Virus record (IMG/VR): IMGVR_UViG_3300034198_023063
Coordinates: 16,758-80,757 of that record
Origin: a virus
Length of the DNA: 64,000 nucleotides
Reading direction: 5' to 3' (one strand)
Each line of letters opens with the position of its first letter. Within the stretch, counting starts at the first letter, position 1. Below are positions 1 through 64,000 of the stretch, piece by piece. The notes beneath the pieces are model-generated. The model saw only the letters and a list, made by a program, of their open reading frames with translations, had not been told where the DNA came from and ran no database searches. Made by a program: the position numbers and the translations under genes.

Positions 1-141
1 TCTTATACTCAATACAATAATCCTATAAATATAAAAGTATCTTATACGCCATTTTTAGACTCTAACCAATTGGTAGCAAAGCTTTTAATAAGCGGAGCTA
101 ATAACTTAAAAATTGAACAATACATAACAGGAGTAAAATAA
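1..141 (+). CDS. 3' end of an unknown, probably virion, gene
   Basis: The window opens inside a reading frame that runs in frame 1 for 46 codons and stops with TAA at 139-141. The visible C-terminus is polar, rich in Asn, Tyr and Ile, and has no recognisable motif. Its stop codon shares one base with the ATG of the next gene (TAATG), and an AGGAGT ribosome-binding site for that gene lies inside its last codons, so the two are translationally coupled. The beta-rich look and the position before large virion-type genes suggest a structural protein, by context only. Confidence 0.6.
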   Translation, partial: SYTQYNNPINIKVSYTPFLDSNQLVAKLLISGANNLKIEQYITGVK

Positions 142-659
142 TGCCAGAACAACTAAGACATTCGCCTTTAAGAAATAGTGTTGTCGACTTATATGTTGCT
201 AATTTTAATGGAGCAACGCAAAATACATCTTTTGGATTTAGCCAAGTTCCATCTGTTGATTACCAGTATTTAATAAATAAAGCTAAAATTCAAATAAATA
301 AAATTATACAAGATGGTTATTCTAAATTTTTAAACGATTTTATAAATTATCAAGATGGTCTTATTTTATGTGTTAATACTACTAATTTATTAAGCAAAAG
401 CGAATATAAAACAAGCAATGCCTTTTCTGATTCTTTAAGATTTACAGTAGTAAAAATGCCCGGAGAATTTGTTAATGTAAATAAATCTAAATTATCATCT
501 CCATATCAATATGGAGAAAGATTAAGAGTTTCCGCGTCATTTGAAAAAAAATCGGACACAAGACAAAAAGATTTAATTTATCGAGATACAAATATAAAAG
601 GAAGAAGCAAAACTGGATCAGATTCAACAGGGGGAGTCGGAGTAGGAGTATGGAGTTGA
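141..659 (+). CDS. Unknown protein in the virion gene block
   Basis: This 172-residue protein has no family I recognise. It has no signal peptide or membrane segment. The first half mixes beta-type and helical stretches; the last ~40 residues are Lys/Ser/Gly rich and end in a short Gly-Val tail before WS, a flexible tail often seen in virion connector or baseplate proteins. The ATG is chosen because AGGAGT lies about 7 bases upstream and the start overlaps the preceding stop. The 1090-residue gene follows 3 bp later. A structural or assembly role is inferred from position alone. Confidence 0.6.
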   Translation: MPEQLRHSPLRNSVVDLYVANFNGATQNTSFGFSQVPSVDYQYLINKAKIQINKIIQDGYSKFLNDFINYQDGLILCVNTTNLLSKSEYKTSNAFSDSLRFTVVKMPGEFVNVNKSKLSSPYQYGERLRVSASFEKKSDTRQKDLIYRDTNIKGRSKTGSDSTGGVGVGVWS

Positions 660-662
660 AAA

Positions 663-3600
663 ATGATAAGAATAACAAATGCTCAAAAAGTAGCACCTAA
701 ACAGCCAACAACGCACACTCAGCATAATTCTTTAGCTGAAGCGTTTAATACTAGAATATTGTCTGGATTGGGGGACTGCGCTTGGAGAATTTTTTATTAT
801 GCTTATTCTACATTTAGAGGATTAAGAAATCCAGATGGAGACTCTTATCCAGCTCAAGATGAGTGGTTTAAATTTTACGCACACATAGAACCTAAGATAA
901 TGTGGGGAAAATTTGGATGGCCAGAAGTTCCCGCTGGAGAAGCTCAAGGACCAAACGTCGCTAACCCATTCATGGCTTGGATATTTGGAAATAACTCTAG
1001 AACAAAAAAGGCTAATGGAGAAAGCGATGATACTAAAGATAGAATTCATGGGTACTGGTCTGAACCAATAAGGTTAAGCGGTTTGGAGGCTCAATTGCCG
1101 ATGCAAATGCCAACTAAAACTAGTGGTGATCCAAATTTACATAGAGTCTGGAGCGATTCAGAAATACAAAGAGGATGTTGCGCTTTTTATCCGAATTATT
1201 TATATTTACCAAGAAATGCTTTACAGCCATCAACAAAGGAGCTGCAATTAGTATCTTTAGGTATATGCTCCGCAGCTAGAAGACATTTGCGATATGTGAT
1301 GGAAACAGTGTCAATGGGAAGATATGCCTCAAGTTATGTTCCAGATACAGATGGAAAAGGGGGAATATTTAGAAAAAAGAATGCTGTTAAAGACCAAATC
1401 GAGCAGGCAATGTTTTATTATTTATCTTTTTTTAGAGGGACCGAGGATCAGAGGTCAAAGCATGACAAAGTAAGAAAAAATGTAAGAACAGAAGGATTTA
1501 ATTTTGAATCTTTTTTTGCTAGACAATTTTTATTAGCTCCGAATTATTCTAGACCAAAATATGAATTAGATCAATCAGGAAAAGTAAAAAAGGATACATT
1601 AGGAAATAATTTAATAAAATATGATAGCATAGGCTATCCTGAGCTTTTTCCTGAAAATAAAAGTTTTATTTGGAGCGTCCCTTTGAGTACAACAGCGTCT
1701 TCAAATGTAATACCTATTTCGACAGATTACTATAATAAAGCAATAGATGAAAAATCAATTAACGATGGCTATTTTTTTAAAGATATAAATAATTCGATTA
1801 CTTTTGATACTGACCCTCAAGATCCGGGATTTAGTAACGAAAGGACAGGAAGAAATAGATTTTGTTTATCGGCGATATTTATACAAACATCTGATATAGC
1901 ATCAAGCACAGTAAATGAAGCTGGTCAGTTATTAAACGGATTATGCATAGACGTATATTTATATGGAAAATTATACGACACAATTCCTCTCAACAATAAT
2001 GAAGATAAGTATATTGTGTCAAGGAGGACCGGAGCAGTTAATAATTCAATAACAGAGCAACAAAATAAATATCAAATTTATCAATTTAATAGAATTCATT
2101 ATTTTCAATATCCCGTCAAAGGTTTAGTTTCTTTTAGAGTAAGAAGCTCTAATGGTTCAATAAATTTTGGCAAAAAAATAGATGATAAAGATAGTTCAAA
2201 TAATGTTTATTCTTTAAATAATTTTAGTATATTTATAAATACAGCTCACGTTTTCGATATGAAGCCTACAGTGGCTGATGCTTATGTAATGATGCGGGTG
2301 GCTACTACAGAAGGCGCGGGAACAGACGCTGGACAAATGGATCCAGTTGGGCATTTCAATGGAGAAACTTGCAAAAGCGTTTTTCAAAATTATATAAAAT
2401 ATGGAGTAGCTTATACTTTAAATAAAGGTAAAACTTTATATCAAAATGATTCTTATGTAAGCGCAAATCCAGTTTATGAATCTGCTAGAAAATTTATAAC
2501 TAGCAATATTAGAATGGCTGATAGAATTTCTTTAGTAGACTACGAGGTGGATTCGCAAGGTAGATCTGTTTTATATTTTAGTCGTTATGCTTATGGAATG
2601 AAAAATAGCGGAGTAGATATTTTTAGAGGAATAGCGCCATCAATAACTCCAGTTGGAAATAGAACAATTTTAGGTTCTAATACTGAAACATTTATTCCAA
2701 TTGTCAAGGGAAAAGAATATATTGTATTGGATTTATCAGAGGCAAAAGATGGTTATATATATTATAGAAATAATGACTCTAGCGTTTCAAAATTAACTCA
2801 CGGTAAAAAATTTAAAGGTGGAGACTATTATTTTGCTTCGGGTTTTTCAAATACTACTATAGGTATTTACGAATTAGATGGAATAGTAGCATCAACTTTA
2901 ATAAATGAATCCCCCAAAGCAAGTATAAAAATCAAAGTTGGATCAGAAGATTTTAATCAAATATCAAATGGTAATATTTCAAATGAGTGGTGCATGTTTA
3001 TGTCTTATAATTTGTACCATTGGTCTAATAGTTCGGCTTGGAAACCAGAAATATATGGCGATATCATGGGGGCTTTTAATGGCAGGTGCTTAACTTCAAG
3101 CGTTTCTTTGGAATATTATAGAACAACTTCTAAAAATGTAAAAAAACATTTGGCAAATGTAACTTGGAGGCCGTACGACATTCCTTTGGTTGTAGAGTCT
3201 CCGTCTGGATATAATTATATAGAAAGCGCAAATACAGATTTATCTAAAACTGGTGGAGCAGATTATTTTTATGCTCAAAAATTCGCAAAAAGTTGTCAAA
3301 TATATGTTCCACCTTATCAAATTCAATCGACTTCTAGAATAAATCCTTATGACCCAAGATGCGATATAATAAAAGTAGTTTTAAATACTAGACTTTCAGC
3401 AAGTAGCATTAATGGCTCAACAGCAGCGATAAAAGGAAAAGTAAGCGAAAACTTAGATTATTTTACATATAAAGCTAACGCTTTTGAGTTTAGATCAGAT
3501 GAATCTGCTGCCATAGATTATGTTTTGCATTATTTGACGGGTAGATCTTGCCCAAGGTCAGTGATTGGAGATGTATCATTAGATAATAACTTTTTTTGGT

Positions 3601-3935
3601 CAAAGCAGAGACCGTTTGGGTGCTGTTATCCAAGATTTTATTTTGTAAAATTAATTCCAAAAGTATCTGCTGGAACAGTAATGTATTCAGATCATTATAC
3701 GCAAATGGAATATTATCTAAGAGCTATGTGTAATGGTTTTATAAATAGAGATACTGAAATGGCCCCAAATGAAATACAAAAAATAATATCAGAAAGAAAT
3801 ACAGGAATTGATGTCGTGGGAGGGTATGATTCTGCTGTTGGAGATTATTTATTTGAAGACTTAATGCGAAAATCTTATGATATTTCGACGAATAATTATG
3901 CACCAATGCCTACAAACATGACCAGCACAGCATAA
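663..3935 (+). CDS. Large virion structural protein (unknown fold)
   Basis: The 1090-residue product lacks a signal peptide and membrane segments and is Asn/Ser/Tyr rich, as phage tail or baseplate proteins often are. I see no enzymatic motif. Aromatic-rich N-terminal stretches (around residues 40-110) suggest a compact globular domain, followed by long beta-rich sequence. The start follows the previous stop by 3 bp and has a purine-rich GGAGT upstream. Its place in a collinear run of four very large plus-strand genes argues for baseplate, tail or fibre function. Which virion part it forms cannot be told from sequence alone. Confidence 0.65.
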   Translation: MIRITNAQKVAPKQPTTHTQHNSLAEAFNTRILSGLGDCAWRIFYYAYSTFRGLRNPDGDSYPAQDEWFKFYAHIEPKIMWGKFGWPEVPAGEAQGPNVANPFMAWIFGNNSRTKKANGESDDTKDRIHGYWSEPIRLSGLEAQLPMQMPTKTSGDPNLHRVWSDSEIQRGCCAFYPNYLYLPRNALQPSTKELQLVSLGICSAARRHLRYVMETVSMGRYASSYVPDTDGKGGIFRKKNAVKDQIEQAMFYYLSFFRGTEDQRSKHDKVRKNVRTEGFNFESFFARQFLLAPNYSRPKYELDQSGKVKKDTLGNNLIKYDSIGYPELFPENKSFIWSVPLSTTASSNVIPISTDYYNKAIDEKSINDGYFFKDINNSITFDTDPQDPGFSNERTGRNRFCLSAIFIQTSDIASSTVNEAGQLLNGLCIDVYLYGKLYDTIPLNNNEDKYIVSRRTGAVNNSITEQQNKYQIYQFNRIHYFQYPVKGLVSFRVRSSNGSINFGKKIDDKDSSNNVYSLNNFSIFINTAHVFDMKPTVADAYVMMRVATTEGAGTDAGQMDPVGHFNGETCKSVFQNYIKYGVAYTLNKGKTLYQNDSYVSANPVYESARKFITSNIRMADRISLVDYEVDSQGRSVLYFSRYAYGMKNSGVDIFRGIAPSITPVGNRTILGSNTETFIPIVKGKEYIVLDLSEAKDGYIYYRNNDSSVSKLTHGKKFKGGDYYFASGFSNTTIGIYELDGIVASTLINESPKASIKIKVGSEDFNQISNGNISNEWCMFMSYNLYHWSNSSAWKPEIYGDIMGAFNGRCLTSSVSLEYYRTTSKNVKKHLANVTWRPYDIPLVVESPSGYNYIESANTDLSKTGGADYFYAQKFAKSCQIYVPPYQIQSTSRINPYDPRCDIIKVVLNTRLSASSINGSTAAIKGKVSENLDYFTYKANAFEFRSDESAAIDYVLHYLTGRSCPRSVIGDVSLDNNFFWSKQRPFGCCYPRFYFVKLIPKVSAGTVMYSDHYTQMEYYLRAMCNGFINRDTEMAPNEIQKIISERNTGIDVVGGYDSAVGDYLFEDLMRKSYDISTNNYAPMPTNMTSTA

Positions 3936-3947
3936 CCATAATAATAT

Positions 3948-6900
3948 ATGAGCGCATTAAATGATAATAAGGCTTTTTTAAGTGGGGTATTAACTGGAGA
4001 ATCATTAAATTTTGATACTTCAGTTTTTGGTCTTTGGGTTTCTATATTTCAAAATGTTAATTATAGTGAAAATGGTTACTCTTACTTTCAGCCGTTAGCG
4101 ACAGACATTACCGCTATAGATTTTCCTATTACTGGTAAAAGATTTTCTTTATTTAATTTTGATGGAAAGTATTCTGATGCAAGATTTATAATATCCTCAG
4201 GTAAAAAGGGAGATGCTGAATATGATACTACTGTTCCTATAGCGGATATTTCAAATTCTTTTGTATCAGGTTTTAAGCCATTAATTATAATGCCAAATGT
4301 TGATTTCACGGGCAGCATTTATAGAAGAACTGAAATCACTGGATATAGAAATTCTGTAATTGGAAATTATCAAACCCTTGGTCTTTCTGGGGAAGATTGG
4401 CAAAAAACATCTATACCAGTAAATGTTAGCGATGACGTTAAAGAATACGCTTATTTTGATACTGGATACTCTGGTTACTCAAACGAAGTCGCTACAAGAT
4501 ATAAATTTTTATATGATGATCCGTCACACTCGCAAAGACAAAACGTATCGATATTTGAAATACCAATTCAATATGAAGCTGGATCAAATTTTAAATATAA
4601 AATATCTAGAAAAAGCGATCCATTTGGAGAATTTTATACCCCAGAAATAACTACTGATGGCAAAATAATTATTGATTACTCTCAATATAAAGATGAAGTA
4701 AATAAGCCAGTGGAAGCTGGATTAAATTATAAATTTACTACAGTTTCTAAATTTTCTTTCCCACAAGGCGTTTTTGAAGATTTAGACGATAATCAAGTTG
4801 TCACTAGGCCGATTAATGATTCTTCTATAACTGGACTGAAATTAACCAGAAGAAAGGAAGGGGATGATACTTATTATGATTTTTATTTGTCATCAACTGG
4901 CGTTAATAATACTGGAGCTACTTATGATGGTATTTATAGAATAACATTTAATGTAGATAGATATAACACAACAAATAAAACAGGAATAGTTGGTTATGTG
5001 ATGACCGGCATCAAAACTGGAGACGTATCAACAAATGTTTTAGTTAATTTAGGAATAAATTCTGGAGTCTACCCTAGGGTCATAGATACTCAAAGATATC
5101 AAACTTCAGACATATTAAATTTAGCAAATTTAGAAGAGCTTATTGTTAATGAGGAGTCGGCGCAGGCTTTAGCTTCTGATACTGATTTTGAAAACGAAAC
5201 TAATTTAGCAAAAAATTTACAAGATAATATAAAGAAAAATGTAGATTTTTTAAACGAATTGCTAAAAGATGAGCCACAAAACCCAACGCAAAATACAACA
5301 TCAGATCAAGTTTTAAGAGGCCAAATTGATTCTCTTGAAAATTCTAATTTAGATTCTGCAAATCAAAATCAAATTATAGAAAAAATTGCTCTTCCAAAAT
5401 TTACGTTACCAAAACAAAATGTAGATAAAAATTATTATAATAATTATATAAATTCTGGAGAAGAGTATGTCGCGGTTCCTTTGGCTAATTACACTCTTCA
5501 GCCAAGTTATGTTTTTTATGGAGATCAATATGGACAACTAGGATACTATATAGAAGAAACTGAATATTCAACATATAGAATAGTTGTTAATTCCACCAGC
5601 AATGGAGTTTACGTTTCAAATACTTCGGTTTGCAAAGGAGACACTGCTATATATGCAAATATGCCATACTCAGAAGATGTATATTTTGAAAATGGTATTT
5701 GCACAAGAATTCCAGAAGATGGAATAATAGATAAAAATAATTACGCAACACAAGATAGCTGGAAGAATGCTGTTAATTATTTTTACACAAAAAATTATTT
5801 ATCTTCAGTAGATGTTTTTCCTACTAGTTCAGATCAAGATGCAAATTTATCTATATCAAACGCAATATCTAAAGCTTTGCAGCAAATAGGTTCTTGCACG
5901 GGAGATTTTCTAACAGAAAACTCAAATGCAAAACCAATATTATATTTGGAAAGAGAAGTTTACGTTGAGCCATACGATAAAGATCAAATAACTCTGCTAA
6001 ACAATACTTTAAATTCGGGGTCTTTCGTATCTCCAAGTGGAGAATTAGTGAGGCAACAAGAAGAAAAGCTTTATTGCGTACAAATTTTTGATACGTCATT
6101 TGCTAAAGATAATAGTTCATTTTTCAAGGCAGCTAATGATTATGAAGAAAGTTTAACTTTTAAATCCTTTGCTCCTTATAAAGATTCTGCTGGAAAAGAT
6201 ATCGTGAGTTATGGTGTCGGAGAAAATTTTGGTACAGTATATTATAATGATCAAAATAAAGATGAGCAAGATATTTATAGATTAGAGTATGTAACTGGAC
6301 AAGCCTTCTCTTATAATAAAACTTCTAATTTTAGAGCTTGGAATGGATTAGGAAGTCAAACAATATCAATATCAAATCAAAACGATAAGAATTATGGCTA
6401 CCACTTGTATGGATATGAAAACGCAGATGATGTTTTAACTTTTGTAAAATCTAACATTTTAAATGGGGTAGATGTTTCACCAACATCTTTTACAAACTAT
6501 GTTGTATTAAAATTTAATAAACAAGGATTTACCGATAGCAGTTATATTTTTAATGACTCTAATGGAACTAATTATACAGCAATAAATACTTCAGTGGTTG
6601 ATTCTTCTGGAGCTTTGTTATCATCAAGTTATGTGTTTTTTAATATACAAAAATATTCATACTTGGCAAGAGCGGTAACAGAAAATAATGTTTGGTATAC
6701 CAACAAGTTGATTCCAATAAATGATGATTCATATGGCGCTGAAGATCAGTTTGGATTATTTGCTCCTAGATTTTTTGAAGACGCAACACAGGAAGCAAAG
6801 TCTGCGGCAGAACAACTTTTTGTGTTTCCAAATGGGCCTTCGACTTCCAAAAATTACGAAGGATCTCCGTTAGTTTACGATCATCTTCCTAGCATACCTC

Positions 6901-9900
6901 AAGGAGTATTAAATAATAAATTAGTCATAACAGAAGAAAGAAAAAATTATAATATAATAAATAATGATTTCATATTAAATTTTGTTTTGGAGGGAAGGCT
7001 TACAAAAGAACTGGGCCTTAATAATGTTAAAAATTATAAAGATTCTAGAAGACTTAAAATAACAAGAGTAAGATACAATGTATATTCTAAAAATTTATTG
7101 ATTGTTGGTGACGCTGGTTTTCCATATGCATTAGCATTAAATACAGGTTGGGAATACAAACTTCAATACAGGAAAAAAGGAGTAGGTTCAGCTTGGAAAG
7201 AGATGGATTCTACCTCATCTTTTACAAATAGTAAAATTGCAAATGTAAGTTCATTTCTGAATCCATATTTTTATAAATTTGAAGATTTGATAACGCCGAA
7301 CTATCTTCCAACTGTTGGGTTTTTGACTAATTTACCAAATTTCTTAGATGATAGCCAATATCAATTTAGAATTTTTAAATACGAAAAATTTGATTCTGGT
7401 TCAGATTCGGTTGATATAATAAGAAAAACAAACTTTTTGCCAATACAAGTAAATTGGGCGAATGATAACAAATCTTCTTATTTTAATATTTACCAATTAG
7501 ATAGCGGCAATAATTTAAAACTAATAAAAACAGAAAACCAAAAAAGTTCTTCTACGTTTGCTATTCCAAGCGTTAAACAGCAATATTTTGATTTGGGATT
7601 GGCTAATTTTTCCAAAAATGGATCAGGATATTATGATATAATAGTTTCTGGCGCTTTGCCATCTACTCAAGTTAATACTGGATTAGCGGGTTCTGTATTT
7701 ATAGGAAATCCAACTATAGGAAATTCCACCGCAGATCCAAGTGATCAAAATGATCCATCTGGACCAATAATAATAGATGTAATTAATCAAACATCTAATA
7801 CAAGCGGTTATAATTCAATAACTGGAGTGACATATGCTCCTCTTATAAATTTTAATAATCCAGAATCTAAAAATGCAGATTTTAGTATTAACGCAAATTA
7901 TAGTGGTTATTATTTTATATCCGATGGTAAAAATGCTACCTTAGATAACTCTTTAGTTAATGGTTTTGAGTGCTATGTTGCAAATACTGGATCATCAACC
8001 AATATTTATTCTAATGGCTCAGCTTATTCTTTAAATAATAATAAGGTAGCAAAAGTGATTTTGCCTTCAGTAACAACTACGGACTCAATCCGAGCTTTAC
8101 CATCAGCGCAAGTAAGCGTTGATTATACTAATAATTATGTTTATATAAAAGAAAATTTTAATTATAACACAGGAGATTTTGAAGCTAGCGCTGGGACAAA
8201 AAGTTCAATTTCTACAATTATAAATGGATCAAGTTCTTCTGTCACATTAACTTATGGGACTGGAACGATATCAATTCCAGCTAATACGAGTTATAAACTG
8301 CAATTCGATAATGGTTGGGATGGGTCTGCATTCGCCTCTCAGATTCTTCAATTAAATTCTTATAAAAATGTAGATACTCAAGCTTCTTATATAAATTCTT
8401 CTGGTGGTTTAGTTAATTTAAATTATGATTCTTTAATATTAAATACCCAAGACTATATTGATTTACCAATTTATAATTTTGCAAAAAATAAACTATCTGT
8501 AAATGGATTAATAAATTTAAATGCAGATTCATTTTATCTTTTGAGTGGAAATCCGGCTGGAACAATAACGGCGACTGAAAAAGATTATTTTGATTCTATA
8601 AAAATATACTTAGATGGAAGCGAGGGGGAAAATAATATTTTTGTATTAAAAGATGATACTGATATAGATGTGTCTTATTTCCAGTTTGGCAATCGAAAAG
8701 AGTATTATTTTATAAAAGACAACAATATACAAAGATCTTTAAATATAAAAATCAAAAATGGAACCTCGGAGAAATTAATTCCAAAAGGATCACCAGATTT
8801 TAAATTAACTGTTAAAAAAGATACGTTTTCTAATATAACTTATGAGATTTTATTTCCATCTTCAGATTTTACTACATTAATCGGAGACGAACTTGAGCAA
8901 TTAATAGTAATAAAATCTCAAAATAGTCATATTATTGATTTGGGATATATAGAGGGCTCGCTAAAATCTAATGCTTTTGTTTATTTTGTTAACTCTTCAA
9001 ATACAAACGTAGATTTTCAAAGAGATTTCAAGAGCGTCATGACTTTATCAAATGGCGAAATCGCTAAAGTAACTCTAGAAAAATACAATCTAACAGCAAG
9101 AATTACAAAAATAAATGAAGCAAGAAATCATTTTGAATTTAAAATAGATCCGCAAATTCATTTAACAGAACCTTCTGGGGTCAATATTTTGAATTTAAAT
9201 TTTTGTGGCGCTGATGTTGTTCTGCCGCCTCCTTCTGATTTTTCAGCTAAAGAAACTTTTATAATTTCTAAAAATAGATTAGCAGCAAATAAAATAGATT
9301 ACAAAAAAATAGAAAACACTCCCAGCACAGCCATATCTTCTGAAGGAAAATTCTCACAAAATAGCATTGTATGTAAAATTTATAAAAATTCATCTTCTAG
9401 TACATACCCTGCCGTAGATCAGTCAGAAATATCTGCTGGCTATTATTCCCCTTTCAGAGAAAGAAATACTCCAAAAGATGATGTTTATGAAGTTTTCTAT
9501 ATTAAAGATGCTGATTTAAAGTCTTTTTCTATAAAAGATTATTTCGAAAGATCAGCATATTATTATGGGAAAGTTTTGTTGGAGTCTGAAAAGGAGTTTT
9601 CTATTTATTCTTATGATGAAAATAATAGCAATACACAAAATGTAGAAAAAAAGGGGGTTAGTTTTGATTTTGATTTCGATTTGGGTGAAGTCATAGATGG
9701 CGCACTAACTACAAAGCTGGTTGAAAACGATTACCAAATAATTAATTCTAATAGCGAAGACGACGGTGTTCAGACTTTAGATAATTTTTCAGTTGGTCAA
9801 TATTGCATAAATTTCGCTTATGATAGCGTAGCTCTTACTGGTCAGAGCGTATCTTTGATTAAAAATAGAGGAGCTTTTATAAACGAAAATCAAGGGTTGA

Positions 9901-12900
9901 GGGTTTTCCCAATTTATAATGAAGATGAGTTTTTTATTGCAGAAAATATAAATCAAGAACTTAGATCTTCTTACACAAATTATAGAAAAGAAGATGGCGT
10001 TAAGTTGTATACTTCATTTTTTTATCAACTTAATAATTCCACGGATATTGAATCAGTATTTCTTCCGTATTCTACTGATAAAAAATATATTATAGAAAAT
10101 TTATCTTCTAGGGCTTTTGATATAAAAACTCTGGATTCAAATTCTTTGGTCACAACAATAAAACCAAACGAAAAAAAGACATTCTCTTACTCGTCTACAT
10201 CTTGGATTAGTTCAAACTACATTGATAGCGTAGATGGATATTTGCCCACTGATAGTAGTCCTTCTGTAATTAAATCTGAAAATCAAAATAATGAAAAAGA
10301 TTCTGCGCACCCATTTATTAGTTTATTTGGAACAGCTAATAGTTTAGATGGTATAAAAGGTAATATTTTTGAGTCATTTTGTTATGATGAGGCTGGTACT
10401 TTAAAGTCATCGATAAGTTTACCAAATGGAGAGCAATCTTTAACATACAATTTAATAGACTGCGATGAGGCCAAAAATAATACCACAACTAGCGATGGGT
10501 CTTCACAGTATATGTTTTGCTATGGAAGAGGAGGAGCAAAAACTATATCTGATACAGATTTTGTTTTAAATGATTTTTATCTTTTTATTAAATATGGAAC
10601 TAGCTACATTAAAAATAAACAAGTAGGCGGAAAGTTTTTAAGTAGAATTAGTAGCGAGGGTATTGATAATCCAATTTTAACTATAATAAAAAGAAATCAT
10701 TTTGATTTGTTGAGTTTATTTATTTCTGAAAATGGATATGCCACATCATTACCGAGAAATTTAAGGTCTGCTACGCCAATTCCGTTTTATAATGAGTTGC
10801 AGACTTATTACTTGCCAAATTTAAATATTACGATACAAAAAACAGAAGAAGAAGTAGAAAATCCTTCCCTTGGCTCTTTATGGCTGGGCAAAAAATTTGT
10901 TTTTATTAATTTAGTAAAAGTAAACTCTCAAGCCCCAAACAAGATATATAATTATACAGATGAAACTTATACTGACTTGATAAATACAAGTGGAGAAAAT
11001 TCTGTTGCTGTTTTTGAGGTGGTATATGATGGGACAAATTATTTATGGAAAAAACAAACTTTAAATGTTCCTAAAATTCAAAATGTATACGTTTCTTTAA
11101 AAAATGTAAAAGGCCTCGATTCAACTTCTTCTTCCAATGTTACAGATGGTAGAGAGATGGTTTATTTGAGTAATTTTAGAACTTTTAATGTTTCAATAGA
11201 TAGTTTTGCTGATTATAAATTTAACAATTTTTATTTATATAATTCCTGCAACTATCCTTTAGAGATTTTGTTTAATGGCTCTAGAAGTAGTTTAGACGCC
11301 AACTCTCCATTCGTGAAAGTTAGTTATGATGGATCTTTTATACCAAAAGAGATATCATATAATCATACGACTAATTTTGTAGAGACTGAATCTATAGATA
11401 TAAGAATTACTTCAAATACAGATACCGATACGACCTTAATAGAGCGAATTGCTTATATTTATCCATCCCCAGTAATAGGGGCTTATGCAAAATTAAATTA
11501 TAGAACATACTCTACAAGTGCGGGGATAACTACTTATTCTGATTTATCATCCGCATTATTCGTATCGTCAAGTAATGGTTGGTCTAAAATAAATTTATCA
11601 GATTATTTAAGCGATAATTATTGCGATCTAAATGTTAGTAATTTAGAAAAATATAGCCCTGATTCAAGATTATTTATTTACGGATCTTCTGTTAGGAATC
11701 AGTACTCTCAAAGCTTTGACACATACACTCTTAGAGTGGTCGCGCCAGAATCAAGATCGACATCGTTTTTTATTTTTAATAATACGGTTAATGATTTAAA
11801 AATAAAATTTGTAACATCTAATTTTACTGACTTCGGCGGAATTGGGCGGTTAACAATTAATTTAGCTAAAAACAGAATCTCTAAAGTTTATAAAAACTCA
11901 AATGGCAAACTATCTTTTGAAGTACTAGAAATCCACCAACGGGGCAGATACTATCTATCTAATAAAAATAAAAACATTAACTATATAAACGGCTCAGAAA
12001 TAGAACTTTTTATTGATGCTTGTGTGCCTTCCGATTTAGACTCTCAACCTTTTGAAATATCAAATGATAATATAAATTGTTTTCTTACATTGTTACCAAC
12101 AAGTTCTGAGTATACTAGGATTTTTTATAATCTTTATCAAGGCGCAAATGGTAATTTAGTTAAAAATAGAGACACAAAAGGCGATTCGGTCAATAATTTT
12201 TCCGTAGTCCCTTTTGATACGTCGCAAAGTCTGGGATGGCTATCTTTAAATAATTCACAAGATTACCAAAAAGATTTAATTACTCCATTTTTGGATATAT
12301 CAGTAGCAGGGCATTATATTTTAACAAACTATAATTATTCTGTAAAAATAACTCCTAGTGCTTCAGATATCTTTTTAGTAAATAATACATCAAAAAATAT
12401 TAAAGTTCAGCAGGGAGATTCTGATTATCAATTATATAGAAATACTGTTTTAATTGTAAATTCTACATCAAAAAGATATTTAAAAAAGGGAAAAAGAAAA
12501 GACGCCTTTTATTCTGTATTTAATCCTAAGACTTTAGTGAATACTCAAAGAGAGATCAGTTTAGTATTGGGAATAGAAAGGCATCAAGAAATTTTGCCGA
12601 TTTATGACATAGATTTTGTAGATGTCCCATCTTATCTAAAGTTATATTCAAGATATGGGCAAACTCAATCTGTTTACTTGAATTTTCAAGATTATTATTT
12701 AGGCAAAGATATTCCATCAGATTGCCCAGAAAATATGCTTGCTTACGAGGTGGGAACTGGGCATGAAACCATATATAAGTTTTTATTCTTTGATCCTTCT
12801 ACTAATTATTATACTTTACCGGGCATAACAGAAGGTGAAGAGTATTTAGTGGATTTTAATGAGGGTTTATTCTTCAATTTATTATTGGGGCAAGGTGGCG

Positions 12901-13745
12901 ACAAGTTTGGTTCAGTTATGTATATGGGTAAAAAATACTATAATGGCCAAACATTTATTGGCGGAGCATCATCTTGGTATGAAGTAGATTGTCCAGATTA
13001 CATAAAAGTACAAAAAATAACTAGAGAAATTCCATTAGGGTTTGAGGATTTTTACGAACCAGAAAAAGACTCTGATATAACAGATTCAACTGCAATAGTA
13101 GATTTAGATCAAAATATTCAATTACCAGATGACCCTCTTGCGCTGCTAAAATCTAATATTTTTAATTTTATTGGGCAAACTTTAGCTTCTTTTCCAGCAA
13201 CTCAATCTTCTTTATGCTGGATTCCAGAAAATCAAAATGCTTTTTGGTTAGACTCTAATTTTATCAAAGATATATGGGAAGTAGAAGAAATAATCCCATC
13301 AGATACTAAGAAAATTACTTCAGGCACTCAAGAAGTTTCATTTGTTAAGTGCAAAATGAAGAAAATTGGCTCTAGATTTTTAATAAATAGCTTTTTCTTT
13401 AACTTTTATTCCGCGCTACAGAATAAGTTAAAAATGAGTGATGATGGGCAAATAAGCATGGGATTTGACTATAATTTAAAGCCTAGTCAAAGAAAAAGAT
13501 TAAATGATATAGGTAAATATGTTTACGAGCAGAATGATTATATTTTCTCAAATAAAGAATTTTTATTAACTCCGATTTTAAAGGAATACTTGGTTCCAAT
13601 AGATTCTAATTCTGCTAGTGTAATTAAAGATGCTGAAACCGAAGTGATAATAACAATAGAAAAATTAAAGAGTATGCCTGAATTAAGGATAGAAGATTAT
13701 TCTTTTGATCCTACGGTAACTCTTTTGAATAGTAACAAGGCATAA
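3948..13745 (+). CDS. Giant 3265-residue virion protein
   Basis: A single uninterrupted frame of 9.8 kb encodes 3265 residues. It is dominated by short beta-type stretches rich in Asn, Ser, Tyr and Asp, with no membrane segment, no signal peptide and no catalytic motif that I can pick out. One helical Gln/Asn/Leu-rich stretch occurs near residues 395-490. The repeated beta-like texture fits stacked beta-sandwich domains of a long fibre, whisker or tail-surface protein. The ATG has no clear Shine-Dalgarno sequence. The gene ends 1 bp before the Thr/Pro-repeat protein gene. The large-fibre role is inferred; length and composition are what is seen. Confidence 0.65.
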   Translation: MSALNDNKAFLSGVLTGESLNFDTSVFGLWVSIFQNVNYSENGYSYFQPLATDITAIDFPITGKRFSLFNFDGKYSDARFIISSGKKGDAEYDTTVPIADISNSFVSGFKPLIIMPNVDFTGSIYRRTEITGYRNSVIGNYQTLGLSGEDWQKTSIPVNVSDDVKEYAYFDTGYSGYSNEVATRYKFLYDDPSHSQRQNVSIFEIPIQYEAGSNFKYKISRKSDPFGEFYTPEITTDGKIIIDYSQYKDEVNKPVEAGLNYKFTTVSKFSFPQGVFEDLDDNQVVTRPINDSSITGLKLTRRKEGDDTYYDFYLSSTGVNNTGATYDGIYRITFNVDRYNTTNKTGIVGYVMTGIKTGDVSTNVLVNLGINSGVYPRVIDTQRYQTSDILNLANLEELIVNEESAQALASDTDFENETNLAKNLQDNIKKNVDFLNELLKDEPQNPTQNTTSDQVLRGQIDSLENSNLDSANQNQIIEKIALPKFTLPKQNVDKNYYNNYINSGEEYVAVPLANYTLQPSYVFYGDQYGQLGYYIEETEYSTYRIVVNSTSNGVYVSNTSVCKGDTAIYANMPYSEDVYFENGICTRIPEDGIIDKNNYATQDSWKNAVNYFYTKNYLSSVDVFPTSSDQDANLSISNAISKALQQIGSCTGDFLTENSNAKPILYLEREVYVEPYDKDQITLLNNTLNSGSFVSPSGELVRQQEEKLYCVQIFDTSFAKDNSSFFKAANDYEESLTFKSFAPYKDSAGKDIVSYGVGENFGTVYYNDQNKDEQDIYRLEYVTGQAFSYNKTSNFRAWNGLGSQTISISNQNDKNYGYHLYGYENADDVLTFVKSNILNGVDVSPTSFTNYVVLKFNKQGFTDSSYIFNDSNGTNYTAINTSVVDSSGALLSSSYVFFNIQKYSYLARAVTENNVWYTNKLIPINDDSYGAEDQFGLFAPRFFEDATQEAKSAAEQLFVFPNGPSTSKNYEGSPLVYDHLPSIPQGVLNNKLVITEERKNYNIINNDFILNFVLEGRLTKELGLNNVKNYKDSRRLKITRVRYNVYSKNLLIVGDAGFPYALALNTGWEYKLQYRKKGVGSAWKEMDSTSSFTNSKIANVSSFLNPYFYKFEDLITPNYLPTVGFLTNLPNFLDDSQYQFRIFKYEKFDSGSDSVDIIRKTNFLPIQVNWANDNKSSYFNIYQLDSGNNLKLIKTENQKSSSTFAIPSVKQQYFDLGLANFSKNGSGYYDIIVSGALPSTQVNTGLAGSVFIGNPTIGNSTADPSDQNDPSGPIIIDVINQTSNTSGYNSITGVTYAPLINFNNPESKNADFSINANYSGYYFISDGKNATLDNSLVNGFECYVANTGSSTNIYSNGSAYSLNNNKVAKVILPSVTTTDSIRALPSAQVSVDYTNNYVYIKENFNYNTGDFEASAGTKSSISTIINGSSSSVTLTYGTGTISIPANTSYKLQFDNGWDGSAFASQILQLNSYKNVDTQASYINSSGGLVNLNYDSLILNTQDYIDLPIYNFAKNKLSVNGLINLNADSFYLLSGNPAGTITATEKDYFDSIKIYLDGSEGENNIFVLKDDTDIDVSYFQFGNRKEYYFIKDNNIQRSLNIKIKNGTSEKLIPKGSPDFKLTVKKDTFSNITYEILFPSSDFTTLIGDELEQLIVIKSQNSHIIDLGYIEGSLKSNAFVYFVNSSNTNVDFQRDFKSVMTLSNGEIAKVTLEKYNLTARITKINEARNHFEFKIDPQIHLTEPSGVNILNLNFCGADVVLPPPSDFSAKETFIISKNRLAANKIDYKKIENTPSTAISSEGKFSQNSIVCKIYKNSSSSTYPAVDQSEISAGYYSPFRERNTPKDDVYEVFYIKDADLKSFSIKDYFERSAYYYGKVLLESEKEFSIYSYDENNSNTQNVEKKGVSFDFDFDLGEVIDGALTTKLVENDYQIINSNSEDDGVQTLDNFSVGQYCINFAYDSVALTGQSVSLIKNRGAFINENQGLRVFPIYNEDEFFIAENINQELRSSYTNYRKEDGVKLYTSFFYQLNNSTDIESVFLPYSTDKKYIIENLSSRAFDIKTLDSNSLVTTIKPNEKKTFSYSSTSWISSNYIDSVDGYLPTDSSPSVIKSENQNNEKDSAHPFISLFGTANSLDGIKGNIFESFCYDEAGTLKSSISLPNGEQSLTYNLIDCDEAKNNTTTSDGSSQYMFCYGRGGAKTISDTDFVLNDFYLFIKYGTSYIKNKQVGGKFLSRISSEGIDNPILTIIKRNHFDLLSLFISENGYATSLPRNLRSATPIPFYNELQTYYLPNLNITIQKTEEEVENPSLGSLWLGKKFVFINLVKVNSQAPNKIYNYTDETYTDLINTSGENSVAVFEVVYDGTNYLWKKQTLNVPKIQNVYVSLKNVKGLDSTSSSNVTDGREMVYLSNFRTFNVSIDSFADYKFNNFYLYNSCNYPLEILFNGSRSSLDANSPFVKVSYDGSFIPKEISYNHTTNFVETESIDIRITSNTDTDTTLIERIAYIYPSPVIGAYAKLNYRTYSTSAGITTYSDLSSALFVSSSNGWSKINLSDYLSDNYCDLNVSNLEKYSPDSRLFIYGSSVRNQYSQSFDTYTLRVVAPESRSTSFFIFNNTVNDLKIKFVTSNFTDFGGIGRLTINLAKNRISKVYKNSNGKLSFEVLEIHQRGRYYLSNKNKNINYINGSEIELFIDACVPSDLDSQPFEISNDNINCFLTLLPTSSEYTRIFYNLYQGANGNLVKNRDTKGDSVNNFSVVPFDTSQSLGWLSLNNSQDYQKDLITPFLDISVAGHYILTNYNYSVKITPSASDIFLVNNTSKNIKVQQGDSDYQLYRNTVLIVNSTSKRYLKKGKRKDAFYSVFNPKTLVNTQREISLVLGIERHQEILPIYDIDFVDVPSYLKLYSRYGQTQSVYLNFQDYYLGKDIPSDCPENMLAYEVGTGHETIYKFLFFDPSTNYYTLPGITEGEEYLVDFNEGLFFNLLLGQGGDKFGSVMYMGKKYYNGQTFIGGASSWYEVDCPDYIKVQKITREIPLGFEDFYEPEKDSDITDSTAIVDLDQNIQLPDDPLALLKSNIFNFIGQTLASFPATQSSLCWIPENQNAFWLDSNFIKDIWEVEEIIPSDTKKITSGTQEVSFVKCKMKKIGSRFLINSFFFNFYSALQNKLKMSDDGQISMGFDYNLKPSQRKRLNDIGKYVYEQNDYIFSNKEFLLTPILKEYLVPIDSNSASVIKDAETEVIITIEKLKSMPELRIEDYSFDPTVTLLNSNKA

Positions 13746-13746
13746 A

Positions 13747-16700
13747 ATGGCAAGTATTTCGCTGACGCCAACAAGAACGCCAACTAGGACAAGAACTCCT
13801 AGTATTACGCCTAGCGTAACACCGACTACTAGCGCAACGCCAACGACTAGCGTTACTCCTAGCGTTACTCCAACAAACAGCGTAACGCCGACTACTAGCG
13901 TAACACCGACTACTAGCGTAACGCCAACGACTAGCGTTACTCCTAGCGTTACTCCAACCAACAGCGTAACGCCGACTACTAGCGTAACACCGACTACTAG
14001 CGTAACGCCAACGACTAGCGTAACGCCGACGGCTAGCGTTACTATAACACCAAGCGCTACTCCTAGTACGACTCCAATACCAAGCATAACTCCATCAATT
14101 TCAGTTTCTGGAGCAAAACCAAATGATGATAAAATATTTTTAGTTAATATTTTTAATATTATTGGAGCATTAACAAGAAAGCCGATTGCAGATCAATTAA
14201 TAAATATAGATACCTCTATAAAAACAGCTTACTCGAAAGACATTGAAAATTTTGAGCAGTACGCTTCAATAAGTTTATTTAATAACAAAACAATAACTGA
14301 TTTTTATAATAATGTAATAGTTAAGTCTTCATCAATCTTAGATCCAAATGCTAAAAATGCTGTATTAGATAAGGACATTAAAGAAATAAGATCGGATTTA
14401 ATAAATATTTATCTTTTCTCGACTTATAGAAATGTTAGTCAAAAAGACTGCATCTCTTTAAATGCTGATGGCACTATAAATTTCGAAGATTTAACTGTTC
14501 TATCAAAGATTTATAATATAAATTCTACATCTGTTGATGTATTGCAACTTGGAGATCCAAATTTATCTAGTTATACAAATCAACAAGAATCAGCAAAACC
14601 ATATGCAGAAGTTAGAGAATGCGATGGAATTTTAGTTTCAAAATCTTATGTAAATGTTGATGGTCTAATAAAACAGATTTATCCTTGGGACTATAGCAGC
14701 TCTAAATATTCCAGCGCAACAGATAAAATAGTAACTTCATTTTATAAATGTAAGATTTATTTATTTGTAGTTAAGAATTACGAGCCGCAAAGCGCGACTT
14801 TCTCATACACAACATATCCTTTAGTGTTTAAATACTCTTCAATAGAGTACGAATACGCACAAGATTTTGATGATGTAACAGAAATTCAAACTGCCCAAAA
14901 TATACAAGTAAATAAAATCTTCTATCCTTATTCTTTATTAATAAATAATAATATGGTGAAAAAAGGAAGCTTGATGGGCGCGGCTTTGCCAAAATCTTTC
15001 TTAAACTTCCCTAAGATTTGCATAAATGATGACGGATACTTCAATGGGGATATGTCCGCTTTATCTTTGCCGCAAAATACAATGGCTTGTGATTTAGGCG
15101 GAAATTTAATGCTGCAATATAATAGTGGGCAAGTGTTAAAATTAGCAGATGCTCAATTATGTGGCGACCAAACAAGAAACGCATTTATTAAGGTTAATAA
15201 CGTTCTTTCTCAGTCTTCTCCCATTTACAAAAATCTTCCAGTTGTATCTGGGGCGATAGATATATATGCTGACAATTTTTCATATTTATATTATATTAAA
15301 AAGGACTCTTCTTTAGAACTAATCACTGGAGATGCATCTATAAAAAATCAAACCCAGTTATATTCTGGGCTGCCTTTAAATACAGACAATTATTTTGCTT
15401 ATTCTTATAATGAAAAATACAAAGATTCAGCTTTTATATTTTCGTACGCTTTTAGAGCAGTGAGCGGAACTAGTTCTACTGATTTCTATTTAGATGTGAA
15501 GCCAGAGGTAAAGAGGCCAAGATTAAGATTGCAAAATATAAATTCACTTAATAAAGTCGCTGTTATTTCAGATTTTGCTACTGGACTAATATATTCATTT
15601 AATGACGAAGCTGCAATCTCAACAGGAATTGTTGATTCTGGTAATGGAATAAATCAAATATCTTTTATTCCAACATCTGGAAAATATGGAACACTACACA
15701 TAGAAGCTAGAAATTATTTTTATGACTTTGATGACGGAAGCAGAAGTTTGTACTCTACGTCAGATTCGATTCAAGTAGGTAATTCTCCTGTGATATCTGA
15801 TTTTAGATTAGAGTTGCTAAGAAATGGAACGCTTACAAATTTTTATGATTCTAATCAAAATTCTATACCTGCAATATCTGGAGCAGTATTTGACCAACAA
15901 ACTTTTGATAACTATAGATATTATAATCCATACACTAATAACAATCCTATACAATTTAAGTTATCTTACAATTATAATTACCAGATCGGTTTAAGAGTTG
16001 GAAACTCGGATATAAGAATGATCCCAAGCGGATCAAGCGCTACGTTCAGTAAACAGGACTTCTTCTCTTTATTGTCTAATGATGGATCTATTAATATAAC
16101 TTCAATATTACAAGATGGGACAGAATTTGTAGCTCCATTTATTTTTAAAGATAGCTACAATATGAATCCAGCTTTATCTAATCTTACAATAAATAAAGTT
16201 ACAATGTATAACGCCGAAGAAACAGATTTGACTTTTAGCTTCGACTATCAATATACAGAAATGATTAGATATGAAATATTAAATCAAGATGGCGTTGTAA
16301 TTTATTCTGCGCCGTTCAAGACGAAATTCTCTTCTAGCGTAATTTCATATTCCATAAAAACTGACATCATTCCAATAGAAAATGTAGATAGTTTAACCGT
16401 AAGAGTTACGCTAAAAAATACAACTGACTCATCTGGAAATGAATTATATAATACAGCGATTTCAAGTTCTAGTTCTTATATCTTGCCATTAAGGTTGCCA
16501 AGATTAAATGCTTCTTCGATAAGGTTCTTTTCCGACGCAGCCTTATCGAATGAAATATCCACAATGAGAAAAAATCAAACTATTTATGTTAAATTACAAT
16601 TATTTGATAAAAATGGTATAGAAATAAATGAAAACGATTACTATAAATATATAAATACAGATCCTAATTCTTTGCAATTCATATTCTCAAATCCAGAGAA

Positions 16701-16845
16701 TTTAAATGACTATCAGAGAGGTGTAATTTTTAATAAGATATCTAATTATGTTTATTCATTATTTATTTCCCCAGACACAAGTTTTGCAAAAAATACATCT
16801 TTAGTAAGCGTAAAATACACACCAATATACGAATATAAAAATTAA
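13747..16845 (+). CDS. Virion protein with mucin-like Thr/Pro/Ser repeat N-terminus
   Basis: This 1032-residue protein starts with about 115 residues made almost only of Thr, Pro, Ser and Val in repeats such as SVTPTT, then becomes a beta-rich protein like its neighbours. The repeat should form an extended, non-globular stalk dense in potential O-glycosylation sites. The DNA under it is far more GC-rich than the surroundings and contains a recent 84-bp duplication. A GG-rich site in the preceding gene's last codons (AACAAGG) supports the ATG. Similar low-complexity Thr/Pro stalks occur in other phage surface proteins. A stalked fibre or decoration role is inferred. Confidence 0.7.
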   Translation: MASISLTPTRTPTRTRTPSITPSVTPTTSATPTTSVTPSVTPTNSVTPTTSVTPTTSVTPTTSVTPSVTPTNSVTPTTSVTPTTSVTPTTSVTPTASVTITPSATPSTTPIPSITPSISVSGAKPNDDKIFLVNIFNIIGALTRKPIADQLINIDTSIKTAYSKDIENFEQYASISLFNNKTITDFYNNVIVKSSSILDPNAKNAVLDKDIKEIRSDLINIYLFSTYRNVSQKDCISLNADGTINFEDLTVLSKIYNINSTSVDVLQLGDPNLSSYTNQQESAKPYAEVRECDGILVSKSYVNVDGLIKQIYPWDYSSSKYSSATDKIVTSFYKCKIYLFVVKNYEPQSATFSYTTYPLVFKYSSIEYEYAQDFDDVTEIQTAQNIQVNKIFYPYSLLINNNMVKKGSLMGAALPKSFLNFPKICINDDGYFNGDMSALSLPQNTMACDLGGNLMLQYNSGQVLKLADAQLCGDQTRNAFIKVNNVLSQSSPIYKNLPVVSGAIDIYADNFSYLYYIKKDSSLELITGDASIKNQTQLYSGLPLNTDNYFAYSYNEKYKDSAFIFSYAFRAVSGTSSTDFYLDVKPEVKRPRLRLQNINSLNKVAVISDFATGLIYSFNDEAAISTGIVDSGNGINQISFIPTSGKYGTLHIEARNYFYDFDDGSRSLYSTSDSIQVGNSPVISDFRLELLRNGTLTNFYDSNQNSIPAISGAVFDQQTFDNYRYYNPYTNNNPIQFKLSYNYNYQIGLRVGNSDIRMIPSGSSATFSKQDFFSLLSNDGSINITSILQDGTEFVAPFIFKDSYNMNPALSNLTINKVTMYNAEETDLTFSFDYQYTEMIRYEILNQDGVVIYSAPFKTKFSSSVISYSIKTDIIPIENVDSLTVRVTLKNTTDSSGNELYNTAISSSSSYILPLRLPRLNASSIRFFSDAALSNEISTMRKNQTIYVKLQLFDKNGIEINENDYYKYINTDPNSLQFIFSNPENLNDYQRGVIFNKISNYVYSLFISPDTSFAKNTSLVSVKYTPIYEYKN
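13840..14022 (+). repeat. 84-bp tandem repeat encoding a 28-residue Thr/Pro unit
   Basis: Two adjacent copies of an 84-bp unit (13840-13923 and 13924-14007) differ at a single visible base (AACAAACAG versus AACCAACAG), followed by a partial third copy. Each encodes 28 residues of TTSVTP/SVTPTN-type sequence and is itself built from shorter 15-21 bp units. Near-identity shows recent duplication. Because 84 is a multiple of three, unit gain or loss would change stalk length without breaking the frame. Confidence 0.85.
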
Positions 16846-16850
16846 ATCAT

Positions 16851-19800
16851 ATGCCAATACAAGAAGATGGAATCATTGAAATATCGGATGGCGTAGATCA
16901 AGACCCCTTAAGCCCTCCAACAGTAAAAGATCTTTTCATTAAGATTGAAGATACTAGAGTTATAAATAATCTTAACAATATAATTGTTGATTCTGTTTAT
17001 GTTAATTGGAGTGTGGAAAACGCGTCTTCAATAGAATTAAAAATTCAAAAAGTAAATAGTTCGATGGTTGTTTTTGGCGATGAGGAAGTTATAGATGTAT
17101 CTTTTTTTAATCAAAGAGATGGATATTTATTAGTTTTAGATAAAGATTTTGGATTAAAAATTACTATTGCTGCAAAAAATCCAAATACTGAGCCAAGTCA
17201 AGATTCAAGATCTATAATAATAAAAAAAGCCTCTTCTAATTCTATCCCATCGGATTCTATAGTTAATCAAGAAAATGGTTTTTTTATAGAAAAAGCTGGA
17301 AGCGATTATGATTTTAATGCTGTAAAACTTACTTTGCTTTTAGATAAAAAAGGAGGAGTATTTAGTTTTCCGGAAGATGGAGCTTCTTTAGATATATTTT
17401 TAAACTATACTTCTAATAGAAATAGATCTTGGACACCGATTGCTTTGAGTGGTGGATCTACAAAGGAGATAAAAGACGCTGGCGATAATATAATAAATTA
17501 TAAATTTATATTTGGATCTAATGGTTCAATAAAAATAAATCCGCCTCAGAATGGGGGTACTATATTCTTTTATTGTAGGTTAGTTACAAAAAGTGCAGAT
17601 GGGCAGGCAAATGAGTATAGAACAAAAGAAGAATTTTTGTTTTTTGACACAGTTGAGTTACAAACAAATCAAGCGAATGTAGTTTTAGATTCATCTTCAT
17701 CAAAACCCGCAAAATTAAAATATGAAATCAAAACAACGATTTCAGAAATGTATGCGTTAGCAGAAAATATAGTAGGAAAAAATGGAGAAAAAATAAAAAA
17801 TAATTTTATTCATTATTTTTTAGATTCTAAAAAATTTAAAGGAAAAAACTATTCAGATTCGTCTTTTGTTTATTATGTGGACGGTTCTTTAAGGTCTAGT
17901 TTTATATATGAAGCTTCTCCTAAAAATGGAACGAATACTCAAGGATATTTTTATCCAGCTTGTGTGTCTGAAATTTTACCATGTATAAATATTGTTTTAG
18001 ATGCAAATGGAAAAAATAATTGCGTTACTTTATTTTGGAAAATAATTGATGATTTTTATGATTATACTTTTTTCAATGGAAACATAAATATAAAAACAAA
18101 TGAGTTAAAAATCTCAGTTGAATATTTAGATGCTGGAGTTTATAAAGAGATTTTATCTGACGTATTATTAAGTTATGGAGCAGATAAAAATTATGATCCT
18201 GTAGAAAATAAATTTTTTATTAAAATCAGCAAAGACAATAGAGAATTAAAGAATGCGTCTTTATTTTTTAATATTTCAGAATTGGATAACCAAAATAAAA
18301 ATTTAAGAATCGTTGTAAAATCACATAAGGTTACAGTGTCTACTCCATTTTTAGGTACTTTTGATTATTCTTATAATAAGTTATTAATAACTCCAGAATG
18401 GACTCATCTTTTATATGATCAATTTATACCAAGTTCCAGCAGGGATTCTTTGGATAAAAAGTTTAGTATTAATTTAGATAGTCCTATTTTAAGAGGAATA
18501 GTATTACCAGATAAAGCATTCAAAATTTTTGATATTTTAAAAGGAATTAGTTATGGCAGTGGAATATCAGGAGATCCATTTGTAATTAAACAAGATTACA
18601 AAATACTATATAAATTATTTACGGAAGTAAATGCTTTCTACTTAGATCCGATTAGAGAGGGAACAATAACTTATATAGATTTACCAAATAAATCTGATTC
18701 TGTATTTTTAATACCGCCATCATTAACTATTCCACCACCAAATCTAGATCAAATAAATGGAATACAGGCTAAAGCAGAAGTTGTATTAAATGAATATGGA
18801 AAAATAGGAGGAATAAAAATAATAGATCCGGGGAGTGGGTATTCATTTTTTAAAGATTCTCAAGCTAAAAGAGAGCAAACTTTCATAGATTTAATTCCAG
18901 TAATAAAATCAACATATCAAATAGTATCTTCTAATTTAAATGTTAACAAGCAAACTTTAACTCTTGTAAATAATTCATTTTCTAGATTAAAAGCTAGTAT
19001 TGATGGTGGGACTCTCTTGTCTCAAGCAGCTACTTCTTCGAGAGTACTGGATTCCGAACAGCAAGCAATATTAGAAGACTATAAGCAAAGAAATAATTTT
19101 AAAGATGATTCTAATATAGAGGAAAGTCGAGATTCTATTGGATACAACAACACAAGGACGGTAATAAAAAATAATGTCTCGATACAAATTCTTGATCCTG
19201 AGTGGTACGCAATATCATCATTATATGGAGAAAAATATAATAATCCATTAGAAAATTTATCTATTTATAATCAAGATACAGATCCAGCCGCAGAGTCAAT
19301 AGATCCTTCTAGTTTGTCTCCAAATGTACAAAACGCTTCCGTCGCAATAGAAAATCCAGAAGGTCAGACCGTTGTGCAAAATAATACACAAATACCGGGA
19401 ACATCAACAACTTCGGAAACTTTTGCTTTAAATTATTTAACTATTTATACAGATTCTAGCCCCTCGATTTCTTTAATAAATAACGATAGCGCTCCTCCTT
19501 GGCTTACGCTCTTACCGAAAGAATATAGAAGCGATGGTTCACCTGCTTATGGAACTTTAGCGAATATGTTGCCAAGAGCTTATAATTTATACAATAGATT
19601 ATCAGTGGGAATTAATAATCTAAATGAAGTGAGAGTTATGATTCCGATGATTTGGGCTGTTGATTTTACTACCTCTTCAAAAGATTATTATTTACCAATA
19701 GATCAAACGGAAGATGAGAATAAGATAATAGAATGGAGTCAAGATGGGACGAGAAAAACCTTTCAACAAACTTATAGCTATTATCAACCAATAAACTCTT

Positions 19801-20351
19801 CAATAGGAGTTTCAGCGTCAAGAAGTGTTGGTAAAGTTTGGTATACAAATCTGGATAGGATAGATAGAGGTTTGGAAAACTCTAGTGCTAGCGAATTTAA
19901 AATCTCTTCAGAATATGGAAGTTCAGCGTCTTTTGCTCCATTTGTGCATCCTTGGATGGAAAAAGCATTTCCAGAATTTTATTTAAGATCTTATAAGAGA
20001 AAGTTTTTAGGAATAGTGACTGAGCAGTCTTATTCGTGTTCGAGCTACACTCCTTATCAAGAAAATGGCATTTCTTATATATCTTGCGCTGGTGTATGGG
20101 GAGATCCATACGCAAAGGCAACGTCAGCTTCAAGTATCCCAGTTGATATTGGAACCACAAATACTCGTTTTGAGTTTTTTGGAAATGGAACAATATCAGC
20201 GTCACCAGATGGAACAGCCAGAGCTTTATCGGTACACAACGGAGCAAAAAATGGAAGAAGAATATTTTGCTCGGAAAGTTGTGGGACACAACACTATAAA
20301 ACAATAGATTTTAAATATACAAATATGTATCCGGGAACAGTAAGAATATGA
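16851..20351 (+). CDS. Large virion structural protein, Ig-like N-terminus
   Basis: The product has 1166 residues. An N-terminal segment (about residues 25-125) alternates hydrophobic and polar residues as in Ig-like beta-sandwiches; a Pro/Gln-rich linker occurs near residues 620-640 and a charged helical stretch near 745-765. The C-terminal ~150 residues contain several Cys plus Trp/Tyr-rich sequence and may be a separate folded tip. It lacks a signal peptide and catalytic motifs. It starts 5 bp after the previous gene and its stop overlaps the next start by 4 bp (ATGA), so all these genes form one late-type operon. A tail or baseplate-associated role is inferred. Confidence 0.65.
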   Translation: MPIQEDGIIEISDGVDQDPLSPPTVKDLFIKIEDTRVINNLNNIIVDSVYVNWSVENASSIELKIQKVNSSMVVFGDEEVIDVSFFNQRDGYLLVLDKDFGLKITIAAKNPNTEPSQDSRSIIIKKASSNSIPSDSIVNQENGFFIEKAGSDYDFNAVKLTLLLDKKGGVFSFPEDGASLDIFLNYTSNRNRSWTPIALSGGSTKEIKDAGDNIINYKFIFGSNGSIKINPPQNGGTIFFYCRLVTKSADGQANEYRTKEEFLFFDTVELQTNQANVVLDSSSSKPAKLKYEIKTTISEMYALAENIVGKNGEKIKNNFIHYFLDSKKFKGKNYSDSSFVYYVDGSLRSSFIYEASPKNGTNTQGYFYPACVSEILPCINIVLDANGKNNCVTLFWKIIDDFYDYTFFNGNINIKTNELKISVEYLDAGVYKEILSDVLLSYGADKNYDPVENKFFIKISKDNRELKNASLFFNISELDNQNKNLRIVVKSHKVTVSTPFLGTFDYSYNKLLITPEWTHLLYDQFIPSSSRDSLDKKFSINLDSPILRGIVLPDKAFKIFDILKGISYGSGISGDPFVIKQDYKILYKLFTEVNAFYLDPIREGTITYIDLPNKSDSVFLIPPSLTIPPPNLDQINGIQAKAEVVLNEYGKIGGIKIIDPGSGYSFFKDSQAKREQTFIDLIPVIKSTYQIVSSNLNVNKQTLTLVNNSFSRLKASIDGGTLLSQAATSSRVLDSEQQAILEDYKQRNNFKDDSNIEESRDSIGYNNTRTVIKNNVSIQILDPEWYAISSLYGEKYNNPLENLSIYNQDTDPAAESIDPSSLSPNVQNASVAIENPEGQTVVQNNTQIPGTSTTSETFALNYLTIYTDSSPSISLINNDSAPPWLTLLPKEYRSDGSPAYGTLANMLPRAYNLYNRLSVGINNLNEVRVMIPMIWAVDFTTSSKDYYLPIDQTEDENKIIEWSQDGTRKTFQQTYSYYQPINSSIGVSASRSVGKVWYTNLDRIDRGLENSSASEFKISSEYGSSASFAPFVHPWMEKAFPEFYLRSYKRKFLGIVTEQSYSCSSYTPYQENGISYISCAGVWGDPYAKATSASSIPVDIGTTNTRFEFFGNGTISASPDGTARALSVHNGAKNGRRIFCSESCGTQHYKTIDFKYTNMYPGTVRI

Positions 20352-20611
20352 TATCTGAATCTTTTAAAAATTTACTAAAAGAAGGGCTAAAAATTCAAAA
20401 CGGAATGATAAAAACAACGCAAAGAGCTTCTTCAGCAATAATAAATAATGGAAAGCTTGTCTCTACAAAAGATGAAGCTAAAGCTAGGCTTGATATATGC
20501 AATAAATGCCCCAACCTTTCGAAAAAGGGGGGCAGATGCGAACTTTGTGGATGTTTCGTGGTAGCTAAAGTAAAGCTTGACTTTGAAACTTGCCCAGCCG
20601 GTAAATGGTAA
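20348..20611 (+). CDS. Small Cys-cluster (zinc-binding) phage protein
   Basis: An 87-residue protein with a helical N-terminal half and a C-terminal Cys cluster: CNKC, then CELCGC, then CPAGKW at the terminus. Six Cys in this spacing suggest one or two structural zinc sites. I know the pattern, with a C-terminal CP..KW, from small conserved proteins in T4-like myoviruses that sit beside virion genes, but their function is not established. It overlaps the preceding virion gene by 4 bp. Its stop abuts the stop of the convergent minus-strand gene with no spacer (TAATTA), so the two transcripts must run into each other or terminate elsewhere. Confidence 0.65.
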   Translation: MISESFKNLLKEGLKIQNGMIKTTQRASSAIINNGKLVSTKDEAKARLDICNKCPNLSKKGGRCELCGCFVVAKVKLDFETCPAGKW

Positions 20612-21319
20612 TTACTTACTGGAAGACTTCTTTATACGATCTATAAGCTCGAAGATCTTTGGCTTTGGAATATCTGAAAGAGCAGTTATTTCTTCAGCTT
20701 TTTCATATTTCTCTTTAGATAATTTCTTTTTTAAGTCATCTAGAGAAATATTTTTTTCTTTCATTAGGTTAGAAAGAACTGCTGTTGGTGAAAGAGGGTT
20801 TTCTGGAGTAAGTTCTTCAAAATTAACTTTAGCTCCAATTTCATCTTGGCCAACGATATTAATCTTAAGGAAATTGCGGACGCATCGTACAAAGGCTCTA
20901 TTTTCAGCTATTGCTGCTAAATAATTTCTAGCAAAGCTCTGTGTATTATCTGGAGAAGCGTCAGCGAGTGCTTCGAAGATGATTTCCTTCCCATTAGTTT
21001 CATAGTTACTGCTCCAACAAATTGTACAACCAGCTATAACATATGACGGACTTGCTGATGGAATAGAGTACCCAACAGAGGTGAAACCTCTAATCTGGGC
21101 TAGCTCTTTGATGCCGCCTAGAAGGATAAGAAGATCCTTGTCCTCAAGCTTTGATATGTCAGTCTCTTGGGTTCTTTGCTTATTAGGAACAAGAAATTCT
21201 GGGCGAATCATTTTGCGCCAGTTTACAGATCCATCTTCATTGTAGACGTATGGAATTGGCGGATTCTCAAGAAGTCCATACTCATTTCTTGAAAATATTT
21301 TTGGAGGAATAGAACTCAT
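20612..21319 (-). CDS. Candidate recombination or annealing protein
   Basis: The product is 235 residues from the chosen start (MSSIPPK). An in-frame ATG six codons upstream exists, but a promoter whose -10 ends 6 bases before the inner ATG argues for the inner one. A central stretch with ARNYLAAIAENRAF and then VRNFLKINIVG resembles the helical core of Rad52/ERF-type single-strand annealing proteins, and a charged C-terminal helical tail (residues ~190-235) could bind partners. The family call is weak. It lies downstream of the replication operon but has its own promoter inside the upstream gene's end. Confidence 0.45.
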   Translation of the reverse strand: MSSIPPKIFSRNEYGLLENPPIPYVYNEDGSVNWRKMIRPEFLVPNKQRTQETDISKLEDKDLLILLGGIKELAQIRGFTSVGYSIPSASPSYVIAGCTICWSSNYETNGKEIIFEALADASPDNTQSFARNYLAAIAENRAFVRCVRNFLKINIVGQDEIGAKVNFEELTPENPLSPTAVLSNLMKEKNISLDDLKKKLSKEKYEKAEEITALSDIPKPKIFELIDRIKKSSSK

Positions 21320-21354
21320 CTTTGTAGTATGGATCAAATTTTTTCGTTAGTCAA
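21320..21354 (-). promoter_or_regulatory. Sigma-70-type promoter, leaderless architecture
   Basis: Read on the minus strand: TTGACT (21354-21349), 17-base spacer, CATACT (21331-21326), then 6 bases to the ATG at 21319. The expected +1 falls at about the start codon, leaving no room for a ribosome-binding site. The promoter lies inside the last codons of the upstream gene. It is one of the clearest members of a cassette repeated through the window. Confidence 0.65.
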
Positions 21355-22491
21355 GAAGTAAAAGCTGTCAGCCTCTTCTTTGAAAGAGTCGTCTAAGATT
21401 TGAGGCAAAGGGAAAGAGCCATTTCTAACATCTGGGTGATTAATTCCAGCCCGACAATGCCATTTGCTAGCGAACGTTTTCCCGCTTTTAATTATTATTT
21501 TATTTGTTTTGAAGAAAACTTTTGATTTATCAAGCCCATCTAAAAATGATAAATCCATTTTATTTAGCTTGTTAATTATTTTATAATTTAAATATTTTAG
21601 TTTTTCAGGCTCTAGGTCTTTATCGTTAAGGGATGTTATAATGTCATAATTAAATTTAAAAGACTCCAGTAAGTCTATAAAAGATGGATCTGAACCTTTT
21701 TGAACTTTAAAATATATTTTTTTAATTGAATTTTTATAAGTTAGTAAAATATTTTTAGAAATATCTCTATTTGTTACTATGGAAGCGGGACCATTTTTTA
21801 ATTGATCAGCAAGGTTTGCTTCTGAAAAAAATTCATCCATTCTAACTAATATTTCATTTTTTGAATCATTAGTTATTTTAAAACTGCAATCTGGAATTAA
21901 ATCCATAGTTGGAAATGAATAAACTTTCCCAATCGAAAGGGTTCTATCAAAATCATAATTTTCTTCAGGCGATAGTTTTGAAAGTATCTTTACTGCGATT
22001 TCTTCTGGTCTAATATTATTTATGAAATTACCAATAGGATTAAAAAAGTTTTTTGATGCTTTATTCGTATTGATGATTTCATTTTCGCCAAGCAGCAAAT
22101 TGTCAACAAGATAATCTGTTTTTAAAAATATTTGCGGAATTCCTTTTTCAGAACAGATGAGAGAATAAAATTTTGAAGAACCACAATAAAGCATTGAGTG
22201 GTTTAGCATATAGGCTTTTTCAGACAAACTGGTTTCTTTGTCTATGCAAGTGCGGCTGAATGGTTGTTTTTTGTCGTCTACAAAATTAACTATCTCTATA
22301 CTATTTTTAGATAAGAAAGGCTCAATTAATTGAACGACCCTACTCCAGAATACATAATTTAAATTTTGATCATCGTTTTGAGTTTCCAGCACTATGTATT
22401 TAGTGAATGGTAGTGGGAAAAACTTCTGATAAATAAAACTATCATTAGGCTCGATGCCTGTAGTAGAAGAAAAAGATTTAAGTAAATTCAT
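21334..22491 (-). CDS. Unknown protein, possibly GT-B glycosyltransferase-like
   Basis: A 385-residue soluble protein with no clear catalytic signature. A stretch near residues 90-125 (hydrophobic strand, CGSSKFYSL, then a strand ending GIPQIFLK) has the rhythm of the nucleotide-sugar site in GT9/GT-B enzymes, where a conserved small-residue turn is followed by a helix and 'GxPxI'. It overlaps the upstream GT4-type gene by 4 bp, so both are made together; that neighbour is the best argument for a glycan role. No membrane segment is present. It could equally be an accessory protein of the neighbouring transferase. Confidence 0.4.
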   Translation of the reverse strand: MNLLKSFSSTTGIEPNDSFIYQKFFPLPFTKYIVLETQNDDQNLNYVFWSRVVQLIEPFLSKNSIEIVNFVDDKKQPFSRTCIDKETSLSEKAYMLNHSMLYCGSSKFYSLICSEKGIPQIFLKTDYLVDNLLLGENEIINTNKASKNFFNPIGNFINNIRPEEIAVKILSKLSPEENYDFDRTLSIGKVYSFPTMDLIPDCSFKITNDSKNEILVRMDEFFSEANLADQLKNGPASIVTNRDISKNILLTYKNSIKKIYFKVQKGSDPSFIDLLESFKFNYDIITSLNDKDLEPEKLKYLNYKIINKLNKMDLSFLDGLDKSKVFFKTNKIIIKSGKTFASKWHCRAGINHPDVRNGSFPLPQILDDSFKEEADSFYFLTNEKI

Positions 22492-24353
22492 GGAACTAAA
22501 ACAGAATGAAAATTATTAATAGAAAAATTATCAAGGCAATAAATCGACTCAAAGTTATTTCTAAGAAATTCTAAATTGCTTAAATCTTTGCCTTGAACGA
22601 GAACTTCATGGACGTCAGTATTACCAAAGAATATTTCAGCAGAATCTTTATTTGTATGAACAAATATTTTTTTATTTGGTTGTTTTTTCTTTATAGAAGA
22701 AATGATTTTAGTTGATAAAAAAACATTCTCCTTGGAAGAATTTATACTAACAAAAATTCTGTCTTTCTTTTCGCTGTCTATGAATAAATTATCTACAGTA
22801 GTATTTTTAAATTTTGCTACTTCTTGCCTAGCAACATCTCTAAAAAATCCAACAATAGCATCTCTGGGAACGCCAGAATTTATTTTTTCAATCCAGTGCG
22901 TTAGACCTTCGTCGTTATCTTTGACTATTCTGCCTAGAATTTTAAAATATAAAGTTTTAAGCCATAAAATATTATCTTCTATGTTATCTATATTTGCTTC
23001 TGGGTTAGCTTTTGAATTTTTACTGTCTTCTGGACAATATTCTGAAAAGGGTTGCGAATCTAAAAATTTTTCTATTTTTCCACCAATAAAAGAGGCGGAA
23101 AAATTTTCAATTACCCATTTCCTAGCGGTTCTTCCCATTTTTTGTTTTTGAGACGAATCCATTTTGAAAACAGTTTCTAGATTTTTAGCAATTGATTTGG
23201 GGCAAGTTGAAGCTTTAATAAACTCCGTCCCGAATTCTCTATATTCACTCCAGTCTAGAGGAATTGATGCGGCTTCTGGACAGCACATTTCTTCTCCGCA
23301 GCTATAGTTTGTAACTAAAGTAATTAAGCCAGTAAGCTTCGCTTCTTGTATGGGTATTTCCTGACCGCCGCTAGTAAAGGGATGACAATAAACATCCATG
23401 CAATTGTATATTTCATTTAATTGCTTTTCATTAACGCCGCAAGCAACACCAGTGGTTATTTGAGAATTATTAGTCCTGCAAAATTTACAACTGACTTCAG
23501 GGCCAGAGAAATTTTTAATTTCATACGCTTTGCAATTTCTACAAACGTATGTAGTCAAAACATCCGACTCTGCAACTCCAGTTTCTTTGCATAGTTTATG
23601 AATATTCCAACCTTCTTGCCAATGAGTGTGTAGAAGTAATTTTGCTGAAATCTGAGGATTGACGTCTTTGAAAATTTTAAAACCCTGTAGCAGATTAGGA
23701 ACGGATTTTCTTAATTGATTTCTAAAAACAAATCCTATAATAAAATCTTTTTTTGGTATGTTGTTATTTTTTCTAATTTCATCCTTTTCTTCTTGAGGCA
23801 GCGGTTTGAAGTCGGAAATATAAATAGCTCCATGAAGGGTTTTAACGTGAGATAAACCGATCCTGTGCATTTCTTTCTCAGCAAAACTAGACCATACCCA
23901 ATAGTTTTTAATTTTAGGAGCTTGAGATATGGCGGATGGAAGAAGCGGCAATGAATCTAAAGTGGTCCATATTACAGAATTAATTTTATTAAACCAAGGC
24001 TTATCAATGCAATAATCTACACCCCAAAAATCTTGAACTCCTATATAGAAATCTGGTTTTTCATTTTCTATTATTTTATCTATTTCAAATGCTCCATATG
24101 AATATAGTCTAGTTTTATCTGGAGAACTATTAAAATCTTGAAGTTCTGGGCCTTGGCTTGGTACTACGCCAACGCTTCTCCAAGGGGTTCTTTCTAGCTC
24201 TGGATGATTTTTTGTTACTCCTCCAGCCAAGCTAATTATATCATACTTTCCAGTATTATATAAATAAGAAAGAATGGCCTTGGCATTTCTGCCAAAGCCA
24301 GTCTTACTAAGAGCAAAATCGCTATGAAAAACTATTTTCTTCTTTTTTACCAT
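22488..24353 (-). CDS. GT4-type glycosyltransferase with inserted zinc ribbon
   Basis: Of 621 residues, the first ~430 look like a GT-B, GT4-family retaining glycosyltransferase: an N-terminal Rossmann half with HSDFALSKTGFGR, and a C-terminal half with the acceptor/donor block around residues 320-350 (SGGQEIPIQEA, equivalent to the E-x7-E region). Between the halves lies a CxxC-x14-CxxC module (Cys271, 274, 289, 292), a zinc ribbon that is not normal for GT4 enzymes. The C-terminal ~190 residues form a separate, unrecognised domain. It overlaps genes on both sides by 4-7 bp. Transfer of a nucleotide-activated sugar is likely; donor and acceptor are unknown. Confidence 0.7.
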   Translation of the reverse strand: MVKKKKIVFHSDFALSKTGFGRNAKAILSYLYNTGKYDIISLAGGVTKNHPELERTPWRSVGVVPSQGPELQDFNSSPDKTRLYSYGAFEIDKIIENEKPDFYIGVQDFWGVDYCIDKPWFNKINSVIWTTLDSLPLLPSAISQAPKIKNYWVWSSFAEKEMHRIGLSHVKTLHGAIYISDFKPLPQEEKDEIRKNNNIPKKDFIIGFVFRNQLRKSVPNLLQGFKIFKDVNPQISAKLLLHTHWQEGWNIHKLCKETGVAESDVLTTYVCRNCKAYEIKNFSGPEVSCKFCRTNNSQITTGVACGVNEKQLNEIYNCMDVYCHPFTSGGQEIPIQEAKLTGLITLVTNYSCGEEMCCPEAASIPLDWSEYREFGTEFIKASTCPKSIAKNLETVFKMDSSQKQKMGRTARKWVIENFSASFIGGKIEKFLDSQPFSEYCPEDSKNSKANPEANIDNIEDNILWLKTLYFKILGRIVKDNDEGLTHWIEKINSGVPRDAIVGFFRDVARQEVAKFKNTTVDNLFIDSEKKDRIFVSINSSKENVFLSTKIISSIKKKQPNKKIFVHTNKDSAEIFFGNTDVHEVLVQGKDLSNLEFLRNNFESIYCLDNFSINNFHSVLVP

Positions 24354-24922
24354 AGATCATCGTCCGAAGACTCCTGCTTGGGTGCCTCTTCCTTTTTTGG
24401 AGCGGCCTGAGCGGGAGCAGCGGTCGATTTATTATCTTGTTCCTTCATTGCCTTTTCAAAGATTTTTGCCAAAGACAACATAAAATAAGATTCAAGCTTG
24501 ATAGCTTCGCCAAAAGTAAAACCGATTAGGAATGAAGTTTTATCTTGAGCATTTTCTCGGCTTTCCTTAGATACAGAAAGTGAGTAGCCAACTTGAGAAA
24601 TCTGATTTGGATTATCCTTGCTGGCGCGATTGTATGGAGAAAACTTAATTCGAGTTACTTGTTTAGGAGAATCGTGAAAGCCGTTGAATTCAGCATTTCT
24701 ACGCATGGCTGAAATAATGTCTCCAATCTCAGTAGAACTGATTTTGACAGAGGCAGACATTTTTGGATTTTGAGCGTTTCCAGCGAAAGAGCCACGCTTC
24801 TTGGCTTCATCCCAACTAGATTGCTTGATTAGGTTAATATAGACGCAGTCGTCCTTGGCTGAAAAGTTGAACGAACATCCAGTCCCAGTGTTTTTTGGAT
24901 TCGGTTTATAAAATTGAATCAT
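24347..24922 (-). CDS. Single-stranded DNA-binding protein (phage SSB-like)
   Basis: The 191-residue product has a compact N-terminal domain of ~150 residues with alternating strands, followed by an Ala/Pro/Lys/Glu-rich linker and the acidic C-terminus SSDDDLW. That layout (DNA-binding core, disordered linker, acidic tip ending in an aromatic) matches SSB proteins, whose tip recruits replication partners. The core does not show the standard OB-fold SSB signature, so it may be a phage-specific or Whirly-like fold. It lies directly downstream of the polymerase gene and has a TTGACA promoter overlapping the polymerase's last codons, which would allow high separate expression. Confidence 0.6.
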   Translation of the reverse strand: MIQFYKPNPKNTGTGCSFNFSAKDDCVYINLIKQSSWDEAKKRGSFAGNAQNPKMSASVKISSTEIGDIISAMRRNAEFNGFHDSPKQVTRIKFSPYNRASKDNPNQISQVGYSLSVSKESRENAQDKTSFLIGFTFGEAIKLESYFMLSLAKIFEKAMKEQDNKSTAAPAQAAPKKEEAPKQESSDDDLW

Positions 24923-24958
24923 ACGATATATGATGCTCTTTTTACTCTAGATTGTCAA
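24923..24958 (-). promoter_or_regulatory. Sigma-70-type promoter for the SSB-like gene
   Basis: Minus strand: TTGACA (24958-24953) lies in the last codons of the polymerase gene. A -10 can be read as CATCAT after 17 bases (7 bases before the ATG) or CATATA after 20 (4 bases before the ATG). Either choice puts transcription start at or next to the start codon, and no Shine-Dalgarno sequence is visible. Confidence 0.55.
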
Positions 24959-27509
24959 GATTTTTTTCTTTAAGCTCAGACAATTTTGTATATATTTTTA
25001 GTGTTTGAACGCCGAAAGTTTCTGCGAAAACACAGTCTTGCTTTTTGGTTCCTTTAACGATAACTATGTCTTCAGTTTCGGGCAGATAATCGTTATTTGC
25101 CGACTTGTTAAAGTCGATTTTATCATTAAAGGTAAGGATGGGAATTGATCCATACTCGTCAGACACAATCATCTTAAATGTTCTGGTTTTCTTTTCGTTT
25201 TTGGATACCCATTGGGAACTTTCTTCAACTTTGCCAACTATAAATACAGTAGAGTTATCTTGTTTATTTGGTAAGTCTTTCAATGTGACTAGATTAGGCA
25301 TCTTCTGAGAGAATATCTCAAATAAAGATTTGTCGTAGCTGTATCCAAGAAGTTTAGTTTCATAAAACCAATTAGCAAAGCTTTCTGATTTATTATTTTG
25401 CTGGTAGATCTTTAAATAAGGATCATATTTCTTTTTGATTGTCTGAAATCTAGATTCTTTAATTAAAAGCTTGCCATTTTCATTCTTTGTCTCTGATAGC
25501 TTTTTAAGAACTTTAATTAAATCAAACTCAAATTCTGAACCAAATTGAATGGCTAACACTTTTTCCTTATCAGTAAGAATATTCCATAATTGAGCCTCTA
25601 GCACAACTCTGCTTCTTGAAGATGAGAATCCATCTAACGCACCGGCTTGAATTAAAGCTGAAACAACTCCAATAGATAGCCCGACTTCTTTTGCTGCCTC
25701 AAAAACTTCGAACTTGTTTGAATGATCTGATTTAAAGTTTTTAAGCTTTTCCATCGTTTTTTCAGAAATACCCTTGATCGAAGACAATCCGAATCTAATG
25801 TCTTCTCCTTGAATTGAAAAATCTGTTTCTGATTTTAAGATATGCGGGCCAAGAAGCTTTATGCCGAAATGCCTAAGTTCTTTCTGTATTTTTGAAATTT
25901 CTTCTAGAGGAGCAGGTTCATGCTTAGTCATCTCAAGCAGAGCGAGGAAAAAATGTTTTGGATACTTGAATTTTAAGTAAATAGTGCAAGCAGCCAATGC
26001 GGCATAACTCATTGAATGAGATTTATTGAAAGAGTAGTTTGCGGAGTTTTCTAAAATTCTCCACAGAATATCTCCAATCTCGGGAGCTAATTTATTTTCC
26101 TTAATTTTTTCAGAAATCTTTTCTTGCCACTTCTTTACTTCTTCTACCTTCTTTTTGCCAACAATTCGACGCAAAACTTCAGCTTCATCAAGAGTGAAGC
26201 CAATCTTGTTGGACATTTTCATTAACTGCTCTTGGTAAAGAGCTACGCCGCCACTTGAGCTAAGAACAGAATCAAAGAAAGGATGAATTGGTTCGTAAAC
26301 ATTGTTGTTAGTAAAATTAGCGTATTGATCTACGAACTCCAAGGCTCCGGGGCGAGCCAATGCAAGTACACCACTTAATTCTTCTAGATTTTTCGGTTTA
26401 ACTTTTTTACAAACCTTGAAATTTGTATCAGCTTCAATTTGAAAAATTCCATGAGGAGTTTTTAAATCGGCTAGTTGTTGATAAATGAACGGATCGTTAA
26501 AATCTATATCGTTAACGTTTATTCCAACTAACTTGCAGACTCTATCGACTATTGAAACGCTTCGCAAACCTAACAAGTCAAGTTTAACATTGAACGTGGA
26601 TGCCCAGTTCATGTCATAGCTAGAGACCTGTTCCTTGTCGCTAGTAAGTTCAGTAGGGCAGCTTTTATCCATCGGGTAGTACGAAAGCATCATGCCAGAT
26701 GCATGAACGCTTTTATTTTTGATTAAACTTCTTAATTTAAGAGCGGTATTGTAAACCCTTGGATTTTCATTACACCATTTCTTGAACTCTTCCACTTCGT
26801 CATAAGCGTCTTTCAGATCCATGACTTGGCCGAAAGTCTTCGGAATTAAAGAGCTTACGTCATTCATTTCTGTTTCTGTCTTTTCTTCTATTATTTTACC
26901 ACATTCTTTGATTAGTAGTTTGCCACTCAAAGTGGTTAATGTTAAAATTTTAGAAGTCCTTCCAGAGAATAACTGCTCTAGGAATTTAATTACTTTATAG
27001 CGATTATAGTAGCAAATATCAATGTCAACATCGCACATTAAAGATCCATCAAGATAAGTAATGCCATCGACTACTTGCTTCTTGGCTCGAATCTTAGAGA
27101 TGAAACGCTCAAAGAATAGTTCGTATTTGATTGGATCTACCTTGGTAACCCCCAACAAATAAAGAATAAGGCTGCCAGCAGCAGAGCCGCGTCCAAGACC
27201 AACAGGAATGGAGTTTTCGTTGCAATAATTAACAACAGTCCATACTAATAGAACATAATCTAGAAATCCAAGCTCTTTAATGGTTTCCAGTTCATACTTT
27301 ACTCTTTCTGAATATTTAGAGTATTCTTCTTTCGGAATTTTTAATTTCTTAAAATTGCTTCTGCAAACTTGAATCAAAAAGTCATAGTTAGAAGACTCTT
27401 CTTTTAGGCCGTATTGAGTCTTGAGCCGGTTCTCTATATTAAATTCTGGCAAACGAACGCCATACAATGGAAGCTTTATATTGTCAAACGCAGATTCAAA
27501 TTTATTCAT
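24942..27509 (-). CDS. dnaE: DNA polymerase III alpha, polymerase part without PHP domain
   Basis: An 855-residue C-family polymerase that begins at the linker after the PHP domain. Visible motifs: GRGSAAGS (106-113), the CDVDIDI block with catalytic Asp162 and Asp164, SVHASGMM (~268-275), KLDLLGLR with the third catalytic Asp311, a YQEQLMKMS/RRIVGKKK block, and FNKSHSMSYAAL. A C-terminal OB-type domain follows near residues 745-830. It acts as the replicative DNA polymerase. The missing PHP domain is encoded separately at 28134-28901, with a DnaQ-type exonuclease between. It overlaps the exonuclease gene by 4 bp. Normal DnaE is about 1160 residues, so together the two parts make up a near-complete alpha subunit. 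Confidence 0.92.
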   Translation of the reverse strand: MNKFESAFDNIKLPLYGVRLPEFNIENRLKTQYGLKEESSNYDFLIQVCRSNFKKLKIPKEEYSKYSERVKYELETIKELGFLDYVLLVWTVVNYCNENSIPVGLGRGSAAGSLILYLLGVTKVDPIKYELFFERFISKIRAKKQVVDGITYLDGSLMCDVDIDICYYNRYKVIKFLEQLFSGRTSKILTLTTLSGKLLIKECGKIIEEKTETEMNDVSSLIPKTFGQVMDLKDAYDEVEEFKKWCNENPRVYNTALKLRSLIKNKSVHASGMMLSYYPMDKSCPTELTSDKEQVSSYDMNWASTFNVKLDLLGLRSVSIVDRVCKLVGINVNDIDFNDPFIYQQLADLKTPHGIFQIEADTNFKVCKKVKPKNLEELSGVLALARPGALEFVDQYANFTNNNVYEPIHPFFDSVLSSSGGVALYQEQLMKMSNKIGFTLDEAEVLRRIVGKKKVEEVKKWQEKISEKIKENKLAPEIGDILWRILENSANYSFNKSHSMSYAALAACTIYLKFKYPKHFFLALLEMTKHEPAPLEEISKIQKELRHFGIKLLGPHILKSETDFSIQGEDIRFGLSSIKGISEKTMEKLKNFKSDHSNKFEVFEAAKEVGLSIGVVSALIQAGALDGFSSSRSRVVLEAQLWNILTDKEKVLAIQFGSEFEFDLIKVLKKLSETKNENGKLLIKESRFQTIKKKYDPYLKIYQQNNKSESFANWFYETKLLGYSYDKSLFEIFSQKMPNLVTLKDLPNKQDNSTVFIVGKVEESSQWVSKNEKKTRTFKMIVSDEYGSIPILTFNDKIDFNKSANNDYLPETEDIVIVKGTKKQDCVFAETFGVQTLKIYTKLSELKEKNLDNLE

Positions 27510-28144
27510 ATCTCGACTTGAAATTTAATTTTATTCCACACTTTTAGATTTAACTCCAAATCTACAATAGCATTGTGGAGATTTTCGTAATCATGCTCTA
27601 TGTTATAATCTTTTCCGAGAGAAGTTAAATTAGTTTTAATGCCTTTTCTATAAGTATGAAGCAACTTGTATTGATATTCTACAAGGGACTCTTTTGGCAT
27701 TTTAGGAATTCCATATTTGATTCCTTTAGCCAAGCAATTAGTATCAAGGATTTTATTAACTAGATGGCTAGCTCGCATTCCTTTGAGTAAATACATCTCT
27801 TTTATTAAATACAAGTCGAAGCCAAGAATATTATGACCAACAATATAGTCAGAACACTCAAGCCAATCCCTAACAGTACTAAACACATCATCAAATTTCT
27901 TGCCAGTTGTTCTAATAAGTTCTTCTGGATATCTTGTGATTCTTCTCGCATCTTCAGATATTTTAAGGTTTGTGTCCCATTTAACAAGAAAATCTCGCTC
28001 GTCGACTTTTTTTCCGCCAACAGTGCTTAGCATCGCTATTTGCCAAGGTAGATTTTGACAGAAATTAAGGCAAAGATTAAGTGTTTCGCAGTCGATAAAA
28101 ACAAGTTTTTTAGACTTGTCAAATCTTAATAGTTCATTTTCCAT
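27506..28144 (-). CDS. DnaQ-like 3'-5' exonuclease (DEDDh), proofreading subunit
   Basis: A 212-residue exonuclease of the DnaQ/epsilon family. The DEDDh residues are visible: Asp18 and Glu20 in FIDCET, Asp110 in HNILGFD, and His190/Asp195 in HNAIVD. It would remove mismatched 3' ends for the replicative polymerase. It overlaps the polymerase gene by 4 bp and the PHP gene by 11 bp, so it is coupled to both. The order PHP, exonuclease, polymerase reproduces as separate genes the domain order of Gram-positive PolC. No clamp-binding motif is obvious. Confidence 0.88.
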   Translation of the reverse strand: MENELLRFDKSKKLVFIDCETLNLCLNFCQNLPWQIAMLSTVGGKKVDERDFLVKWDTNLKISEDARRITRYPEELIRTTGKKFDDVFSTVRDWLECSDYIVGHNILGFDLYLIKEMYLLKGMRASHLVNKILDTNCLAKGIKYGIPKMPKESLVEYQYKLLHTYRKGIKTNLTSLGKDYNIEHDYENLHNAIVDLELNLKVWNKIKFQVEI

Positions 28145-28901
28145 ATTTTTCCTTGAATGATTCTGCGCAAAATTCGTTAGACGAAAAGTGGTCTAAGTTT
28201 GGTTTATTTAAAGTAGTTCTATTAGAAATACATCTGAAAGTTAAATACGTTAGAAAGTCTTCTTTGTTTTCGTAATACACAGATTGACTTTGCACTATAG
28301 AAGACTTGTCGAGAATTGTATCGTTAACCTTACGACTCAAAATACCATCGAAAGGCAAATTATTATCTTCAACAAAATAAATCAAATCGCAAAAACTAAA
28401 ATCAGGAACGCAAATGCTATAAGTTAAGTTATTCTTAAAAATATAGGAGTCGTAAAATGGTATTGCCATTAGAAGATTATCTTTATTCCATAGCTCTTTT
28501 AGAACTTTACAATCTATTCTTGGGTAATAATAAAATCCAGTAGTGCTGGCTGTTGTGGATATTTTAATTAGATCCTTATACCCTTCAGCATTTTTGATAA
28601 AGATTATTACTTTGTGCTCTTTATCTTTTGACTCAGTGGTCTTATTATTTATATCATCACATATCGTGAGCCTAAGCCCAAACCTTAAATCAATCTTCGA
28701 TTCTTCGCAAGACTTGTACGCCTCTAGAAAACCAGAAATAGAATCTTCAACCAAATATAGTTTGTTTAATTTAAGTTTTAAAGCAATATCTATTATTGAG
28801 CTTGGTTCATGCTCTGAGCTAGACCCAGCCTTAGAAAGCGTCAAAATAGATTTCCCAAGACTATAATGGGATTTGAAAAGAGGAATGGCTGAGTAGTCCA
28901 T
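28134..28901 (-). CDS. PHP domain of DNA polymerase III alpha as a separate gene
   Basis: A 255-residue protein matching the N-terminal PHP part of a DnaE-type polymerase: it opens with a FKSHYSLG-type motif (the first metal-site region of PHP domains), followed by SSSEHEPSSIIDIALKLK, which corresponds to the helix after it, and a YYYPRID segment. Several canonical metal-binding His are absent (for example the HxH of motif I appears only as SHYS), so phosphoesterase activity is doubtful and a structural role in the polymerase is more likely. It is the first of three overlapping genes (PHP, exonuclease, polymerase). The start is ATG at 28901, directly after a promoter-like element. Confidence 0.75.
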   Translation of the reverse strand: MDYSAIPLFKSHYSLGKSILTLSKAGSSSEHEPSSIIDIALKLKLNKLYLVEDSISGFLEAYKSCEESKIDLRFGLRLTICDDINNKTTESKDKEHKVIIFIKNAEGYKDLIKISTTASTTGFYYYPRIDCKVLKELWNKDNLLMAIPFYDSYIFKNNLTYSICVPDFSFCDLIYFVEDNNLPFDGILSRKVNDTILDKSSIVQSQSVYYENKEDFLTYLTFRCISNRTTLNKPNLDHFSSNEFCAESFKEKYGK

Positions 28902-28934
28902 GGGATATGGTGGGCGATAGGTTCAATAAGTCAA
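28902..28934 (-). promoter_or_regulatory. Putative promoter for the split polymerase operon
   Basis: Minus strand: TTGACT (28934-28929) lies just after the stop of the upstream nuclease gene. The -10 is less certain: ACCATA at 17 bases, CCATAT at 18 or CATATC at 19, ending 2-4 bases before the ATG. This is the tightest and weakest member of the leaderless promoter cassette in the replication block. Confidence 0.4.
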
Positions 28935-29897
28935 TCAAAAAGTTGGATCATCTTTGCGCCAAAATGGGCAACCTTTATAAGATGTTTTATTTATCAAAAC
29001 AATATTCGAATCATTAAAAAGATCGTCTCTGTTAAAAGATGATTTAATAAATTTATCATTCTTATCGTAACCCATATAATAAGTAGCTGGAAGTCTGGAT
29101 GGACAAATCCATTTTCCCTCTACGTCACTTCCACACATCCATTTCTTTTTTGGAGTACTCGCAGCTAAATTTTGAACAGCTCTTTTTTCATCAAAAGATG
29201 ATATGTATCCAGCGACGTAACTAAGATAAGCCTTGAAACCCTCTAATTGCTCTACGGTTGGTTTTGGGGCTTCTTGAATTGGCTGTTTTTTAAATTTAAG
29301 AAAAATAAATGAGACATCTGGAATATGGCCTTTAGTTTTAAATACAGCTAAAGAATACATCAAGTTTTGTAGGTTAAAGTCAATCTCTTCTTTAGAAAAC
29401 TTACCTTTGCTTGATTTGTAGTCGTAAATTTTATAGTTTGTATCGCTAAATTTTGCAAGCTTGTCAATAAATCCATTGATAATATAATCTTCCTCTTCAA
29501 GTTTAAACTCTGATTCAGCTTCAACAAGCAAAGCTCCACTACAGAAAAAGTCGCTTTGAAGACCTGTTTGGATCATATTATAAATAAGATCTAAATTTTC
29601 TTCGTCATTTACTTTGAGCTTTTTAGCGTGTTTTAGAATAAGTCTATGGATAGATGGATTTTTTATAACTCCAGCTTTGCCAGAGCATAGATCTTCAAAA
29701 TATTTTTTATGCCTATCAGTAAGGAGTAGCTCAAATATTAAATGGCAAATTGTCCCCCTTGAAGCTCCAGCGTTAGAAATATCTGGAAGTTTAAGAATAT
29801 ATTTAGTATAGTAAAGCCAGCTACACCCTTCGGCGGTTTTTATTTTACTAGCGCTTAGTTTTACTTTTTCTTTATTAATTAAAGTGTCTTGTGCCAT
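28935..29897 (-). CDS. Cas4/RecB-type PD-(D/E)XK nuclease, probable Fe-S enzyme
   Basis: The 320-residue protein has the PD-(D/E)XK core of RecB/Cas4-type exonucleases: an RGTICHLIFE helix with its His near the N-terminus, GFIDK as motif II, YDYKSSK as the D-x-K motif III, and a QNLMYSLAVF helix carrying the motif-IV Gln. Four Cys are placed one near the N-terminus (Cys25) and three near the C-terminus (255, 265, 310), as in AddB/Cas4 enzymes that hold a 4Fe-4S cluster, though the C-terminal spacing differs. It likely processes DNA ends for the phage recombination system beside it. It overlaps the primase gene by 19 bp. Confidence 0.75.
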   Translation of the reverse strand: MAQDTLINKEKVKLSASKIKTAEGCSWLYYTKYILKLPDISNAGASRGTICHLIFELLLTDRHKKYFEDLCSGKAGVIKNPSIHRLILKHAKKLKVNDEENLDLIYNMIQTGLQSDFFCSGALLVEAESEFKLEEEDYIINGFIDKLAKFSDTNYKIYDYKSSKGKFSKEEIDFNLQNLMYSLAVFKTKGHIPDVSFIFLKFKKQPIQEAPKPTVEQLEGFKAYLSYVAGYISSFDEKRAVQNLAASTPKKKWMCGSDVEGKWICPSRLPATYYMGYDKNDKFIKSSFNRDDLFNDSNIVLINKTSYKGCPFWRKDDPTF

Positions 29898-30811
29898 TGT
29901 AATATCTTTGCTTTGTCTAGCAGGTTTAAGTCTCCAAAGTCTTTCCCGCCAACAGGAAGATTGATTGAAATTTGATTTGTGTCAAAATAATTCAGTAATT
30001 TATTTTTTACAGCTTCCGCTGCTTCATTGCCAGCGTTGTTTGCTTGAGAGTCGTTATTAAAAGCTACAATTATTCTTTTAGGATTGATGGCGATTAAACT
30101 ATAAATTATTTTAACAGAAAGATTGAGACCAAATGTAACTATGCAATTTTTGATTCCATTTTCTCTCAAAGCGAGCATGTCGCCAATGCTTTCCACAAGA
30201 ATTACGGATTTGCTTTCTTTGATATCTTCTAAATTTACCTTTAAAGGGTAAACCCATTCTTTTTTATCTCCTATGTGTTTCCATTTTGGCCTTCCGTCTA
30301 AAGACAAAGGACCTACGTCTCTACCTGAAAAACCGATAATATTATCTTTGTTATCAAATACTGGGAAGGTGTATCTATTATACATTTTACCAGTAGTAGC
30401 AAGGCCGCATTGAAATGGAAGTAAAGTAGACGCAGAAATGCCTCTATTTAACCAGTAAGAATCGTCTTTGGCCAATTTTAATAATAAAGATTTATCAAAA
30501 TATTGGATTTGAGAAGTTGTTATCTTGGGTTTTTCTATCTCTTTAGTATCATAATTAACTCCTTTGGAAGAGATCCAGCTTTTAGCTTCGGTTATGTTTT
30601 TAAGCTTTAAAGTTATTTTAACTAGCTCCTCCAAGGACCCGCTTTTGCTTTCCTTGAAATCAACCCATTGACCAGAGTTTTTCCAGATGCGAAGTACGTT
30701 ATCGTTATCTGAGTCTCTATACAATGGCTTTGCTCTATATTCTCTTCCGTTATCGTTAAGAACATAGCCTAAATCCTGTAGGATTTGCCTAACAGACTCG
30801 CAGTCGTTCAT
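29879..30811 (-). CDS. DnaG-like TOPRIM primase
   Basis: A 310-residue primase-type protein. A TOPRIM fold is seen from VILVESIGDMLAL (catalytic Glu) to RIIVAFNNDSQANNAG (the acidic DxD-equivalent region) and a final GGKDFGDL segment. The preceding NIIGFSGRDVG stretch matches the RNA-polymerase-like core of DnaG ('xGRxx'). The N-terminal ~100 residues align in role with a zinc-binding domain but lack the Cys/His set, so DNA recognition may differ. It would make primers for lagging-strand synthesis, and it overlaps the helicase gene by 4 bp, the usual functional pairing in phages. Confidence 0.8.
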   Translation of the reverse strand: MNDCESVRQILQDLGYVLNDNGREYRAKPLYRDSDNDNVLRIWKNSGQWVDFKESKSGSLEELVKITLKLKNITEAKSWISSKGVNYDTKEIEKPKITTSQIQYFDKSLLLKLAKDDSYWLNRGISASTLLPFQCGLATTGKMYNRYTFPVFDNKDNIIGFSGRDVGPLSLDGRPKWKHIGDKKEWVYPLKVNLEDIKESKSVILVESIGDMLALRENGIKNCIVTFGLNLSVKIIYSLIAINPKRIIVAFNNDSQANNAGNEAAEAVKNKLLNYFDTNQISINLPVGGKDFGDLNLLDKAKILQWHKTL

Positions 30812-32271
30812 AGAAGTTCGCCATCTCCAGAATCGTCTAATTCGGGTCTTAAAGATCTAGCTTCAACAATATCTTCAAGAGTTCCCTTTTCTTCAACATT
30901 AAAATTTGATATATTAAAGCTGATATAGTTAGGAATATACTTAGTTCTTTTGCCTTCTTTAATTCTAACTAAATCATGGTGACCGGCAGAATCTTTGCCT
31001 TGAAAGCGTGTAGCTAAAGGAATTAATTTGTGAGATCCAAATTCTTCTCCATCGTCAGCGATTTCTTCTACGGTTTTTCTTCTAAAAATACCTACGAACG
31101 AAGCAAACCACTGTAAACGATCTGATTGAGAAATTGCACTACTATCATCAACGCCATTTTCTGCGCTTCTATTTAATTGGCAAGCTGTAAGAATTGGAAT
31201 ATTTAATTCAGAAGCAAGTTCTTTCAAAGCGTTCACCTTATCGCCAATCAACTGATACTCTTGTTTGTTTTTATCCATTTCTCCAGTCAGTTTTATATAG
31301 TCATAAACGATAACGCATGGATTTCCTCTGCCAACTTTCGCAAAGTACCATCGGCGAATAATTGAAATAACCTCTTCAATTGGTTTGCCAGAGACCTGAA
31401 CGTGATCTACTTGATTCTGTATTTTAATTATATCAGATTTCTTTTCTTGAAAAAGATTGTATAGATTTGTGTTTTTCTTCCAATTTCCAGTTTCTAGATA
31501 CCAAACAGGAATCTGCGTGATTGAGGAGGCTATTCTGAACTTCATATCTAGAGTAGACATTTCAGTATCAAGAACTAAGGCTCTGCAACCTTTATTAATT
31601 GTTGTGGTTTTTATTGCTAGATCATTTAAGATAGTTGATTTGCCATGCTTTGGGCGACTAACCCAAGCGTATAAGTTTCCGGGCCTTACGCCACCATAAA
31701 GGCGATTAAAGTTTTGATATGGAGTCTCTAGTCCATTTTCTTTGATTGGATTATTGCCTCTTTCCTCAATGATCTCTATAACATTAGAAGTTATATCTTC
31801 TGGCTTATCATTTTCGTTAGCATAAAGAGATATTTTTTTATTATAGATCTGGTCTGATTCGGTGATAATTGACTCAAGATCTTTTTCCGCACAACTATGC
31901 GCGAATTTCTTGATGTTTTCGCCGGTCTCTTCCAGCTCTCTTCTTACTCTAAATTTAACTAATTCTTTTGCAGCTTCAATCAATCCATTCTTTGTTGTCG
32001 GGATTAAGCATATGCTGTTGACATAATCAAAAACATTGATGCTTTGATCTTTAAATGTAATGCCTAGGTTTTGCGCTTTTTGAGCTACAAGAACTTTATC
32101 TACAGTTGAGCCATTTTCAAAGCAGTCTTTGAAGACACAAAAAATAGTATAATGAACGTCATTGACAAAATCATTTTCATTAATAAAAGAACGAACATCG
32201 CCAAATGAATCGTGATGCCTAATTAAGCCTGAAAGAATGTATTTTTCTAACTGCAAAGAATAAATTGCCAT
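30808..32271 (-). CDS. dnaB: DnaB-like replicative helicase
   Basis: The 487-residue protein has the DnaB architecture: an N-terminal helical domain beginning LQLEKYILSGLI, a linker, and a RecA-type ATPase domain. Walker A is at residues 205-213 (RPKHGKST, a variant of GxxGxGKT), Walker B at 319-324 (CVIVYD), and the motif-3 region TACQLNR follows. It should form a hexamer that unwinds the fork and loads with the adjacent primase. A long acidic C-terminus ends the protein. It overlaps the primase gene by 4 bp, and a small nuclease gene lies 1 bp upstream. Confidence 0.9.
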   Translation of the reverse strand: MAIYSLQLEKYILSGLIRHHDSFGDVRSFINENDFVNDVHYTIFCVFKDCFENGSTVDKVLVAQKAQNLGITFKDQSINVFDYVNSICLIPTTKNGLIEAAKELVKFRVRRELEETGENIKKFAHSCAEKDLESIITESDQIYNKKISLYANENDKPEDITSNVIEIIEERGNNPIKENGLETPYQNFNRLYGGVRPGNLYAWVSRPKHGKSTILNDLAIKTTTINKGCRALVLDTEMSTLDMKFRIASSITQIPVWYLETGNWKKNTNLYNLFQEKKSDIIKIQNQVDHVQVSGKPIEEVISIIRRWYFAKVGRGNPCVIVYDYIKLTGEMDKNKQEYQLIGDKVNALKELASELNIPILTACQLNRSAENGVDDSSAISQSDRLQWFASFVGIFRRKTVEEIADDGEEFGSHKLIPLATRFQGKDSAGHHDLVRIKEGKRTKYIPNYISFNISNFNVEEKGTLEDIVEARSLRPELDDSGDGELL

Positions 32272-32272
32272 A

Positions 32273-32689
32273 TTATAATATTATATTAAATTTCTCAAGG
32301 AAAAACTTTTCATTTAAAGAATCAACTTCATTGTCGTAGATCTCAACAAGAATAAATTTATTCAATGTGAGCCAGTTTTCCTTGGCGACATCTCGCTTAA
32401 TTGATTTTAAATAATTTAAACGAGAATCGTTATGAAAAAACTTATTGTAAGCAGAGTGCTGTGGGCCGTGGACCTCAACAGCAATCTTGCGAGTTGCGTT
32501 CAAAATGTCAACTTTTAATCGACTTCCAAACACAGGAAACTCCTCGTAGACAATATGGTTTTGCCAATATTTTCTAAGGAACTGCTTGGTTTTAAATTGT
32601 ATTTTAGATCTGGAGGCGGCGTCCCAGTCTATAGTATATTGAGATACATTTTTGCTTACAACCTTGCCAAAAGCATTATAGAGCTTCAT
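32273..32689 (-). CDS. Small nuclease-fold (MutH/Vsr/DUF559-like) protein
   Basis: A 138-residue protein whose middle reads LKVDILNATRKIAVEVHGPQH, the D-x(n)-ExH pattern of small PD-(D/E)XK endonucleases such as Vsr, DUF559 and phage resolvase-like proteins; His replaces the common Lys. The C-terminal half is a helix-strand-helix ending in ILVEIYDN, as expected after that core. In this operon, between RecA and DnaB, a Holliday-junction, flap or repair nuclease role is plausible. Its start overlaps the end of the RecA gene by 4 bp, so the two are coupled. Confidence 0.65.
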   Translation of the reverse strand: MKLYNAFGKVVSKNVSQYTIDWDAASRSKIQFKTKQFLRKYWQNHIVYEEFPVFGSRLKVDILNATRKIAVEVHGPQHSAYNKFFHNDSRLNYLKSIKRDVAKENWLTLNKFILVEIYDNEVDSLNEKFFLEKFNIIL

Positions 32690-33798
32690 TTCTTTAGGAC
32701 GCTAATAAATTTATCAAACAAATATTTAGTGATGTTTGGGTTTTCCTCAAGGAAATTTTTGAGATTGGCTTCTCCTTGATGTTGTTTTGGAAACTCTAAA
32801 TTATTATCAGCAAGCTCTTTGACAAGCTCGTCAGTTATAGTTATCCAAGCTCCTTTTGCATGAGCGAACTCCCAAGCAAGCAATTGGTCCACAATCTCAT
32901 ATTCAATCCAAACGCTAGAGCCGTTTTTGCGCCCATATTTAATTGGATACCGAACTTCTCTGCCAGATTTCTCATTTGGAGTTTTTTTGAAAACTATTTT
33001 GCACCAATGCCCGACAGGATTACCATCTTGTTTGGCGTTTGCATAAATAAAGTCTTTGTTCCAACGCTGCTGGAATTCTAGGATCCAGTCAGAATAATGA
33101 AGGGCTGCGTTTCCGCCGCTGGCATTAGTAACTTTTGGATCACCCTTCTCGTAAGGATTAATCTTAATTGAAGATCTGACTTGAGAAATTATGAAACAAA
33201 TGTGACCTCTGGAAGAAAAAGCGGCGGCCATCTTACGAAGTAGGTCCGCAGTTAGGAGCGCGGCTCCAGCAGTCTTGTTAGCTTCAGTGGATGACTTTGC
33301 TAAATCGTTTCTTGGTACTAAAGCGTCAAGGCTATCAAGAATGAAGAAATATAAATTATTGTCATCGTTATCTTTGATTAGCCTTCGCATCATGTCGATG
33401 ACAAATTCATAATCATTAGTTGGAATTACTTTCCAACGGTCTGGATCTGTGCTTACTCCAGATCTTTCAATGATTGCTTCACTAAGTCTGCCTTCAGATT
33501 TTATATAAATAATACATCCTTTTTCTGGATGAAGATCTTGAAAGCTTTTAGCGAAAGCCAGAGCGTTGCTTGTTTTGCCGCCTTCTGTGACACCGGAAGA
33601 TCTTACGATACCGGGATGGATTCCTCCGCCCATTTCAATATCTAAAGTTAAACTGCCGCTGCTAACTACATAATCAATATTATTATCAAAAGCATAATGA
33701 TGTTCTTTATTATCTTTTAAGATAGAATCTAAAACACGAAGTTTGTTAGATGATGATTCTTCTTGTATTTCGGAGGTTTCTTTTTTGGGTCGTGCCAT
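32686..33798 (-). CDS. uvsX: RecA/UvsX-family recombinase
   Basis: The 370-residue protein is a RecA-type strand-exchange ATPase. Walker A is at residues 69-76 (GVTEGGKT), Walker B appears as YFFILDSLDAL (~residues 150-160), and an ISQVR motif followed by a loop-2-like NASGGNAALHYSD segment matches RecA/UvsX. A Lys/Glu/Ser-rich N-terminus precedes the core. It should pair homologous DNA in replication restart and recombination, working with the SSB-like protein and nucleases in this operon. It starts 2 bp before the upstream gene's stop region and overlaps the small nuclease gene by 4 bp. Confidence 0.85.
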   Translation of the reverse strand: MARPKKETSEIQEESSSNKLRVLDSILKDNKEHHYAFDNNIDYVVSSGSLTLDIEMGGGIHPGIVRSSGVTEGGKTSNALAFAKSFQDLHPEKGCIIYIKSEGRLSEAIIERSGVSTDPDRWKVIPTNDYEFVIDMMRRLIKDNDDNNLYFFILDSLDALVPRNDLAKSSTEANKTAGAALLTADLLRKMAAAFSSRGHICFIISQVRSSIKINPYEKGDPKVTNASGGNAALHYSDWILEFQQRWNKDFIYANAKQDGNPVGHWCKIVFKKTPNEKSGREVRYPIKYGRKNGSSVWIEYEIVDQLLAWEFAHAKGAWITITDELVKELADNNLEFPKQHQGEANLKNFLEENPNITKYLFDKFISVLKK

Positions 33799-33799
33799 A

Positions 33800-34156
33800 T
33801 TATTTATTGAATAAATTTAAAAACTGTTTAAGTGATGTGGGCTTTTTTACAACTTCTGTAAGCGGAGCTACAGTTTCATTTTCTAATGTGATTTTAGGCT
33901 TTTCAAAAGACAAGGACTCGTATTTTTTAATGGCTTCCAAAAATTTTTTACCGTTTTCTCCTAAAAACCACGTCAAAGAAATCAACTTTGTTCTTCCTTT
34001 GAGGCCAATTAAAAAATCAAATCCGTATTTTTTAATTAATTGACCAGCCACGCGCATTTCGTTAGGCCAGTTGCAATTCTTGGTGTCTACAAGAAAAGCA
34101 GAAATAAGCAATTGATGGTTGCTAAGTTTTCTGGGTTTTTTGATCTTGTCCACCAC
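33800..34156 (-). CDS. Small protein preceding RecA, unknown function
   Basis: A 118-residue basic protein. The first ~80 residues form predicted helices with two Trp; the last ~40 are Pro/Thr/Glu rich and end in a short amphipathic segment containing FLNLF. That tail loosely recalls beta-clamp-binding peptides (QL[S/D]LF), but the key Gln is not in the right place. The start is GTG, chosen because a TTGACT promoter lies just upstream; a second GTG follows at the preceding codon. It leads the replication-side operon, so an accessory role in replication or recombination is plausible by context only. Confidence 0.5.
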   Translation of the reverse strand: MVDKIKKPRKLSNHQLLISAFLVDTKNCNWPNEMRVAGQLIKKYGFDFLIGLKGRTKLISLTWFLGENGKKFLEAIKKYESLSFEKPKITLENETVAPLTEVVKKPTSLKQFLNLFNK

Positions 34157-34192
34157 AGAATGGAGTGTGGCTTGAAATCAGAGATTAGTCAA
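34157..34192 (-). promoter_or_regulatory. Putative promoter at the head of the recombination operon
   Basis: Minus strand: TTGACT (34192-34187) lies in the last codons of the GMD-like gene, then 17 bases, then a weak -10 CACACT (34169-34164), then 7 bases to GTG at 34156. It fits the spacing of the leaderless cassette but has a poorer -10. It would separate replication genes from the upstream glycan operon. Confidence 0.45.
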
Positions 34193-35236
34193 GAGGGAAA
34201 TATCGTGCAAGACCATTTTGCTGACAAGGTCTTTAAATGAAGACTTTGGACTCCATCCAAGCTCTTCTATGGCTGGATTTGAATTGCCGAGAAGTAGATC
34301 GACCTCTGCTGGTCGATAAAATTTAGGATTTATTTTAACTAAAATAGATGAAGATGGATCATTTTTAATGGCGTATTCGGTGGTGACGCTGTACTCCTCG
34401 CTCGTTCCTTGACCATGCCAAGCCCCTTGAATGCCTGCTGTTGAAAATGCAAGCTCAACAAATTCTCTAATTGAATGAGTTTCATTTGAAGAAAGGACAT
34501 AATCTTTAGGAGAGTCTCTGTTTAACATTTTCCATACCCCATCAACAAAGTCTTCGCTGTCTGACCAGTCTCTTTTAGAGTCTAGATTTCCAAGTTCAAT
34601 AGCCTCAAATACTTCTCCTTTATTAATAGCATTTATTATTCTAGCTACTCCTTTAGTTATTTTTCTTGTAACAAACTCTTCTCCTCTTTTTGTCCCTTCA
34701 TGATTAAATAAAATGCCATGAACGGCGTAAAGGTTGTAAGACTCTCTGTAGACCTTGACAATATGCCTAGCGGCAGCTTTAGAGGCTCCATATGGGCTTC
34801 TTGGGCGAATAGGATGGGCGATATCTTGAGGGGCGTAGGCTACGTCTCCGAACTCTTCACTTGACCCAGCAGAATAAAACCTGCAAGCTGGTCGATGTTT
34901 TCTTATAGCTTCAAGGCATCTTGCGACTCCAGTGGCATTTGTATCAAATGTTTGCAATGGTATTTCCCAACTGCAACCAACAAAGCTTTGCGCACCAAAA
35001 TTAATAAAGTAATCTGGTTGTATTTCTTTAACTAGAGAATCTATTGAAACACTATCGCAAAGATCGGCATAAACAAACTTAAATCTACTATTTTTAATAA
35101 ACGACTGACAGTTTACAAAATTTGGATTAGAACTTCTTCTTATTGTTCCAAATATTTCATGGTTAGTATTTTTTAATAAATACTCGACCATGTTTGCCCC
35201 GTCTTGCCCTAAAACGCCGGTTATTAAAACTCTCAT
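34178..35236 (-). CDS. gmd: GDP-mannose 4,6-dehydratase-like enzyme
   Basis: A 352-residue short-chain dehydrogenase of the GMD type: GVLGQDG nucleotide-binding loop (7-13), RRSS after beta-2, the GSSEEFG active-site segment (~124-130) and Tyr149-x3-Lys153 in YGASK, then FNHEGTKRGEEFV, characteristic of GMD. It converts GDP-mannose to GDP-4-keto-6-deoxymannose; close relatives (DmhA/WcbK) do the same with GDP-manno-heptose. A heptose-kinase-like gene and a ColD-like gene lie just upstream in the operon, so the substrate may be GDP-heptose. It is the last gene of the glycan cluster before the replication block. Confidence 0.85.
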   Translation of the reverse strand: MRVLITGVLGQDGANMVEYLLKNTNHEIFGTIRRSSNPNFVNCQSFIKNSRFKFVYADLCDSVSIDSLVKEIQPDYFINFGAQSFVGCSWEIPLQTFDTNATGVARCLEAIRKHRPACRFYSAGSSEEFGDVAYAPQDIAHPIRPRSPYGASKAAARHIVKVYRESYNLYAVHGILFNHEGTKRGEEFVTRKITKGVARIINAINKGEVFEAIELGNLDSKRDWSDSEDFVDGVWKMLNRDSPKDYVLSSNETHSIREFVELAFSTAGIQGAWHGQGTSEEYSVTTEYAIKNDPSSSILVKINPKFYRPAEVDLLLGNSNPAIEELGWSPKSSFKDLVSKMVLHDISLLTNL

Positions 35237-35237
35237 A

Positions 35238-35552
35238 TCAAAACTTTACTCTTCCAATAATTATATCTTTAAGCATTACCCAGTCCGCTGCCTTAGCCCA
35301 GATTGGATTTTTAAATGCGGCTGGTTTATTTTTCTCTATGAAAAAATGACCGCTCCAAGCAAATGGATAAACAATAAATGGAAGCGCTATAAACATGGGA
35401 AGAAAAAACAAAGACTTCCAAAAAACGAGTCTGATACAAAGAATAAAATAACCAATTGTAAACAACTGACCCAGAACATGAAGTCTTCTGTTCCACTTAT
35501 TTTGATGGAGTGTTAGATACATTTCGTAATATTCTTTAAATGTCATATTCAT
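35238..35552 (-). CDS. DUF962/Mpo1-like membrane protein
   Basis: A 104-residue protein with two or three hydrophobic membrane segments. Family features of DUF962 (yeast Mpo1/YGL010w-like) are visible: an N-terminal H-x3-NRRLHVLG motif, a Pro-containing membrane stretch, and FAWSGHFFIEKNKPAAFKNP with its conserved His and Glu. Yeast Mpo1 is a metal-dependent dioxygenase of fatty-acid alpha-oxidation. Bacterial relatives are poorly characterised. It sits in a glycan operon, coupled by 4 bp to the HAD/nucleotidyltransferase gene. A membrane or lipid-modifying role is inferred; I do not know of a described phage function. Confidence 0.75.
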   Translation of the reverse strand: MNMTFKEYYEMYLTLHQNKWNRRLHVLGQLFTIGYFILCIRLVFWKSLFFLPMFIALPFIVYPFAWSGHFFIEKNKPAAFKNPIWAKAADWVMLKDIIIGRVKF

Positions 35553-36277
35553 GATTTTAATAATTCGCTAGATGAATATATTTTAGGAAGATCAAGAACT
35601 ATTTCTAAAATATTATTTTCTTTGCAAGTTACGGACTCGGCGGAGTCTAGGTTTCCGTGTTTTCTGTCTCCACTGTTAAAAAACATGATTTTACAATCTT
35701 GATACTTACTTTTAATTAATTTTAGAGTTCGGCATTGAGTTTTATCTTGATCTATAGAAACTATAGCTTCGTCTACACTTTTAAGATTTTTTAATATATC
35801 TTGCCTATGCGACTCTGACATAAACGATTTGCTACCTTTTAGTAAAACTTGATGATCATTATTTATAATAGCTATTAAATAAGAGCAGTTCTTTTTTGCT
35901 TCATTTATGTATTCTAGATGCCCGGAGTGGATGGGGTTGAAGTATCCAGATACAACGCCTATAGTTTTATTTTTTATTGATTTTCTCCAATCAACAGCAT
36001 TTAGGCCCTTATCGTCAATAAAAATATCGCCGTTTGGTTTACCTTTATCTATAAGTTCGTGGTATTTAACGCCCCAATGGTTTAGTTGTTTTACTGTTAG
36101 TTCATGCCAGTTTAATCCTGATGAAGCCCCTCTGGCGGTAAATAAGATTATTATATTTCCATTTTCATAGAGATAATTTATTTCTTTTACAGCTTCTGGA
36201 AATGGCTCAGCTTTTTCGTACTCTCTTTTTTCATTTGTGGAACATATAGTTCCATCTATGTCAATAACATATCTCAT
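35549..36277 (-). CDS. HAD phosphatase / cytidylyltransferase-type fusion
   Basis: A two-domain protein of 242 residues from the chosen start (MRYVIDIDGT); an upstream in-frame ATG would add 15 residues that mirror the neighbour's coding sequence, so the inner start is preferred. Residues 1-~110 are HAD-like with DIDGT, a FTAR motif and an IDDKG motif, as in sugar-phosphate phosphatases of capsule loci. Residues ~120-242 are a nucleotidyltransferase with SGYFNPIHSGH (HxGH, as in HldE-C and glycerol-3-phosphate cytidylyltransferase). It could dephosphorylate a sugar bisphosphate and activate the sugar. It overlaps the GHMP kinase gene by 17 bp. Confidence 0.75.
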   Translation of the reverse strand: MRYVIDIDGTICSTNEKREYEKAEPFPEAVKEINYLYENGNIIILFTARGASSGLNWHELTVKQLNHWGVKYHELIDKGKPNGDIFIDDKGLNAVDWRKSIKNKTIGVVSGYFNPIHSGHLEYINEAKKNCSYLIAIINNDHQVLLKGSKSFMSESHRQDILKNLKSVDEAIVSIDQDKTQCRTLKLIKSKYQDCKIMFFNSGDRKHGNLDSAESVTCKENNILEIVLDLPKIYSSSELLKS

Positions 36278-37235
36278 TTGTATTATCAAATATAGTAGAA
36301 GCTCCGGAATCGTCGAAGTCAAAATCTAAAACGCTGTTTCCAAATGTTTCTTTAATTCTTTTCTTTACATTGGGATTGCAAATAACTAACACAAAACCGC
36401 ATCCACCAGCGCCAAGGAGTTTGGCCCCATAAGCTCCGAGGCCAATGCATGTAGTAATAATGTTGTTTACAGAGCTGGTGGCTATTTGGTTTGATATCTT
36501 ACGTTTCTCCATCCAAGATTGATATAGCAGGTTTCCTATTTCACGAATATTTTCATTTATGAAAGAGCTATAAGCAGCTTTTGCTAATTGGAGTATTTCT
36601 AGTTTGTTTTGATTTTCGTGAGACTTGGCGACGTCGCTAGACTGTCTTTGCTCATTAGAGTAAATTAAAACCATTGATCTTTGAAGCTCTCGTTTGAACT
36701 CCTCTGTAACTGGCAGGGGCTTAACAAGAAAGTCGCCATTGGTTTTAATATTTATTGTATTAAGTCCTCCATAAGCGGACCATATTTGATCTTGAATACC
36801 GCCACTTTCGTTGAGGGTTGTTCTTTCTATTTCTATAGCGTCTTTTGCTAGCGTTTTTTTAGAAGTTTCTAGTTTAAGAAATTTTCTAATTAAATAACTC
36901 ATTCCGACGCAATAAGAGGATGACCCTCCTAGGCCTGTTCTAGAAGGTATATCGGAAAAAGAAATAAATTCTATAGGAGATTTAATTTTAAAATATTTTA
37001 ACGTTTCTCTTATAAGTGGATTTTCTATTTCTTCTAATGTTTTAACTCTTTCAAACTTTGAATAACTTATTGTCGTTTCTTCGGATAAAATTTTTGGTTT
37101 TTCTCTTATAGAAAGATATGCATATTTATTTATAGCGCAGCCAATTATAAAAGATTCATGCTTCTCGTAAAAATCTTTATAATCAGTCGAGCCACCAAAA
37201 AATGAAACTCTAAATGGAGATTTCGCTAAAATCAT
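36261..37235 (-). CDS. hddA: GHMP kinase, heptose-7-phosphate kinase-like
   Basis: A 324-residue GHMP-family sugar kinase. Visible motifs: KSPFRVSFFGGSTDY at the N-terminus, the ATP loop GLGGSSSYCVG (~residues 102-112), and the C-terminal LLGAGGCGFVL. The opening and glycine-rich loop most resemble D-glycero-alpha-D-manno-heptose-7-phosphate 1-kinase (HddA) and related fucokinases. It would make heptose 1,7-bisphosphate, feeding the adjacent HAD/nucleotidyltransferase fusion. No GmhA isomerase is found in the window, so sedoheptulose-7-phosphate isomerisation would come from the host. It overlaps genes on both sides. Confidence 0.75.
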   Translation of the reverse strand: MILAKSPFRVSFFGGSTDYKDFYEKHESFIIGCAINKYAYLSIREKPKILSEETTISYSKFERVKTLEEIENPLIRETLKYFKIKSPIEFISFSDIPSRTGLGGSSSYCVGMSYLIRKFLKLETSKKTLAKDAIEIERTTLNESGGIQDQIWSAYGGLNTINIKTNGDFLVKPLPVTEEFKRELQRSMVLIYSNEQRQSSDVAKSHENQNKLEILQLAKAAYSSFINENIREIGNLLYQSWMEKRKISNQIATSSVNNIITTCIGLGAYGAKLLGAGGCGFVLVICNPNVKKRIKETFGNSVLDFDFDDSGASTIFDNTNEICY

Positions 37236-38407
37236 GACGGCAAGCTATTTACAAGAGAAGTGAGTTGTAAGATATGTTCTTTGGGAAGCTCTGGATAATT
37301 TCCTATATACCATCCGAAACTATGGCAATGATCTGTAATAGGAAAATTAAGATAATAATTATCGAAGAGCTTTTTTAGATACGGCTGACGCAATTGATTG
37401 CCGCCTCCAGATAAACCTCTTCTAAATTCTATCCCTGCATTTTTTAAAGCTATTTCAACATTTAATGCTAGCGTTGGGCTTGGCTGTCTTAAAATAAGGG
37501 TAAATGCATAATTAGAATTTCCTTCTCTATCAAATCCTGTAAAAAATTTGGTGGGATCTAAATTATCTAAGAACAGATTTAAGTTTTCTGCTCTAATTTT
37601 ATTATTTTTATCTAAATTAGGTAGCTGGTTCAAAGCTAATACGGCGTTGATTTCTGTAGACCTAAAATTATGAGCGGCCTCTAGGAATACAAAGTCTTTA
37701 TTTAAATCTGGGTGTTGATTTAAAATTTTACTCTTTAGATTTTCATCAGTTGTTTCTCTTAACATTCCGTGAGAGCGGAAAGCTCTGATAAGTTGATATA
37801 TATCATGATTGTTGGTGCTAATCATGCCGCCCTCAATAGAAGTCATGTGATGGGCGTAATAAAAAGAAAAATTAGAAATATCTCCAAAGGTTCCTACTTT
37901 TTGACCTTTAAATGTGGCTCCATGAGATTCGCAAACATCTTCAATCAATAGAATATTCTTTTCCTTACATAACTTAAGAAGCTCGTCACTTAGGCCATTA
38001 TATCCTAAAATGTGTATTAGCAAAATAGCTTTAGTTTTTGGAGTGATTTTAGCTTTTATTTGCTCAATATCTAAGGCTAGATTGTTAAGTGTGATGTCGC
38101 AAAATACTGGAGTGAAATCATTCTGTAAAATTGCAGCAACATCTGAAACCCAAGCCATGGGGGGTACAATAACTTCCCCGCCTTCAGGGAACATATACTT
38201 AAGATAAAGCAGGGACAACTCGTTAGCGGCGCTGCCTGAGTTTACCATTATATTATATTTAGTCCCAAGCCATTCTCCCCACTTAGTTTCGAACTCTCTT
38301 ACTTTAGAAGAGTTGGTGAGAATAGGGAGTGGATCTTGAGATAGGAAATCAATAATTGAATTCGCGTCTGATCGCGAAATATTGTTATGCATTAATGGCC
38401 ATTTCAT
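37232..38407 (-). CDS. colD: ColD-like PLP 3-dehydratase (DegT family, His in place of Lys)
   Basis: The 391-residue protein is of the DegT/DnrJ/EryC1 aminotransferase fold. In the PLP-lysine motif the sequence is FYYAHHMTSIEGGM: His186 takes the position of the Schiff-base lysine. That is the hallmark of ColD (His188; GDP-4-keto-6-deoxymannose 3-dehydratase) and related deoxygenases rather than aminotransferases, and the length matches ColD. It would remove the 3-hydroxyl of a GDP-4-keto-6-deoxy sugar made by the GMD-like enzyme. It lacks the Fe-S Cys set of E1-type dehydratases. The gene leads the GHMP kinase with a 4-bp overlap. Confidence 0.8.
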   Translation of the reverse strand: MKWPLMHNNISRSDANSIIDFLSQDPLPILTNSSKVREFETKWGEWLGTKYNIMVNSGSAANELSLLYLKYMFPEGGEVIVPPMAWVSDVAAILQNDFTPVFCDITLNNLALDIEQIKAKITPKTKAILLIHILGYNGLSDELLKLCKEKNILLIEDVCESHGATFKGQKVGTFGDISNFSFYYAHHMTSIEGGMISTNNHDIYQLIRAFRSHGMLRETTDENLKSKILNQHPDLNKDFVFLEAAHNFRSTEINAVLALNQLPNLDKNNKIRAENLNLFLDNLDPTKFFTGFDREGNSNYAFTLILRQPSPTLALNVEIALKNAGIEFRRGLSGGGNQLRQPYLKKLFDNYYLNFPITDHCHSFGWYIGNYPELPKEHILQLTSLVNSLPS

Positions 38408-38422
38408 ACAGTATTAGTTTTA

Positions 38423-39217
38423 TTAAGTTAAAGAATTAGATATTTCTAAAAACTTTGTTCTTTTTTCTATTATCTCTTTTAGAAGAGAGCTAACGCCATC
38501 GGGCGGACAATATCTTCTGTGCAACGCGTTACGATTAGAAGCCATTCTTTTGGTTCCTGAATCTGATTCCATAGTTTTATTATGAATGGATTTATGTAAA
38601 ATATTAATTTTTTCTCTATAATTTAAAATAGTAAATTTATTAGATTCTTTTGCAAGTTTATATAATTTTACATCACCTTCCCACGTTGGATATTCTCTAG
38701 GGTAAAATTCTCCCAAATCAAAGCAGTAATTAGAAGAAAGAATAGGAAAACAACAGCATTCAAATATTTCTTCTTCGTGTATTCGTTTGTTTTGTTTCCA
38801 GTGGGTGTCGTCAGATATAGAAATATAATAATATTTATTAGATAAAAAATCAGACTGAAATTTTTGAGAATAAATTATTTTTTCAAGTTCTAAATCCCAA
38901 TTTTTAGTATCGATAGAGCAATCATTTCCTAAAATCCATTTAAAATAAGATTGCTCGCTAAGATCTAACCCGAGGCTGTAATAGTGGTTAGGAAGGTCTA
39001 ATGATTTTTCCTGTTTTCTAGATATAAATTTAAATTCATAAGAAAGTTTTAGAGCTGTTTTTTGAAAAAGGTTTATTGTTTCTATATCGTCATGATCGCA
39101 AACTCCAACAACATCTATTTTTTCTTTGTTTTTTGTAAATTTTTCTATAGACAAGAGTAATTGCTCAGTGGAATCTAATCTAGATCTGGCAGGAAAAATA
39201 ATTGATACGGTATTCAT
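38423..39217 (-). CDS. GT2-like (GT-A) glycosyltransferase
   Basis: A 264-residue protein with a GT-A start (VSIIFPARSRLDS), a nucleotide-binding strand and DHDD segment (~residues 41-44), and GNDCSID (~97-103) as a probable DxD-type metal site. It resembles the gene product at 47770 in its opening and in the DDD/NDD placement. It has no membrane segment. The C-terminal region carries several Cys (ECCCF) and basic residues, perhaps an acceptor-side element. Donor and acceptor are unknown. It stands near the nucleotide-sugar genes and precedes ColD by 15 bp. Confidence 0.6.
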   Translation of the reverse strand: MNTVSIIFPARSRLDSTEQLLLSIEKFTKNKEKIDVVGVCDHDDIETINLFQKTALKLSYEFKFISRKQEKSLDLPNHYYSLGLDLSEQSYFKWILGNDCSIDTKNWDLELEKIIYSQKFQSDFLSNKYYYISISDDTHWKQNKRIHEEEIFECCCFPILSSNYCFDLGEFYPREYPTWEGDVKLYKLAKESNKFTILNYREKINILHKSIHNKTMESDSGTKRMASNRNALHRRYCPPDGVSSLLKEIIEKRTKFLEISNSLT

Positions 39218-39223
39218 AATATA

Positions 39224-40195
39224 TTAAAAAAAACTACATTTTATAGTTTCGTAATCTAGCTGTTCTTTTGTTAAATAAAGATTATTTTTTAAGAACTGCT
39301 TTAATCTTTCTGGATCTTTAGATTTACCGTCTGGATGATAGCATTCAGGACGATGAGGAAGAATTCTATTGCATTCTTCATACCCAAAACCGCATTCAAC
39401 AGCTTCTGGATCTTGTACGATTTTAAAAATTGTTTCAGGAGCGGGAGCAATAAAAGTATGGCACCAAGCTGGAAATTGCACTAATTCTGGCCTAAATCCA
39501 GAACTTGCGCCATCCATGCTTGTTTGATGGTGCGCAATGACATCTTTATGAGCAATAAATTTCTTATTAACACTAGCACATAAATAAGAAAAAACAGATT
39601 CCGTACAGCAAGAAGCGAAAATATCGGGTATTAATTTTTGATTAAAATTTTCGTATAAAGAATGATCAAATATTTGACAATGCAAATTTAAAGTTTTGCC
39701 TATTGGAATAATTAAATGATCGTTTTTGAAAAGAGAACCTTGAATAGATTCGTCATTAGAAAATTGACTTTCATTAAACCATACGAATGCCCCGCTGTCA
39801 GAATCTGTCCTTGAGCAAGTCATTGCATATTCTTTAGAACAATGCAAACTATAAAGCTTTTCTATAGCGTTTAAATCATGCTCAAGGCTTATTCCTGAAT
39901 CGATATATAAATATCCACTAAATGGCCCAAATCTTTTAACGCATTCTTGGGCTGTTTTATTAAATGTTACGTTTACTGGAAGCTTTTCATCTATAAAACA
40001 ATAATTTATTAAATCACCAAAAGAATCTCTTAAGTAGTTTTTAGTGTTTTCGCTATTAAGGCACGAAGACACTACTATTTTTATATTTTTTTTAGTTTGA
40101 TTTAAAAAACTAGTTATTGAATTTTTATAATAGAAAATATTTTCTCTTCCAGAAATGCCGCATGTATTATATACTAGTAAAAGATCGTTATTCAT
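39224..40195 (-). CDS. GT2-like glycosyltransferase
   Basis: A 323-residue soluble GT-A protein. The N-terminal half has the alternating strands of a nucleotide-sugar-binding domain, with YLYIDSGIS (~residues 95-103) as the likely DxD-type site. A C-terminal DVIAHHQTSMDG segment resembles the His-His motif in the two following genes, suggesting a shared family or catalytic base region. Its start is in frame with only one sensible ATG. It overlaps the next gene by 4 bp. Substrates cannot be predicted. Confidence 0.6.
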   Translation of the reverse strand: MNNDLLLVYNTCGISGRENIFYYKNSITSFLNQTKKNIKIVVSSCLNSENTKNYLRDSFGDLINYCFIDEKLPVNVTFNKTAQECVKRFGPFSGYLYIDSGISLEHDLNAIEKLYSLHCSKEYAMTCSRTDSDSGAFVWFNESQFSNDESIQGSLFKNDHLIIPIGKTLNLHCQIFDHSLYENFNQKLIPDIFASCCTESVFSYLCASVNKKFIAHKDVIAHHQTSMDGASSGFRPELVQFPAWCHTFIAPAPETIFKIVQDPEAVECGFGYEECNRILPHRPECYHPDGKSKDPERLKQFLKNNLYLTKEQLDYETIKCSFF

Positions 40196-40935
40196 AGTTG
40201 AAAATTATATGTTGTATTTGGTAAATGGGAAATAGAAACTAAAGATTTAAAAATTGACTCATCGTAATTATCAAAACTTAAATTGCTTTTTTCTGAATTA
40301 AATTTTTGATTGCATTCCATATAAATATCTGGGCCTAATTTTTCCGTTGGTCTTTCGCCGTTTATCATCTCTTCGTAGAATCCGAGCCAATGATCAACCC
40401 AATGATGAATGAAACATGTATTAAATATTACATTTTCCATGTGTTTTTCTATAGATAGTCTTTCTATAGCAAAAAAATGCCATACATTATAGGGTCTTCC
40501 ATTTTTAATTGAGCAAAGCGGATTGTCTGGCCATATATTTCCAGTATGGCGCTTTATCCTTTTATCGTAATAATTTTTTTCTGGACCACCTAGATGATGT
40601 GTTAAATTGCATATTCTAAAATCTAAACTTTGAAAATCATCATTAGAAAAATAGTCTTTTATTTTTAGAAAATCTTGCTTTACGCAATGGTCATCTGGTA
40701 AAATTATAACGTAATCGTTTTGAGATTCTTTGTACGCTTTATTAAAACCATAAACAGATCCATTATTTTTGTCGTCTTCAACCCATTTTATATTTGAGCT
40801 TTCTTTTATTTTATTTTTGGAACAGACAATTATTTCATAATTAGAATCATCCAAATCTGTTATTGATTTAATAGTATTTTCTAAAGCAAAATTCGATTTG
40901 TTGCTGGCTATAATATAAGATAGTTTGTTTTTCAT
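40192..40935 (-). CDS. GT2-family glycosyltransferase with PDDH motif
   Basis: A 247-residue GT-A enzyme. It begins LSYIIASNKS, has EIIVCSKNK after the first helix, and ILPDDHCV (~residues 78-85) as the metal-binding acidic motif. A FIHHWVDHW segment near residue 175 parallels FLHHYADNF in the neighbouring gene, and the two are plainly paralogues. The gene directly follows its paralogue with no spacer. Duplicated transferases in tandem usually add successive sugars of one chain; that is inference here. Confidence 0.65.
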   Translation of the reverse strand: MKNKLSYIIASNKSNFALENTIKSITDLDDSNYEIIVCSKNKIKESSNIKWVEDDKNNGSVYGFNKAYKESQNDYVIILPDDHCVKQDFLKIKDYFSNDDFQSLDFRICNLTHHLGGPEKNYYDKRIKRHTGNIWPDNPLCSIKNGRPYNVWHFFAIERLSIEKHMENVIFNTCFIHHWVDHWLGFYEEMINGERPTEKLGPDIYMECNQKFNSEKSNLSFDNYDESIFKSLVSISHLPNTTYNFQL

Positions 40936-41649
40936 TCAATCCTCTCTTTCATTATAGCAAAGAGTGTTATTTTTAAAAAATTTCTTTACGAGTTTTTCGT
41001 AAGTTTCGAAATCTTTCGAATCATTAACTGTATAAGACGTTGGTTTTTCAGAAATTCTATTTAAAGAAGATCCAAGACAAAAAATTGGCTCGCCATCTAT
41101 TTTAGATATAAAAAAAGGCAAAAAGTTATCAGCGTAATGATGCAAGAAAGATTGATTAAAAATCACTCCTTGGAGATAATTTTCAACTGTTTCTCTATCA
41201 AATACTGGATATCCCATGATCATTTCGGTCGGCTCGTTATATATATTTTCAATGGGTGGTATTCTTGTGGCTGTTAATTTATTTAAATTTAAAGGGGCTC
41301 CTATAGCTGTTATTTTTAATTTTCTATTGTTAAAAATGTTAGATTTTAATAATTCTATGGCGTCTAAACAACCATCTGAAAGTTTATGATCGTCATTTAA
41401 AATAAAAATATATTTGCCTTTAGACGCTTTGTACATTTCATTATAGCACTTAACAGTATTCCCATATTTTTTATTAGTATCTATTATATTAATTATTCTA
41501 TCGTCTTTTATTTGTTCGAATGAAGATATAATTATTTCAAAAGAATATTTTTTATAATGATTGGTGGTAGTGTCGATAATATTATCTACTACTTTTTTAC
41601 ATAAAACATCATAATTTTCGCCATTTACTATAAGAAAAGAAATATCCAT
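40936..41649 (-). CDS. GT2-family glycosyltransferase, paralogue of the next gene
   Basis: The 237-residue protein opens with ISFLIVNGENYD, has SFEIIISSF as the second strand and FILNDDHKL (~residues 81-89) as the acidic motif. A FLHHYADNF element follows near residue 173. Motif order and spacing match the product at 40192-40935, so a tandem duplication is likely. It has no signal peptide or membrane segment. It is separated by 1 bp from the upstream GT4-like gene. Sugar specificity is unknown. Confidence 0.65.
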   Translation of the reverse strand: MDISFLIVNGENYDVLCKKVVDNIIDTTTNHYKKYSFEIIISSFEQIKDDRIINIIDTNKKYGNTVKCYNEMYKASKGKYIFILNDDHKLSDGCLDAIELLKSNIFNNRKLKITAIGAPLNLNKLTATRIPPIENIYNEPTEMIMGYPVFDRETVENYLQGVIFNQSFLHHYADNFLPFFISKIDGEPIFCLGSSLNRISEKPTSYTVNDSKDFETYEKLVKKFFKNNTLCYNERED

Positions 41650-41650
41650 A

Positions 41651-42547
41651 TTATTTTGCGGTTATAATTTCAATAAGATTTTTAGCTTTTTCTTTATGTA
41701 TGTTGCTGGAATGTTTTAATTTATAATTCCTGAGAGAATTGAGTCTTTTCTGTATTAATTTTTCTCTATTGGAGCAAATATCAGTTATTTGATTTATTTC
41801 ATTATAATTTATAGAATTTAATTTATTACAATATTCATCCATTCCCCATCCGTCCGAAACAATCAGGCAAAGACCAAAAGACATAGCGTTAGTTAAAGAG
41901 CAGGAGTGGACTTGTCTTGATGGAAGTAAGAAAATATCTGATTTATAGTATAGTTCTTGAAGTTCATTTTCTGAAATATATTCTTTGATTATATTTACTT
42001 TATCTGGGAATAGATTTTTGCATTTTAGATTTTTATTAGTTCTAAAAGTCAAATTAATATTAATATTATTTTGAAGAAGATAACATGCTATGTCATCCAC
42101 TTTATCTCCGCCTCTTTCGAAAAAATTATTATCGTTTATGTCTATCCAGCTACCCCAAGCTATAAGATTAATAGGCCTATCAGATTTTAAAGATTCTATA
42201 TTTTGTAAAATAATAGAATAGTTTTTATCTGGAGAAGATAAGTCTAGATGATATGTATTGCAATTATATTTTTCAAATACTTGCTCGCATGTGTTTTTTA
42301 TATGACTAATAAAACCGAGAAAATTTTTATTGTTTATGATTTCTTCTCTTCGAAAAGTTTTGAATTCTTCTAAATATAGAAAAAATGGTTTTTTATAAAA
42401 CTCTTCGTTTGAATAAAATGGCAAATTCATGCCAGAATGAGGGTCGTCAAGTCCTATAATATTGCAATCAAAGTCTATACTTTTAAAAGTATTTCTTAAT
42501 ACATTATATAAAGTATGATCGTTTTTAATTGCGAAAATGTTTATCAT
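41651..42547 (-). CDS. GT4-like (GT-B) glycosyltransferase
   Basis: A 298-residue protein from the chosen ATG (MINIFAIKND); an upstream in-frame ATG would overlap the previous gene and adds 11 unrelated residues. The C-terminal half shows the GT-B donor site: IAWGSWIDINDNNF, an IFLLPSRQVHSCSLTNAMSFG segment (~E/S-x7 region with SCSLTNAMS) and LCLIVSDGWGMDEY. In GT4 enzymes this region holds the diphosphate-binding Glu; here a Ser/Cys-rich loop replaces part of it. It begins directly after the ThDP enzyme gene stop. Donor and acceptor unknown. Confidence 0.65.
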   Translation of the reverse strand: MINIFAIKNDHTLYNVLRNTFKSIDFDCNIIGLDDPHSGMNLPFYSNEEFYKKPFFLYLEEFKTFRREEIINNKNFLGFISHIKNTCEQVFEKYNCNTYHLDLSSPDKNYSIILQNIESLKSDRPINLIAWGSWIDINDNNFFERGGDKVDDIACYLLQNNININLTFRTNKNLKCKNLFPDKVNIIKEYISENELQELYYKSDIFLLPSRQVHSCSLTNAMSFGLCLIVSDGWGMDEYCNKLNSINYNEINQITDICSNREKLIQKRLNSLRNYKLKHSSNIHKEKAKNLIEIITAK

Positions 42548-42548
42548 A

Positions 42549-43079
42549 TTATTTTTCGTTGTAAAAATCTCCCCATTCAACTAAAATTGTAGATTTGCCA
42601 TCTGTTCTATTCAAGGCTTTCTCATAAGCAGGAAATATGTCTTCAGGCTCATCTAGCCTAATAACGTCAATATTAGACAGCATCAATTTAAAAGCCTCTG
42701 TAAAATCTCCAACATGTTGATGCTGGGGGTGCATTGGGCGGATAGATCCAATTCCTGTTCTAATTATAGCTTTTGTTTTATAATCAGAAATCATTTGGAT
42801 CTTGTCAAGATGACTAACTACTTGGTTGGTCGCCAATAAAAAGAAATTCCATCTTGGATAAATGCTGATTGGTATTTTTCCAGATAAAGCAAGCCCATTT
42901 GTGATTCCAGCTTGTAAGTCTTCGCAAACTGGAAGCTCTAGTTTCTTAGAATCTGGAACATCTTTCAGGGTATTAGTCATTGCAGTCCCAGCGTATTCAA
43001 CGGCCTGACCAATAAAAATAGTGTCTGGATGAGAAGCCAGAAAATTCATTGATCTTTTTAATTCGTCAAAATATTTCAT
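42549..43079 (-). CDS. ThDP enzyme E1 beta-type subunit (Pyr domain)
   Basis: The 176-residue protein matches the pyrimidine-binding domain of E1-beta/transketolase-type enzymes: FIGQAVEYAGTAM with the Glu that activates ThDP, LPVCEDLQAGITNGLALSG, a PRWNFFLLATNQVV helix, and RTGIGSIRPMHPQHQH. It lacks the C-terminal transketolase domain of full-length E1-beta (~325 residues), so it is a minimal version. The partner PP domain is the upstream gene (43081-43689), separated by 1 bp. In a sugar cluster the pair may transfer or cleave a two-carbon unit or decarboxylate a keto acid; substrate unknown. Confidence 0.8.
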   Translation of the reverse strand: MKYFDELKRSMNFLASHPDTIFIGQAVEYAGTAMTNTLKDVPDSKKLELPVCEDLQAGITNGLALSGKIPISIYPRWNFFLLATNQVVSHLDKIQMISDYKTKAIIRTGIGSIRPMHPQHQHVGDFTEAFKLMLSNIDVIRLDEPEDIFPAYEKALNRTDGKSTILVEWGDFYNEK

Positions 43080-43080
43080 A

Positions 43081-43689
43081 TTAAAATTGAACTCTTTGCC
43101 CAGCGCCAGCGTGGGGCCATTTAGTTTCGTACTTATAGTAGTGAATGTATTTGTTATAAACTCCTTCGTAAGTTAATCTAATTGAATTCCATGTTTTTTT
43201 AGTATCTGTGCATACGGATTTTCCATTGTCCTCAATAATGAATCTTACTGGAAGATCGTGATTTTTAACATATTTATAGCATTCTTCAAAAGATCCAGTT
43301 TCAGATGTCATGTCTCCTACGAAACAATGTATTTTTTCTGAAGATCCATTTCTTTTAGAAGCTATTCCAAGGCCGACTGCTATAGGTAATATTCCAGTCA
43401 CAATAGCGGAAGAAAACACTTTATATTCAGGAAAGCAAAGAGAAATAGATTTGCCATCCATAATACTTTGTTTGACTTGATCTTGAGGGACTCCCTTTAG
43501 AAGGCATTGATAATGACTTCTCCAAGTACAAAGAACCCAATCTTCATCTTTTATATCTTGAAAAACATTTATAATGCTATCTTCGTTTCCATTATATAGA
43601 TGAACTGGAGATTTTATTTTGCCAGAATTAAATTCTTTGGCAATATCTTCTTCAAATTCAATCAATTCTTCTTTTGAATATTTTTTCAT
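43081..43689 (-). CDS. ThDP enzyme E1 alpha-type subunit (PP domain)
   Basis: A 202-residue ThDP-binding protein. The ThDP motif runs from GDM at 125-127 to Asn155 (FVGDMTSETGSF ... IIEDN), matching GDG-x(~26)-N with Met in place of the second Gly. An RSHYQCLLKGVP segment resembles the E1-alpha heterotetramer contact and substrate region. It is much shorter than dehydrogenase E1-alpha (~350 residues) and resembles small E1-like pairs in surface-glycan loci. It pairs with the E1-beta-type gene downstream. No E2/E3 genes are present, so an ordinary pyruvate-dehydrogenase role is unlikely. Confidence 0.8.
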   Translation of the reverse strand: MKKYSKEELIEFEEDIAKEFNSGKIKSPVHLYNGNEDSIINVFQDIKDEDWVLCTWRSHYQCLLKGVPQDQVKQSIMDGKSISLCFPEYKVFSSAIVTGILPIAVGLGIASKRNGSSEKIHCFVGDMTSETGSFEECYKYVKNHDLPVRFIIEDNGKSVCTDTKKTWNSIRLTYEGVYNKYIHYYKYETKWPHAGAGQRVQF

Positions 43690-45210
43690 TTAATTGTAAA
43701 TTTTACGTTTGAGTTTTACTTGTAACATATTTTTGATATTTTCACAAGCCCTTATTCCAAATTTATTTTTTATCTTTTCTAAAAATTTTGAATCGTTATG
43801 ATATTCTTCGAAAGCTAAATCTCTAAATTTTAAAATTTCAGCAGCGCTCAAAGTTTCTGTAGGAAGAGGCATAGTGTCGTATCCATGAAAAGAAAACGCT
43901 TCATACTTATCTGGAACTTGTATGTTTTTAGATATAGCGTCTTTGTAAAGTTGGCTGCCGGGAAGAGCCATTGCTGCGTAGGCATTCCAACCTGCTGTGC
44001 AAAGTTCTTTTGAGAACTCTAAAGTCTTTCTCATACTTTCTAAAGTATCTCCGGGAAGTCCAAAAATATAATTAGCCATTACTTCTATTCCAGAATCGTG
44101 GACTTGAGATATTACTTTTCTTATGTCAACTTCTTCGAATTTTCCTTTAGATACTTCTAGTCTTACTGATTTTTCTGCGCTTTCTATGCCAAGAGCAAGC
44201 CATCTGATTCCAGCAGATCTAACTAGCTTTAAAAGCTCTGGATTGCGTACAGTATCTATTCTTGAATAAGCCCACATCATTAAATCTTTACCGTATCCAC
44301 GATCTCTAAGCATTTCACATAAAGGGGCATAAAATTTTTTATTGAGTAAGAACATTTCGTCAGTTATTTTTATTGTTCTAACTCCCATGGAATATAGTTT
44401 GTCAAACTCTTTAATTATAAATTCAGGAGTCCAATACCTCATTCCACTATATTTACCAGCAACGCCTACTTCTTCATTATCATTTCTATTGATAATATTT
44501 ATCATGCAGAAATTACATGCGAATTGGCATCCTAGAGAAGTTTGAATTGCTGCGTAAGGAGTCCTTTTCGATTCGTCATATTCAGAATGCCATAGCGGAG
44601 ATCTATACAAGTCGAGAGGAGATTTATCAAATGGCAAGAGATCCCAAGCGTATCCCGGTAAATCTATATCCATTCTGTCGTTTGGAACAACTTTTTCTGG
44701 AGGATTTATTGTTACTACTCCATTTTTTCTCCAAACTATGCCTTTAATTTCTTCTAAGTTAGAAAAATCATTTAAAGCAGCAAGATTTCTTATGGCATAA
44801 ACACCTTCATTTGTGCAAGCGAAATCTATAGACTCTTCTTCTTTTAAGCATTTAATAGGAAGAGCTTGGACATAAGAGCCGATATAGCAAATTGGAATTT
44901 TTACATTTTTTGATTTTAAAAATTTAGAAACAAAAACAGCTCCAGACATATTTACTGTCCCAGCATTTACATTTTGCCCGTATACGACAAAACATAAAAG
45001 CTTGGGTTTCAGTTCATTTATTCTGTCTAGAATAGACTCGTTGCTAAGTCTTTCGGCGTTGATATCTAATATTCCGACTTTAAATCCGATTGACCTACAA
45101 GATTCAGCCAATAATAATGCCCAAGTAGGAGGTTCTATTGCAGAATAAGATTCAGAAAGACTTTGATAAATTCCAGAAGAGTTGCCGGGAGATATGAATA
45201 GTATGTCCAT
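43690..45210 (-). CDS. B12-binding radical SAM enzyme
   Basis: A 506-residue protein from the chosen ATG (MDILFISPG); an upstream in-frame ATG overlaps the methyltransferase gene. Residues 1-~170 resemble a cobalamin-binding domain as in BchE-type enzymes. The radical SAM domain follows with GCQFACNFC (CxxxCxxC, ~residues 226-233), a SRIDTVR segment and a GIESAEKSV motif. Such enzymes methylate or rearrange unactivated carbons. In a sugar cluster it could C-methylate, epimerise or dehydrate a sugar. It needs cobalamin, SAM and a 4Fe-4S cluster; the nearby nucleosidase may clear its 5'-deoxyadenosine. Confidence 0.85.
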   Translation of the reverse strand: MDILFISPGNSSGIYQSLSESYSAIEPPTWALLLAESCRSIGFKVGILDINAERLSNESILDRINELKPKLLCFVVYGQNVNAGTVNMSGAVFVSKFLKSKNVKIPICYIGSYVQALPIKCLKEEESIDFACTNEGVYAIRNLAALNDFSNLEEIKGIVWRKNGVVTINPPEKVVPNDRMDIDLPGYAWDLLPFDKSPLDLYRSPLWHSEYDESKRTPYAAIQTSLGCQFACNFCMINIINRNDNEEVGVAGKYSGMRYWTPEFIIKEFDKLYSMGVRTIKITDEMFLLNKKFYAPLCEMLRDRGYGKDLMMWAYSRIDTVRNPELLKLVRSAGIRWLALGIESAEKSVRLEVSKGKFEEVDIRKVISQVHDSGIEVMANYIFGLPGDTLESMRKTLEFSKELCTAGWNAYAAMALPGSQLYKDAISKNIQVPDKYEAFSFHGYDTMPLPTETLSAAEILKFRDLAFEEYHNDSKFLEKIKNKFGIRACENIKNMLQVKLKRKIYN

Positions 45211-45212
45211 AA

Positions 45213-45818
45213 TTATAATTGTTTTATCCAAGTATTAAATCCAATAAGCTCAATATCATATCCAAAATGATCAAAAGTAGCTTGAATAACCCCTTGATGT
45301 CTTGGCGGGTTTCCAGTGCAATCTTTATTTAAAATATTAGGATCTTTTGTTTCGTTAACAAATTCAAATCCTTCAAAATCATGACCGCATAAAAAACCTC
45401 CTTTTTTAACTTTTGGAATACATAACTTAATATCAGAATATACGCTATCATATGCGTGGTCGGCGTCTATAAAGCAAATATCTAAAGAGTTATCTGGTAT
45501 TAAAGGAATCATGTCTTGACTTTTGCCATCTTTTATTTCAATTATATCAAGATATTCAGAAAGATTGGTTTTGAATTGTTTCAAAATTAATTCATGATTA
45601 TCTTCATTATACCCATGCGGTCCTACTACGTTAAGATTTCCTTTAAACCAGTCTACTATATATATTTTTCCTTTATTTTTTTTTATTGTTTTTACATAGC
45701 CAATCGTTGTAGAGCCATCGAAAGAACCAATTTCAGCAACTGTGATTCCGTTTTTTGCATTTTTATGTATTAAATTAGTAAAAGCAAAATTTTGCTCTGT
45801 TATAAAATTTTTTATCAT
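45213..45818 (-). CDS. SAM-dependent methyltransferase (Methyltransf_24 type)
   Basis: A 201-residue Rossmann methyltransferase: VAEIGSFDGSTTIG (SAM loop, ~residues 27-40), IYIVDWF for the second strand, SLDICFIDADHAYDSV for strand 4 with the DAD/DADH metal-type motif, and GGFLCGHDF. This set matches the Methyltransf_24/cephalosporin-hydroxylase-like group often found with sugar genes. It would methylate a hydroxyl on a sugar or other small acceptor. It overlaps the SDR gene by 4 bp and lies 2 bp before the radical SAM gene. Confidence 0.8.
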   Translation of the reverse strand: MIKNFITEQNFAFTNLIHKNAKNGITVAEIGSFDGSTTIGYVKTIKKNKGKIYIVDWFKGNLNVVGPHGYNEDNHELILKQFKTNLSEYLDIIEIKDGKSQDMIPLIPDNSLDICFIDADHAYDSVYSDIKLCIPKVKKGGFLCGHDFEGFEFVNETKDPNILNKDCTGNPPRHQGVIQATFDHFGYDIELIGFNTWIKQL

Positions 45819-46750
45819 AGATTTGTGAAATCTTTATTTTTATATTTTATTATTTGTTGATATCCACAAATCAACTCACTGATTCCAGCCTCTAAAGAAA
45901 AATTTGGGCTCCATCCGTAAGACTCTATCTTTTCGTTTGATACCCTATAATTCCTTTGATCGAAATCTTTTTTAAATTCATTTTGAACAATAACTAGTTC
46001 AGGAACAAATTTTTTGATCGTTTCAACGAGTTGTAGTTTATTAAGATTAGCGTCAGAAAGACCAACATTAAAAGCGTTGTTGTTGCAATTCAGATAGCGA
46101 TTAACCATGAAAGAAAATGCTTTGGCTACGTCTCTGACATGAATATAGTTTCTTATAAAATGAGATTCAAAAAGAACCAAATAACCATCAGTTAATGATT
46201 TATATACCAAATCGTTAACAAGAAGATCCATTCTCATTCTGTAAGACATTCCAAAAACTGTGGCAAGCCTTAGCGCTATTCCATTTCCAGAGTCTAATAG
46301 AGCTTTTTCTGCATCACATTTAGTTTCAGCGTAAAGAGAAAGAGGTTTAAATGGACTACTTTCAGTAATAATTTCAGTAGAAGACCCATACTGGCTATTA
46401 GTATTCGGCAATATGATTCTGTGTCTAGGGCTAGAGAATTTAATTACATTTTTTATTTGATTAAGATTAATGTCTATAGCTGCTTGAGGATTAACTTTGC
46501 AAGCTGGCATCCCAACTATTGCAGCTAGTGGAATAACAACTTCGTTCTCTTTTACAAACTTTTCCAAAAGCGCGGAATTTCTTACGTCGCCAAGAATAAA
46601 CTTAAAAGATTTGTTGTGAAAAAATCCACTCAGAGAAAGTTGGTTGTAACATAAATTATCCAAAACTGTTACCTCATGCCCTTCTTTGAGTAAGGTTTCA
46701 GTAAGCACTGATCCTAAATAGCCAGCTCCTCCTGTAATTAAAATTTTCAT
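45815..46750 (-). CDS. NAD-dependent sugar epimerase/reductase (SDR)
   Basis: A 311-residue extended SDR: GGAGYLGS (7-14) for NAD(P), LDNL after beta-2, the PNTNSQYG segment in place of the usual active-site Ser/Thr, and YAETK (Tyr-x3-Lys). The C-terminal part has the GWSPNFSLEAGI element typical of nucleotide-sugar epimerases. It could reduce the 4-keto group of the deoxy sugar made by the GMD- and ColD-like enzymes, or epimerise it, as ColC or DdahC do in other pathways. It overlaps genes on both sides by 4 bp. Confidence 0.8.
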   Translation of the reverse strand: MKILITGGAGYLGSVLTETLLKEGHEVTVLDNLCYNQLSLSGFFHNKSFKFILGDVRNSALLEKFVKENEVVIPLAAIVGMPACKVNPQAAIDINLNQIKNVIKFSSPRHRIILPNTNSQYGSSTEIITESSPFKPLSLYAETKCDAEKALLDSGNGIALRLATVFGMSYRMRMDLLVNDLVYKSLTDGYLVLFESHFIRNYIHVRDVAKAFSFMVNRYLNCNNNAFNVGLSDANLNKLQLVETIKKFVPELVIVQNEFKKDFDQRNYRVSNEKIESYGWSPNFSLEAGISELICGYQQIIKYKNKDFTNL

Positions 46751-47256
46751 ATTGTGTATTTTATAATTTCTTTTAGTAAATCTTTTCCATCTTTATAGTT
46801 TTCAAGCCACTTATTTTCTTGATTTTTCTCTCCTATTATATCTGAAATATACTTAAAACACAAAAAATTTACACCCATTGTTTGGCATGTTTTTGCTAAC
46901 GCAAAAGCTTCCATATCAACACAATTAGCGTGTTTATTTGGGGTTTCAGTTACAAAATTATCAAAAGTAAGACATGTGTTTTTAGAAGCTTGAAATACTA
47001 TATGTTCTTCCACATAGTTTGGATAGCTTAATTGTCCATCTATAAAAATACCGCATTCGATAACAGAACCTTTTCTATGATTTATTCCGCCAGCAGAACC
47101 AACGTTTATGACTAGTTGAGTTTGCGGATTTTTATTAAGATAATTGCAAATGCTTAAAGTAGCATTTACTTTTCCTACTCCAGTATAAATGACTGGAAAT
47201 TCATTATCGAATGGAAATTCGGGCTTTATTGCCGTTGCTATAATAAAATTTTTCAT
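46747..47256 (-). CDS. MTA/SAH nucleosidase-like phosphorylase-fold enzyme
   Basis: A 169-residue PNP/UDP-phosphorylase-fold protein with NVGSAGGI (~residues 51-58), the CVDMEAFALAKTC active-site block (~112-124) and FKYISDIIG (with the catalytic Asp). It is shorter than bacterial MTA/SAH nucleosidase (~230 residues), lacking part of the N-terminal sheet. The genes around it use SAM: a radical SAM enzyme releasing 5'-deoxyadenosine and a methyltransferase releasing SAH, both MTAN-type substrates. Salvage or relief of product inhibition is therefore likely. Overlaps of 4 bp join it to both neighbours. Confidence 0.75.
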   Translation of the reverse strand: MKNFIIATAIKPEFPFDNEFPVIYTGVGKVNATLSICNYLNKNPQTQLVINVGSAGGINHRKGSVIECGIFIDGQLSYPNYVEEHIVFQASKNTCLTFDNFVTETPNKHANCVDMEAFALAKTCQTMGVNFLCFKYISDIIGEKNQENKWLENYKDGKDLLKEIIKYTI

Positions 47257-47789
47257 TGATCTCTTTGGGAAAGTATAGGGTTTTTAATAGGCCAAAAAAT
47301 ATTATAAGATGGATCGTTCCATTTAACATGGATTTGATCCTTTTGGGCTACATATTTATGTGTTAATTTATAATGAAATAAACACTCTTCAGAAACGCAA
47401 AGGTGAGCGTTAACGCAACCATTTGGAACCAAAATTTGCAATTTATTATGCTCGTTTAAATTAAACGCCTGATGTATGCCATAAGTCTTTGAGTTTTTTC
47501 TAGTATCTAGTACAACAAAGTAAATAGATCCTTTTAGGCAGTCTATGAGTTTCCATGCGAATTGATCTCCGTGAAAGCCTCTAAGTGAGTTTTTACTAGA
47601 TTTGGAATAACTATCTATTAAGAACTTTGGTTGTTGCTTTTGCCATTCTTCACTGGAAGAAAATATTTCTTGATACTTTTCGTCGTCGTATCCTTCAAAG
47701 TTTTCGCCTCTGAAATCATAAAATGATTCAGGCTTTAATATAAAAAGATCTTGTATATTTGAAGTGGAGCTAAGATTTTCTAGTTTCAT
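47253..47789 (-). CDS. RmlC-like sugar 3,5-epimerase (cupin)
   Basis: A 178-residue cupin of the dTDP-4-dehydrorhamnose 3,5-epimerase family: YDFRGENFEGY, the catalytic-His segment LRGFHGDQ (~residues 69-76), LKGSIYFVVLDTRKNS, PNGCVNAHL, and an SDPSY-type WNDPSY element near the end. In GDP-6-deoxy-heptose pathways (Campylobacter DdahB/MlghB) RmlC homologues epimerise C3 and/or C5 of the 4-keto intermediate, so it may act on the product of the GMD-like enzyme here. It overlaps the glycosyltransferase gene by 20 bp and the nucleosidase gene by 4 bp. Confidence 0.8.
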   Translation of the reverse strand: MKLENLSSTSNIQDLFILKPESFYDFRGENFEGYDDEKYQEIFSSSEEWQKQQPKFLIDSYSKSSKNSLRGFHGDQFAWKLIDCLKGSIYFVVLDTRKNSKTYGIHQAFNLNEHNKLQILVPNGCVNAHLCVSEECLFHYKLTHKYVAQKDQIHVKWNDPSYNIFWPIKNPILSQRDQ

Positions 47790-48495
47790 TTATTTTAGAT
47801 TTTAGCTTCTGTACTTCTTTAGATATATCTAGAGAATATGGATCGACAGAATTTCTAGCAGAATTCATTCTCATTTCTGCGGCGGTTATATCTGGATTTA
47901 TTACCGCTTCAACAGTTCTGTGTAAAATGTGGTCTATTTGAAGATTTGATAAATCGATAACTCTATCAATAGAATCATAAACTCTATATATAGAAGAGTC
48001 TCCGCCTAGGCCAACAAAAGAGTCGTACATGAAAAAACCAATAGTATTAACAGCCTCTCTAGATATAATTGGAAATGAACAGTAGCCTTTTGAATGATCT
48101 CTATCTGCGCTATTGCAAGATGTTTTGCAATAATAAATATTGTCGGTTATATTGTTTTCTTGCTTATATTTATTGATGTTTTCTTCGGCAATCAAATCCC
48201 AGTCTTGGGTGATTATCTGAATGTCATCATTGCAAACAAAAATATTATCTCCTCTAGAAAGGAATACTAGTTCGTTTATTGATTTATGAAGATTGGTTGG
48301 TCTATTACCACAAAAAAATTTAACATTTAAATTAAATTTATACTCAGCAAGTTTTAAGGATTCGGGGTCGTCGTTATCAATCCTTATTAAAATTTCTACA
48401 TCTTCTTTGCTTTTTGTTTTTTCAAAGATAGACTTTATGAAATTAAAAAGAAACTGAGGTCTTTTTCTGGAATTAAGAATTAGGCTGAACTTCAT
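47770..48495 (-). CDS. GT2-like glycosyltransferase
   Basis: A 241-residue GT-A protein: SLILNSRKRP at the start, IRIDNDDPES (~residues 37-46), and FVCNDDIQI (~residues 90-98) as a DxD-type site. A GLGGDSSIYRVYD segment and an RTVEAVINPDI element in the C-terminal half probably shape the acceptor site. It resembles the product at 38423 in overall order. It overlaps the RmlC-like gene by 20 bp and the GT9-like gene by 23 bp. Substrates cannot be read from sequence. Confidence 0.65.
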   Translation of the reverse strand: MKFSLILNSRKRPQFLFNFIKSIFEKTKSKEDVEILIRIDNDDPESLKLAEYKFNLNVKFFCGNRPTNLHKSINELVFLSRGDNIFVCNDDIQIITQDWDLIAEENINKYKQENNITDNIYYCKTSCNSADRDHSKGYCSFPIISREAVNTIGFFMYDSFVGLGGDSSIYRVYDSIDRVIDLSNLQIDHILHRTVEAVINPDITAAEMRMNSARNSVDPYSLDISKEVQKLKSKINETRKS

Positions 48496-49294
48496 TTAAT
48501 TGAAGATTGCTGTGAAGATTTTCTAGTATGAATTTTTCTATGGCTTCTTGATCGTCATTGATATTTTTAGTTTTAAAGACTTTCATTACTCCATCTTTGG
48601 CGTACTGATTAACAAACATTAAATCTCTAATCTCATCAGGGAAGTCTCCAATAATACAAATAGTATTTATCTTTTGCATGGAAGACATAGATTTGAAACA
48701 ACTGTCTAAACCAATAAGTGTTTTACAATATTTAACAGCAGACAAACTATACAATATATTGTCAAACGATACAAATTTTACATTTTCAGATTCTTCTAAT
48801 CCATAATTCGAAAGCTCTTTTGGTGATCCAAATATCAAATAATTATAGTTGTTGCTAATAATATTTTTTGTTAGCTGTAATGGAATTATTTTAGCTGGTA
48901 GATTAAACTCGTTATAAACTGAAGTAGCAAATCCACTTCTGAATGGGTGTATTCCTATGATATCTTTTTTAGAAGAGAAAGAATTAGCCAAATTTTCTGC
49001 TGCTAAATTGGCTTCTTCGCCAAAATCAAAAGAAGAATAAAATGCCCTAGGAGTTTCTTGTATGTCGTTTTGATTTTCTTTGGCGTGAACTTCTTTGATA
49101 GCGTCTACTTGAGAGTTATGGCTATCCATGTCGTCGAACTGGTAAAAAGAACAATTTGTGGCTCCAGCGTGATCAAATATTTGCTTTACACCTTTAAAAT
49201 GAGAATGAACTATGTATTCTGCTTGTGGATAATTTTTAATAAACCAAAAATGCTGTAGCAAGTCTCCGATTCCGCCTCTAATATAAAACTTCAT
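48473..49294 (-). CDS. GT9 (heptosyltransferase)-like protein
   Basis: A 273-residue protein starting KFYIRGGIGDLLQ, the N-terminal GxGD element of heptosyltransferases (GT9). IIGIHPFRSG (~residues 112-121) and LIGLDSCFKSMSS (~residues 193-205) match donor-site regions where GT9 enzymes have GS/D-x-G motifs, though changed. GT9 enzymes transfer heptose or related sugars; this fits the heptose-kinase-like and deoxy-sugar genes of the cluster. It is the first gene after the hairpin behind nrdJ and may begin the glycan transcript. Family certain to the fold level only. Confidence 0.65.
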   Translation of the reverse strand: MKFYIRGGIGDLLQHFWFIKNYPQAEYIVHSHFKGVKQIFDHAGATNCSFYQFDDMDSHNSQVDAIKEVHAKENQNDIQETPRAFYSSFDFGEEANLAAENLANSFSSKKDIIGIHPFRSGFATSVYNEFNLPAKIIPLQLTKNIISNNYNYLIFGSPKELSNYGLEESENVKFVSFDNILYSLSAVKYCKTLIGLDSCFKSMSSMQKINTICIIGDFPDEIRDLMFVNQYAKDGVMKVFKTKNINDDQEAIEKFILENLHSNLQLNEVQPNS

Positions 49295-49307
49295 AGGTAA
49301 AAATATA

Positions 49308-49349
49308 TTAAGGTCTAACTATGGAATTTTCCATAAAATTAGACCTTAA
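49308..49349 (-). terminator. Hairpin behind nrdJ, probable intrinsic terminator
   Basis: Eleven-base arms TTAAGGTCTAA (49308-49318) and TTAGACCTTAA (49339-49349) pair perfectly, with a second inner stem ATGGA/TCCAT. On the minus strand the hairpin is followed by the T-rich run TATATTTTT. It lies between the nrdJ stop and the next minus-strand start and would end the nrdJ transcript, separating it from the glycan cluster. A riboregulatory role is possible but not shown. Confidence 0.65.
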
Positions 49350-49367
49350 CTTTATTGTTTTTAATTG

Positions 49368-51338
49368 TTAGCGAATAGGGCAAGCGCCAGAAGAGCATTC
49401 AGCCATATCAAGCATTTCACTGCTGTTTATAGATAAGGATGAGATAGGCTTAACTTTAGAAGAAGCTGACAGATAAGTTTCTTCATCAATTTCTTGATAG
49501 GGAGCTTGTTTAAACCCATGATTTTTAAATAATAAAAAGCTAACGCTCTTAATATTATGCTCGTAGTTATTTTTTAGCCAGATTTTTAAGGATTCAAGTT
49601 CTTCTGGTTTATAATACGCTGTTACAGAAACGGCGTTATCAGACCAGTCTGTCTGTAGTTTCTTAACCATGTCAAGCTGCTTCAGTACGTCCATATCCTT
49701 GGCAAGTATGGAGCCTTCAGGAGTTTTACATGGGAAATAGACTACTACAGTATCCCTATTTTCTGTGCCATCAAAATTAACCAAAAACTCAACATGATAA
49801 CCCATGTCCTTGCAGATTTGGACTAGATTATCAGAACTAGACATGCGCACGGTCCTCATGTAATACTGACTGAAGGCCGGGTGAACTCCGGGGGTTGCTC
49901 CGCCAAGAAGACTTAGCGTCCCAGAAGGCTTGACAGTCGTGAGCTTAATGCTCTCAGGCCATCCGCGATGCTTGCTCCAAGCTTTATCGAAAGAGCGTAA
50001 AGAAATATAACAGTCATCAAGCCAATCAAGCTTGTGTAAAGACTGACAAACGCCAGTAATACCAAGGCCGAGACGCATATTTTTATGGACAATTTTGTTA
50101 GTTTCTTCATGGATGAAAGGCAAGGAAGCTATTGCTTTTTGAGTTTTATAAAGAAGTGTGGCGCAATCAATTAGTTCTTCTTTAGATTCGATATTGTTTA
50201 AATATAGTTCGCACAGGTTACAACATTCGTAATTTGAAAGACTTATCTCAGCGCATGGGTTAGTCATTTCGCAATTATCAAAATCTGTAGGATACATTGA
50301 ATTGTTGGAGATGAGCCCATCTTTAATTCTTCCAAATTTTTGAGACAATGGAAGATTAAAAAACCCATAAGGCTCTCCATTAGCATATCCGCTATCTTGA
50401 TTTATTTCATATCCGTTTTTCCAAACCTCTTCAAGCACATGACTATAGCTATCGGCGTATATCGTGTTGTTGCTCATAGCTCTCCAATTGGGAACGTTTC
50501 CAGTTCCCCAGTTTTTAGCGCGAAGATATAAGATGTCGTCTGGATCGCCTAGAGCAATCTCAGCGCTTCTACGAACATTGCCAGCAACAACAATGCTGCC
50601 GATGATATTGCAAATATCCAAAACATCAATTGAACGAAGTTTTTTTCCTTCTCTGGATTGAAATATCTTTGTGATTTTATCGATTCCATCAATAAGGATT
50701 TGTGGACCGCTAGCTTTTCCCCCAAAGCCCTTGATCGGCTCACCATACCCACGAATAAGGATCGTAGAGTAAGAGAACGATTTGCCAGACACATAGAACG
50801 CATCAAGAACATTCGAAAGTAAGTTAACCCACCCTTCGCGCTTGTCTGGAACGATATAATCAGCATCTTTAGTGCCTTCATGTATAACAGTTACACCTTT
50901 CTTTATTTTGGGGAGTTCATGAACATCTTCTCTGCGAATGCTATAGCCAACTCCGCCTCCAAGCATCAAGTTTTCAAAAAGGAATAAAAATGCTTTTGGC
51001 TCTCTCATGGCAACTGCCCAGCAATTTAAAAGAGAATTAGCCCCAAACCTATCAACAGTAGAGGTGCCTAGTTGCCATAGCATTCTTCCAGCAAAATTGC
51101 ATTTAAGATTAAAAACATAATCATAAATTCTCTCAGCTTCGTCTTTGGTATATCCTGCGCCGATTTTTTGCGCACCATTAACGCAGCGCTCTACCGTTTC
51201 AAACCATTCCTCTGTGGAGCCATCGTCCTTGTTTCTAGCGTAGGTTCTTTTGTATACAATATAACCTAATCCGTTAAAACCCCAGTTCGGTTGTCTGTTT
51301 TTATATTTATTTAAGAAGTCTTTTGAAATGATGCTCAT
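49368..51338 (-). CDS. nrdJ: Class II (adenosylcobalamin-dependent) ribonucleotide reductase
   Basis: The 656-residue protein is a monomeric class II reductase. Motifs seen include LLNCWAVAM (first redox Cys), NPCAEISLSNYECCNLCE (thiyl and catalytic residues), TVKPSGTLSLLGG (phosphate/allosteric core) and the C-terminal redox pair CSSGAC (Cys648, Cys653) followed by PIR, like the C-terminus of Lactobacillus leichmannii RTPR (CxxxxCPIK). It makes dNTPs from rNTPs without oxygen or an iron partner, but needs adenosylcobalamin. Downstream is a terminator; upstream is a TTGACT element. The phage lacks nrdA/B here, so it likely uses host B12. Confidence 0.92.
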   Translation of the reverse strand: MSIISKDFLNKYKNRQPNWGFNGLGYIVYKRTYARNKDDGSTEEWFETVERCVNGAQKIGAGYTKDEAERIYDYVFNLKCNFAGRMLWQLGTSTVDRFGANSLLNCWAVAMREPKAFLFLFENLMLGGGVGYSIRREDVHELPKIKKGVTVIHEGTKDADYIVPDKREGWVNLLSNVLDAFYVSGKSFSYSTILIRGYGEPIKGFGGKASGPQILIDGIDKITKIFQSREGKKLRSIDVLDICNIIGSIVVAGNVRRSAEIALGDPDDILYLRAKNWGTGNVPNWRAMSNNTIYADSYSHVLEEVWKNGYEINQDSGYANGEPYGFFNLPLSQKFGRIKDGLISNNSMYPTDFDNCEMTNPCAEISLSNYECCNLCELYLNNIESKEELIDCATLLYKTQKAIASLPFIHEETNKIVHKNMRLGLGITGVCQSLHKLDWLDDCYISLRSFDKAWSKHRGWPESIKLTTVKPSGTLSLLGGATPGVHPAFSQYYMRTVRMSSSDNLVQICKDMGYHVEFLVNFDGTENRDTVVVYFPCKTPEGSILAKDMDVLKQLDMVKKLQTDWSDNAVSVTAYYKPEELESLKIWLKNNYEHNIKSVSFLLFKNHGFKQAPYQEIDEETYLSASSKVKPISSLSINSSEMLDMAECSSGACPIR

Positions 51339-51387
51339 AATAAGGGGTAATGATTACACATTAATGACGTTCAATAGAATTAGTCAA
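51339..51387 (-). promoter_or_regulatory. Weak promoter candidate for nrdJ
   Basis: Minus strand: TTGACT (51387-51382) overlaps the stop region of the upstream gene. At 17 bases the hexamer is TTAATG, at 15 bases CATTAA; about 20 bases then precede the ATG. Unlike the leaderless cassettes, a short leader with an unusual CCCC stretch and no Shine-Dalgarno sequence is predicted. The assignment is tentative. Confidence 0.35.
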
Positions 51388-51751
51388 GTTGAATTTTCGG
51401 CATTTCTGAAGGGTTTATTTTTTCTTTGTATTTCATTCCTTTTCTTTTTTTAGAATAAGACTCTTCAGCTTTCTTTTTTACAGGGTCTTCGCCATGAATT
51501 TTAGCTCTTTTGTCGCTTAATTCTTTGGAATAGTCCCAAATTTCTCCCATTGTACCTTTCATTTTACCAGTCTTTTCTACAAATTGAGTAGCGGATTCTG
51601 GGTTGATTTGAGAATCAATAGATGCATTAGGTACTGTAAACACTCTTTCATACTCAATTCCATTCTCTGAGTATTTATGATCTTCGTTCATGAATTGGAA
51701 AACTTGAACAATAGAACCATTTTTAGGATTTTTAAAAAGGTAGAATGGCAT
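51380..51751 (-). CDS. Small phage protein with FmdB-like N-terminus
   Basis: A 123-residue protein that opens MPFYLFKNPKNGS, the start seen in FmdB-type phage proteins ('MPxYxxxxP'), but without the zinc-binding Cys pairs. The middle (~residues 65-90) is Lys/Met rich and the C-terminal ~40 residues are very basic (KKKAEESYSKKRKG). No enzyme motif is visible. Such proteins recur in T4-like phages near nucleotide-metabolism genes, with unknown function. It is separated by 1 bp from the glycosyltransferase gene upstream and precedes nrdJ by about 40 bp. Confidence 0.55.
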   Translation of the reverse strand: MPFYLFKNPKNGSIVQVFQFMNEDHKYSENGIEYERVFTVPNASIDSQINPESATQFVEKTGKMKGTMGEIWDYSKELSDKRAKIHGEDPVKKKAEESYSKKRKGMKYKEKINPSEMPKIQLD

Positions 51752-51752
51752 A

Positions 51753-52835
51753 TTAAATCATCAATAAAAGTTTGTTTGCTAAATCAGAATATTTAAATTC
51801 TTCTTTGATCTTCAATCCGCTTTCATTTACTCTATTTTCTTTTACTCTAGCTATCGCTAACTCGCATCCATATATGAAAGCTTCGTCATCAAAGTCATAA
51901 ATATAACCTTGATTAAAAGAAGAGCCTTTTTGGAAAAACTTGTCATCATAAACTTCAATTTTTCCATTTGGCTCTACAAGAACTGAGTTTTCATTCGTGG
52001 CCCATTCTTTATATGCAGTTGCATTTAATATAACAGCGTGTTTTCCTAAAGCTACAGATTGGAACTCTGGCAAGCCCCAGCCCTCACCGCCAGACATTCC
52101 AATAACAATATCTGAAGAGTTCAAATAATCATTATATATTGAATTCTTCGGCATATGATTTAAGAATGATATATTAAAGAAAGACTGACTTTCCAATATA
52201 TTTCCATATATTAATTTAAGTTCGTTAGGATCAGGATAAAATTGATTATGGATTGCGCACTGTAGCGCGTAACGCTTGTCTTTGCCGAATTTTTTAGCCC
52301 ACGCTTTTATAATTTTAGCGTGGTGCTTACGTTTTTCAAATTTACCGCAAAGATTAAATGTTATTCTTTCGTCGTCAAAATATTTTTTGTTTGTCGGTTT
52401 GAAATGAAGAGAATCAAAACCAAGTTTGCACATTTCAGTTTTTAATCCGTGATGTTCAAAAATAGATTTTGTAAAAGAAGATGTGACACAAAGCTTGCTG
52501 TATTTTGCTATATTTATTTCAGCTTTAGTAAGTTGATCTGTTTCATGAAAAGTAAGTAAGACTTGATTGTCTGAGTAAGTTCTCCACGAATCATTAATAT
52601 GCCACAGCCTGATAATAGGAGTTTCTCTGCTGTGTTTAAATAAAGATAATTGATGATTAGAAGTTATCCATTTTATGAATCCTTCATCAAAGTCGTAAGC
52701 CGAAATATCTATTGGGTGATCAGAAGCTTTGAAAATAGATGGGTGAAGGCCCATCTTATAAAATTCGTAAAGTAAATTAAAACTTACTTGACCGAAACTT
52801 AAGCTATTTAATGGAAGCTGTACAGAAAAGTTCAT
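51753..52835 (-). CDS. GT4-type glycosyltransferase
   Basis: A 360-residue GT-B enzyme. The donor half carries INLCGKFEKRKHH-type phosphate contacts, IVIGMSGGEGWGLPEFQSVALG (~residues 252-268; the E-x7-E motif region) and a final ELAIAR element. It is closer to standard GT4 enzymes than the one at 41651. Its position outside the main glycan cluster, next to nrdJ, is odd, and it may modify DNA or virion rather than join the main pathway. A hairpin with a GGTAGGT Shine-Dalgarno-like arm lies directly upstream of its ATG. Confidence 0.75.
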   Translation of the reverse strand: MNFSVQLPLNSLSFGQVSFNLLYEFYKMGLHPSIFKASDHPIDISAYDFDEGFIKWITSNHQLSLFKHSRETPIIRLWHINDSWRTYSDNQVLLTFHETDQLTKAEINIAKYSKLCVTSSFTKSIFEHHGLKTEMCKLGFDSLHFKPTNKKYFDDERITFNLCGKFEKRKHHAKIIKAWAKKFGKDKRYALQCAIHNQFYPDPNELKLIYGNILESQSFFNISFLNHMPKNSIYNDYLNSSDIVIGMSGGEGWGLPEFQSVALGKHAVILNATAYKEWATNENSVLVEPNGKIEVYDDKFFQKGSSFNQGYIYDFDDEAFIYGCELAIARVKENRVNESGLKIKEEFKYSDLANKLLLMI

Positions 52836-52865
52836 AAAAAAACCTACCTATTGTTATAGGTAGGT
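52835..52865 (-). terminator. Terminator-like hairpin overlapping the ribosome-binding site
   Basis: Arms ACCTACCTAT (52842-52851) and ATAGGTAGGT (52856-52865) pair over 10 bases with a TGTT loop. On the minus strand the stem is followed by a run of seven T, as in an intrinsic terminator for the DUF736-like gene. The 3' arm also contains GGTAGGT, about 7-9 bases before the next ATG at 52835. So the stem would both end one transcript and hide the start of the next, if read through. Confidence 0.7.
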
Positions 52866-52896
52866 GAAAAAGATTTTCTATATTTTTTAGTCCTTT

Positions 52897-53199
52897 TTAT
52901 AGGACATCAGCTTCGTCGAGCACTGGCTCTGGCTTAGCGATCTTTTTGCTTTCGTGTTTAACAGGCTGGGCGGAATTCGCATTATCTTCAGACTTCTTCT
53001 CCGAAAGATATATCCTGAAGTCCGGAGCCTTATCCGTCTTCTTATCCTTGTTGGAAAAAATGACAACGTCAATTTTCCCCTCCAATGATGTCTGGATATG
53101 GCCGGTCATATATTTCTGGCTCTTATCTTTGCTGAGTTTAGTCCATAATGCACCAACCTCGCGTCTGTTCCACTTGTTTTCGTTTGCGTTCTCGTTCAT
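52897..53199 (-). CDS. Small phage protein, DUF736-like
   Basis: A 100-residue soluble protein. The middle reads GKIDVVIFSNKDKK then APDFRIYLSE, the strand-turn-strand pattern of DUF736-type small proteins (FxNxxKxxxxxPDYRVY). Both termini are charged: an Asn/Glu-rich start and an acidic, Pro/Lys tail ending DEADVL. Its function is unknown; DUF736 proteins are small and common in phages and mobile elements. It has a textbook promoter starting in the stop codon of the sigma-like gene and a terminator behind it, so it appears to be separately transcribed, possibly at high level. Confidence 0.65.
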   Translation of the reverse strand: MNENANENKWNRREVGALWTKLSKDKSQKYMTGHIQTSLEGKIDVVIFSNKDKKTDKAPDFRIYLSEKKSEDNANSAQPVKHESKKIAKPEPVLDEADVL

Positions 53200-53235
53200 T
53201 CAATATAATATGGGTCAAAGACTTACAAAAGTCAA
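53200..53235 (-). promoter_or_regulatory. Strong sigma-70-type promoter, leaderless architecture
   Basis: Minus strand: TTGACT (53235-53230), 17-base spacer, CATATT (53212-53207), then 7 bases to the ATG at 53199. The TGA inside TTGACT is also the stop codon of the sigma-like gene, so promoter and stop are the same bases. No Shine-Dalgarno sequence lies before the ATG. Confidence 0.65.
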
Positions 53236-53843
53236 ACAAAATCGACAAAATCTTTGCTCGTAACTTTATTTTTCAAGAAAATTCTTGTCTTTTCGTGAAG
53301 ATTGATTGCTGTTTGAGTGCTAACCCCAAGTTTTTTGGCGATAGAATTCCAAGTAGCCAGCTTCTCCTCTCCTGAGAAATACCTAAGCTCATACACCTTT
53401 TTTATCCTTTCATCTTTGAGAGAAGACAGCAGAGAATTTAAATACTCAAATGTCTCATTGTTTTTATCAAAAGATAATACAATATCCTTGTTATTAAAGA
53501 AATCTATTTTATTATCCTCAGAAACTATATATTTCTTGTTTGAGTTAATATAATTCAAAAAATGATACTTGACGCAGTTGCAAAACCAAGTTGAAAACTT
53601 CGTTTTCTGCTTCGCATCGAAAGATTTTACTGCTTTATAAAGAATAAAGTCCTTCTCAGCTTTAATATCACTTATATTCATTCCAGCCCTCATCAAGGCT
53701 GAAGAATATTTCTGAACTATCGAGTAGTAAAAGTTATCGTATCCTTTTGATAGAGATACGAAACTATCGTTACAGTTAAGATCTTTAATTTTCTTTATTA
53801 ATCTTAACTCATCCTTGTTAATATTGTTTTTTACTTTAGCCAT
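53232..53843 (-). CDS. Sigma-70-like RNA polymerase factor
   Basis: A 203-residue two-part protein. The stretch AVKSFDAKQKTKFSTWFCNCVKY (~residues 71-93, only key elements named: KFSTWF) resembles sigma region 2 (FxTW), and the C-terminal ~60 residues (RYFSGEEKLATWNSIAKKLG) form a region-4-type helix-turn-helix. It is diverged, as phage sigma factors (T4 gp55, SPO1 types) tend to be, and lacks a clear region 3. It probably directs host RNA polymerase to phage promoters. Its start has a GGAAAA Shine-Dalgarno element folded into a leader hairpin, and the candidate structured RNA lies directly upstream. Confidence 0.7.
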   Translation of the reverse strand: MAKVKNNINKDELRLIKKIKDLNCNDSFVSLSKGYDNFYYSIVQKYSSALMRAGMNISDIKAEKDFILYKAVKSFDAKQKTKFSTWFCNCVKYHFLNYINSNKKYIVSEDNKIDFFNNKDIVLSFDKNNETFEYLNSLLSSLKDERIKKVYELRYFSGEEKLATWNSIAKKLGVSTQTAINLHEKTRIFLKNKVTSKDFVDFV

Positions 53844-53846
53844 AGT

Positions 53847-53871
53847 GTTTTCCTTTTAGACATTGGAAAAC
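53847..53871 (-). promoter_or_regulatory. Leader hairpin hiding the sigma gene's ribosome-binding site
   Basis: GTTTTCC (53847-53853) and GGAAAAC (53865-53871) are fully complementary with an 11-base loop. On the minus strand the 3' arm holds the purine-rich Shine-Dalgarno sequence (AAGGAAAAC) that precedes the ATG at 53843. Pairing would block translation, so RNA structure or a bound factor could control the sigma-like gene. Confidence 0.5.
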
Positions 53872-54314
53872 AGCCATCGCCTTTATAACTTTTCCCTGAG
53901 TTGGCTTTTAAGAAATAGCAGGTCAACTGAAATTGTTAGATTTCAGTTTATTTAACCCAATCCTACCCGCTTCAGTCATCGCATCCCCGGCTTTAGTGAG
54001 TCCGTGTAGCTCGCGACTAAGATTGGCTATTTTCTGCTAACTGTTTACGGTTGACTTTTTTTTCGACACAGCCATCGCCTTTTCCCTTGAGAGGATTTAA
54101 GTTTCTAGCAGTTTTTCACAGGGGCCTTTAGGACGCCGCTTCTCCCGAACTAACGCTGGGATTTCTCCCAACCGCCTGTGGTCTTTTTACGGGCTTGTTG
54201 TCTCTTACGAGTTTTAAATGGGTTTCCCCAAGTGAGCATGGTTTTGCTCTAGCTACCACCAACACCGCACAGTAAGTTAAAAAGAACAATGATCCGTTTC
54301 CCTTGAAAGTCAAG
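53872..54314 (-). ncRNA. Candidate large structured non-coding RNA
   Basis: About 440-470 bases between two minus-strand genes hold no plausible gene (a 74-codon frame here is a shadow), yet are much more GC-rich than their surroundings and full of inverted repeats. Stems: 53925-53933 with 53940-53948 (9 bp); 53957-53962 with 54021-54026; 54034-54039 with 54106-54111; 54117-54122 with 54175-54180; 54157-54161 with 54166-54170; 54219-54222 with 54227-54230; 54234-54237 with 54246-54249. Two of them close GAAA tetraloops only when read on the minus strand, which sets the direction. A 14-base direct repeat (53870-53883, 54068-54081) also lies here. It did not match tmRNA, RNase P or a group I/II intron by eye; phage-linked families such as ROOL or GOLLD remain open. 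Confidence 0.45.
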
Positions 54315-54722
54315 TTACTTCTGCAAATCTTTTGGCGAAACTTTAGATGCAATAAATATTAAATTTTTAATATCTTTTTCCGTTATATTTTTCGGATCGC
54401 TCTTTTCGGCTTCGTTTTGGAGAACTTCGCAGACGTTATTTATTACACTCGAAATTCCAGCAGCAAGAAGATAGTTGAGTTCGATTTGCTGAGAAAATGC
54501 CTCTAGCGACTTAAATAAAATCCAGTAATCAGATCCTCCAACTGAACAGCTTCTGAGCAGACCAGAAGTTTCCATATCCTTCAACGCACATCTTAAAGCG
54601 GCTTCGTCTTCCTCTTCGTTTTCTGTAACCATTACGATTTCTTTAAAATGGGTTTTTAAATTTAAAACAGTTTTTTTGTTGAAAAACTCATTGATTAACT
54701 GATAAGCATCTAAAATAGTCAT
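54315..54722 (-). CDS. Small protein, possible winged-helix domain
   Basis: A 135-residue protein. Residues ~40-70 (ALRCALKDMETSGLLRSC, then a short hairpin) have the shape of a winged-helix recognition helix and wing; the rest is helical and acidic. No other motif is seen. It is the first gene of the minus-strand arm next to the divergent dUTPase promoter, with the structured non-coding segment behind it. A regulatory role is conceivable, but it could be any small phage protein. The ATG at 54722 has no strong Shine-Dalgarno sequence upstream. Confidence 0.5.
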   Translation of the reverse strand: MTILDAYQLINEFFNKKTVLNLKTHFKEIVMVTENEEEDEAALRCALKDMETSGLLRSCSVGGSDYWILFKSLEAFSQQIELNYLLAAGISSVINNVCEVLQNEAEKSDPKNITEKDIKNLIFIASKVSPKDLQK

Positions 54723-54764
54723 ATTAACAGTATTACAATAAAATAAAAAAAATCAACTTTTAAA

Positions 54765-54798
54765 TTGACTTTTGTTCTTTCATATCCCATAATCAAGC
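54765..54798 (+). promoter_or_regulatory. Strong sigma-70-type promoter for dUTPase, leaderless
   Basis: TTGACT (54765-54770), 17-base spacer, CATAAT (54788-54793), then 5 bases to the GTG start at 54799. Near-consensus hexamers with ideal spacing place +1 at the GTG. No ribosome-binding site precedes it. The divergent gene at 54722 lies on the other side of this region. Confidence 0.7.
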
Positions 54799-55218
54799 GT
54801 GGATGTTTTTATAAAACTTTTAAGTGACGTGGCTAAAACCCCGACCCAAGGGACAGCTTTTTCGGCTGGGTATGACCTTTACTCCGCAGAAAGCACAACG
54901 ATTGCCAGATTTGCAAGAAAGTTAATCAAGACAAATATTAGCTTGGCTATTCCCATTAATTATTATGGAAGGATAGCTCCTAGGTCTGGTTTAGCTTTTA
55001 AAAACGGTATAGATGTTATGGCTGGAGTTATAGACTCCGACTATAGAGGTGATATTGGTGTAATATTATATAACACGGACGAAAAGGAATTCGTAGTTAA
55101 TGTTGGCGACAAGATCGCTCAAATAATCATAGAACCATGCGCTTATTCAAACTTTGTAATATCAAAAGAATTGCCAGCTTCTAAGCGTGGAGATGGTGGT
55201 TATGGACATACTGGCTAA
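54799..55218 (+). CDS. dut: dUTPase
   Basis: A 139-residue trimeric-type dUTPase with its five motifs: AGYDLYSAE (I), PRSGLAFKNGI (II/III region: the catalytic Asp lies in VIDSDYRGDIGV), GDKIAQIII (IV) and RGDGGYGHTG at the C-terminus (V, with Tyr and His for the usual Phe and Ser). It converts dUTP to dUMP, keeping uracil out of DNA and feeding thymidylate synthesis. The start is GTG, set by the promoter just upstream; there is no other in-frame start nearby. The C-terminus overlaps the next gene by 17 bp. Confidence 0.92.
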   Translation: MDVFIKLLSDVAKTPTQGTAFSAGYDLYSAESTTIARFARKLIKTNISLAIPINYYGRIAPRSGLAFKNGIDVMAGVIDSDYRGDIGVILYNTDEKEFVVNVGDKIAQIIIEPCAYSNFVISKELPASKRGDGGYGHTG

Positions 55219-55534
55219 CATTTCTAACGCAGCCGCTTGTTCTGCTGTATCTTTCTTGATTTACAAGACTGATTTCATAGCTGAATATGGAAAGCTTATT
55301 GGCTTATCTAAGCCTTTAAGGTTAAGCGAGTATTTCTGTCATAAAATATTAAGCGGCGGCAAGGCGTCTTATTTTGATTTTCTAAAGTCCAAATACGATA
55401 ATTTTATCGCTAGATTACTATCATGTCCTTTTTGCTTAGGGTTCTGGCTTTGCTTGATCGCAAGTAAATTTAAAATTGATGTTTTAACGTGCTACTTCTT
55501 TTACGTTTTATTTTACAAGATCATAAACAAGTAA
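55202..55534 (+). CDS. DUF1360-like small membrane protein
   Basis: A 110-residue protein from the chosen ATG; a GTG five codons upstream is possible. It has an N-terminal hydrophobic stretch, a middle soluble part and a final membrane segment. The motif LLSCPFCLGFWLCLI (~residues 82-96) is the CPxCxGFW signature of DUF1360 membrane proteins of unknown function, found in bacteria and phages. It overlaps the dUTPase gene by 17 bp, so the two are coupled. A membrane-associated late function is possible but unsupported. Confidence 0.6.
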   Translation: MDILANISNAAACSAVSFLIYKTDFIAEYGKLIGLSKPLRLSEYFCHKILSGGKASYFDFLKSKYDNFIARLLSCPFCLGFWLCLIASKFKIDVLTCYFFYVLFYKIINK

Positions 55535-55535
55535 A

Positions 55536-55847
55536 ATGACAAAAATATTAGAAATAAATGGCTTCTTTTCCTTTTGCCAATTTCTGGCAAAGCACCCAGA
55601 AGAAATAATAAAAAATAAAGAATTAGAAAATCTTTTAGATTTTTGTTTTAAAGCCGTATCAAACTGTAATTGCTCCGAGAAAGACAAGGAGGAAGCCGTG
55701 TTCTTAAATGAAGAGTTTGAAAAAAGAATGTTATCTATGCCTGAAGACTGCATAAATAATATAGGCAACCTATTTTGTTCTAATGGTAACTATAGCGAAG
55801 GATATATAGTTTTTCCAAACTCAAACAATAAAATCAAAATTAAATGA
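55536..55847 (+). CDS. Unknown small soluble protein
   Basis: A 103-residue, helical, mildly acidic protein with scattered Cys (SNCNCSEKD, DCINNIG). No family is recognised. It begins 1 bp after the previous stop and its stop overlaps the next ATG by 4 bp, making a coupled run of small genes from dUTPase onward. Typical of early phage genes of unknown function. Confidence 0.5.
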   Translation: MTKILEINGFFSFCQFLAKHPEEIIKNKELENLLDFCFKAVSNCNCSEKDKEEAVFLNEEFEKRMLSMPEDCINNIGNLFCSNGNYSEGYIVFPNSNNKIKIK

Positions 55848-56023
55848 ACGACATTAAAATTCAAATAAACAAAAAACTAATTGGCAAATCAGTTAAGGTT
55901 TTAGATGAAGGTTTTGAATGGATTGGCGAAGTTGTAGATGTTAGAGACGAAGAGTCTTTCGTTGTTTCTAACGGAGAATCTTTATCTGTTGTCGATATTT
56001 TTAATATAAGATCTCTCGATTAG
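55844..56023 (+). CDS. 59-residue unknown protein (SH3-like?)
   Basis: A small frame of 59 codons overlapping the previous gene by 4 bp (ATGA). The product reads as five or so strands: GKSVKVLDEG, WIGEVVDVRD, ESFVVSNGES and SVVDIFNIRS, the pattern of a small beta-barrel such as an SH3-like or KOW-like fold. The coupled start and tight position support a real gene despite its size. Function unknown. Confidence 0.55.
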   Translation: MNDIKIQINKKLIGKSVKVLDEGFEWIGEVVDVRDEESFVVSNGESLSVVDIFNIRSLD

Positions 56024-56038
56024 GTGTAATAAACAAAT

Positions 56039-56242
56039 ATGCCATTACCTAATCCAAGAAAAGGCCAAGACCAAAACGCGTTTATGTCTAAATGCATGGG
56101 AGACGAAACAATAAAGAAAGAGTTTCCCAATCAAAAACAAAGAATAGCCGTTTGCTTGAGCCAATTTAAGAGGAAAAAAGCTACAGCTTCCGAAGACACA
56201 GATTGGGACAGCATCTTCGACGAAGATTTCATTTTATTTTAA
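56039..56242 (+). CDS. Short conserved phage protein
   Basis: A 67-residue protein with MPLPNPRKGQ, then an F-x-SKCMGDE segment, FPNQKQRIAVCLSQF and an acidic, aromatic C-terminus. I recognise the FM..CM....KEFP.QKQR.AVC pattern from small proteins of T4-like and other myoviruses, where it also occurs at the N-terminus of larger structural proteins, but the function is unknown. The start follows a GGTG-containing region. The gene ends at a bidirectional terminator shared with the Gly-rich minus-strand gene. Confidence 0.65.
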   Translation: MPLPNPRKGQDQNAFMSKCMGDETIKKEFPNQKQRIAVCLSQFKRKKATASEDTDWDSIFDEDFILF

Positions 56243-56243
56243 T

Positions 56244-56281
56244 AAAAAAAGAGGCGCGTTTTTCAACGCGCCCTTGTTTTT
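56244..56281. terminator. Bidirectional intrinsic terminator
   Basis: GGCGCGTT (56253-56260) and AACGCGCC (56265-56272) pair with a 4-base loop (TTTC on plus, GAAA on minus). On minus the stem is followed by TCTTTTTTT, on plus by a T-rich CTTGTTTT run. It lies between two convergent genes and should stop both transcripts. Confidence 0.8.
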
Positions 56282-56290
56282 AAATGAATG

Positions 56291-56515
56291 TTAACGCTTT
56301 CCGGTGTTTCCTGAATTACCGGCACTTCCGCCCTTTCCGACATTGCCAGTAGAGCCTCCGTTACCGACATTTCCAGTAGAGCCTCCCTTACCGACATTTC
56401 CAGTAGAGCCTCCTTTACCGACATTACCAGCATTACCAGCGGATGATGTATTGCCGACATTTCCGACGTTTCCAGTCTTAGCTGCGGCCTTTTTTTGCTT
56501 TTTTGTCTTACTCAT
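56291..56515 (-). CDS. Gly/Asn/Ser repeat protein
   Basis: A 74-residue protein with a basic N-terminus (MSKTKKQKKAAAKTG) and then near-perfect 9-residue repeats of the GKGGSTGNV type, which makes the DNA unusually GC-rich. The minus strand is chosen because a strong terminator directly follows its stop and the basic start is protein-like, while the overlapping plus-strand frame is a Pro/Leu/Phe repeat shadow. The composition suggests a disordered or fibrous, possibly RNA/DNA-binding or condensate-forming, peptide. It is the only minus-strand gene in this part of the plus-strand block, hence independently expressed. Confidence 0.55.
   Translation of the reverse strand: MSKTKKQKKAAAKTGNVGNVGNTSSAGNAGNVGKGGSTGNVGKGGSTGNVGNGGSTGNVGKGGSAGNSGNTGKR
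56340..56420 (-). repeat. 27-bp tandem repeat inside the Gly-rich gene
   Basis: Three units of 27 bp (56340-56366, 56367-56393, 56394-56420) differ at only one or two positions, encoding the 9-residue GKGGSTGNV/GNGGSTGNV repeat; degenerate copies flank them. The multiple-of-three length keeps the frame when units are gained or lost. Confidence 0.8.
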
Positions 56516-56560
56516 AACGTAATATATTAAACTAACTATTCTAAAAATCTAAAAAAAATC

Positions 56561-56595
56561 TTGACTTTTTTATTTCGGAGAAGCTCATTATTAGT
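56561..56595 (+). promoter_or_regulatory. Promoter for the HNH gene, leaderless architecture
   Basis: TTGACT (56561-56566), 19-base spacer, CATTAT (56586-56591), then 4 bases to the GTG at 56596. The spacer is longer than ideal, as in the deaminase promoter. No Shine-Dalgarno sequence is near the GTG, although a CGGAGAAG lies about 15 bases upstream. Confidence 0.5.
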
Positions 56596-57210
56596 GTGGC
56601 AGGAATAGAAGATAAACCTCTTTGTTTATGCTTGAATAAAAGATGGCAGCGGATTGGTATAAAATCCGTCAGGCAAGCTTTTAATGAATTGGTTAGCCCA
56701 TTTTGTTCTGCTTTAAATATTGTTTATAGGCAAAATGAAGATGGTTCATTTGATTTCAATGATGTATTAGACATTCAAGCCCTTAAATGGGAAGATTGGA
56801 TTAAACTTCCAATTCGCTCTTGTGATTTTGAGATCAGAACCAGCAAATTAACAATCAGAGTTCCAACAGTTATCGTTTCTTCCAGATACTCTGAAATGCC
56901 TGAAAAAAGATACAATCCAACCAAACATAATATTTGGATTAGAGATAATGGAACTTGTCAGTATTCTGGTAAAAAACTACAGAAAGAAGAAGCCAACATT
57001 GACCACCCAATGCCAAAATCGAGAGGAGGCCCAAATACTTGGGAAAACATGGTGCTTTGCCATAAAGATATAAATTCCAAAAAGGGCAGCAAAACCCCAG
57101 AAGAAGCTGGTCTTAAATTAATAAGACAGCCTAAAAAATTGCAACCTACGTTGTTTTGTGACGCTTTAAAGTTTAATAACCATATAGATTGGGCTTTATT
57201 TTCAAAATGA
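56596..57210 (+). CDS. HNH endonuclease
   Basis: A 204-residue protein. The C-terminal ~100 residues carry the HNH fold: an RDNGTCQYSGK segment, the NIDHPMPKSRGG motif with its His/Asp, the NMVLCHKDINSKKG segment (Asn/His and zinc-side residues), and a closing helix. The N-terminal ~90 residues (CLCLNKRWQRIG, ALKWEDW) match the small domain often fused to HNH nucleases in bacteria and phages. GTG is taken as start because of the promoter just upstream. It may be a free-standing homing-type or packaging/repair nuclease. It overlaps the kinase gene by 4 bp. Confidence 0.8.
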   Translation: MAGIEDKPLCLCLNKRWQRIGIKSVRQAFNELVSPFCSALNIVYRQNEDGSFDFNDVLDIQALKWEDWIKLPIRSCDFEIRTSKLTIRVPTVIVSSRYSEMPEKRYNPTKHNIWIRDNGTCQYSGKKLQKEEANIDHPMPKSRGGPNTWENMVLCHKDINSKKGSKTPEEAGLKLIRQPKKLQPTLFCDALKFNNHIDWALFSK

Positions 57211-57878
57211 AAAAAATAATAGGAATATCAGGGTTAGCTGGCGACGGCAAGGATACTGTTTGTGAAATGTTTTCAGCATTTTTTAAAATTGCTGGATTTG
57301 AATTTCAAAGAATATCCTTAGCAGATAAACTTAAGGAAAAGTGCGCTCCAGCAATGAAGGAGATGTTCAAGATCGATCCTACTAACTGCCCCAGAGAAGA
57401 CAAGGATAAGATAAGAGACTACCTTGTATTTTACGCTAAGGTAGCGAGAATAGAGTCTAAAGGAAAGTTTTGGACATCTATTGTTGACGAAATCATAAAA
57501 AAAGACAATATTAAACCCAAAACCAATAAAATATATTGCATTCCAGATATTCGTCATGCTTATTATCCAGAAGACGAGGCTCAATGGGTCAAAAAAAACG
57601 ATGGTATCTTAGTTCATGTTAAAAAATACACCATAGAAAGCCCATCTCCCTTTAGAATCAAGTATTCACAACCCATAAATCAAGAAGAAGCATTCAATAC
57701 GCCAATAGTTGAAAAACTTGCTGATTTCGTCTTGGAATTAAGCGATTGCTCCCCACTTAAACCATCTCAAAATATTACCAGCATTCAAGCAGTGTCAGAG
57801 ACATTTCGCATGATCATCGACTCAATTGAAGCGTCAAAAAGTCACTCTAAGTCGCTAAAATCAGGAAAAAACGCCTAA
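57207..57878 (+). CDS. Deoxynucleoside monophosphate kinase
   Basis: A 223-residue P-loop kinase from the inner ATG (MKKIIGISG); the longer frame starts six codons earlier inside the HNH gene, so ATGA overlap with that gene's stop favours the inner start. GLAGDGKDT (residues 9-17) is the P-loop, and DIRHAYYPEDEAQW and a following RI/SP segment fit the T4 gp1-type dNMP kinase family, which phosphorylates dNMPs (often including modified ones) to dNDPs. It would supply nucleotides for replication, alongside dUTPase, deaminase and NrdJ. Confidence 0.75.
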   Translation: MKKIIGISGLAGDGKDTVCEMFSAFFKIAGFEFQRISLADKLKEKCAPAMKEMFKIDPTNCPREDKDKIRDYLVFYAKVARIESKGKFWTSIVDEIIKKDNIKPKTNKIYCIPDIRHAYYPEDEAQWVKKNDGILVHVKKYTIESPSPFRIKYSQPINQEEAFNTPIVEKLADFVLELSDCSPLKPSQNITSIQAVSETFRMIIDSIEASKSHSKSLKSGKNA

Positions 57879-57915
57879 AACAAGCTGGCATATCAAATGC
57901 TAAAAAAAATTGTCT

Positions 57916-58251
57916 ATGAATACATTACATAAATCAACTGAAGAAGCAATAAAGAAAATCAACAGTTATGCAACCCTGTCTTTGTGGGAAGAGACTGAGT
58001 CAAGTTATGATTTTGAACTTGATGTTCCGGGTTTTTCTAAGCCTGAAATAGCCGTCTCTACTAAGGGAACCATGCTGAGTGTTTCTATCACGCCAAACGA
58101 GAAGAATAAAAGAGAAGCTTTCAGCGCAGAATATCGTCTTCCGCAAATCGCCAATTTAGGAGAAACACAGGCTACCCTAGAGAACGGAGTCTTGTTCGTT
58201 AGCGTCCCTAAAAAAGAGCAGGAAAAAGCCAAGCCTATTTGCATAAAATAA
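57916..58251 (+). CDS. Small heat-shock protein (Hsp20/alpha-crystallin)
   Basis: A 111-residue protein with the alpha-crystallin domain: YDFELDVPGFSKPEI, SVSITPNE, the AEYRLP segment, LENGVLFVSVPK and a short tail. ATG at 57916 is preferred over an upstream TTG. Small Hsp20 proteins are carried by many marine cyanophages and large myoviruses and are thought to help virion assembly or protect folding during infection. It is followed by its neighbour's promoter in the stop region. The N-terminal region is short, typical of phage versions. Confidence 0.85.
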   Translation: MNTLHKSTEEAIKKINSYATLSLWEETESSYDFELDVPGFSKPEIAVSTKGTMLSVSITPNEKNKREAFSAEYRLPQIANLGETQATLENGVLFVSVPKKEQEKAKPICIK

Positions 58252-58252
58252 C

Positions 58253-58289
58253 TTGACTTTATTATAGAAAAGATTCATAATTCATTGAT
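58253..58289 (+). promoter_or_regulatory. Strong promoter, near-leaderless
   Basis: TTGACT (58253-58258), 17-base spacer, CATAAT (58276-58281), then 8 bases to the ATG at 58290. It has the same hexamers and spacer as the dUTPase promoter. It begins right after the Hsp20 stop codon. No Shine-Dalgarno sequence precedes the ATG. Confidence 0.65.
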
Positions 58290-58478
58290 ATGAATAAGTA
58301 CACTATTACAGTAACGGAATCAGATAGCGGCAGACTTGCTATTATCAGCGTGTCTCAGCTAACCAAGGTTAATCAGCACAAGACCATTTCTAAGCCGTTG
58401 GCTAGAAACGCTTTTGGCTTTGCTGACGCCTCAGACCCGCAAACGCTCACCAAGCGAGCGGCAAGGAAGTCGCGCTGA
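58290..58478 (+). CDS. Unknown small basic protein
   Basis: A 62-residue protein: a short beta-type N-terminal half (YTITVTESDSGRLAII) and a basic C-terminal tail with a TKRAARKS stretch. The composition suggests nucleic-acid contact. It is independently transcribed, with a near-consensus promoter before and a strong terminator after, so it may be an abundant early protein. No family recognised. Confidence 0.5.
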   Translation: MNKYTITVTESDSGRLAIISVSQLTKVNQHKTISKPLARNAFGFADASDPQTLTKRAARKSR

Positions 58479-58484
58479 ATCCAA

Positions 58485-58509
58485 GGGGGCGAAAGCCCCC
58501 GTTTTTTTT
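58485..58509 (+). terminator. Strong intrinsic terminator
   Basis: GGGGGC (58485-58490), GAAA tetraloop, GCCCCC (58495-58500), then GTTTTTTTT. This is a classic Rho-independent terminator closing the 58290 gene and separating it from the next gene and the tRNA. Confidence 0.9.
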
Positions 58510-58511
58510 AC

Positions 58512-58727
58512 ATGGATAAAATTGACATCATTTTGAAAACTTGCGACTTTTATAAAAAAGAATGCAAGAAAGTATTAGCCGAAAGCATAAAATGCAAAAC
58601 TGTAAAAGAAAAGAAAGACAACCTAGTAAAATTAAAAACCCTAAAAGCTAAAATAATATTTGAAATTGAGCAAATAAACAAAATAATAAAAGAATCACAA
58701 GACGGGGATGAGTGGAAAGATGGCTGA
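58512..58727 (+). CDS. Lys-rich helical small protein
   Basis: A 71-residue, very Lys/Ile/Glu-rich protein predicted to be one long helix or helical hairpin (coiled-coil-like spacing of Ile/Leu). The 3' end runs 14 bases into the tRNA gene, so if the frame is real its last five codons are also tRNA sequence. It starts just after the terminator with no strong ribosome-binding site. Function unknown; a shadow frame is possible. Confidence 0.4.
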   Translation: MDKIDIILKTCDFYKKECKKVLAESIKCKTVKEKKDNLVKLKTLKAKIIFEIEQINKIIKESQDGDEWKDG

Positions 58728-58803
58728 GTGGCCTAAAGCGCGGGTTTGCTAAACCCGTGAACTTTAATCGGTTCCGAGGGTTCGAATCCCTCTCTTTCCG
58801 CCA
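58714..58803 (+). tRNA. tRNA-Ser (GCT)
   Basis: A 90-base tRNA with CCA encoded in DNA. The acceptor stem GGAAAGA pairs with TCTTTCC plus discriminator G; D-arm GGCTGAGTGGCC; anticodon arm CGGGTTTGCTAAACCCG with anticodon GCT (reads AGC/AGU); a long variable arm typical of Ser tRNAs; and the GGTTCGAATCC T-arm. AT-rich phages often carry tRNAs for codons they favour. It ends one base before the stop codon of the convergent gene at 58804, with no spacer. Confidence 0.9.
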
Positions 58804-59325
58804 TTAAAACGCTGTATATCCGTAAGTTCTTCCAGACCTTAAATAAGGATAAAACTCTGGGAAAGAGCCAGCCACAATATCGTCTCCAACAACTTGTTTT
58901 GGGTCCAACCTTCTAGCTCTGTAAGCACCAATCAAAAACTTAAGCTCTTCTTCCTCTTGTTTTTTCTCTGCTGAAACTGTTCTTATTAATTGTCCTCTGT
59001 CTACTTTTCTTACTTTGAATTCTCCCTCTTGAACTTCCACTACAGGGTCTGAATCTGTAACCGATAATTTAGATCTTATAACCACAGAGTATCTATAAAC
59101 CATGTATAATTTTTTTAAAATTGCCACTGCATTTATATCTATTTCAGCGCTATTATTGTCTGCGTCTGTTATTTCGTAATCGCTAGAAATGACAAAATTA
59201 GAATACAACAAACTATTTAAATATCCAACGTTTGCCCTAACCCAATAAGAGATAGCGGCTATACTTAAATCGGATGGTTCCCCTAAATCAAAATAAATTT
59301 CTTGAGCTATATCAACTACTTTCAT
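58804..59325 (-). CDS. Virion-type protein, unknown
   Basis: A 173-residue protein that begins VVDIAQEIYFDLGEPSDLSIAAISYWVR, a helical N-terminus like those of head-tail connector or tail-completion proteins in myoviruses, followed by a beta-type region and an Arg/Glu-rich helix. The C-terminus is Tyr/Gly rich. It follows the other minus-strand gene (59327) by 1 bp, so the two make a small operon opposite to their neighbours, which suits late virion genes. The connector call is tentative. Its stop is immediately next to the tRNA 3' end. Confidence 0.5.
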   Translation of the reverse strand: MKVVDIAQEIYFDLGEPSDLSIAAISYWVRANVGYLNSLLYSNFVISSDYEITDADNNSAEIDINAVAILKKLYMVYRYSVVIRSKLSVTDSDPVVEVQEGEFKVRKVDRGQLIRTVSAEKKQEEEELKFLIGAYRARRLDPKQVVGDDIVAGSFPEFYPYLRSGRTYGYTAF

Positions 59326-59326
59326 A

Positions 59327-59677
59327 TTAGTATGTTATTTCTGGGTTTATTGTGAATTTTCCATAATCTATAACTTTAGAATAGTTAACCCCAGAATATA
59401 TTTCTATGCTATATAAAGCTTTTGTAACTGGGGTTCCAGTTGTTTCGTTTCTTCCCAATTCTACTTCTACCAATCCGCTAACATAAGAAGACCCTAGATT
59501 TCCAGATACTATTGTTGGATTTAAATTAATTAATATTCCAGAACTTCCATAACTATACCTTACAAACCCAGAAATAGTGTACCCACTCAAATTAAGAGCC
59601 GATCCATTCTCATCTACTCCTGTAAGCCGTTTGTAAAAGTAATTGCCTTTTGTTATGGCTAAATCCATAATATACAT
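59327..59677 (-). CDS. Ig/BppU-like virion protein
   Basis: A 116-residue, beta-rich, Gly/Ser/Tyr-rich protein with the strand pattern of an Ig-like domain: an N-terminal ITKGNYFYKRLTG, LSGYTISGFVRYS, a long loop and a final FTINPEITY. Similar domains sit in baseplate (BppU N-terminus) and tail proteins. The exact start is uncertain: MYI or, three codons later, MDL; AAGGTG lies just upstream. A TATAAAT element near 59704-59710 (minus strand) lies ~30 bases upstream and could be a late-type promoter. It heads the two-gene minus-strand operon. Confidence 0.55.
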   Translation of the reverse strand: MYIMDLAITKGNYFYKRLTGVDENGSALNLSGYTISGFVRYSYGSSGILINLNPTIVSGNLGSSYVSGLVEVELGRNETTGTPVTKALYSIEIYSGVNYSKVIDYGKFTINPEITY

Positions 59678-59745
59678 TACACCTTAAAACAAAAACTTAA
59701 TTAATTTATAAAAAAGCAAGCCTCAAAAAATAGCAGATTTTCGGC

Positions 59746-59780
59746 TTGACAAAATTTATAAACTGACCACCATTGTATCG
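59746..59780 (+). promoter_or_regulatory. Promoter for the deaminase gene, leaderless architecture
   Basis: TTGACA (59746-59751), 19-base spacer, CATTGT (59771-59776), then 4 bases to GTG at 59781. Spacer and distance to start match those of the HNH promoter exactly. No ribosome-binding site is visible before the GTG. Confidence 0.5.
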
Positions 59781-60164
59781 GTGAAGCAGAAATTGGCAAA
59801 AAGAGCCATTCAAATTGCTCAAAATTTATGTCCCATCAATCGCGAGATGCGGGCTAGTCATGTTGCGTTTTTAATCAAATCGAGTAAAATTGAAAAAATA
59901 GGAGTAAATAAAAGAAGAACTCACCCAGAAATATCCAATCACCCTTATCACGAAGGACACGTTGGTATTCACGCGGAGTTGGATTGCATTTTAAAAGTTG
60001 ACAAAGAAGATCTTTCTAGCTATAAAATGTTAGTTCTGAGAGTGGATAAAAAAGGGAAACTTTCCATGAGCAAGCCCTGTCCCGGCTGCCAAAGCCTTTT
60101 GAAACAATTTAATGTGTCAGAAACTTGGTACAGCAATAAAAATGGAGAAATAGAAAAATTATGA
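59781..60164 (+). CDS. Cytidine/deoxycytidylate deaminase-like protein
   Basis: A 127-residue zinc deaminase-fold protein: HVGIHAEL (catalytic HAE) and SKPCPGCQSLL (PCxxC) give the metal site; the middle strands match the cytidine-deaminase core. It is shorter and less typical than standard dCMP deaminases, and could deaminate free nucleotides or a nucleic-acid base. With dUTPase and dNMP kinase nearby, dCMP deaminase (feeding dUMP and thymidylate) is likely. Start is GTG, set by the promoter; a short first codon run is basic. The next gene overlaps by 4 bp. Confidence 0.7.
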   Translation: MKQKLAKRAIQIAQNLCPINREMRASHVAFLIKSSKIEKIGVNKRRTHPEISNHPYHEGHVGIHAELDCILKVDKEDLSSYKMLVLRVDKKGKLSMSKPCPGCQSLLKQFNVSETWYSNKNGEIEKL

Positions 60165-60910
60165 AAATTTCCAGCAACAACAAAAAAATCCTTATCTTTT
60201 CTGATCCGCATCAAGAATTAGATAAGGTAAAGAAAATAATACAAGCTGAAAAAGCCGACATAAATGTTTGCTTAGGCGATTGGTTTGATAGTCATTTTCG
60301 CGACGACGATAAGGATTGTCAAAATGCAGCAGCTTATTTAAAAGAAGAGTTTTTGCCGAGCAATAATAATATCACTCTTTTTGGTAATCATGACATTCAT
60401 TATCTATTCAACAATAGATATACGATTTGTAGCGGTTATGAAGACAGAAAAGCAAATATTATTGACAAAACGATAGGAAAAAACAAAGAAGAATTCGTTA
60501 GAAAATTTTCTTGGTTTTTCTATATCGATGAATTTCTTTGCACTCATGCTGGTTTACATAAAATGTTTATTAAGCCTTTCGTTTATAGCCAAGAAGATTT
60601 GTATGATTATTTAACAATCCAAACAAATGAGGCAAATATAAATATAAGGACAAATCAAAATCACTGGATTTATGCCGCAGGTAGGGCTAGAGGTGGAAGT
60701 CAAACCAAAGGCGGTCTTGTGTGGTTAGATTTTGATTCTGAATTTAGCCCCATAGAAGATATAAACCAAATAGTCGGCCACACGCACCGCAAGCAAGGCA
60801 GGATTAAATCCTACGCTGGAACAGAAAACTACTGCATAGACACTAACCTTAATCAATGGATTACAATATCTAATGGTAAAATGGAAACCAAAAACTACTC
60901 TGATTTATGA
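60161..60910 (+). CDS. Calcineurin-like metallophosphatase
   Basis: A 249-residue protein of the calcineurin/PP2A-type metallophosphoesterase fold: FSDPHQELDKV (D-x-H), CLGDWFDSH (GDxxDR variant), LFGNHDIHYLF (GNHD) and CTHAGLH, followed by a C-terminal VGHTHRK (GHxH). All metal ligands are present. Substrate could be a phosphoprotein, nucleotide or phosphate ester; phage members are known to act on proteins or cyclic nucleotides. It overlaps both neighbours by 4 bp, so it is coupled to the deaminase. Confidence 0.85.
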   Translation: MKISSNNKKILIFSDPHQELDKVKKIIQAEKADINVCLGDWFDSHFRDDDKDCQNAAAYLKEEFLPSNNNITLFGNHDIHYLFNNRYTICSGYEDRKANIIDKTIGKNKEEFVRKFSWFFYIDEFLCTHAGLHKMFIKPFVYSQEDLYDYLTIQTNEANINIRTNQNHWIYAAGRARGGSQTKGGLVWLDFDSEFSPIEDINQIVGHTHRKQGRIKSYAGTENYCIDTNLNQWITISNGKMETKNYSDL

Positions 60911-61551
60911 GCTATCAACTATATTTTGATTTTAGAACTCCAGAGCAGAAAGCTGCTCATGACGCGTCCGTGAAAGAAATAAATACAGAGCTAGACGATA
61001 TCTTTGATGAAGAAGAGCGTTTAGATAAATTCTTAGATCTTATCCCTTTTGGCGTCGGGCATAAGGTTCGTGAATTTTATTATTCTTGCAGATGGAATAT
61101 TAAATGCACTTATCAAAAAATTCGCTATGGAGTTTCTGACGACGATATTTTTTCATTATATGATAATATATCTAAATTTCTTATTCCAAGATTGCAGTAC
61201 TTTAAAAAGCATGGTAAAAAAGGAATTCCAGTAGAATTTGTTCCCCATGATTACCATCTTCTTTCCGAAAGCGAAATGAAGATCGCAGATGAAAAAGCCG
61301 ACAGAGAATGGGGTTCTATTCTTGATGAAATTATTTTTGCTTTTGATTATACTATCGACAGTGATAAATACGCTCCATTTCCTGAAATCTTGATGAAAGA
61401 TCCTTTTGATAAAATTAATTTCAATCGAGATAGAACTCCAGAAGAAAAAGAAGCTTGGAACAATTATATAGCTCTTTGTAATCAACTTAATGAGCGCAAG
61501 AAAAAGGGCTTAGAACTTTTCGCAAAACATTTTGATAATTTATGGGTTTAA
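60907..61551 (+). CDS. Unknown acidic phage protein
   Basis: A 214-residue, charged, Asp/Glu/Lys-rich protein without recognisable motif. The N-terminal 50 residues are acidic and helical (DDIFDEEERLDK), followed by a region with Trp/Tyr/Arg and a helix-rich end. I have seen similar large acidic proteins in T4-like phages next to nucleotide genes, but cannot name a family. It overlaps the metallophosphatase gene by 4 bp. Confidence 0.5.
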   Translation: MSYQLYFDFRTPEQKAAHDASVKEINTELDDIFDEEERLDKFLDLIPFGVGHKVREFYYSCRWNIKCTYQKIRYGVSDDDIFSLYDNISKFLIPRLQYFKKHGKKGIPVEFVPHDYHLLSESEMKIADEKADREWGSILDEIIFAFDYTIDSDKYAPFPEILMKDPFDKINFNRDRTPEEKEAWNNYIALCNQLNERKKKGLELFAKHFDNLWV

Positions 61552-61567
61552 TAATATTATAAAAAAA

Positions 61568-62224
61568 ATGAACTTCACACTAGAATCAATAGATCCAGAA
61601 TTGGATAAATTAATAAACAAGTATGGATCTGATAAAAATCTTAGCAAGTATAATTTAGTTTATTCTAAGCTTTTTAAAGATATTAAATTAGATGTGACTT
61701 CAGTTTTAGAAATCGGAGTTGGCAGTTTAACTTCCGAAAGCTCAAGTTTTGCTGGCATCAAAAGATTTTTTCCAAACTATTCTCCCGGTGCGTCTTTAAG
61801 GGTTTGGCGTGATTATTTCCCCAACGCTTTCATTCATGGCGTTGATATAGGAGAAGACTGCTTAATAGAAGAGGACAGGATAAAAACTTTTATTTTTTCT
61901 TCTACTCGCCACGACAAGTGTTTGGAGCATTTATTTGAATATAAATATGATATTATAATAGATGACGGAGATCATCAAGGATTGAGCCAACTTTTAACTT
62001 TTAAAAATCTAATTCCTTTGTTAAAGGAAAACGGATATTATTTTATAGAAGATGTTGGCGGTTGCGGTGGCTATTTAGCGACAGACGGAACCTCTTATAA
62101 TCCTCAGCTATTTGGTGAATATAAAGATGAATTTTATAAAACTGTAGAAAGATATGAGCAAAAAGCTTATGTAAATACAAGACCAATTATAATAACAAAA
62201 AATCCAATGACTTTTGGTTTATAG
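61568..62224 (+). CDS. SAM methyltransferase, GSDK family, copy 1
   Basis: A 218-residue protein from the chosen ATG (MNFTLESID). The family hallmarks KYGSDKNLSKY, VLEIGVGSL (SAM loop), the SLRVWRDYFPNAF segment, GVDIGED and DIIIDDGDHQ (acidic motif) place it with class I methyltransferases similar to macrocin/mycinose sugar O-methyltransferases. It has a close paralogue at 63001, with the central block nearly identical. It would methylate a sugar or related small molecule, fitting the glycan cluster. The upstream TTG start is possible but adds an unlikely leader. Confidence 0.75.
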   Translation: MNFTLESIDPELDKLINKYGSDKNLSKYNLVYSKLFKDIKLDVTSVLEIGVGSLTSESSSFAGIKRFFPNYSPGASLRVWRDYFPNAFIHGVDIGEDCLIEEDRIKTFIFSSTRHDKCLEHLFEYKYDIIIDDGDHQGLSQLLTFKNLIPLLKENGYYFIEDVGGCGGYLATDGTSYNPQLFGEYKDEFYKTVERYEQKAYVNTRPIIITKNPMTFGL

Positions 62225-62237
62225 TTTTATTTCTAAA

Positions 62238-62462
62238 ATGAAATTTACATTAGAACAACGCAAATTTATTAAAGAAACCAAAGAAAAAGTAAAGGAGCTG
62301 GAAATCCAACAGCAAAATTTATATAATAATATGCTTAAAGAATTAGACGTGGACCCACAAGTCGAAGACTGGATGTTTGATTATATTTATAATTCTTTTG
62401 GCTCAATAAAAAATATTGAAACTCTAATCACAAAATCAAAATGCAAGATGACAGACCAATAA
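62238..62462 (+). CDS. Unknown helical small protein
   Basis: A 74-residue protein from ATG 62238; longer TTG start possible. It is Lys/Glu/Gln rich and helical (FIKETKEKVKELEIQQQN), coiled-coil-like, then a shorter helical half with a Trp/Phe/Tyr cluster. No family is recognised. It overlaps the end of the paralogous methyltransferase by none and is followed by another small gene. Function unknown. Confidence 0.45.
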   Translation: MKFTLEQRKFIKETKEKVKELEIQQQNLYNNMLKELDVDPQVEDWMFDYIYNSFGSIKNIETLITKSKCKMTDQ

Positions 62463-62464
62463 AT

Positions 62465-62644
62465 ATGATAAAGATTTCTCCAAAAGAAGAAAAAAATTAT
62501 AAATTAGTCAAAGAAGGCCAAGATTTCGAAATTGGAGATTTAATTCATCTTGTTGATGATGAGTATGTTAAATTGAATAATGATAATCAACTTTTAAAAA
62601 CAAAAATAACTAGGTACAGCAAAGTATTAAGAAAGGTAAAATGA
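62465..62644 (+). CDS. Unknown small protein
   Basis: A 59-residue protein from the ATG at 62465 (MIKISPKEE); an in-frame ATG eight codons earlier overlaps the preceding gene and is an alternative. Two beta-like stretches (FEIGDLIHLV, EYVKLNND) with Lys-rich ends suggest a small barrel. Its stop overlaps the cupin start by 4 bp (ATGA). Function unknown. Confidence 0.45.
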   Translation: MIKISPKEEKNYKLVKEGQDFEIGDLIHLVDDEYVKLNNDNQLLKTKITRYSKVLRKVK

Positions 62645-62997
62645 GAATTGAAAGACTACATATTGTTCCCAAGGGCTGGGGATTCGAAAAATGGATTGTA
62701 AATAATGATAAATACTGTGGCAAAATTCTTTACATGGTTAAAGACCGCAGATGTAGTTGGCATTATCATAAGATAAAAGACGAGACTTTTTATGTCCAGA
62801 GCGGAGAATTAATTTTATATTATGGATGGAGTGATGAAATCGCTCTAGCTAGCTCTACAATATTAAAGCCGGGGGATCATTTTCATATTCCAGTAGGATT
62901 AAAGCATCAAATGGTAGCTTCGCAAGACACTGAACTATTTGAATTCAGCACCCAGCACCTTGACGAAGACTCTTATAGGATAGAAAAAGGAGATTGA
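62641..62997 (+). CDS. Cupin-fold protein (mannose-6-phosphate isomerase II-like)
   Basis: A 118-residue cupin. The metal motif is visible as CSWHYHKIKDETFYV (HxH with a following Glu) and HFHIPVGLKHQM (second motif His). This is the fold of type II phosphomannose isomerase domains, of mannose-1-phosphate guanylyltransferase fusions, and of small sugar epimerases. With the methyltransferases around it, a sugar-modifying role is likely. It starts at an ATGA overlap with the preceding gene and ends 3 bp before the second GSDK methyltransferase. Confidence 0.7.
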   Translation: MRIERLHIVPKGWGFEKWIVNNDKYCGKILYMVKDRRCSWHYHKIKDETFYVQSGELILYYGWSDEIALASSTILKPGDHFHIPVGLKHQMVASQDTELFEFSTQHLDEDSYRIEKGD

Positions 62998-63000
62998 TTT

Positions 63001-63648
63001 ATGTATAGAAAATTTCAATCTAAAGACCCACTGCTCGATAGTTTAATAGAAAAATACGGGTCAGACAAAAATTTAAGTGAATATAATTTAATATATGCTG
63101 AAATATTTCAAAAAATAAGATTCGATGTAAAATCAGTTTTGGAAATTGGTATCGGCAGTATGATTTCGCCGCACTCTAGATTCGATGGAATAAAAACTCA
63201 CTACCCACACTATTCTCCCGGCGGTTCTTTAAGGGTTTGGAGAGATTATTTCCCAAACGCTTTTGTTCATGGAGTAGATATTGGAGAAGATTGCCTTATA
63301 GAAGAAGAGAGAATAAAAACATTTATTTTTTCTTCAACCTTACATTATAAATGCTTAGAAAATTTATTTAATTATAAGTACGATATAATAATCGATGATG
63401 GCGACCATCTTGGTTTAAGCCAACTTCTTACATTCAAAAATCTAGCTCCTCTTTTGAAAGAAAATGGTTATTATATTATTGAAGATGTTGGAGGCGGAGG
63501 TGGGTATCCAGTTACTGACGGCAGTCATTATAATCCTAATTTGCTAATAGAATTCAAAGATGAATTTTACAAAACAGCAGAGAAACATCAATTAACAGTC
63601 TACGCAAACAAAAGACCTCTAGTATTATCTAGAAACCATGTCGAATAA
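63001..63648 (+). CDS. SAM methyltransferase, GSDK family, copy 2
   Basis: A 215-residue paralogue of the protein at 61568: KYGSDKNLSEY, VLEIGIGSM, SLRVWRDYFPNAF, GVDIGED and DIIIDDGDH are shared, while the N-terminus, a short middle segment and the last ~20 residues differ. The cupin and two small genes separate the two. Duplication with divergence at the ends suggests two positions or acceptors in one methylation route. The start is ATG with AAGGAGATTGATTT upstream, a clear Shine-Dalgarno element. Confidence 0.75.
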   Translation: MYRKFQSKDPLLDSLIEKYGSDKNLSEYNLIYAEIFQKIRFDVKSVLEIGIGSMISPHSRFDGIKTHYPHYSPGGSLRVWRDYFPNAFVHGVDIGEDCLIEEERIKTFIFSSTLHYKCLENLFNYKYDIIIDDGDHLGLSQLLTFKNLAPLLKENGYYIIEDVGGGGGYPVTDGSHYNPNLLIEFKDEFYKTAEKHQLTVYANKRPLVLSRNHVE

Positions 63649-63662
63649 ATCAAATTGAAAAA

Positions 63663-63848
63663 ATGGATTCCGTTGTAAAAATATCCACTCCTTGCATAAG
63701 ATATTGCAAGTTGAAGGATGGTTTTTGCGAAGGATGCGGGAGAAGCTGGGAACAAATTAGAGATTGGACTTCTTACTCTGAAAATACAAGGTTAGAGGTC
63801 ATGAAAAGCTTAATCCCAAGATCTAAAATAAAAAGTAAATTTGACTAA
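63663..63848 (+). CDS. DUF1289-type Cys-rich protein
   Basis: A 61-residue protein with the DUF1289 signature: TPCIRYCKLKDGFCEGCGRSWEQI, where four Cys (C-x3-C-x6-C-x2-C) bind a metal, and a helical tail (RDWTSYSENTRL). DUF1289 proteins are small and of unknown function in bacteria. The start follows the methyltransferase stop by 14 bases with a Lys-rich leader. Function unknown. Confidence 0.75.
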   Translation: MDSVVKISTPCIRYCKLKDGFCEGCGRSWEQIRDWTSYSENTRLEVMKSLIPRSKIKSKFD

Positions 63849-63871
63849 TATTTTGTGTAAGTAAGGTTGTT

Positions 63872-64000
63872 ATGTCCAGCTTTACTCAAGATTATCCAGA
63901 GCATATTGGGTGTCATACAATTTATGATCCTCTAATAGATAAATATAGACCTATTTCTAGTGCTGATTTTTCTAACGGAAGCATAGCTGGGATTGATAAA
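63872..64000 (+). CDS. 5' end of an unknown, probably virion, gene
   Basis: The frame opens with ATG at 63872 after a TAAGG-type site (AAGTAAGGTTGTT) and runs past the window end with no stop. The 43 visible residues (SSFTQDYPEH..) are polar and Tyr/Asp/Ser rich, similar to the virion proteins at the window's start. A virion role is inferred from composition only. A TTGACT hexamer lies at the end of the preceding gene but no good -10 follows it. Confidence 0.5.
   Translation, partial: MSSFTQDYPEHIGCHTIYDPLIDKYRPISSADFSNGSIAGIDK

What the first reader, a model, noticed from the sequence alone, without database searches (positions are those of the whole stretch)
53872..54314. Candidate structured non-coding RNA upstream of the sigma-like gene
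This is the only long gene-free stretch. It is GC-rich against an AT-rich background and contains at least seven short inverted repeats (one 9-bp perfect stem), two GAAA-tetraloop hairpins only in minus-strand reading, a long-range CTGCTA/TAGCAG pair, and a 14-base direct repeat. It did not fit tmRNA, RNase P or self-splicing introns by eye. Large phage-associated RNAs such as ROOL and GOLLD are of this general type. The position before a sigma-like gene allows a regulatory leader as well.
Basis: seen in the sequence. Interest (0 to 1): 0.7.

Follow-up and report, generated by a model that had tools for sequence, protein, structure and literature searches.

The report
New structured RNA gene in phages
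The gap before the phage sigma-factor gene encodes a previously uncatalogued, roughly 410-base folded RNA shared by dozens of uncultured freshwater and marine phages, probably a free-standing RNA gene of unknown job that works through its shape.

Summary
The minus strand of window 53870-54280 is an RNA of about 410 nt with 27 non-identical homologues on viral contigs (mean identity 64%). A covariance model built without the window's own clade finds the window at E = 1.1e-15. Of 36 counted core base pairs, 30 show changes on both sides (0 of 500 shuffles reach the scores); the closing helix P1 beats all 5000 partner swaps. Rfam 15 has no match. The RNA follows a winged-helix gene (26 of 27 loci) and precedes a kinase/sigma operon. 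L070 has a strong promoter before and a terminator after it; in L068 and L102 the next gene has its own promoter. So it is most likely a stand-alone RNA, not a leader. Relatives lacking it carry a second, unrelated ~400-nt RNA at the same locus. I read them as twin docking hairpins for one partner. Function, partner and expression are untested.

The parts
54285..54313 (-). Promoter-like element: -35 TTGACT (54308-54313), 17-nt spacer, weak -10 ATTGTT (54285-54290); expected transcript start about 54278
   Evidence: Read from the sequence; TTGACT is in the same place in the window's clade, and TTGACA/TTGACT/TTGCTT with a -10 element precedes the homologues (11/12 matches in L070 and L080). In the window itself the consensus scan finds no promoter.
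53870..54280 (-). The structured RNA (whole)
   Evidence: 27 homologues; covariance model built without this clade hits 54116-54237 at E=1.1e-15
54263..54277 (-). P1, 5' strand (closes the 5' domain)
   Evidence: Own-partner duplex energy -15.7 vs -9.9 for swapped partners, 0 of 5000 permutations
54040..54052 (-). P1, 3' strand
54234..54249 (-). Extra hairpin GAGC-AAAACCAT-GCTC, present only in the freshwater clade (window, L004, L092, L098, L099; variant in L097)
   Evidence: Alignment A6
54220..54229 (-). P2 hairpin (GGG-GAAA-CCC)
   Evidence: All 6 pairs of P2 show changes on both sides in A9
54182..54209 (-). Most conserved single-stranded motif CGUAAGAGAC...CAAGCCCGUAAAAAGAC
   Evidence: Kept in all homologues with few changes; the apparent CUC-GUAA-GAG hairpin is broken in L066, L068 and L098, so it is a motif, not a conserved stem
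54190..54193 (-). Pseudoknot strand CCCG, pairs with CGGG (54144-54147) in the P6 loop
   Evidence: 99% of cells paired; C-G to U-A in L057/L102. Support rests on one aligned change plus a shifted one in L097
54117..54180 (-). P4 (CACAGG 54175-54180 with CCUGUG 54117-54122), enclosing P5 (about 54157-54171) and P6 (54132-54155)
   Evidence: P4 6 of 6, P5 5 of 5, P6 3 of 5 pairs with changes on both sides, 0 of 500 shuffles
54068..54110 (-). M1: first twin hairpin region; its 3' part 54068-54082 is repeat copy R2 (AAAGGCGAUGGCUGU)
   Evidence: Concerted repeat test p=5e-5; hairpin itself weak in the window
54013..54026 (-). P8, 5' strand (3' domain)
   Evidence: 9 of 10 counted P8 pairs with changes on both sides, covariation score 0.762 vs 0.246 shuffled
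53957..53970 (-). P8, 3' strand
53970..53983 (-). Conserved motif UGCGAUGACUGAAG in the 3' domain
   Evidence: Alignment A8
53925..53948 (-). P10 hairpin (9-bp perfect stem)
   Evidence: Stem re-made with different bases in L092/L098/L099 (UCUUAGAU...AUCUAAG) in A6
53870..53922 (-). M2: second twin hairpin region at the RNA 3' end; its 3' part 53870-53884 is repeat copy R3 (AAAGGCGAUGGCUGU)
   Evidence: fold of the window M2 alone is not better than shuffles
53846..53872 (-). Hairpin UGUUUUCC/GGAAAACA holding the likely Shine-Dalgarno of the sigma gene (window and L004 only)
   Evidence: GUUUUCC/GGAAAAC becomes GUUUCC/GGAAAC in L004
53232..53843 (-). Downstream neighbour: sigma-70 region 2 protein
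   Evidence: Pfam PF04542 E=2.5e-5, PHROG 351 E=2.7e-9
54315..54722 (-). Upstream neighbour F1: 135-aa winged-helix-like protein, no family match

Best explanation
It is a stand-alone phage RNA gene, the founding family of a ~400-nt structured non-coding RNA not in Rfam. Shown: conserved minus-strand sequence; a 5' domain closed by the long helix P1 and holding P2, P4-P6 and a CCCG/CGGG loop pairing; a 3' domain built on P8; and two similar hairpin regions, M1 inside the 5' domain and M2 at the 3' end, whose 3' strands are identical within each genome. Inferred: the RNA is made from its own sigma-70-type promoter during infection, folds into a compact object and works in trans as a scaffold. 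M1 and M2 are two docking sites for one and the same partner (a dimeric RNA-binding protein, a second copy of the RNA, or one target strand), which forces both copies to change together. Stand-alone structured RNA: about 80% likely. Twin docking to a single partner: about 50%.
For: 27 non-identical homologues found by DNA pattern, by neighbouring protein and by profile. Independent covariance model hits the window at E=1.1e-15 and finds one strong copy in each of nine contigs. Covariation: P8 89.9% paired, 67 double-change cells vs 18 in shuffles; 5' core 91.8% paired, 107 vs 34; partners slid by 1-3 columns fall to 31-54%. Swap test: P1, P2, P4, P5, P6 and P8 pair better with their own partner than in any of 5000 permutations. 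Stand-alone: L070 has TTGACA-N17-TATTAT directly before and an intrinsic terminator directly after the RNA; L102 and L068 have a separate strong promoter for the next gene, and in L068 a tRNA-Gly gene sits in between; the RNA persists where F1 is missing (L070) or another gene is inserted before it; at the same locus relatives carry a different promoter-to-terminator RNA whose neighbours in L103/L104 face the other way. Twin sites: longest shared word M1-M2 is 14.4 nt within genomes vs 6.3 between clades (p=5e-5), although R2 is the least conserved block (46% vs ~80% for the core); L065/L085 have lost both copies.
Against: No expression data. In the window the promoter is a poor consensus match and no terminator follows the RNA, so read-through into sigma is likely there. 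The downstream operon is always on the same strand, which a leader would also show. M1 and M2 in the window alone do not fold better than shuffles, and the partner-swap test for M1/M2 is not significant. In L070 copy R3 pairs with downstream sequence, not with M2. The partner is unknown.
Confidence: 0.72

Rival explanations
1. Cis-acting leader: a long structured 5' UTR that controls transcription or translation of the kinase/sigma operon, in the window by masking the sigma gene's ribosome-binding site.
For: Downstream kinase and/or sigma genes on the same strand in every homologue with enough flank; in window and L004 the RNA runs into a hairpin that holds the Shine-Dalgarno.
Against: Next gene differs (sigma, kinase, tRNA). 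L070 has a terminator after the RNA, L102 and L068 a separate promoter for the next gene. The SD-masking hairpin is absent in L092/L098/L099. At ~400 nt it is far larger than needed, and the RNA that replaces it at this locus is free-standing.
Confidence: 0.17
2. Self-splicing intron or other ribozyme, with the direct repeat as exon-joining sequence.
For: Large compact fold with very conserved unpaired purine-rich motifs; direct repeats ~200 nt apart flank the 3' domain.
Against: cmscan of the region gives only Intron_gpI at 12.4 bits, E=3.4, with none in homologues. No exons: no gene is interrupted. L065/L085 keep the fold without the repeats.
Confidence: 0.03
3. The RNA is real, but the twin repeat is only homogenised by recombination (gene conversion) and has no joint role.
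For: Identical stretches are short and near each other; the 5' strands of M1 and M2 also share bases within clades (CTGCTA in window, CTACTA in L092).
Against: Identity stops sharply at the repeat while loops and spacers differ; repeats persist in at least eight different sequence forms; both copies vanish together.
Confidence: 0.25
4. Decayed or short protein-coding sequence, with structure by chance.
For: Short readable stretches in the window (for example MLTWGNPFKTRKRQQARKKTTGGWEKSQR*).
Against: Frames are not kept: indels and stops in L004; no frame is consistently open across the 27 sequences; substitutions follow base pairs, not codons.
Confidence: 0.01

Closest known systems
ROOL RNA (Rfam; PMC12286853)
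   Same: Large structured RNA encoded by phages, often near tRNA genes, function unknown, believed to act as a free RNA.
   Different: No sequence or covariance-model match; shorter (~400 vs 659 nt for ROOL env-120); fixed place between a winged-helix gene and a kinase/sigma operon; twin coevolving repeats.
GOLLD RNA (Rfam; PMC12286853)
   Same: Phage-borne ornate RNA of unknown function, tRNA genes nearby or adjacent (tRNA-Gly abuts the RNA in L068).
   Different: No match to the model; about half the length; conserved 5' core as well as 3' domain.
Second RNA family found here at the same locus (L056, L103, L104, L115, L118)
   Same: ~400 nt, follows the F1 gene in 5 of 5 contigs, TTGAC-type promoter, seems to replace the window-type RNA.
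   Different: No detectable sequence relation: each family's profile finds only its own members; strong terminator after it.
Phage leader/antitermination RNAs (put, LOOT; from memory)
   Same: Structured RNA at the start of a phage transcription unit.
   Different: Much larger, own terminator in L070, independent promoters for the next gene in L102/L068; no match to any Rfam model.

Membership tests
ROOL | Match to the Rfam covariance model | tested here: not met
   No match at gathering in the window and six homologue loci, none up to E=5 for window, L059, L068
ROOL | RNA-only homo-oligomeric cage | not testable with these tools
   Needs native gels or cryo-EM (known for ROOL: PMC12286853)
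ROOL | Encoded in phages near tRNA genes | tested here: met
   All on viral contigs; tRNA clusters a few kb away in L062, L063, L065, L069, L083, L084; tRNA adjacent in L068. Many loci show none; in the window one tRNA-Ser lies 4.4 kb away
GOLLD | Match to the Rfam covariance model | tested here: not met
tmRNA | tRNA-like ends and tag reading frame | tested here: not met
   ARAGORN and cmscan negative; the L074 contig carries a separate tmRNA as well
Group I intron | Covariance-model match and interrupted gene | tested here: not met
   12.4 bits, E=3.4, gathering 50; no gene is interrupted
RNase P RNA | Covariance-model match | tested here: not met
Cis-regulatory leader | Always co-transcribed with one gene or regulon | tested here: inconclusive
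   Always upstream of kinase/sigma on the same strand, but terminator in L070 and separate promoters in L102, L068
Structured ncRNA (general) | Covarying base pairs beyond chance | tested here: met
Structured ncRNA (general) | Discrete transcript in infected cells | not testable with these tools
   No expression data; host unknown and no close cultured relative

The most novel reading that the evidence does not exclude
In one phage lineage a single genomic slot beside a winged-helix gene is filled by either of two unrelated ~400-nt RNAs that do the same still unknown job. The window-type RNA works as a multimer or ribonucleoprotein in which the two hairpins with identical strands bind the same partner, so that the pair evolves as a lock with two matching keys.
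Probability: 0.3. Interest if true: 0.85.

Novelty: new variant of a known kind. Interest (0 to 1): 0.72.

Why it matters
Very few large phage non-coding RNAs are known and none has an understood function. This adds a well-supported family with a small, regular architecture and a fixed neighbour gene. It also offers two unusual handles on function: a replacement RNA at the same locus, and two strands that stay identical to each other while changing freely between phages. Both make testable predictions about the partner. The alignment and model give a family ready for curation.

Tried and rejected
Thermodynamic folding as proof of structure (z -1.75 only). 16-mer pattern scans AAGAGACAACAAGCCC and TTCGGGAGAAGCGGCG: beyond the near relatives, all hits unrelated. 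Genome-collection scan: 5 hits, all chance, so no cellular copy was seen. Similarity search in 50,697 phage records: nothing but tRNA and low-scoring noise. The CUC-GUAA-GAG hairpin and the CTGCTA/TAGCAG pair were dropped as not conserved. A boxA-like GTTCTTTG at the RNA start was considered (from memory), but it is lost in L068, L070, L080 and L065, and in most members it is explained by P1. G-test covariation over all column pairs was dominated by shared ancestry (one pair at E=0), so structure-based tests were used instead. F1 as an obligate partner was rejected: L070 has the RNA without F1, and L056/L103/L104 have F1 without this RNA. Other copies of the repeat in the window: none.

Full report
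What was checked. The gap 53844-54314 lies between a 135-aa ORF and a sigma-70-like gene, both on the minus strand. Folding energy alone is unremarkable, and Rfam 15 has no match at the gathering threshold and only one chance match (group I intron, E=3.4) below it.

Homologues. The sigma protein led to L003 (identical) and L004/L005, where the gap is 80% identical, with double changes that keep stems. An alignment of sigma proteins reached L057, whose RNA lies before a dNMP-kinase-like gene. A pattern from the two most conserved blocks (CGTAAGAGAC N6-10 CGTAAAAAG), a second one from the P6 loop, and a wider sigma search gave the full set. A profile search confirmed them; 27 non-identical sequences were aligned (A6; mean pairwise identity 64%, lowest 42%). 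A covariance model of the 5' core built from 21 sequences without the window's clade finds the window (54116-54237, E=1.1e-15), L004, L092, L098 and L097, and only one strong copy per contig. The genome collection and 50,697 phage records gave no true homologue.

Structure. In the 3' domain, P8 has 10 counted pairs, 89.9% of cells paired and 9 pairs with changes on both sides; its covariation score is 0.762 against 0.246 in shuffles and at most 0.213 in slid controls. In the 5' core, P2, P4, P5, P6 and the CCCG/CGGG loop pairing give 26 pairs, 91.8% paired, 21 with changes on both sides, no shuffle as high. A swap test that compares duplex energies shows P1, P2, P4, P5, P6 and P8 pairing better with their own partner than in any of 5000 permutations; P1 is re-made with almost entirely different bases in the freshwater clade. 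U-G pairs on the modelled strand (for example 10 of 27 at one P8 pair) fix the minus strand as the RNA. No reading frame is kept.

The direct repeat. In 24 of the 27 aligned RNAs the two copies exist; the sequence is AAAGGCGATGGCTGT in the window and L004, AAGGCGATGGTGGA in L092, AAAGGATAAGCAGTCA in the large group around L059-L063, AAAGGCTGACAGTCAA in L068, AAGCTGGCAGTTC in L066, AAAGTTGGCAGTCG in L080, GGAAGGAAGAAGTTAAA in L070. Shared-word length within genomes is 14.4 nt against 6.3 between clades (p=5e-5), although this is the least conserved block of the RNA. L097 has no clear pair. L065 and L085, close to L080, lack both; a plain hairpin stands in place of M1. The copies form the 3' strands of two related hairpin regions; M2 reaches 12 bp in L092 and L098, but in L070 copy R3 pairs with sequence downstream instead. 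The simplest reading is that both copies serve one common partner. Recombination between the copies is the plain alternative.

Surroundings. F1 (winged-helix fold by AlphaFold, pLDDT 92; PDB matches are repressor-type winged helices at E about 0.01 only) lies upstream in 26 of 27 loci; downstream come kinase, sigma, a DUF736-like protein and a glycosyltransferase-like protein (the last by eye). The RNA is not tied to any one of them: F1 is absent from the L070 contig, another gene is inserted before the RNA in L059, L060 and L083, and kinase is absent between RNA and sigma in the window clade and L070. Transcription signals: strong promoters before the RNA in L070, L080, L066 and L068, weaker TTGACT/TTGCTT elements elsewhere, poor in the window; terminator after it in L070; separate promoters for the next gene in L102 and L068.

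A second RNA at the same locus. L056, L103 and L104 have F1 and sigma but no window-type RNA. After F1 they carry another conserved ~400-nt non-coding sequence, 74-87% identical among themselves, with a TTGAC-type promoter and a strong terminator (read from the sequence); in L103 and L104 the next genes lie on the opposite strand. Two further members are in 158-kb contigs (L115, L118); all five contigs hold F1 and none has the window-type RNA. No Rfam match for L056, L103 and L104. This supports a free-standing RNA gene at this slot and suggests that the two RNAs are functional replacements; that last step is inference.

Comparison. ROOL and GOLLD are the nearest in kind: phage-borne, large, often near tRNA genes, unknown function, shown to form RNA-only multimers (PMC12286853). 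Membership fails on the covariance models. Whether this RNA also forms multimers is untested; the twin strands make it a reasonable experiment.

Limits. All contigs are uncultured and may be fragments; the host is unknown. The start and end of the transcript are inferred. The pseudoknot rests on few changes. Shuffle and swap tests do not fully remove shared ancestry, though the helices are re-made in several clades.

Noticed in passing
L056:3237-3640, L103:3288-3690, L104:4040-4460, L115:7132-7576, L118:1534-1978 (-): A second conserved ~400-nt non-coding RNA family, not in Rfam (tested for L056, L103, L104), downstream of the F1 gene, with promoter and terminator; hairpin ACTGATGGGTAATTCCCATCGC is re-made with other bases between members.
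   Followed up: partly
window:54315-54722 (-): F1, 135 aa, no Pfam or PHROG match, predicted winged-helix plus helical tail; next to one or the other RNA in 31 of 32 loci.
   Followed up: partly
L074:8440-8712: The contig that carries L057's RNA also encodes a tmRNA-like gene (RF00023, 47.8 bits, cut by the locus end) next to a tRNA-Leu.
   Followed up: no
L068:1310-1385: tRNA-Gly (GCC) starts 14 nt after the RNA's second repeat, followed by a kinase gene with its own promoter.
   Followed up: partly
L065:10896-11267, L085:9239-9609: Both direct-repeat hairpins are missing; a hairpin GGCCACCT-AGA-AGGTGGC replaces the first.
   Followed up: partly
window:24942-28901 (-): DNA polymerase III alpha-like protein appears split into an 855-aa part and a separate 255-aa PHP-like part with an exonuclease-like ORF between (judged by eye from the sequence).
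   Followed up: no
window:13747-16845 (+) and 56291-56515 (-): Proteins with tandem repeats: SVTPTTSVTPT... in a 1032-aa protein, and GNVGKGGSTGNVG... in a 74-aa ORF.
   Followed up: no
window:61532-62224 and 63001-63648 (+): Two closely similar methyltransferase-like genes in tandem (...LDKLINKYGSDKNLSKYNL... and ...LDSLIEKYGSDKNLSEYNL...), apparently a duplication.
   Followed up: no
L028, L031, L055 and others: A different phage group shares a conserved stretch CCTTGTAGTATCAAGACCCTGTGTTAGAAGCGCAATAACACAGCCACCTTGAAGAGACAACAAGCCCC just before a gene starting MSEEEQANPYN; it contains the stem CTGTGTTA/TAACACAG and looks like a structured leader.
   Followed up: no
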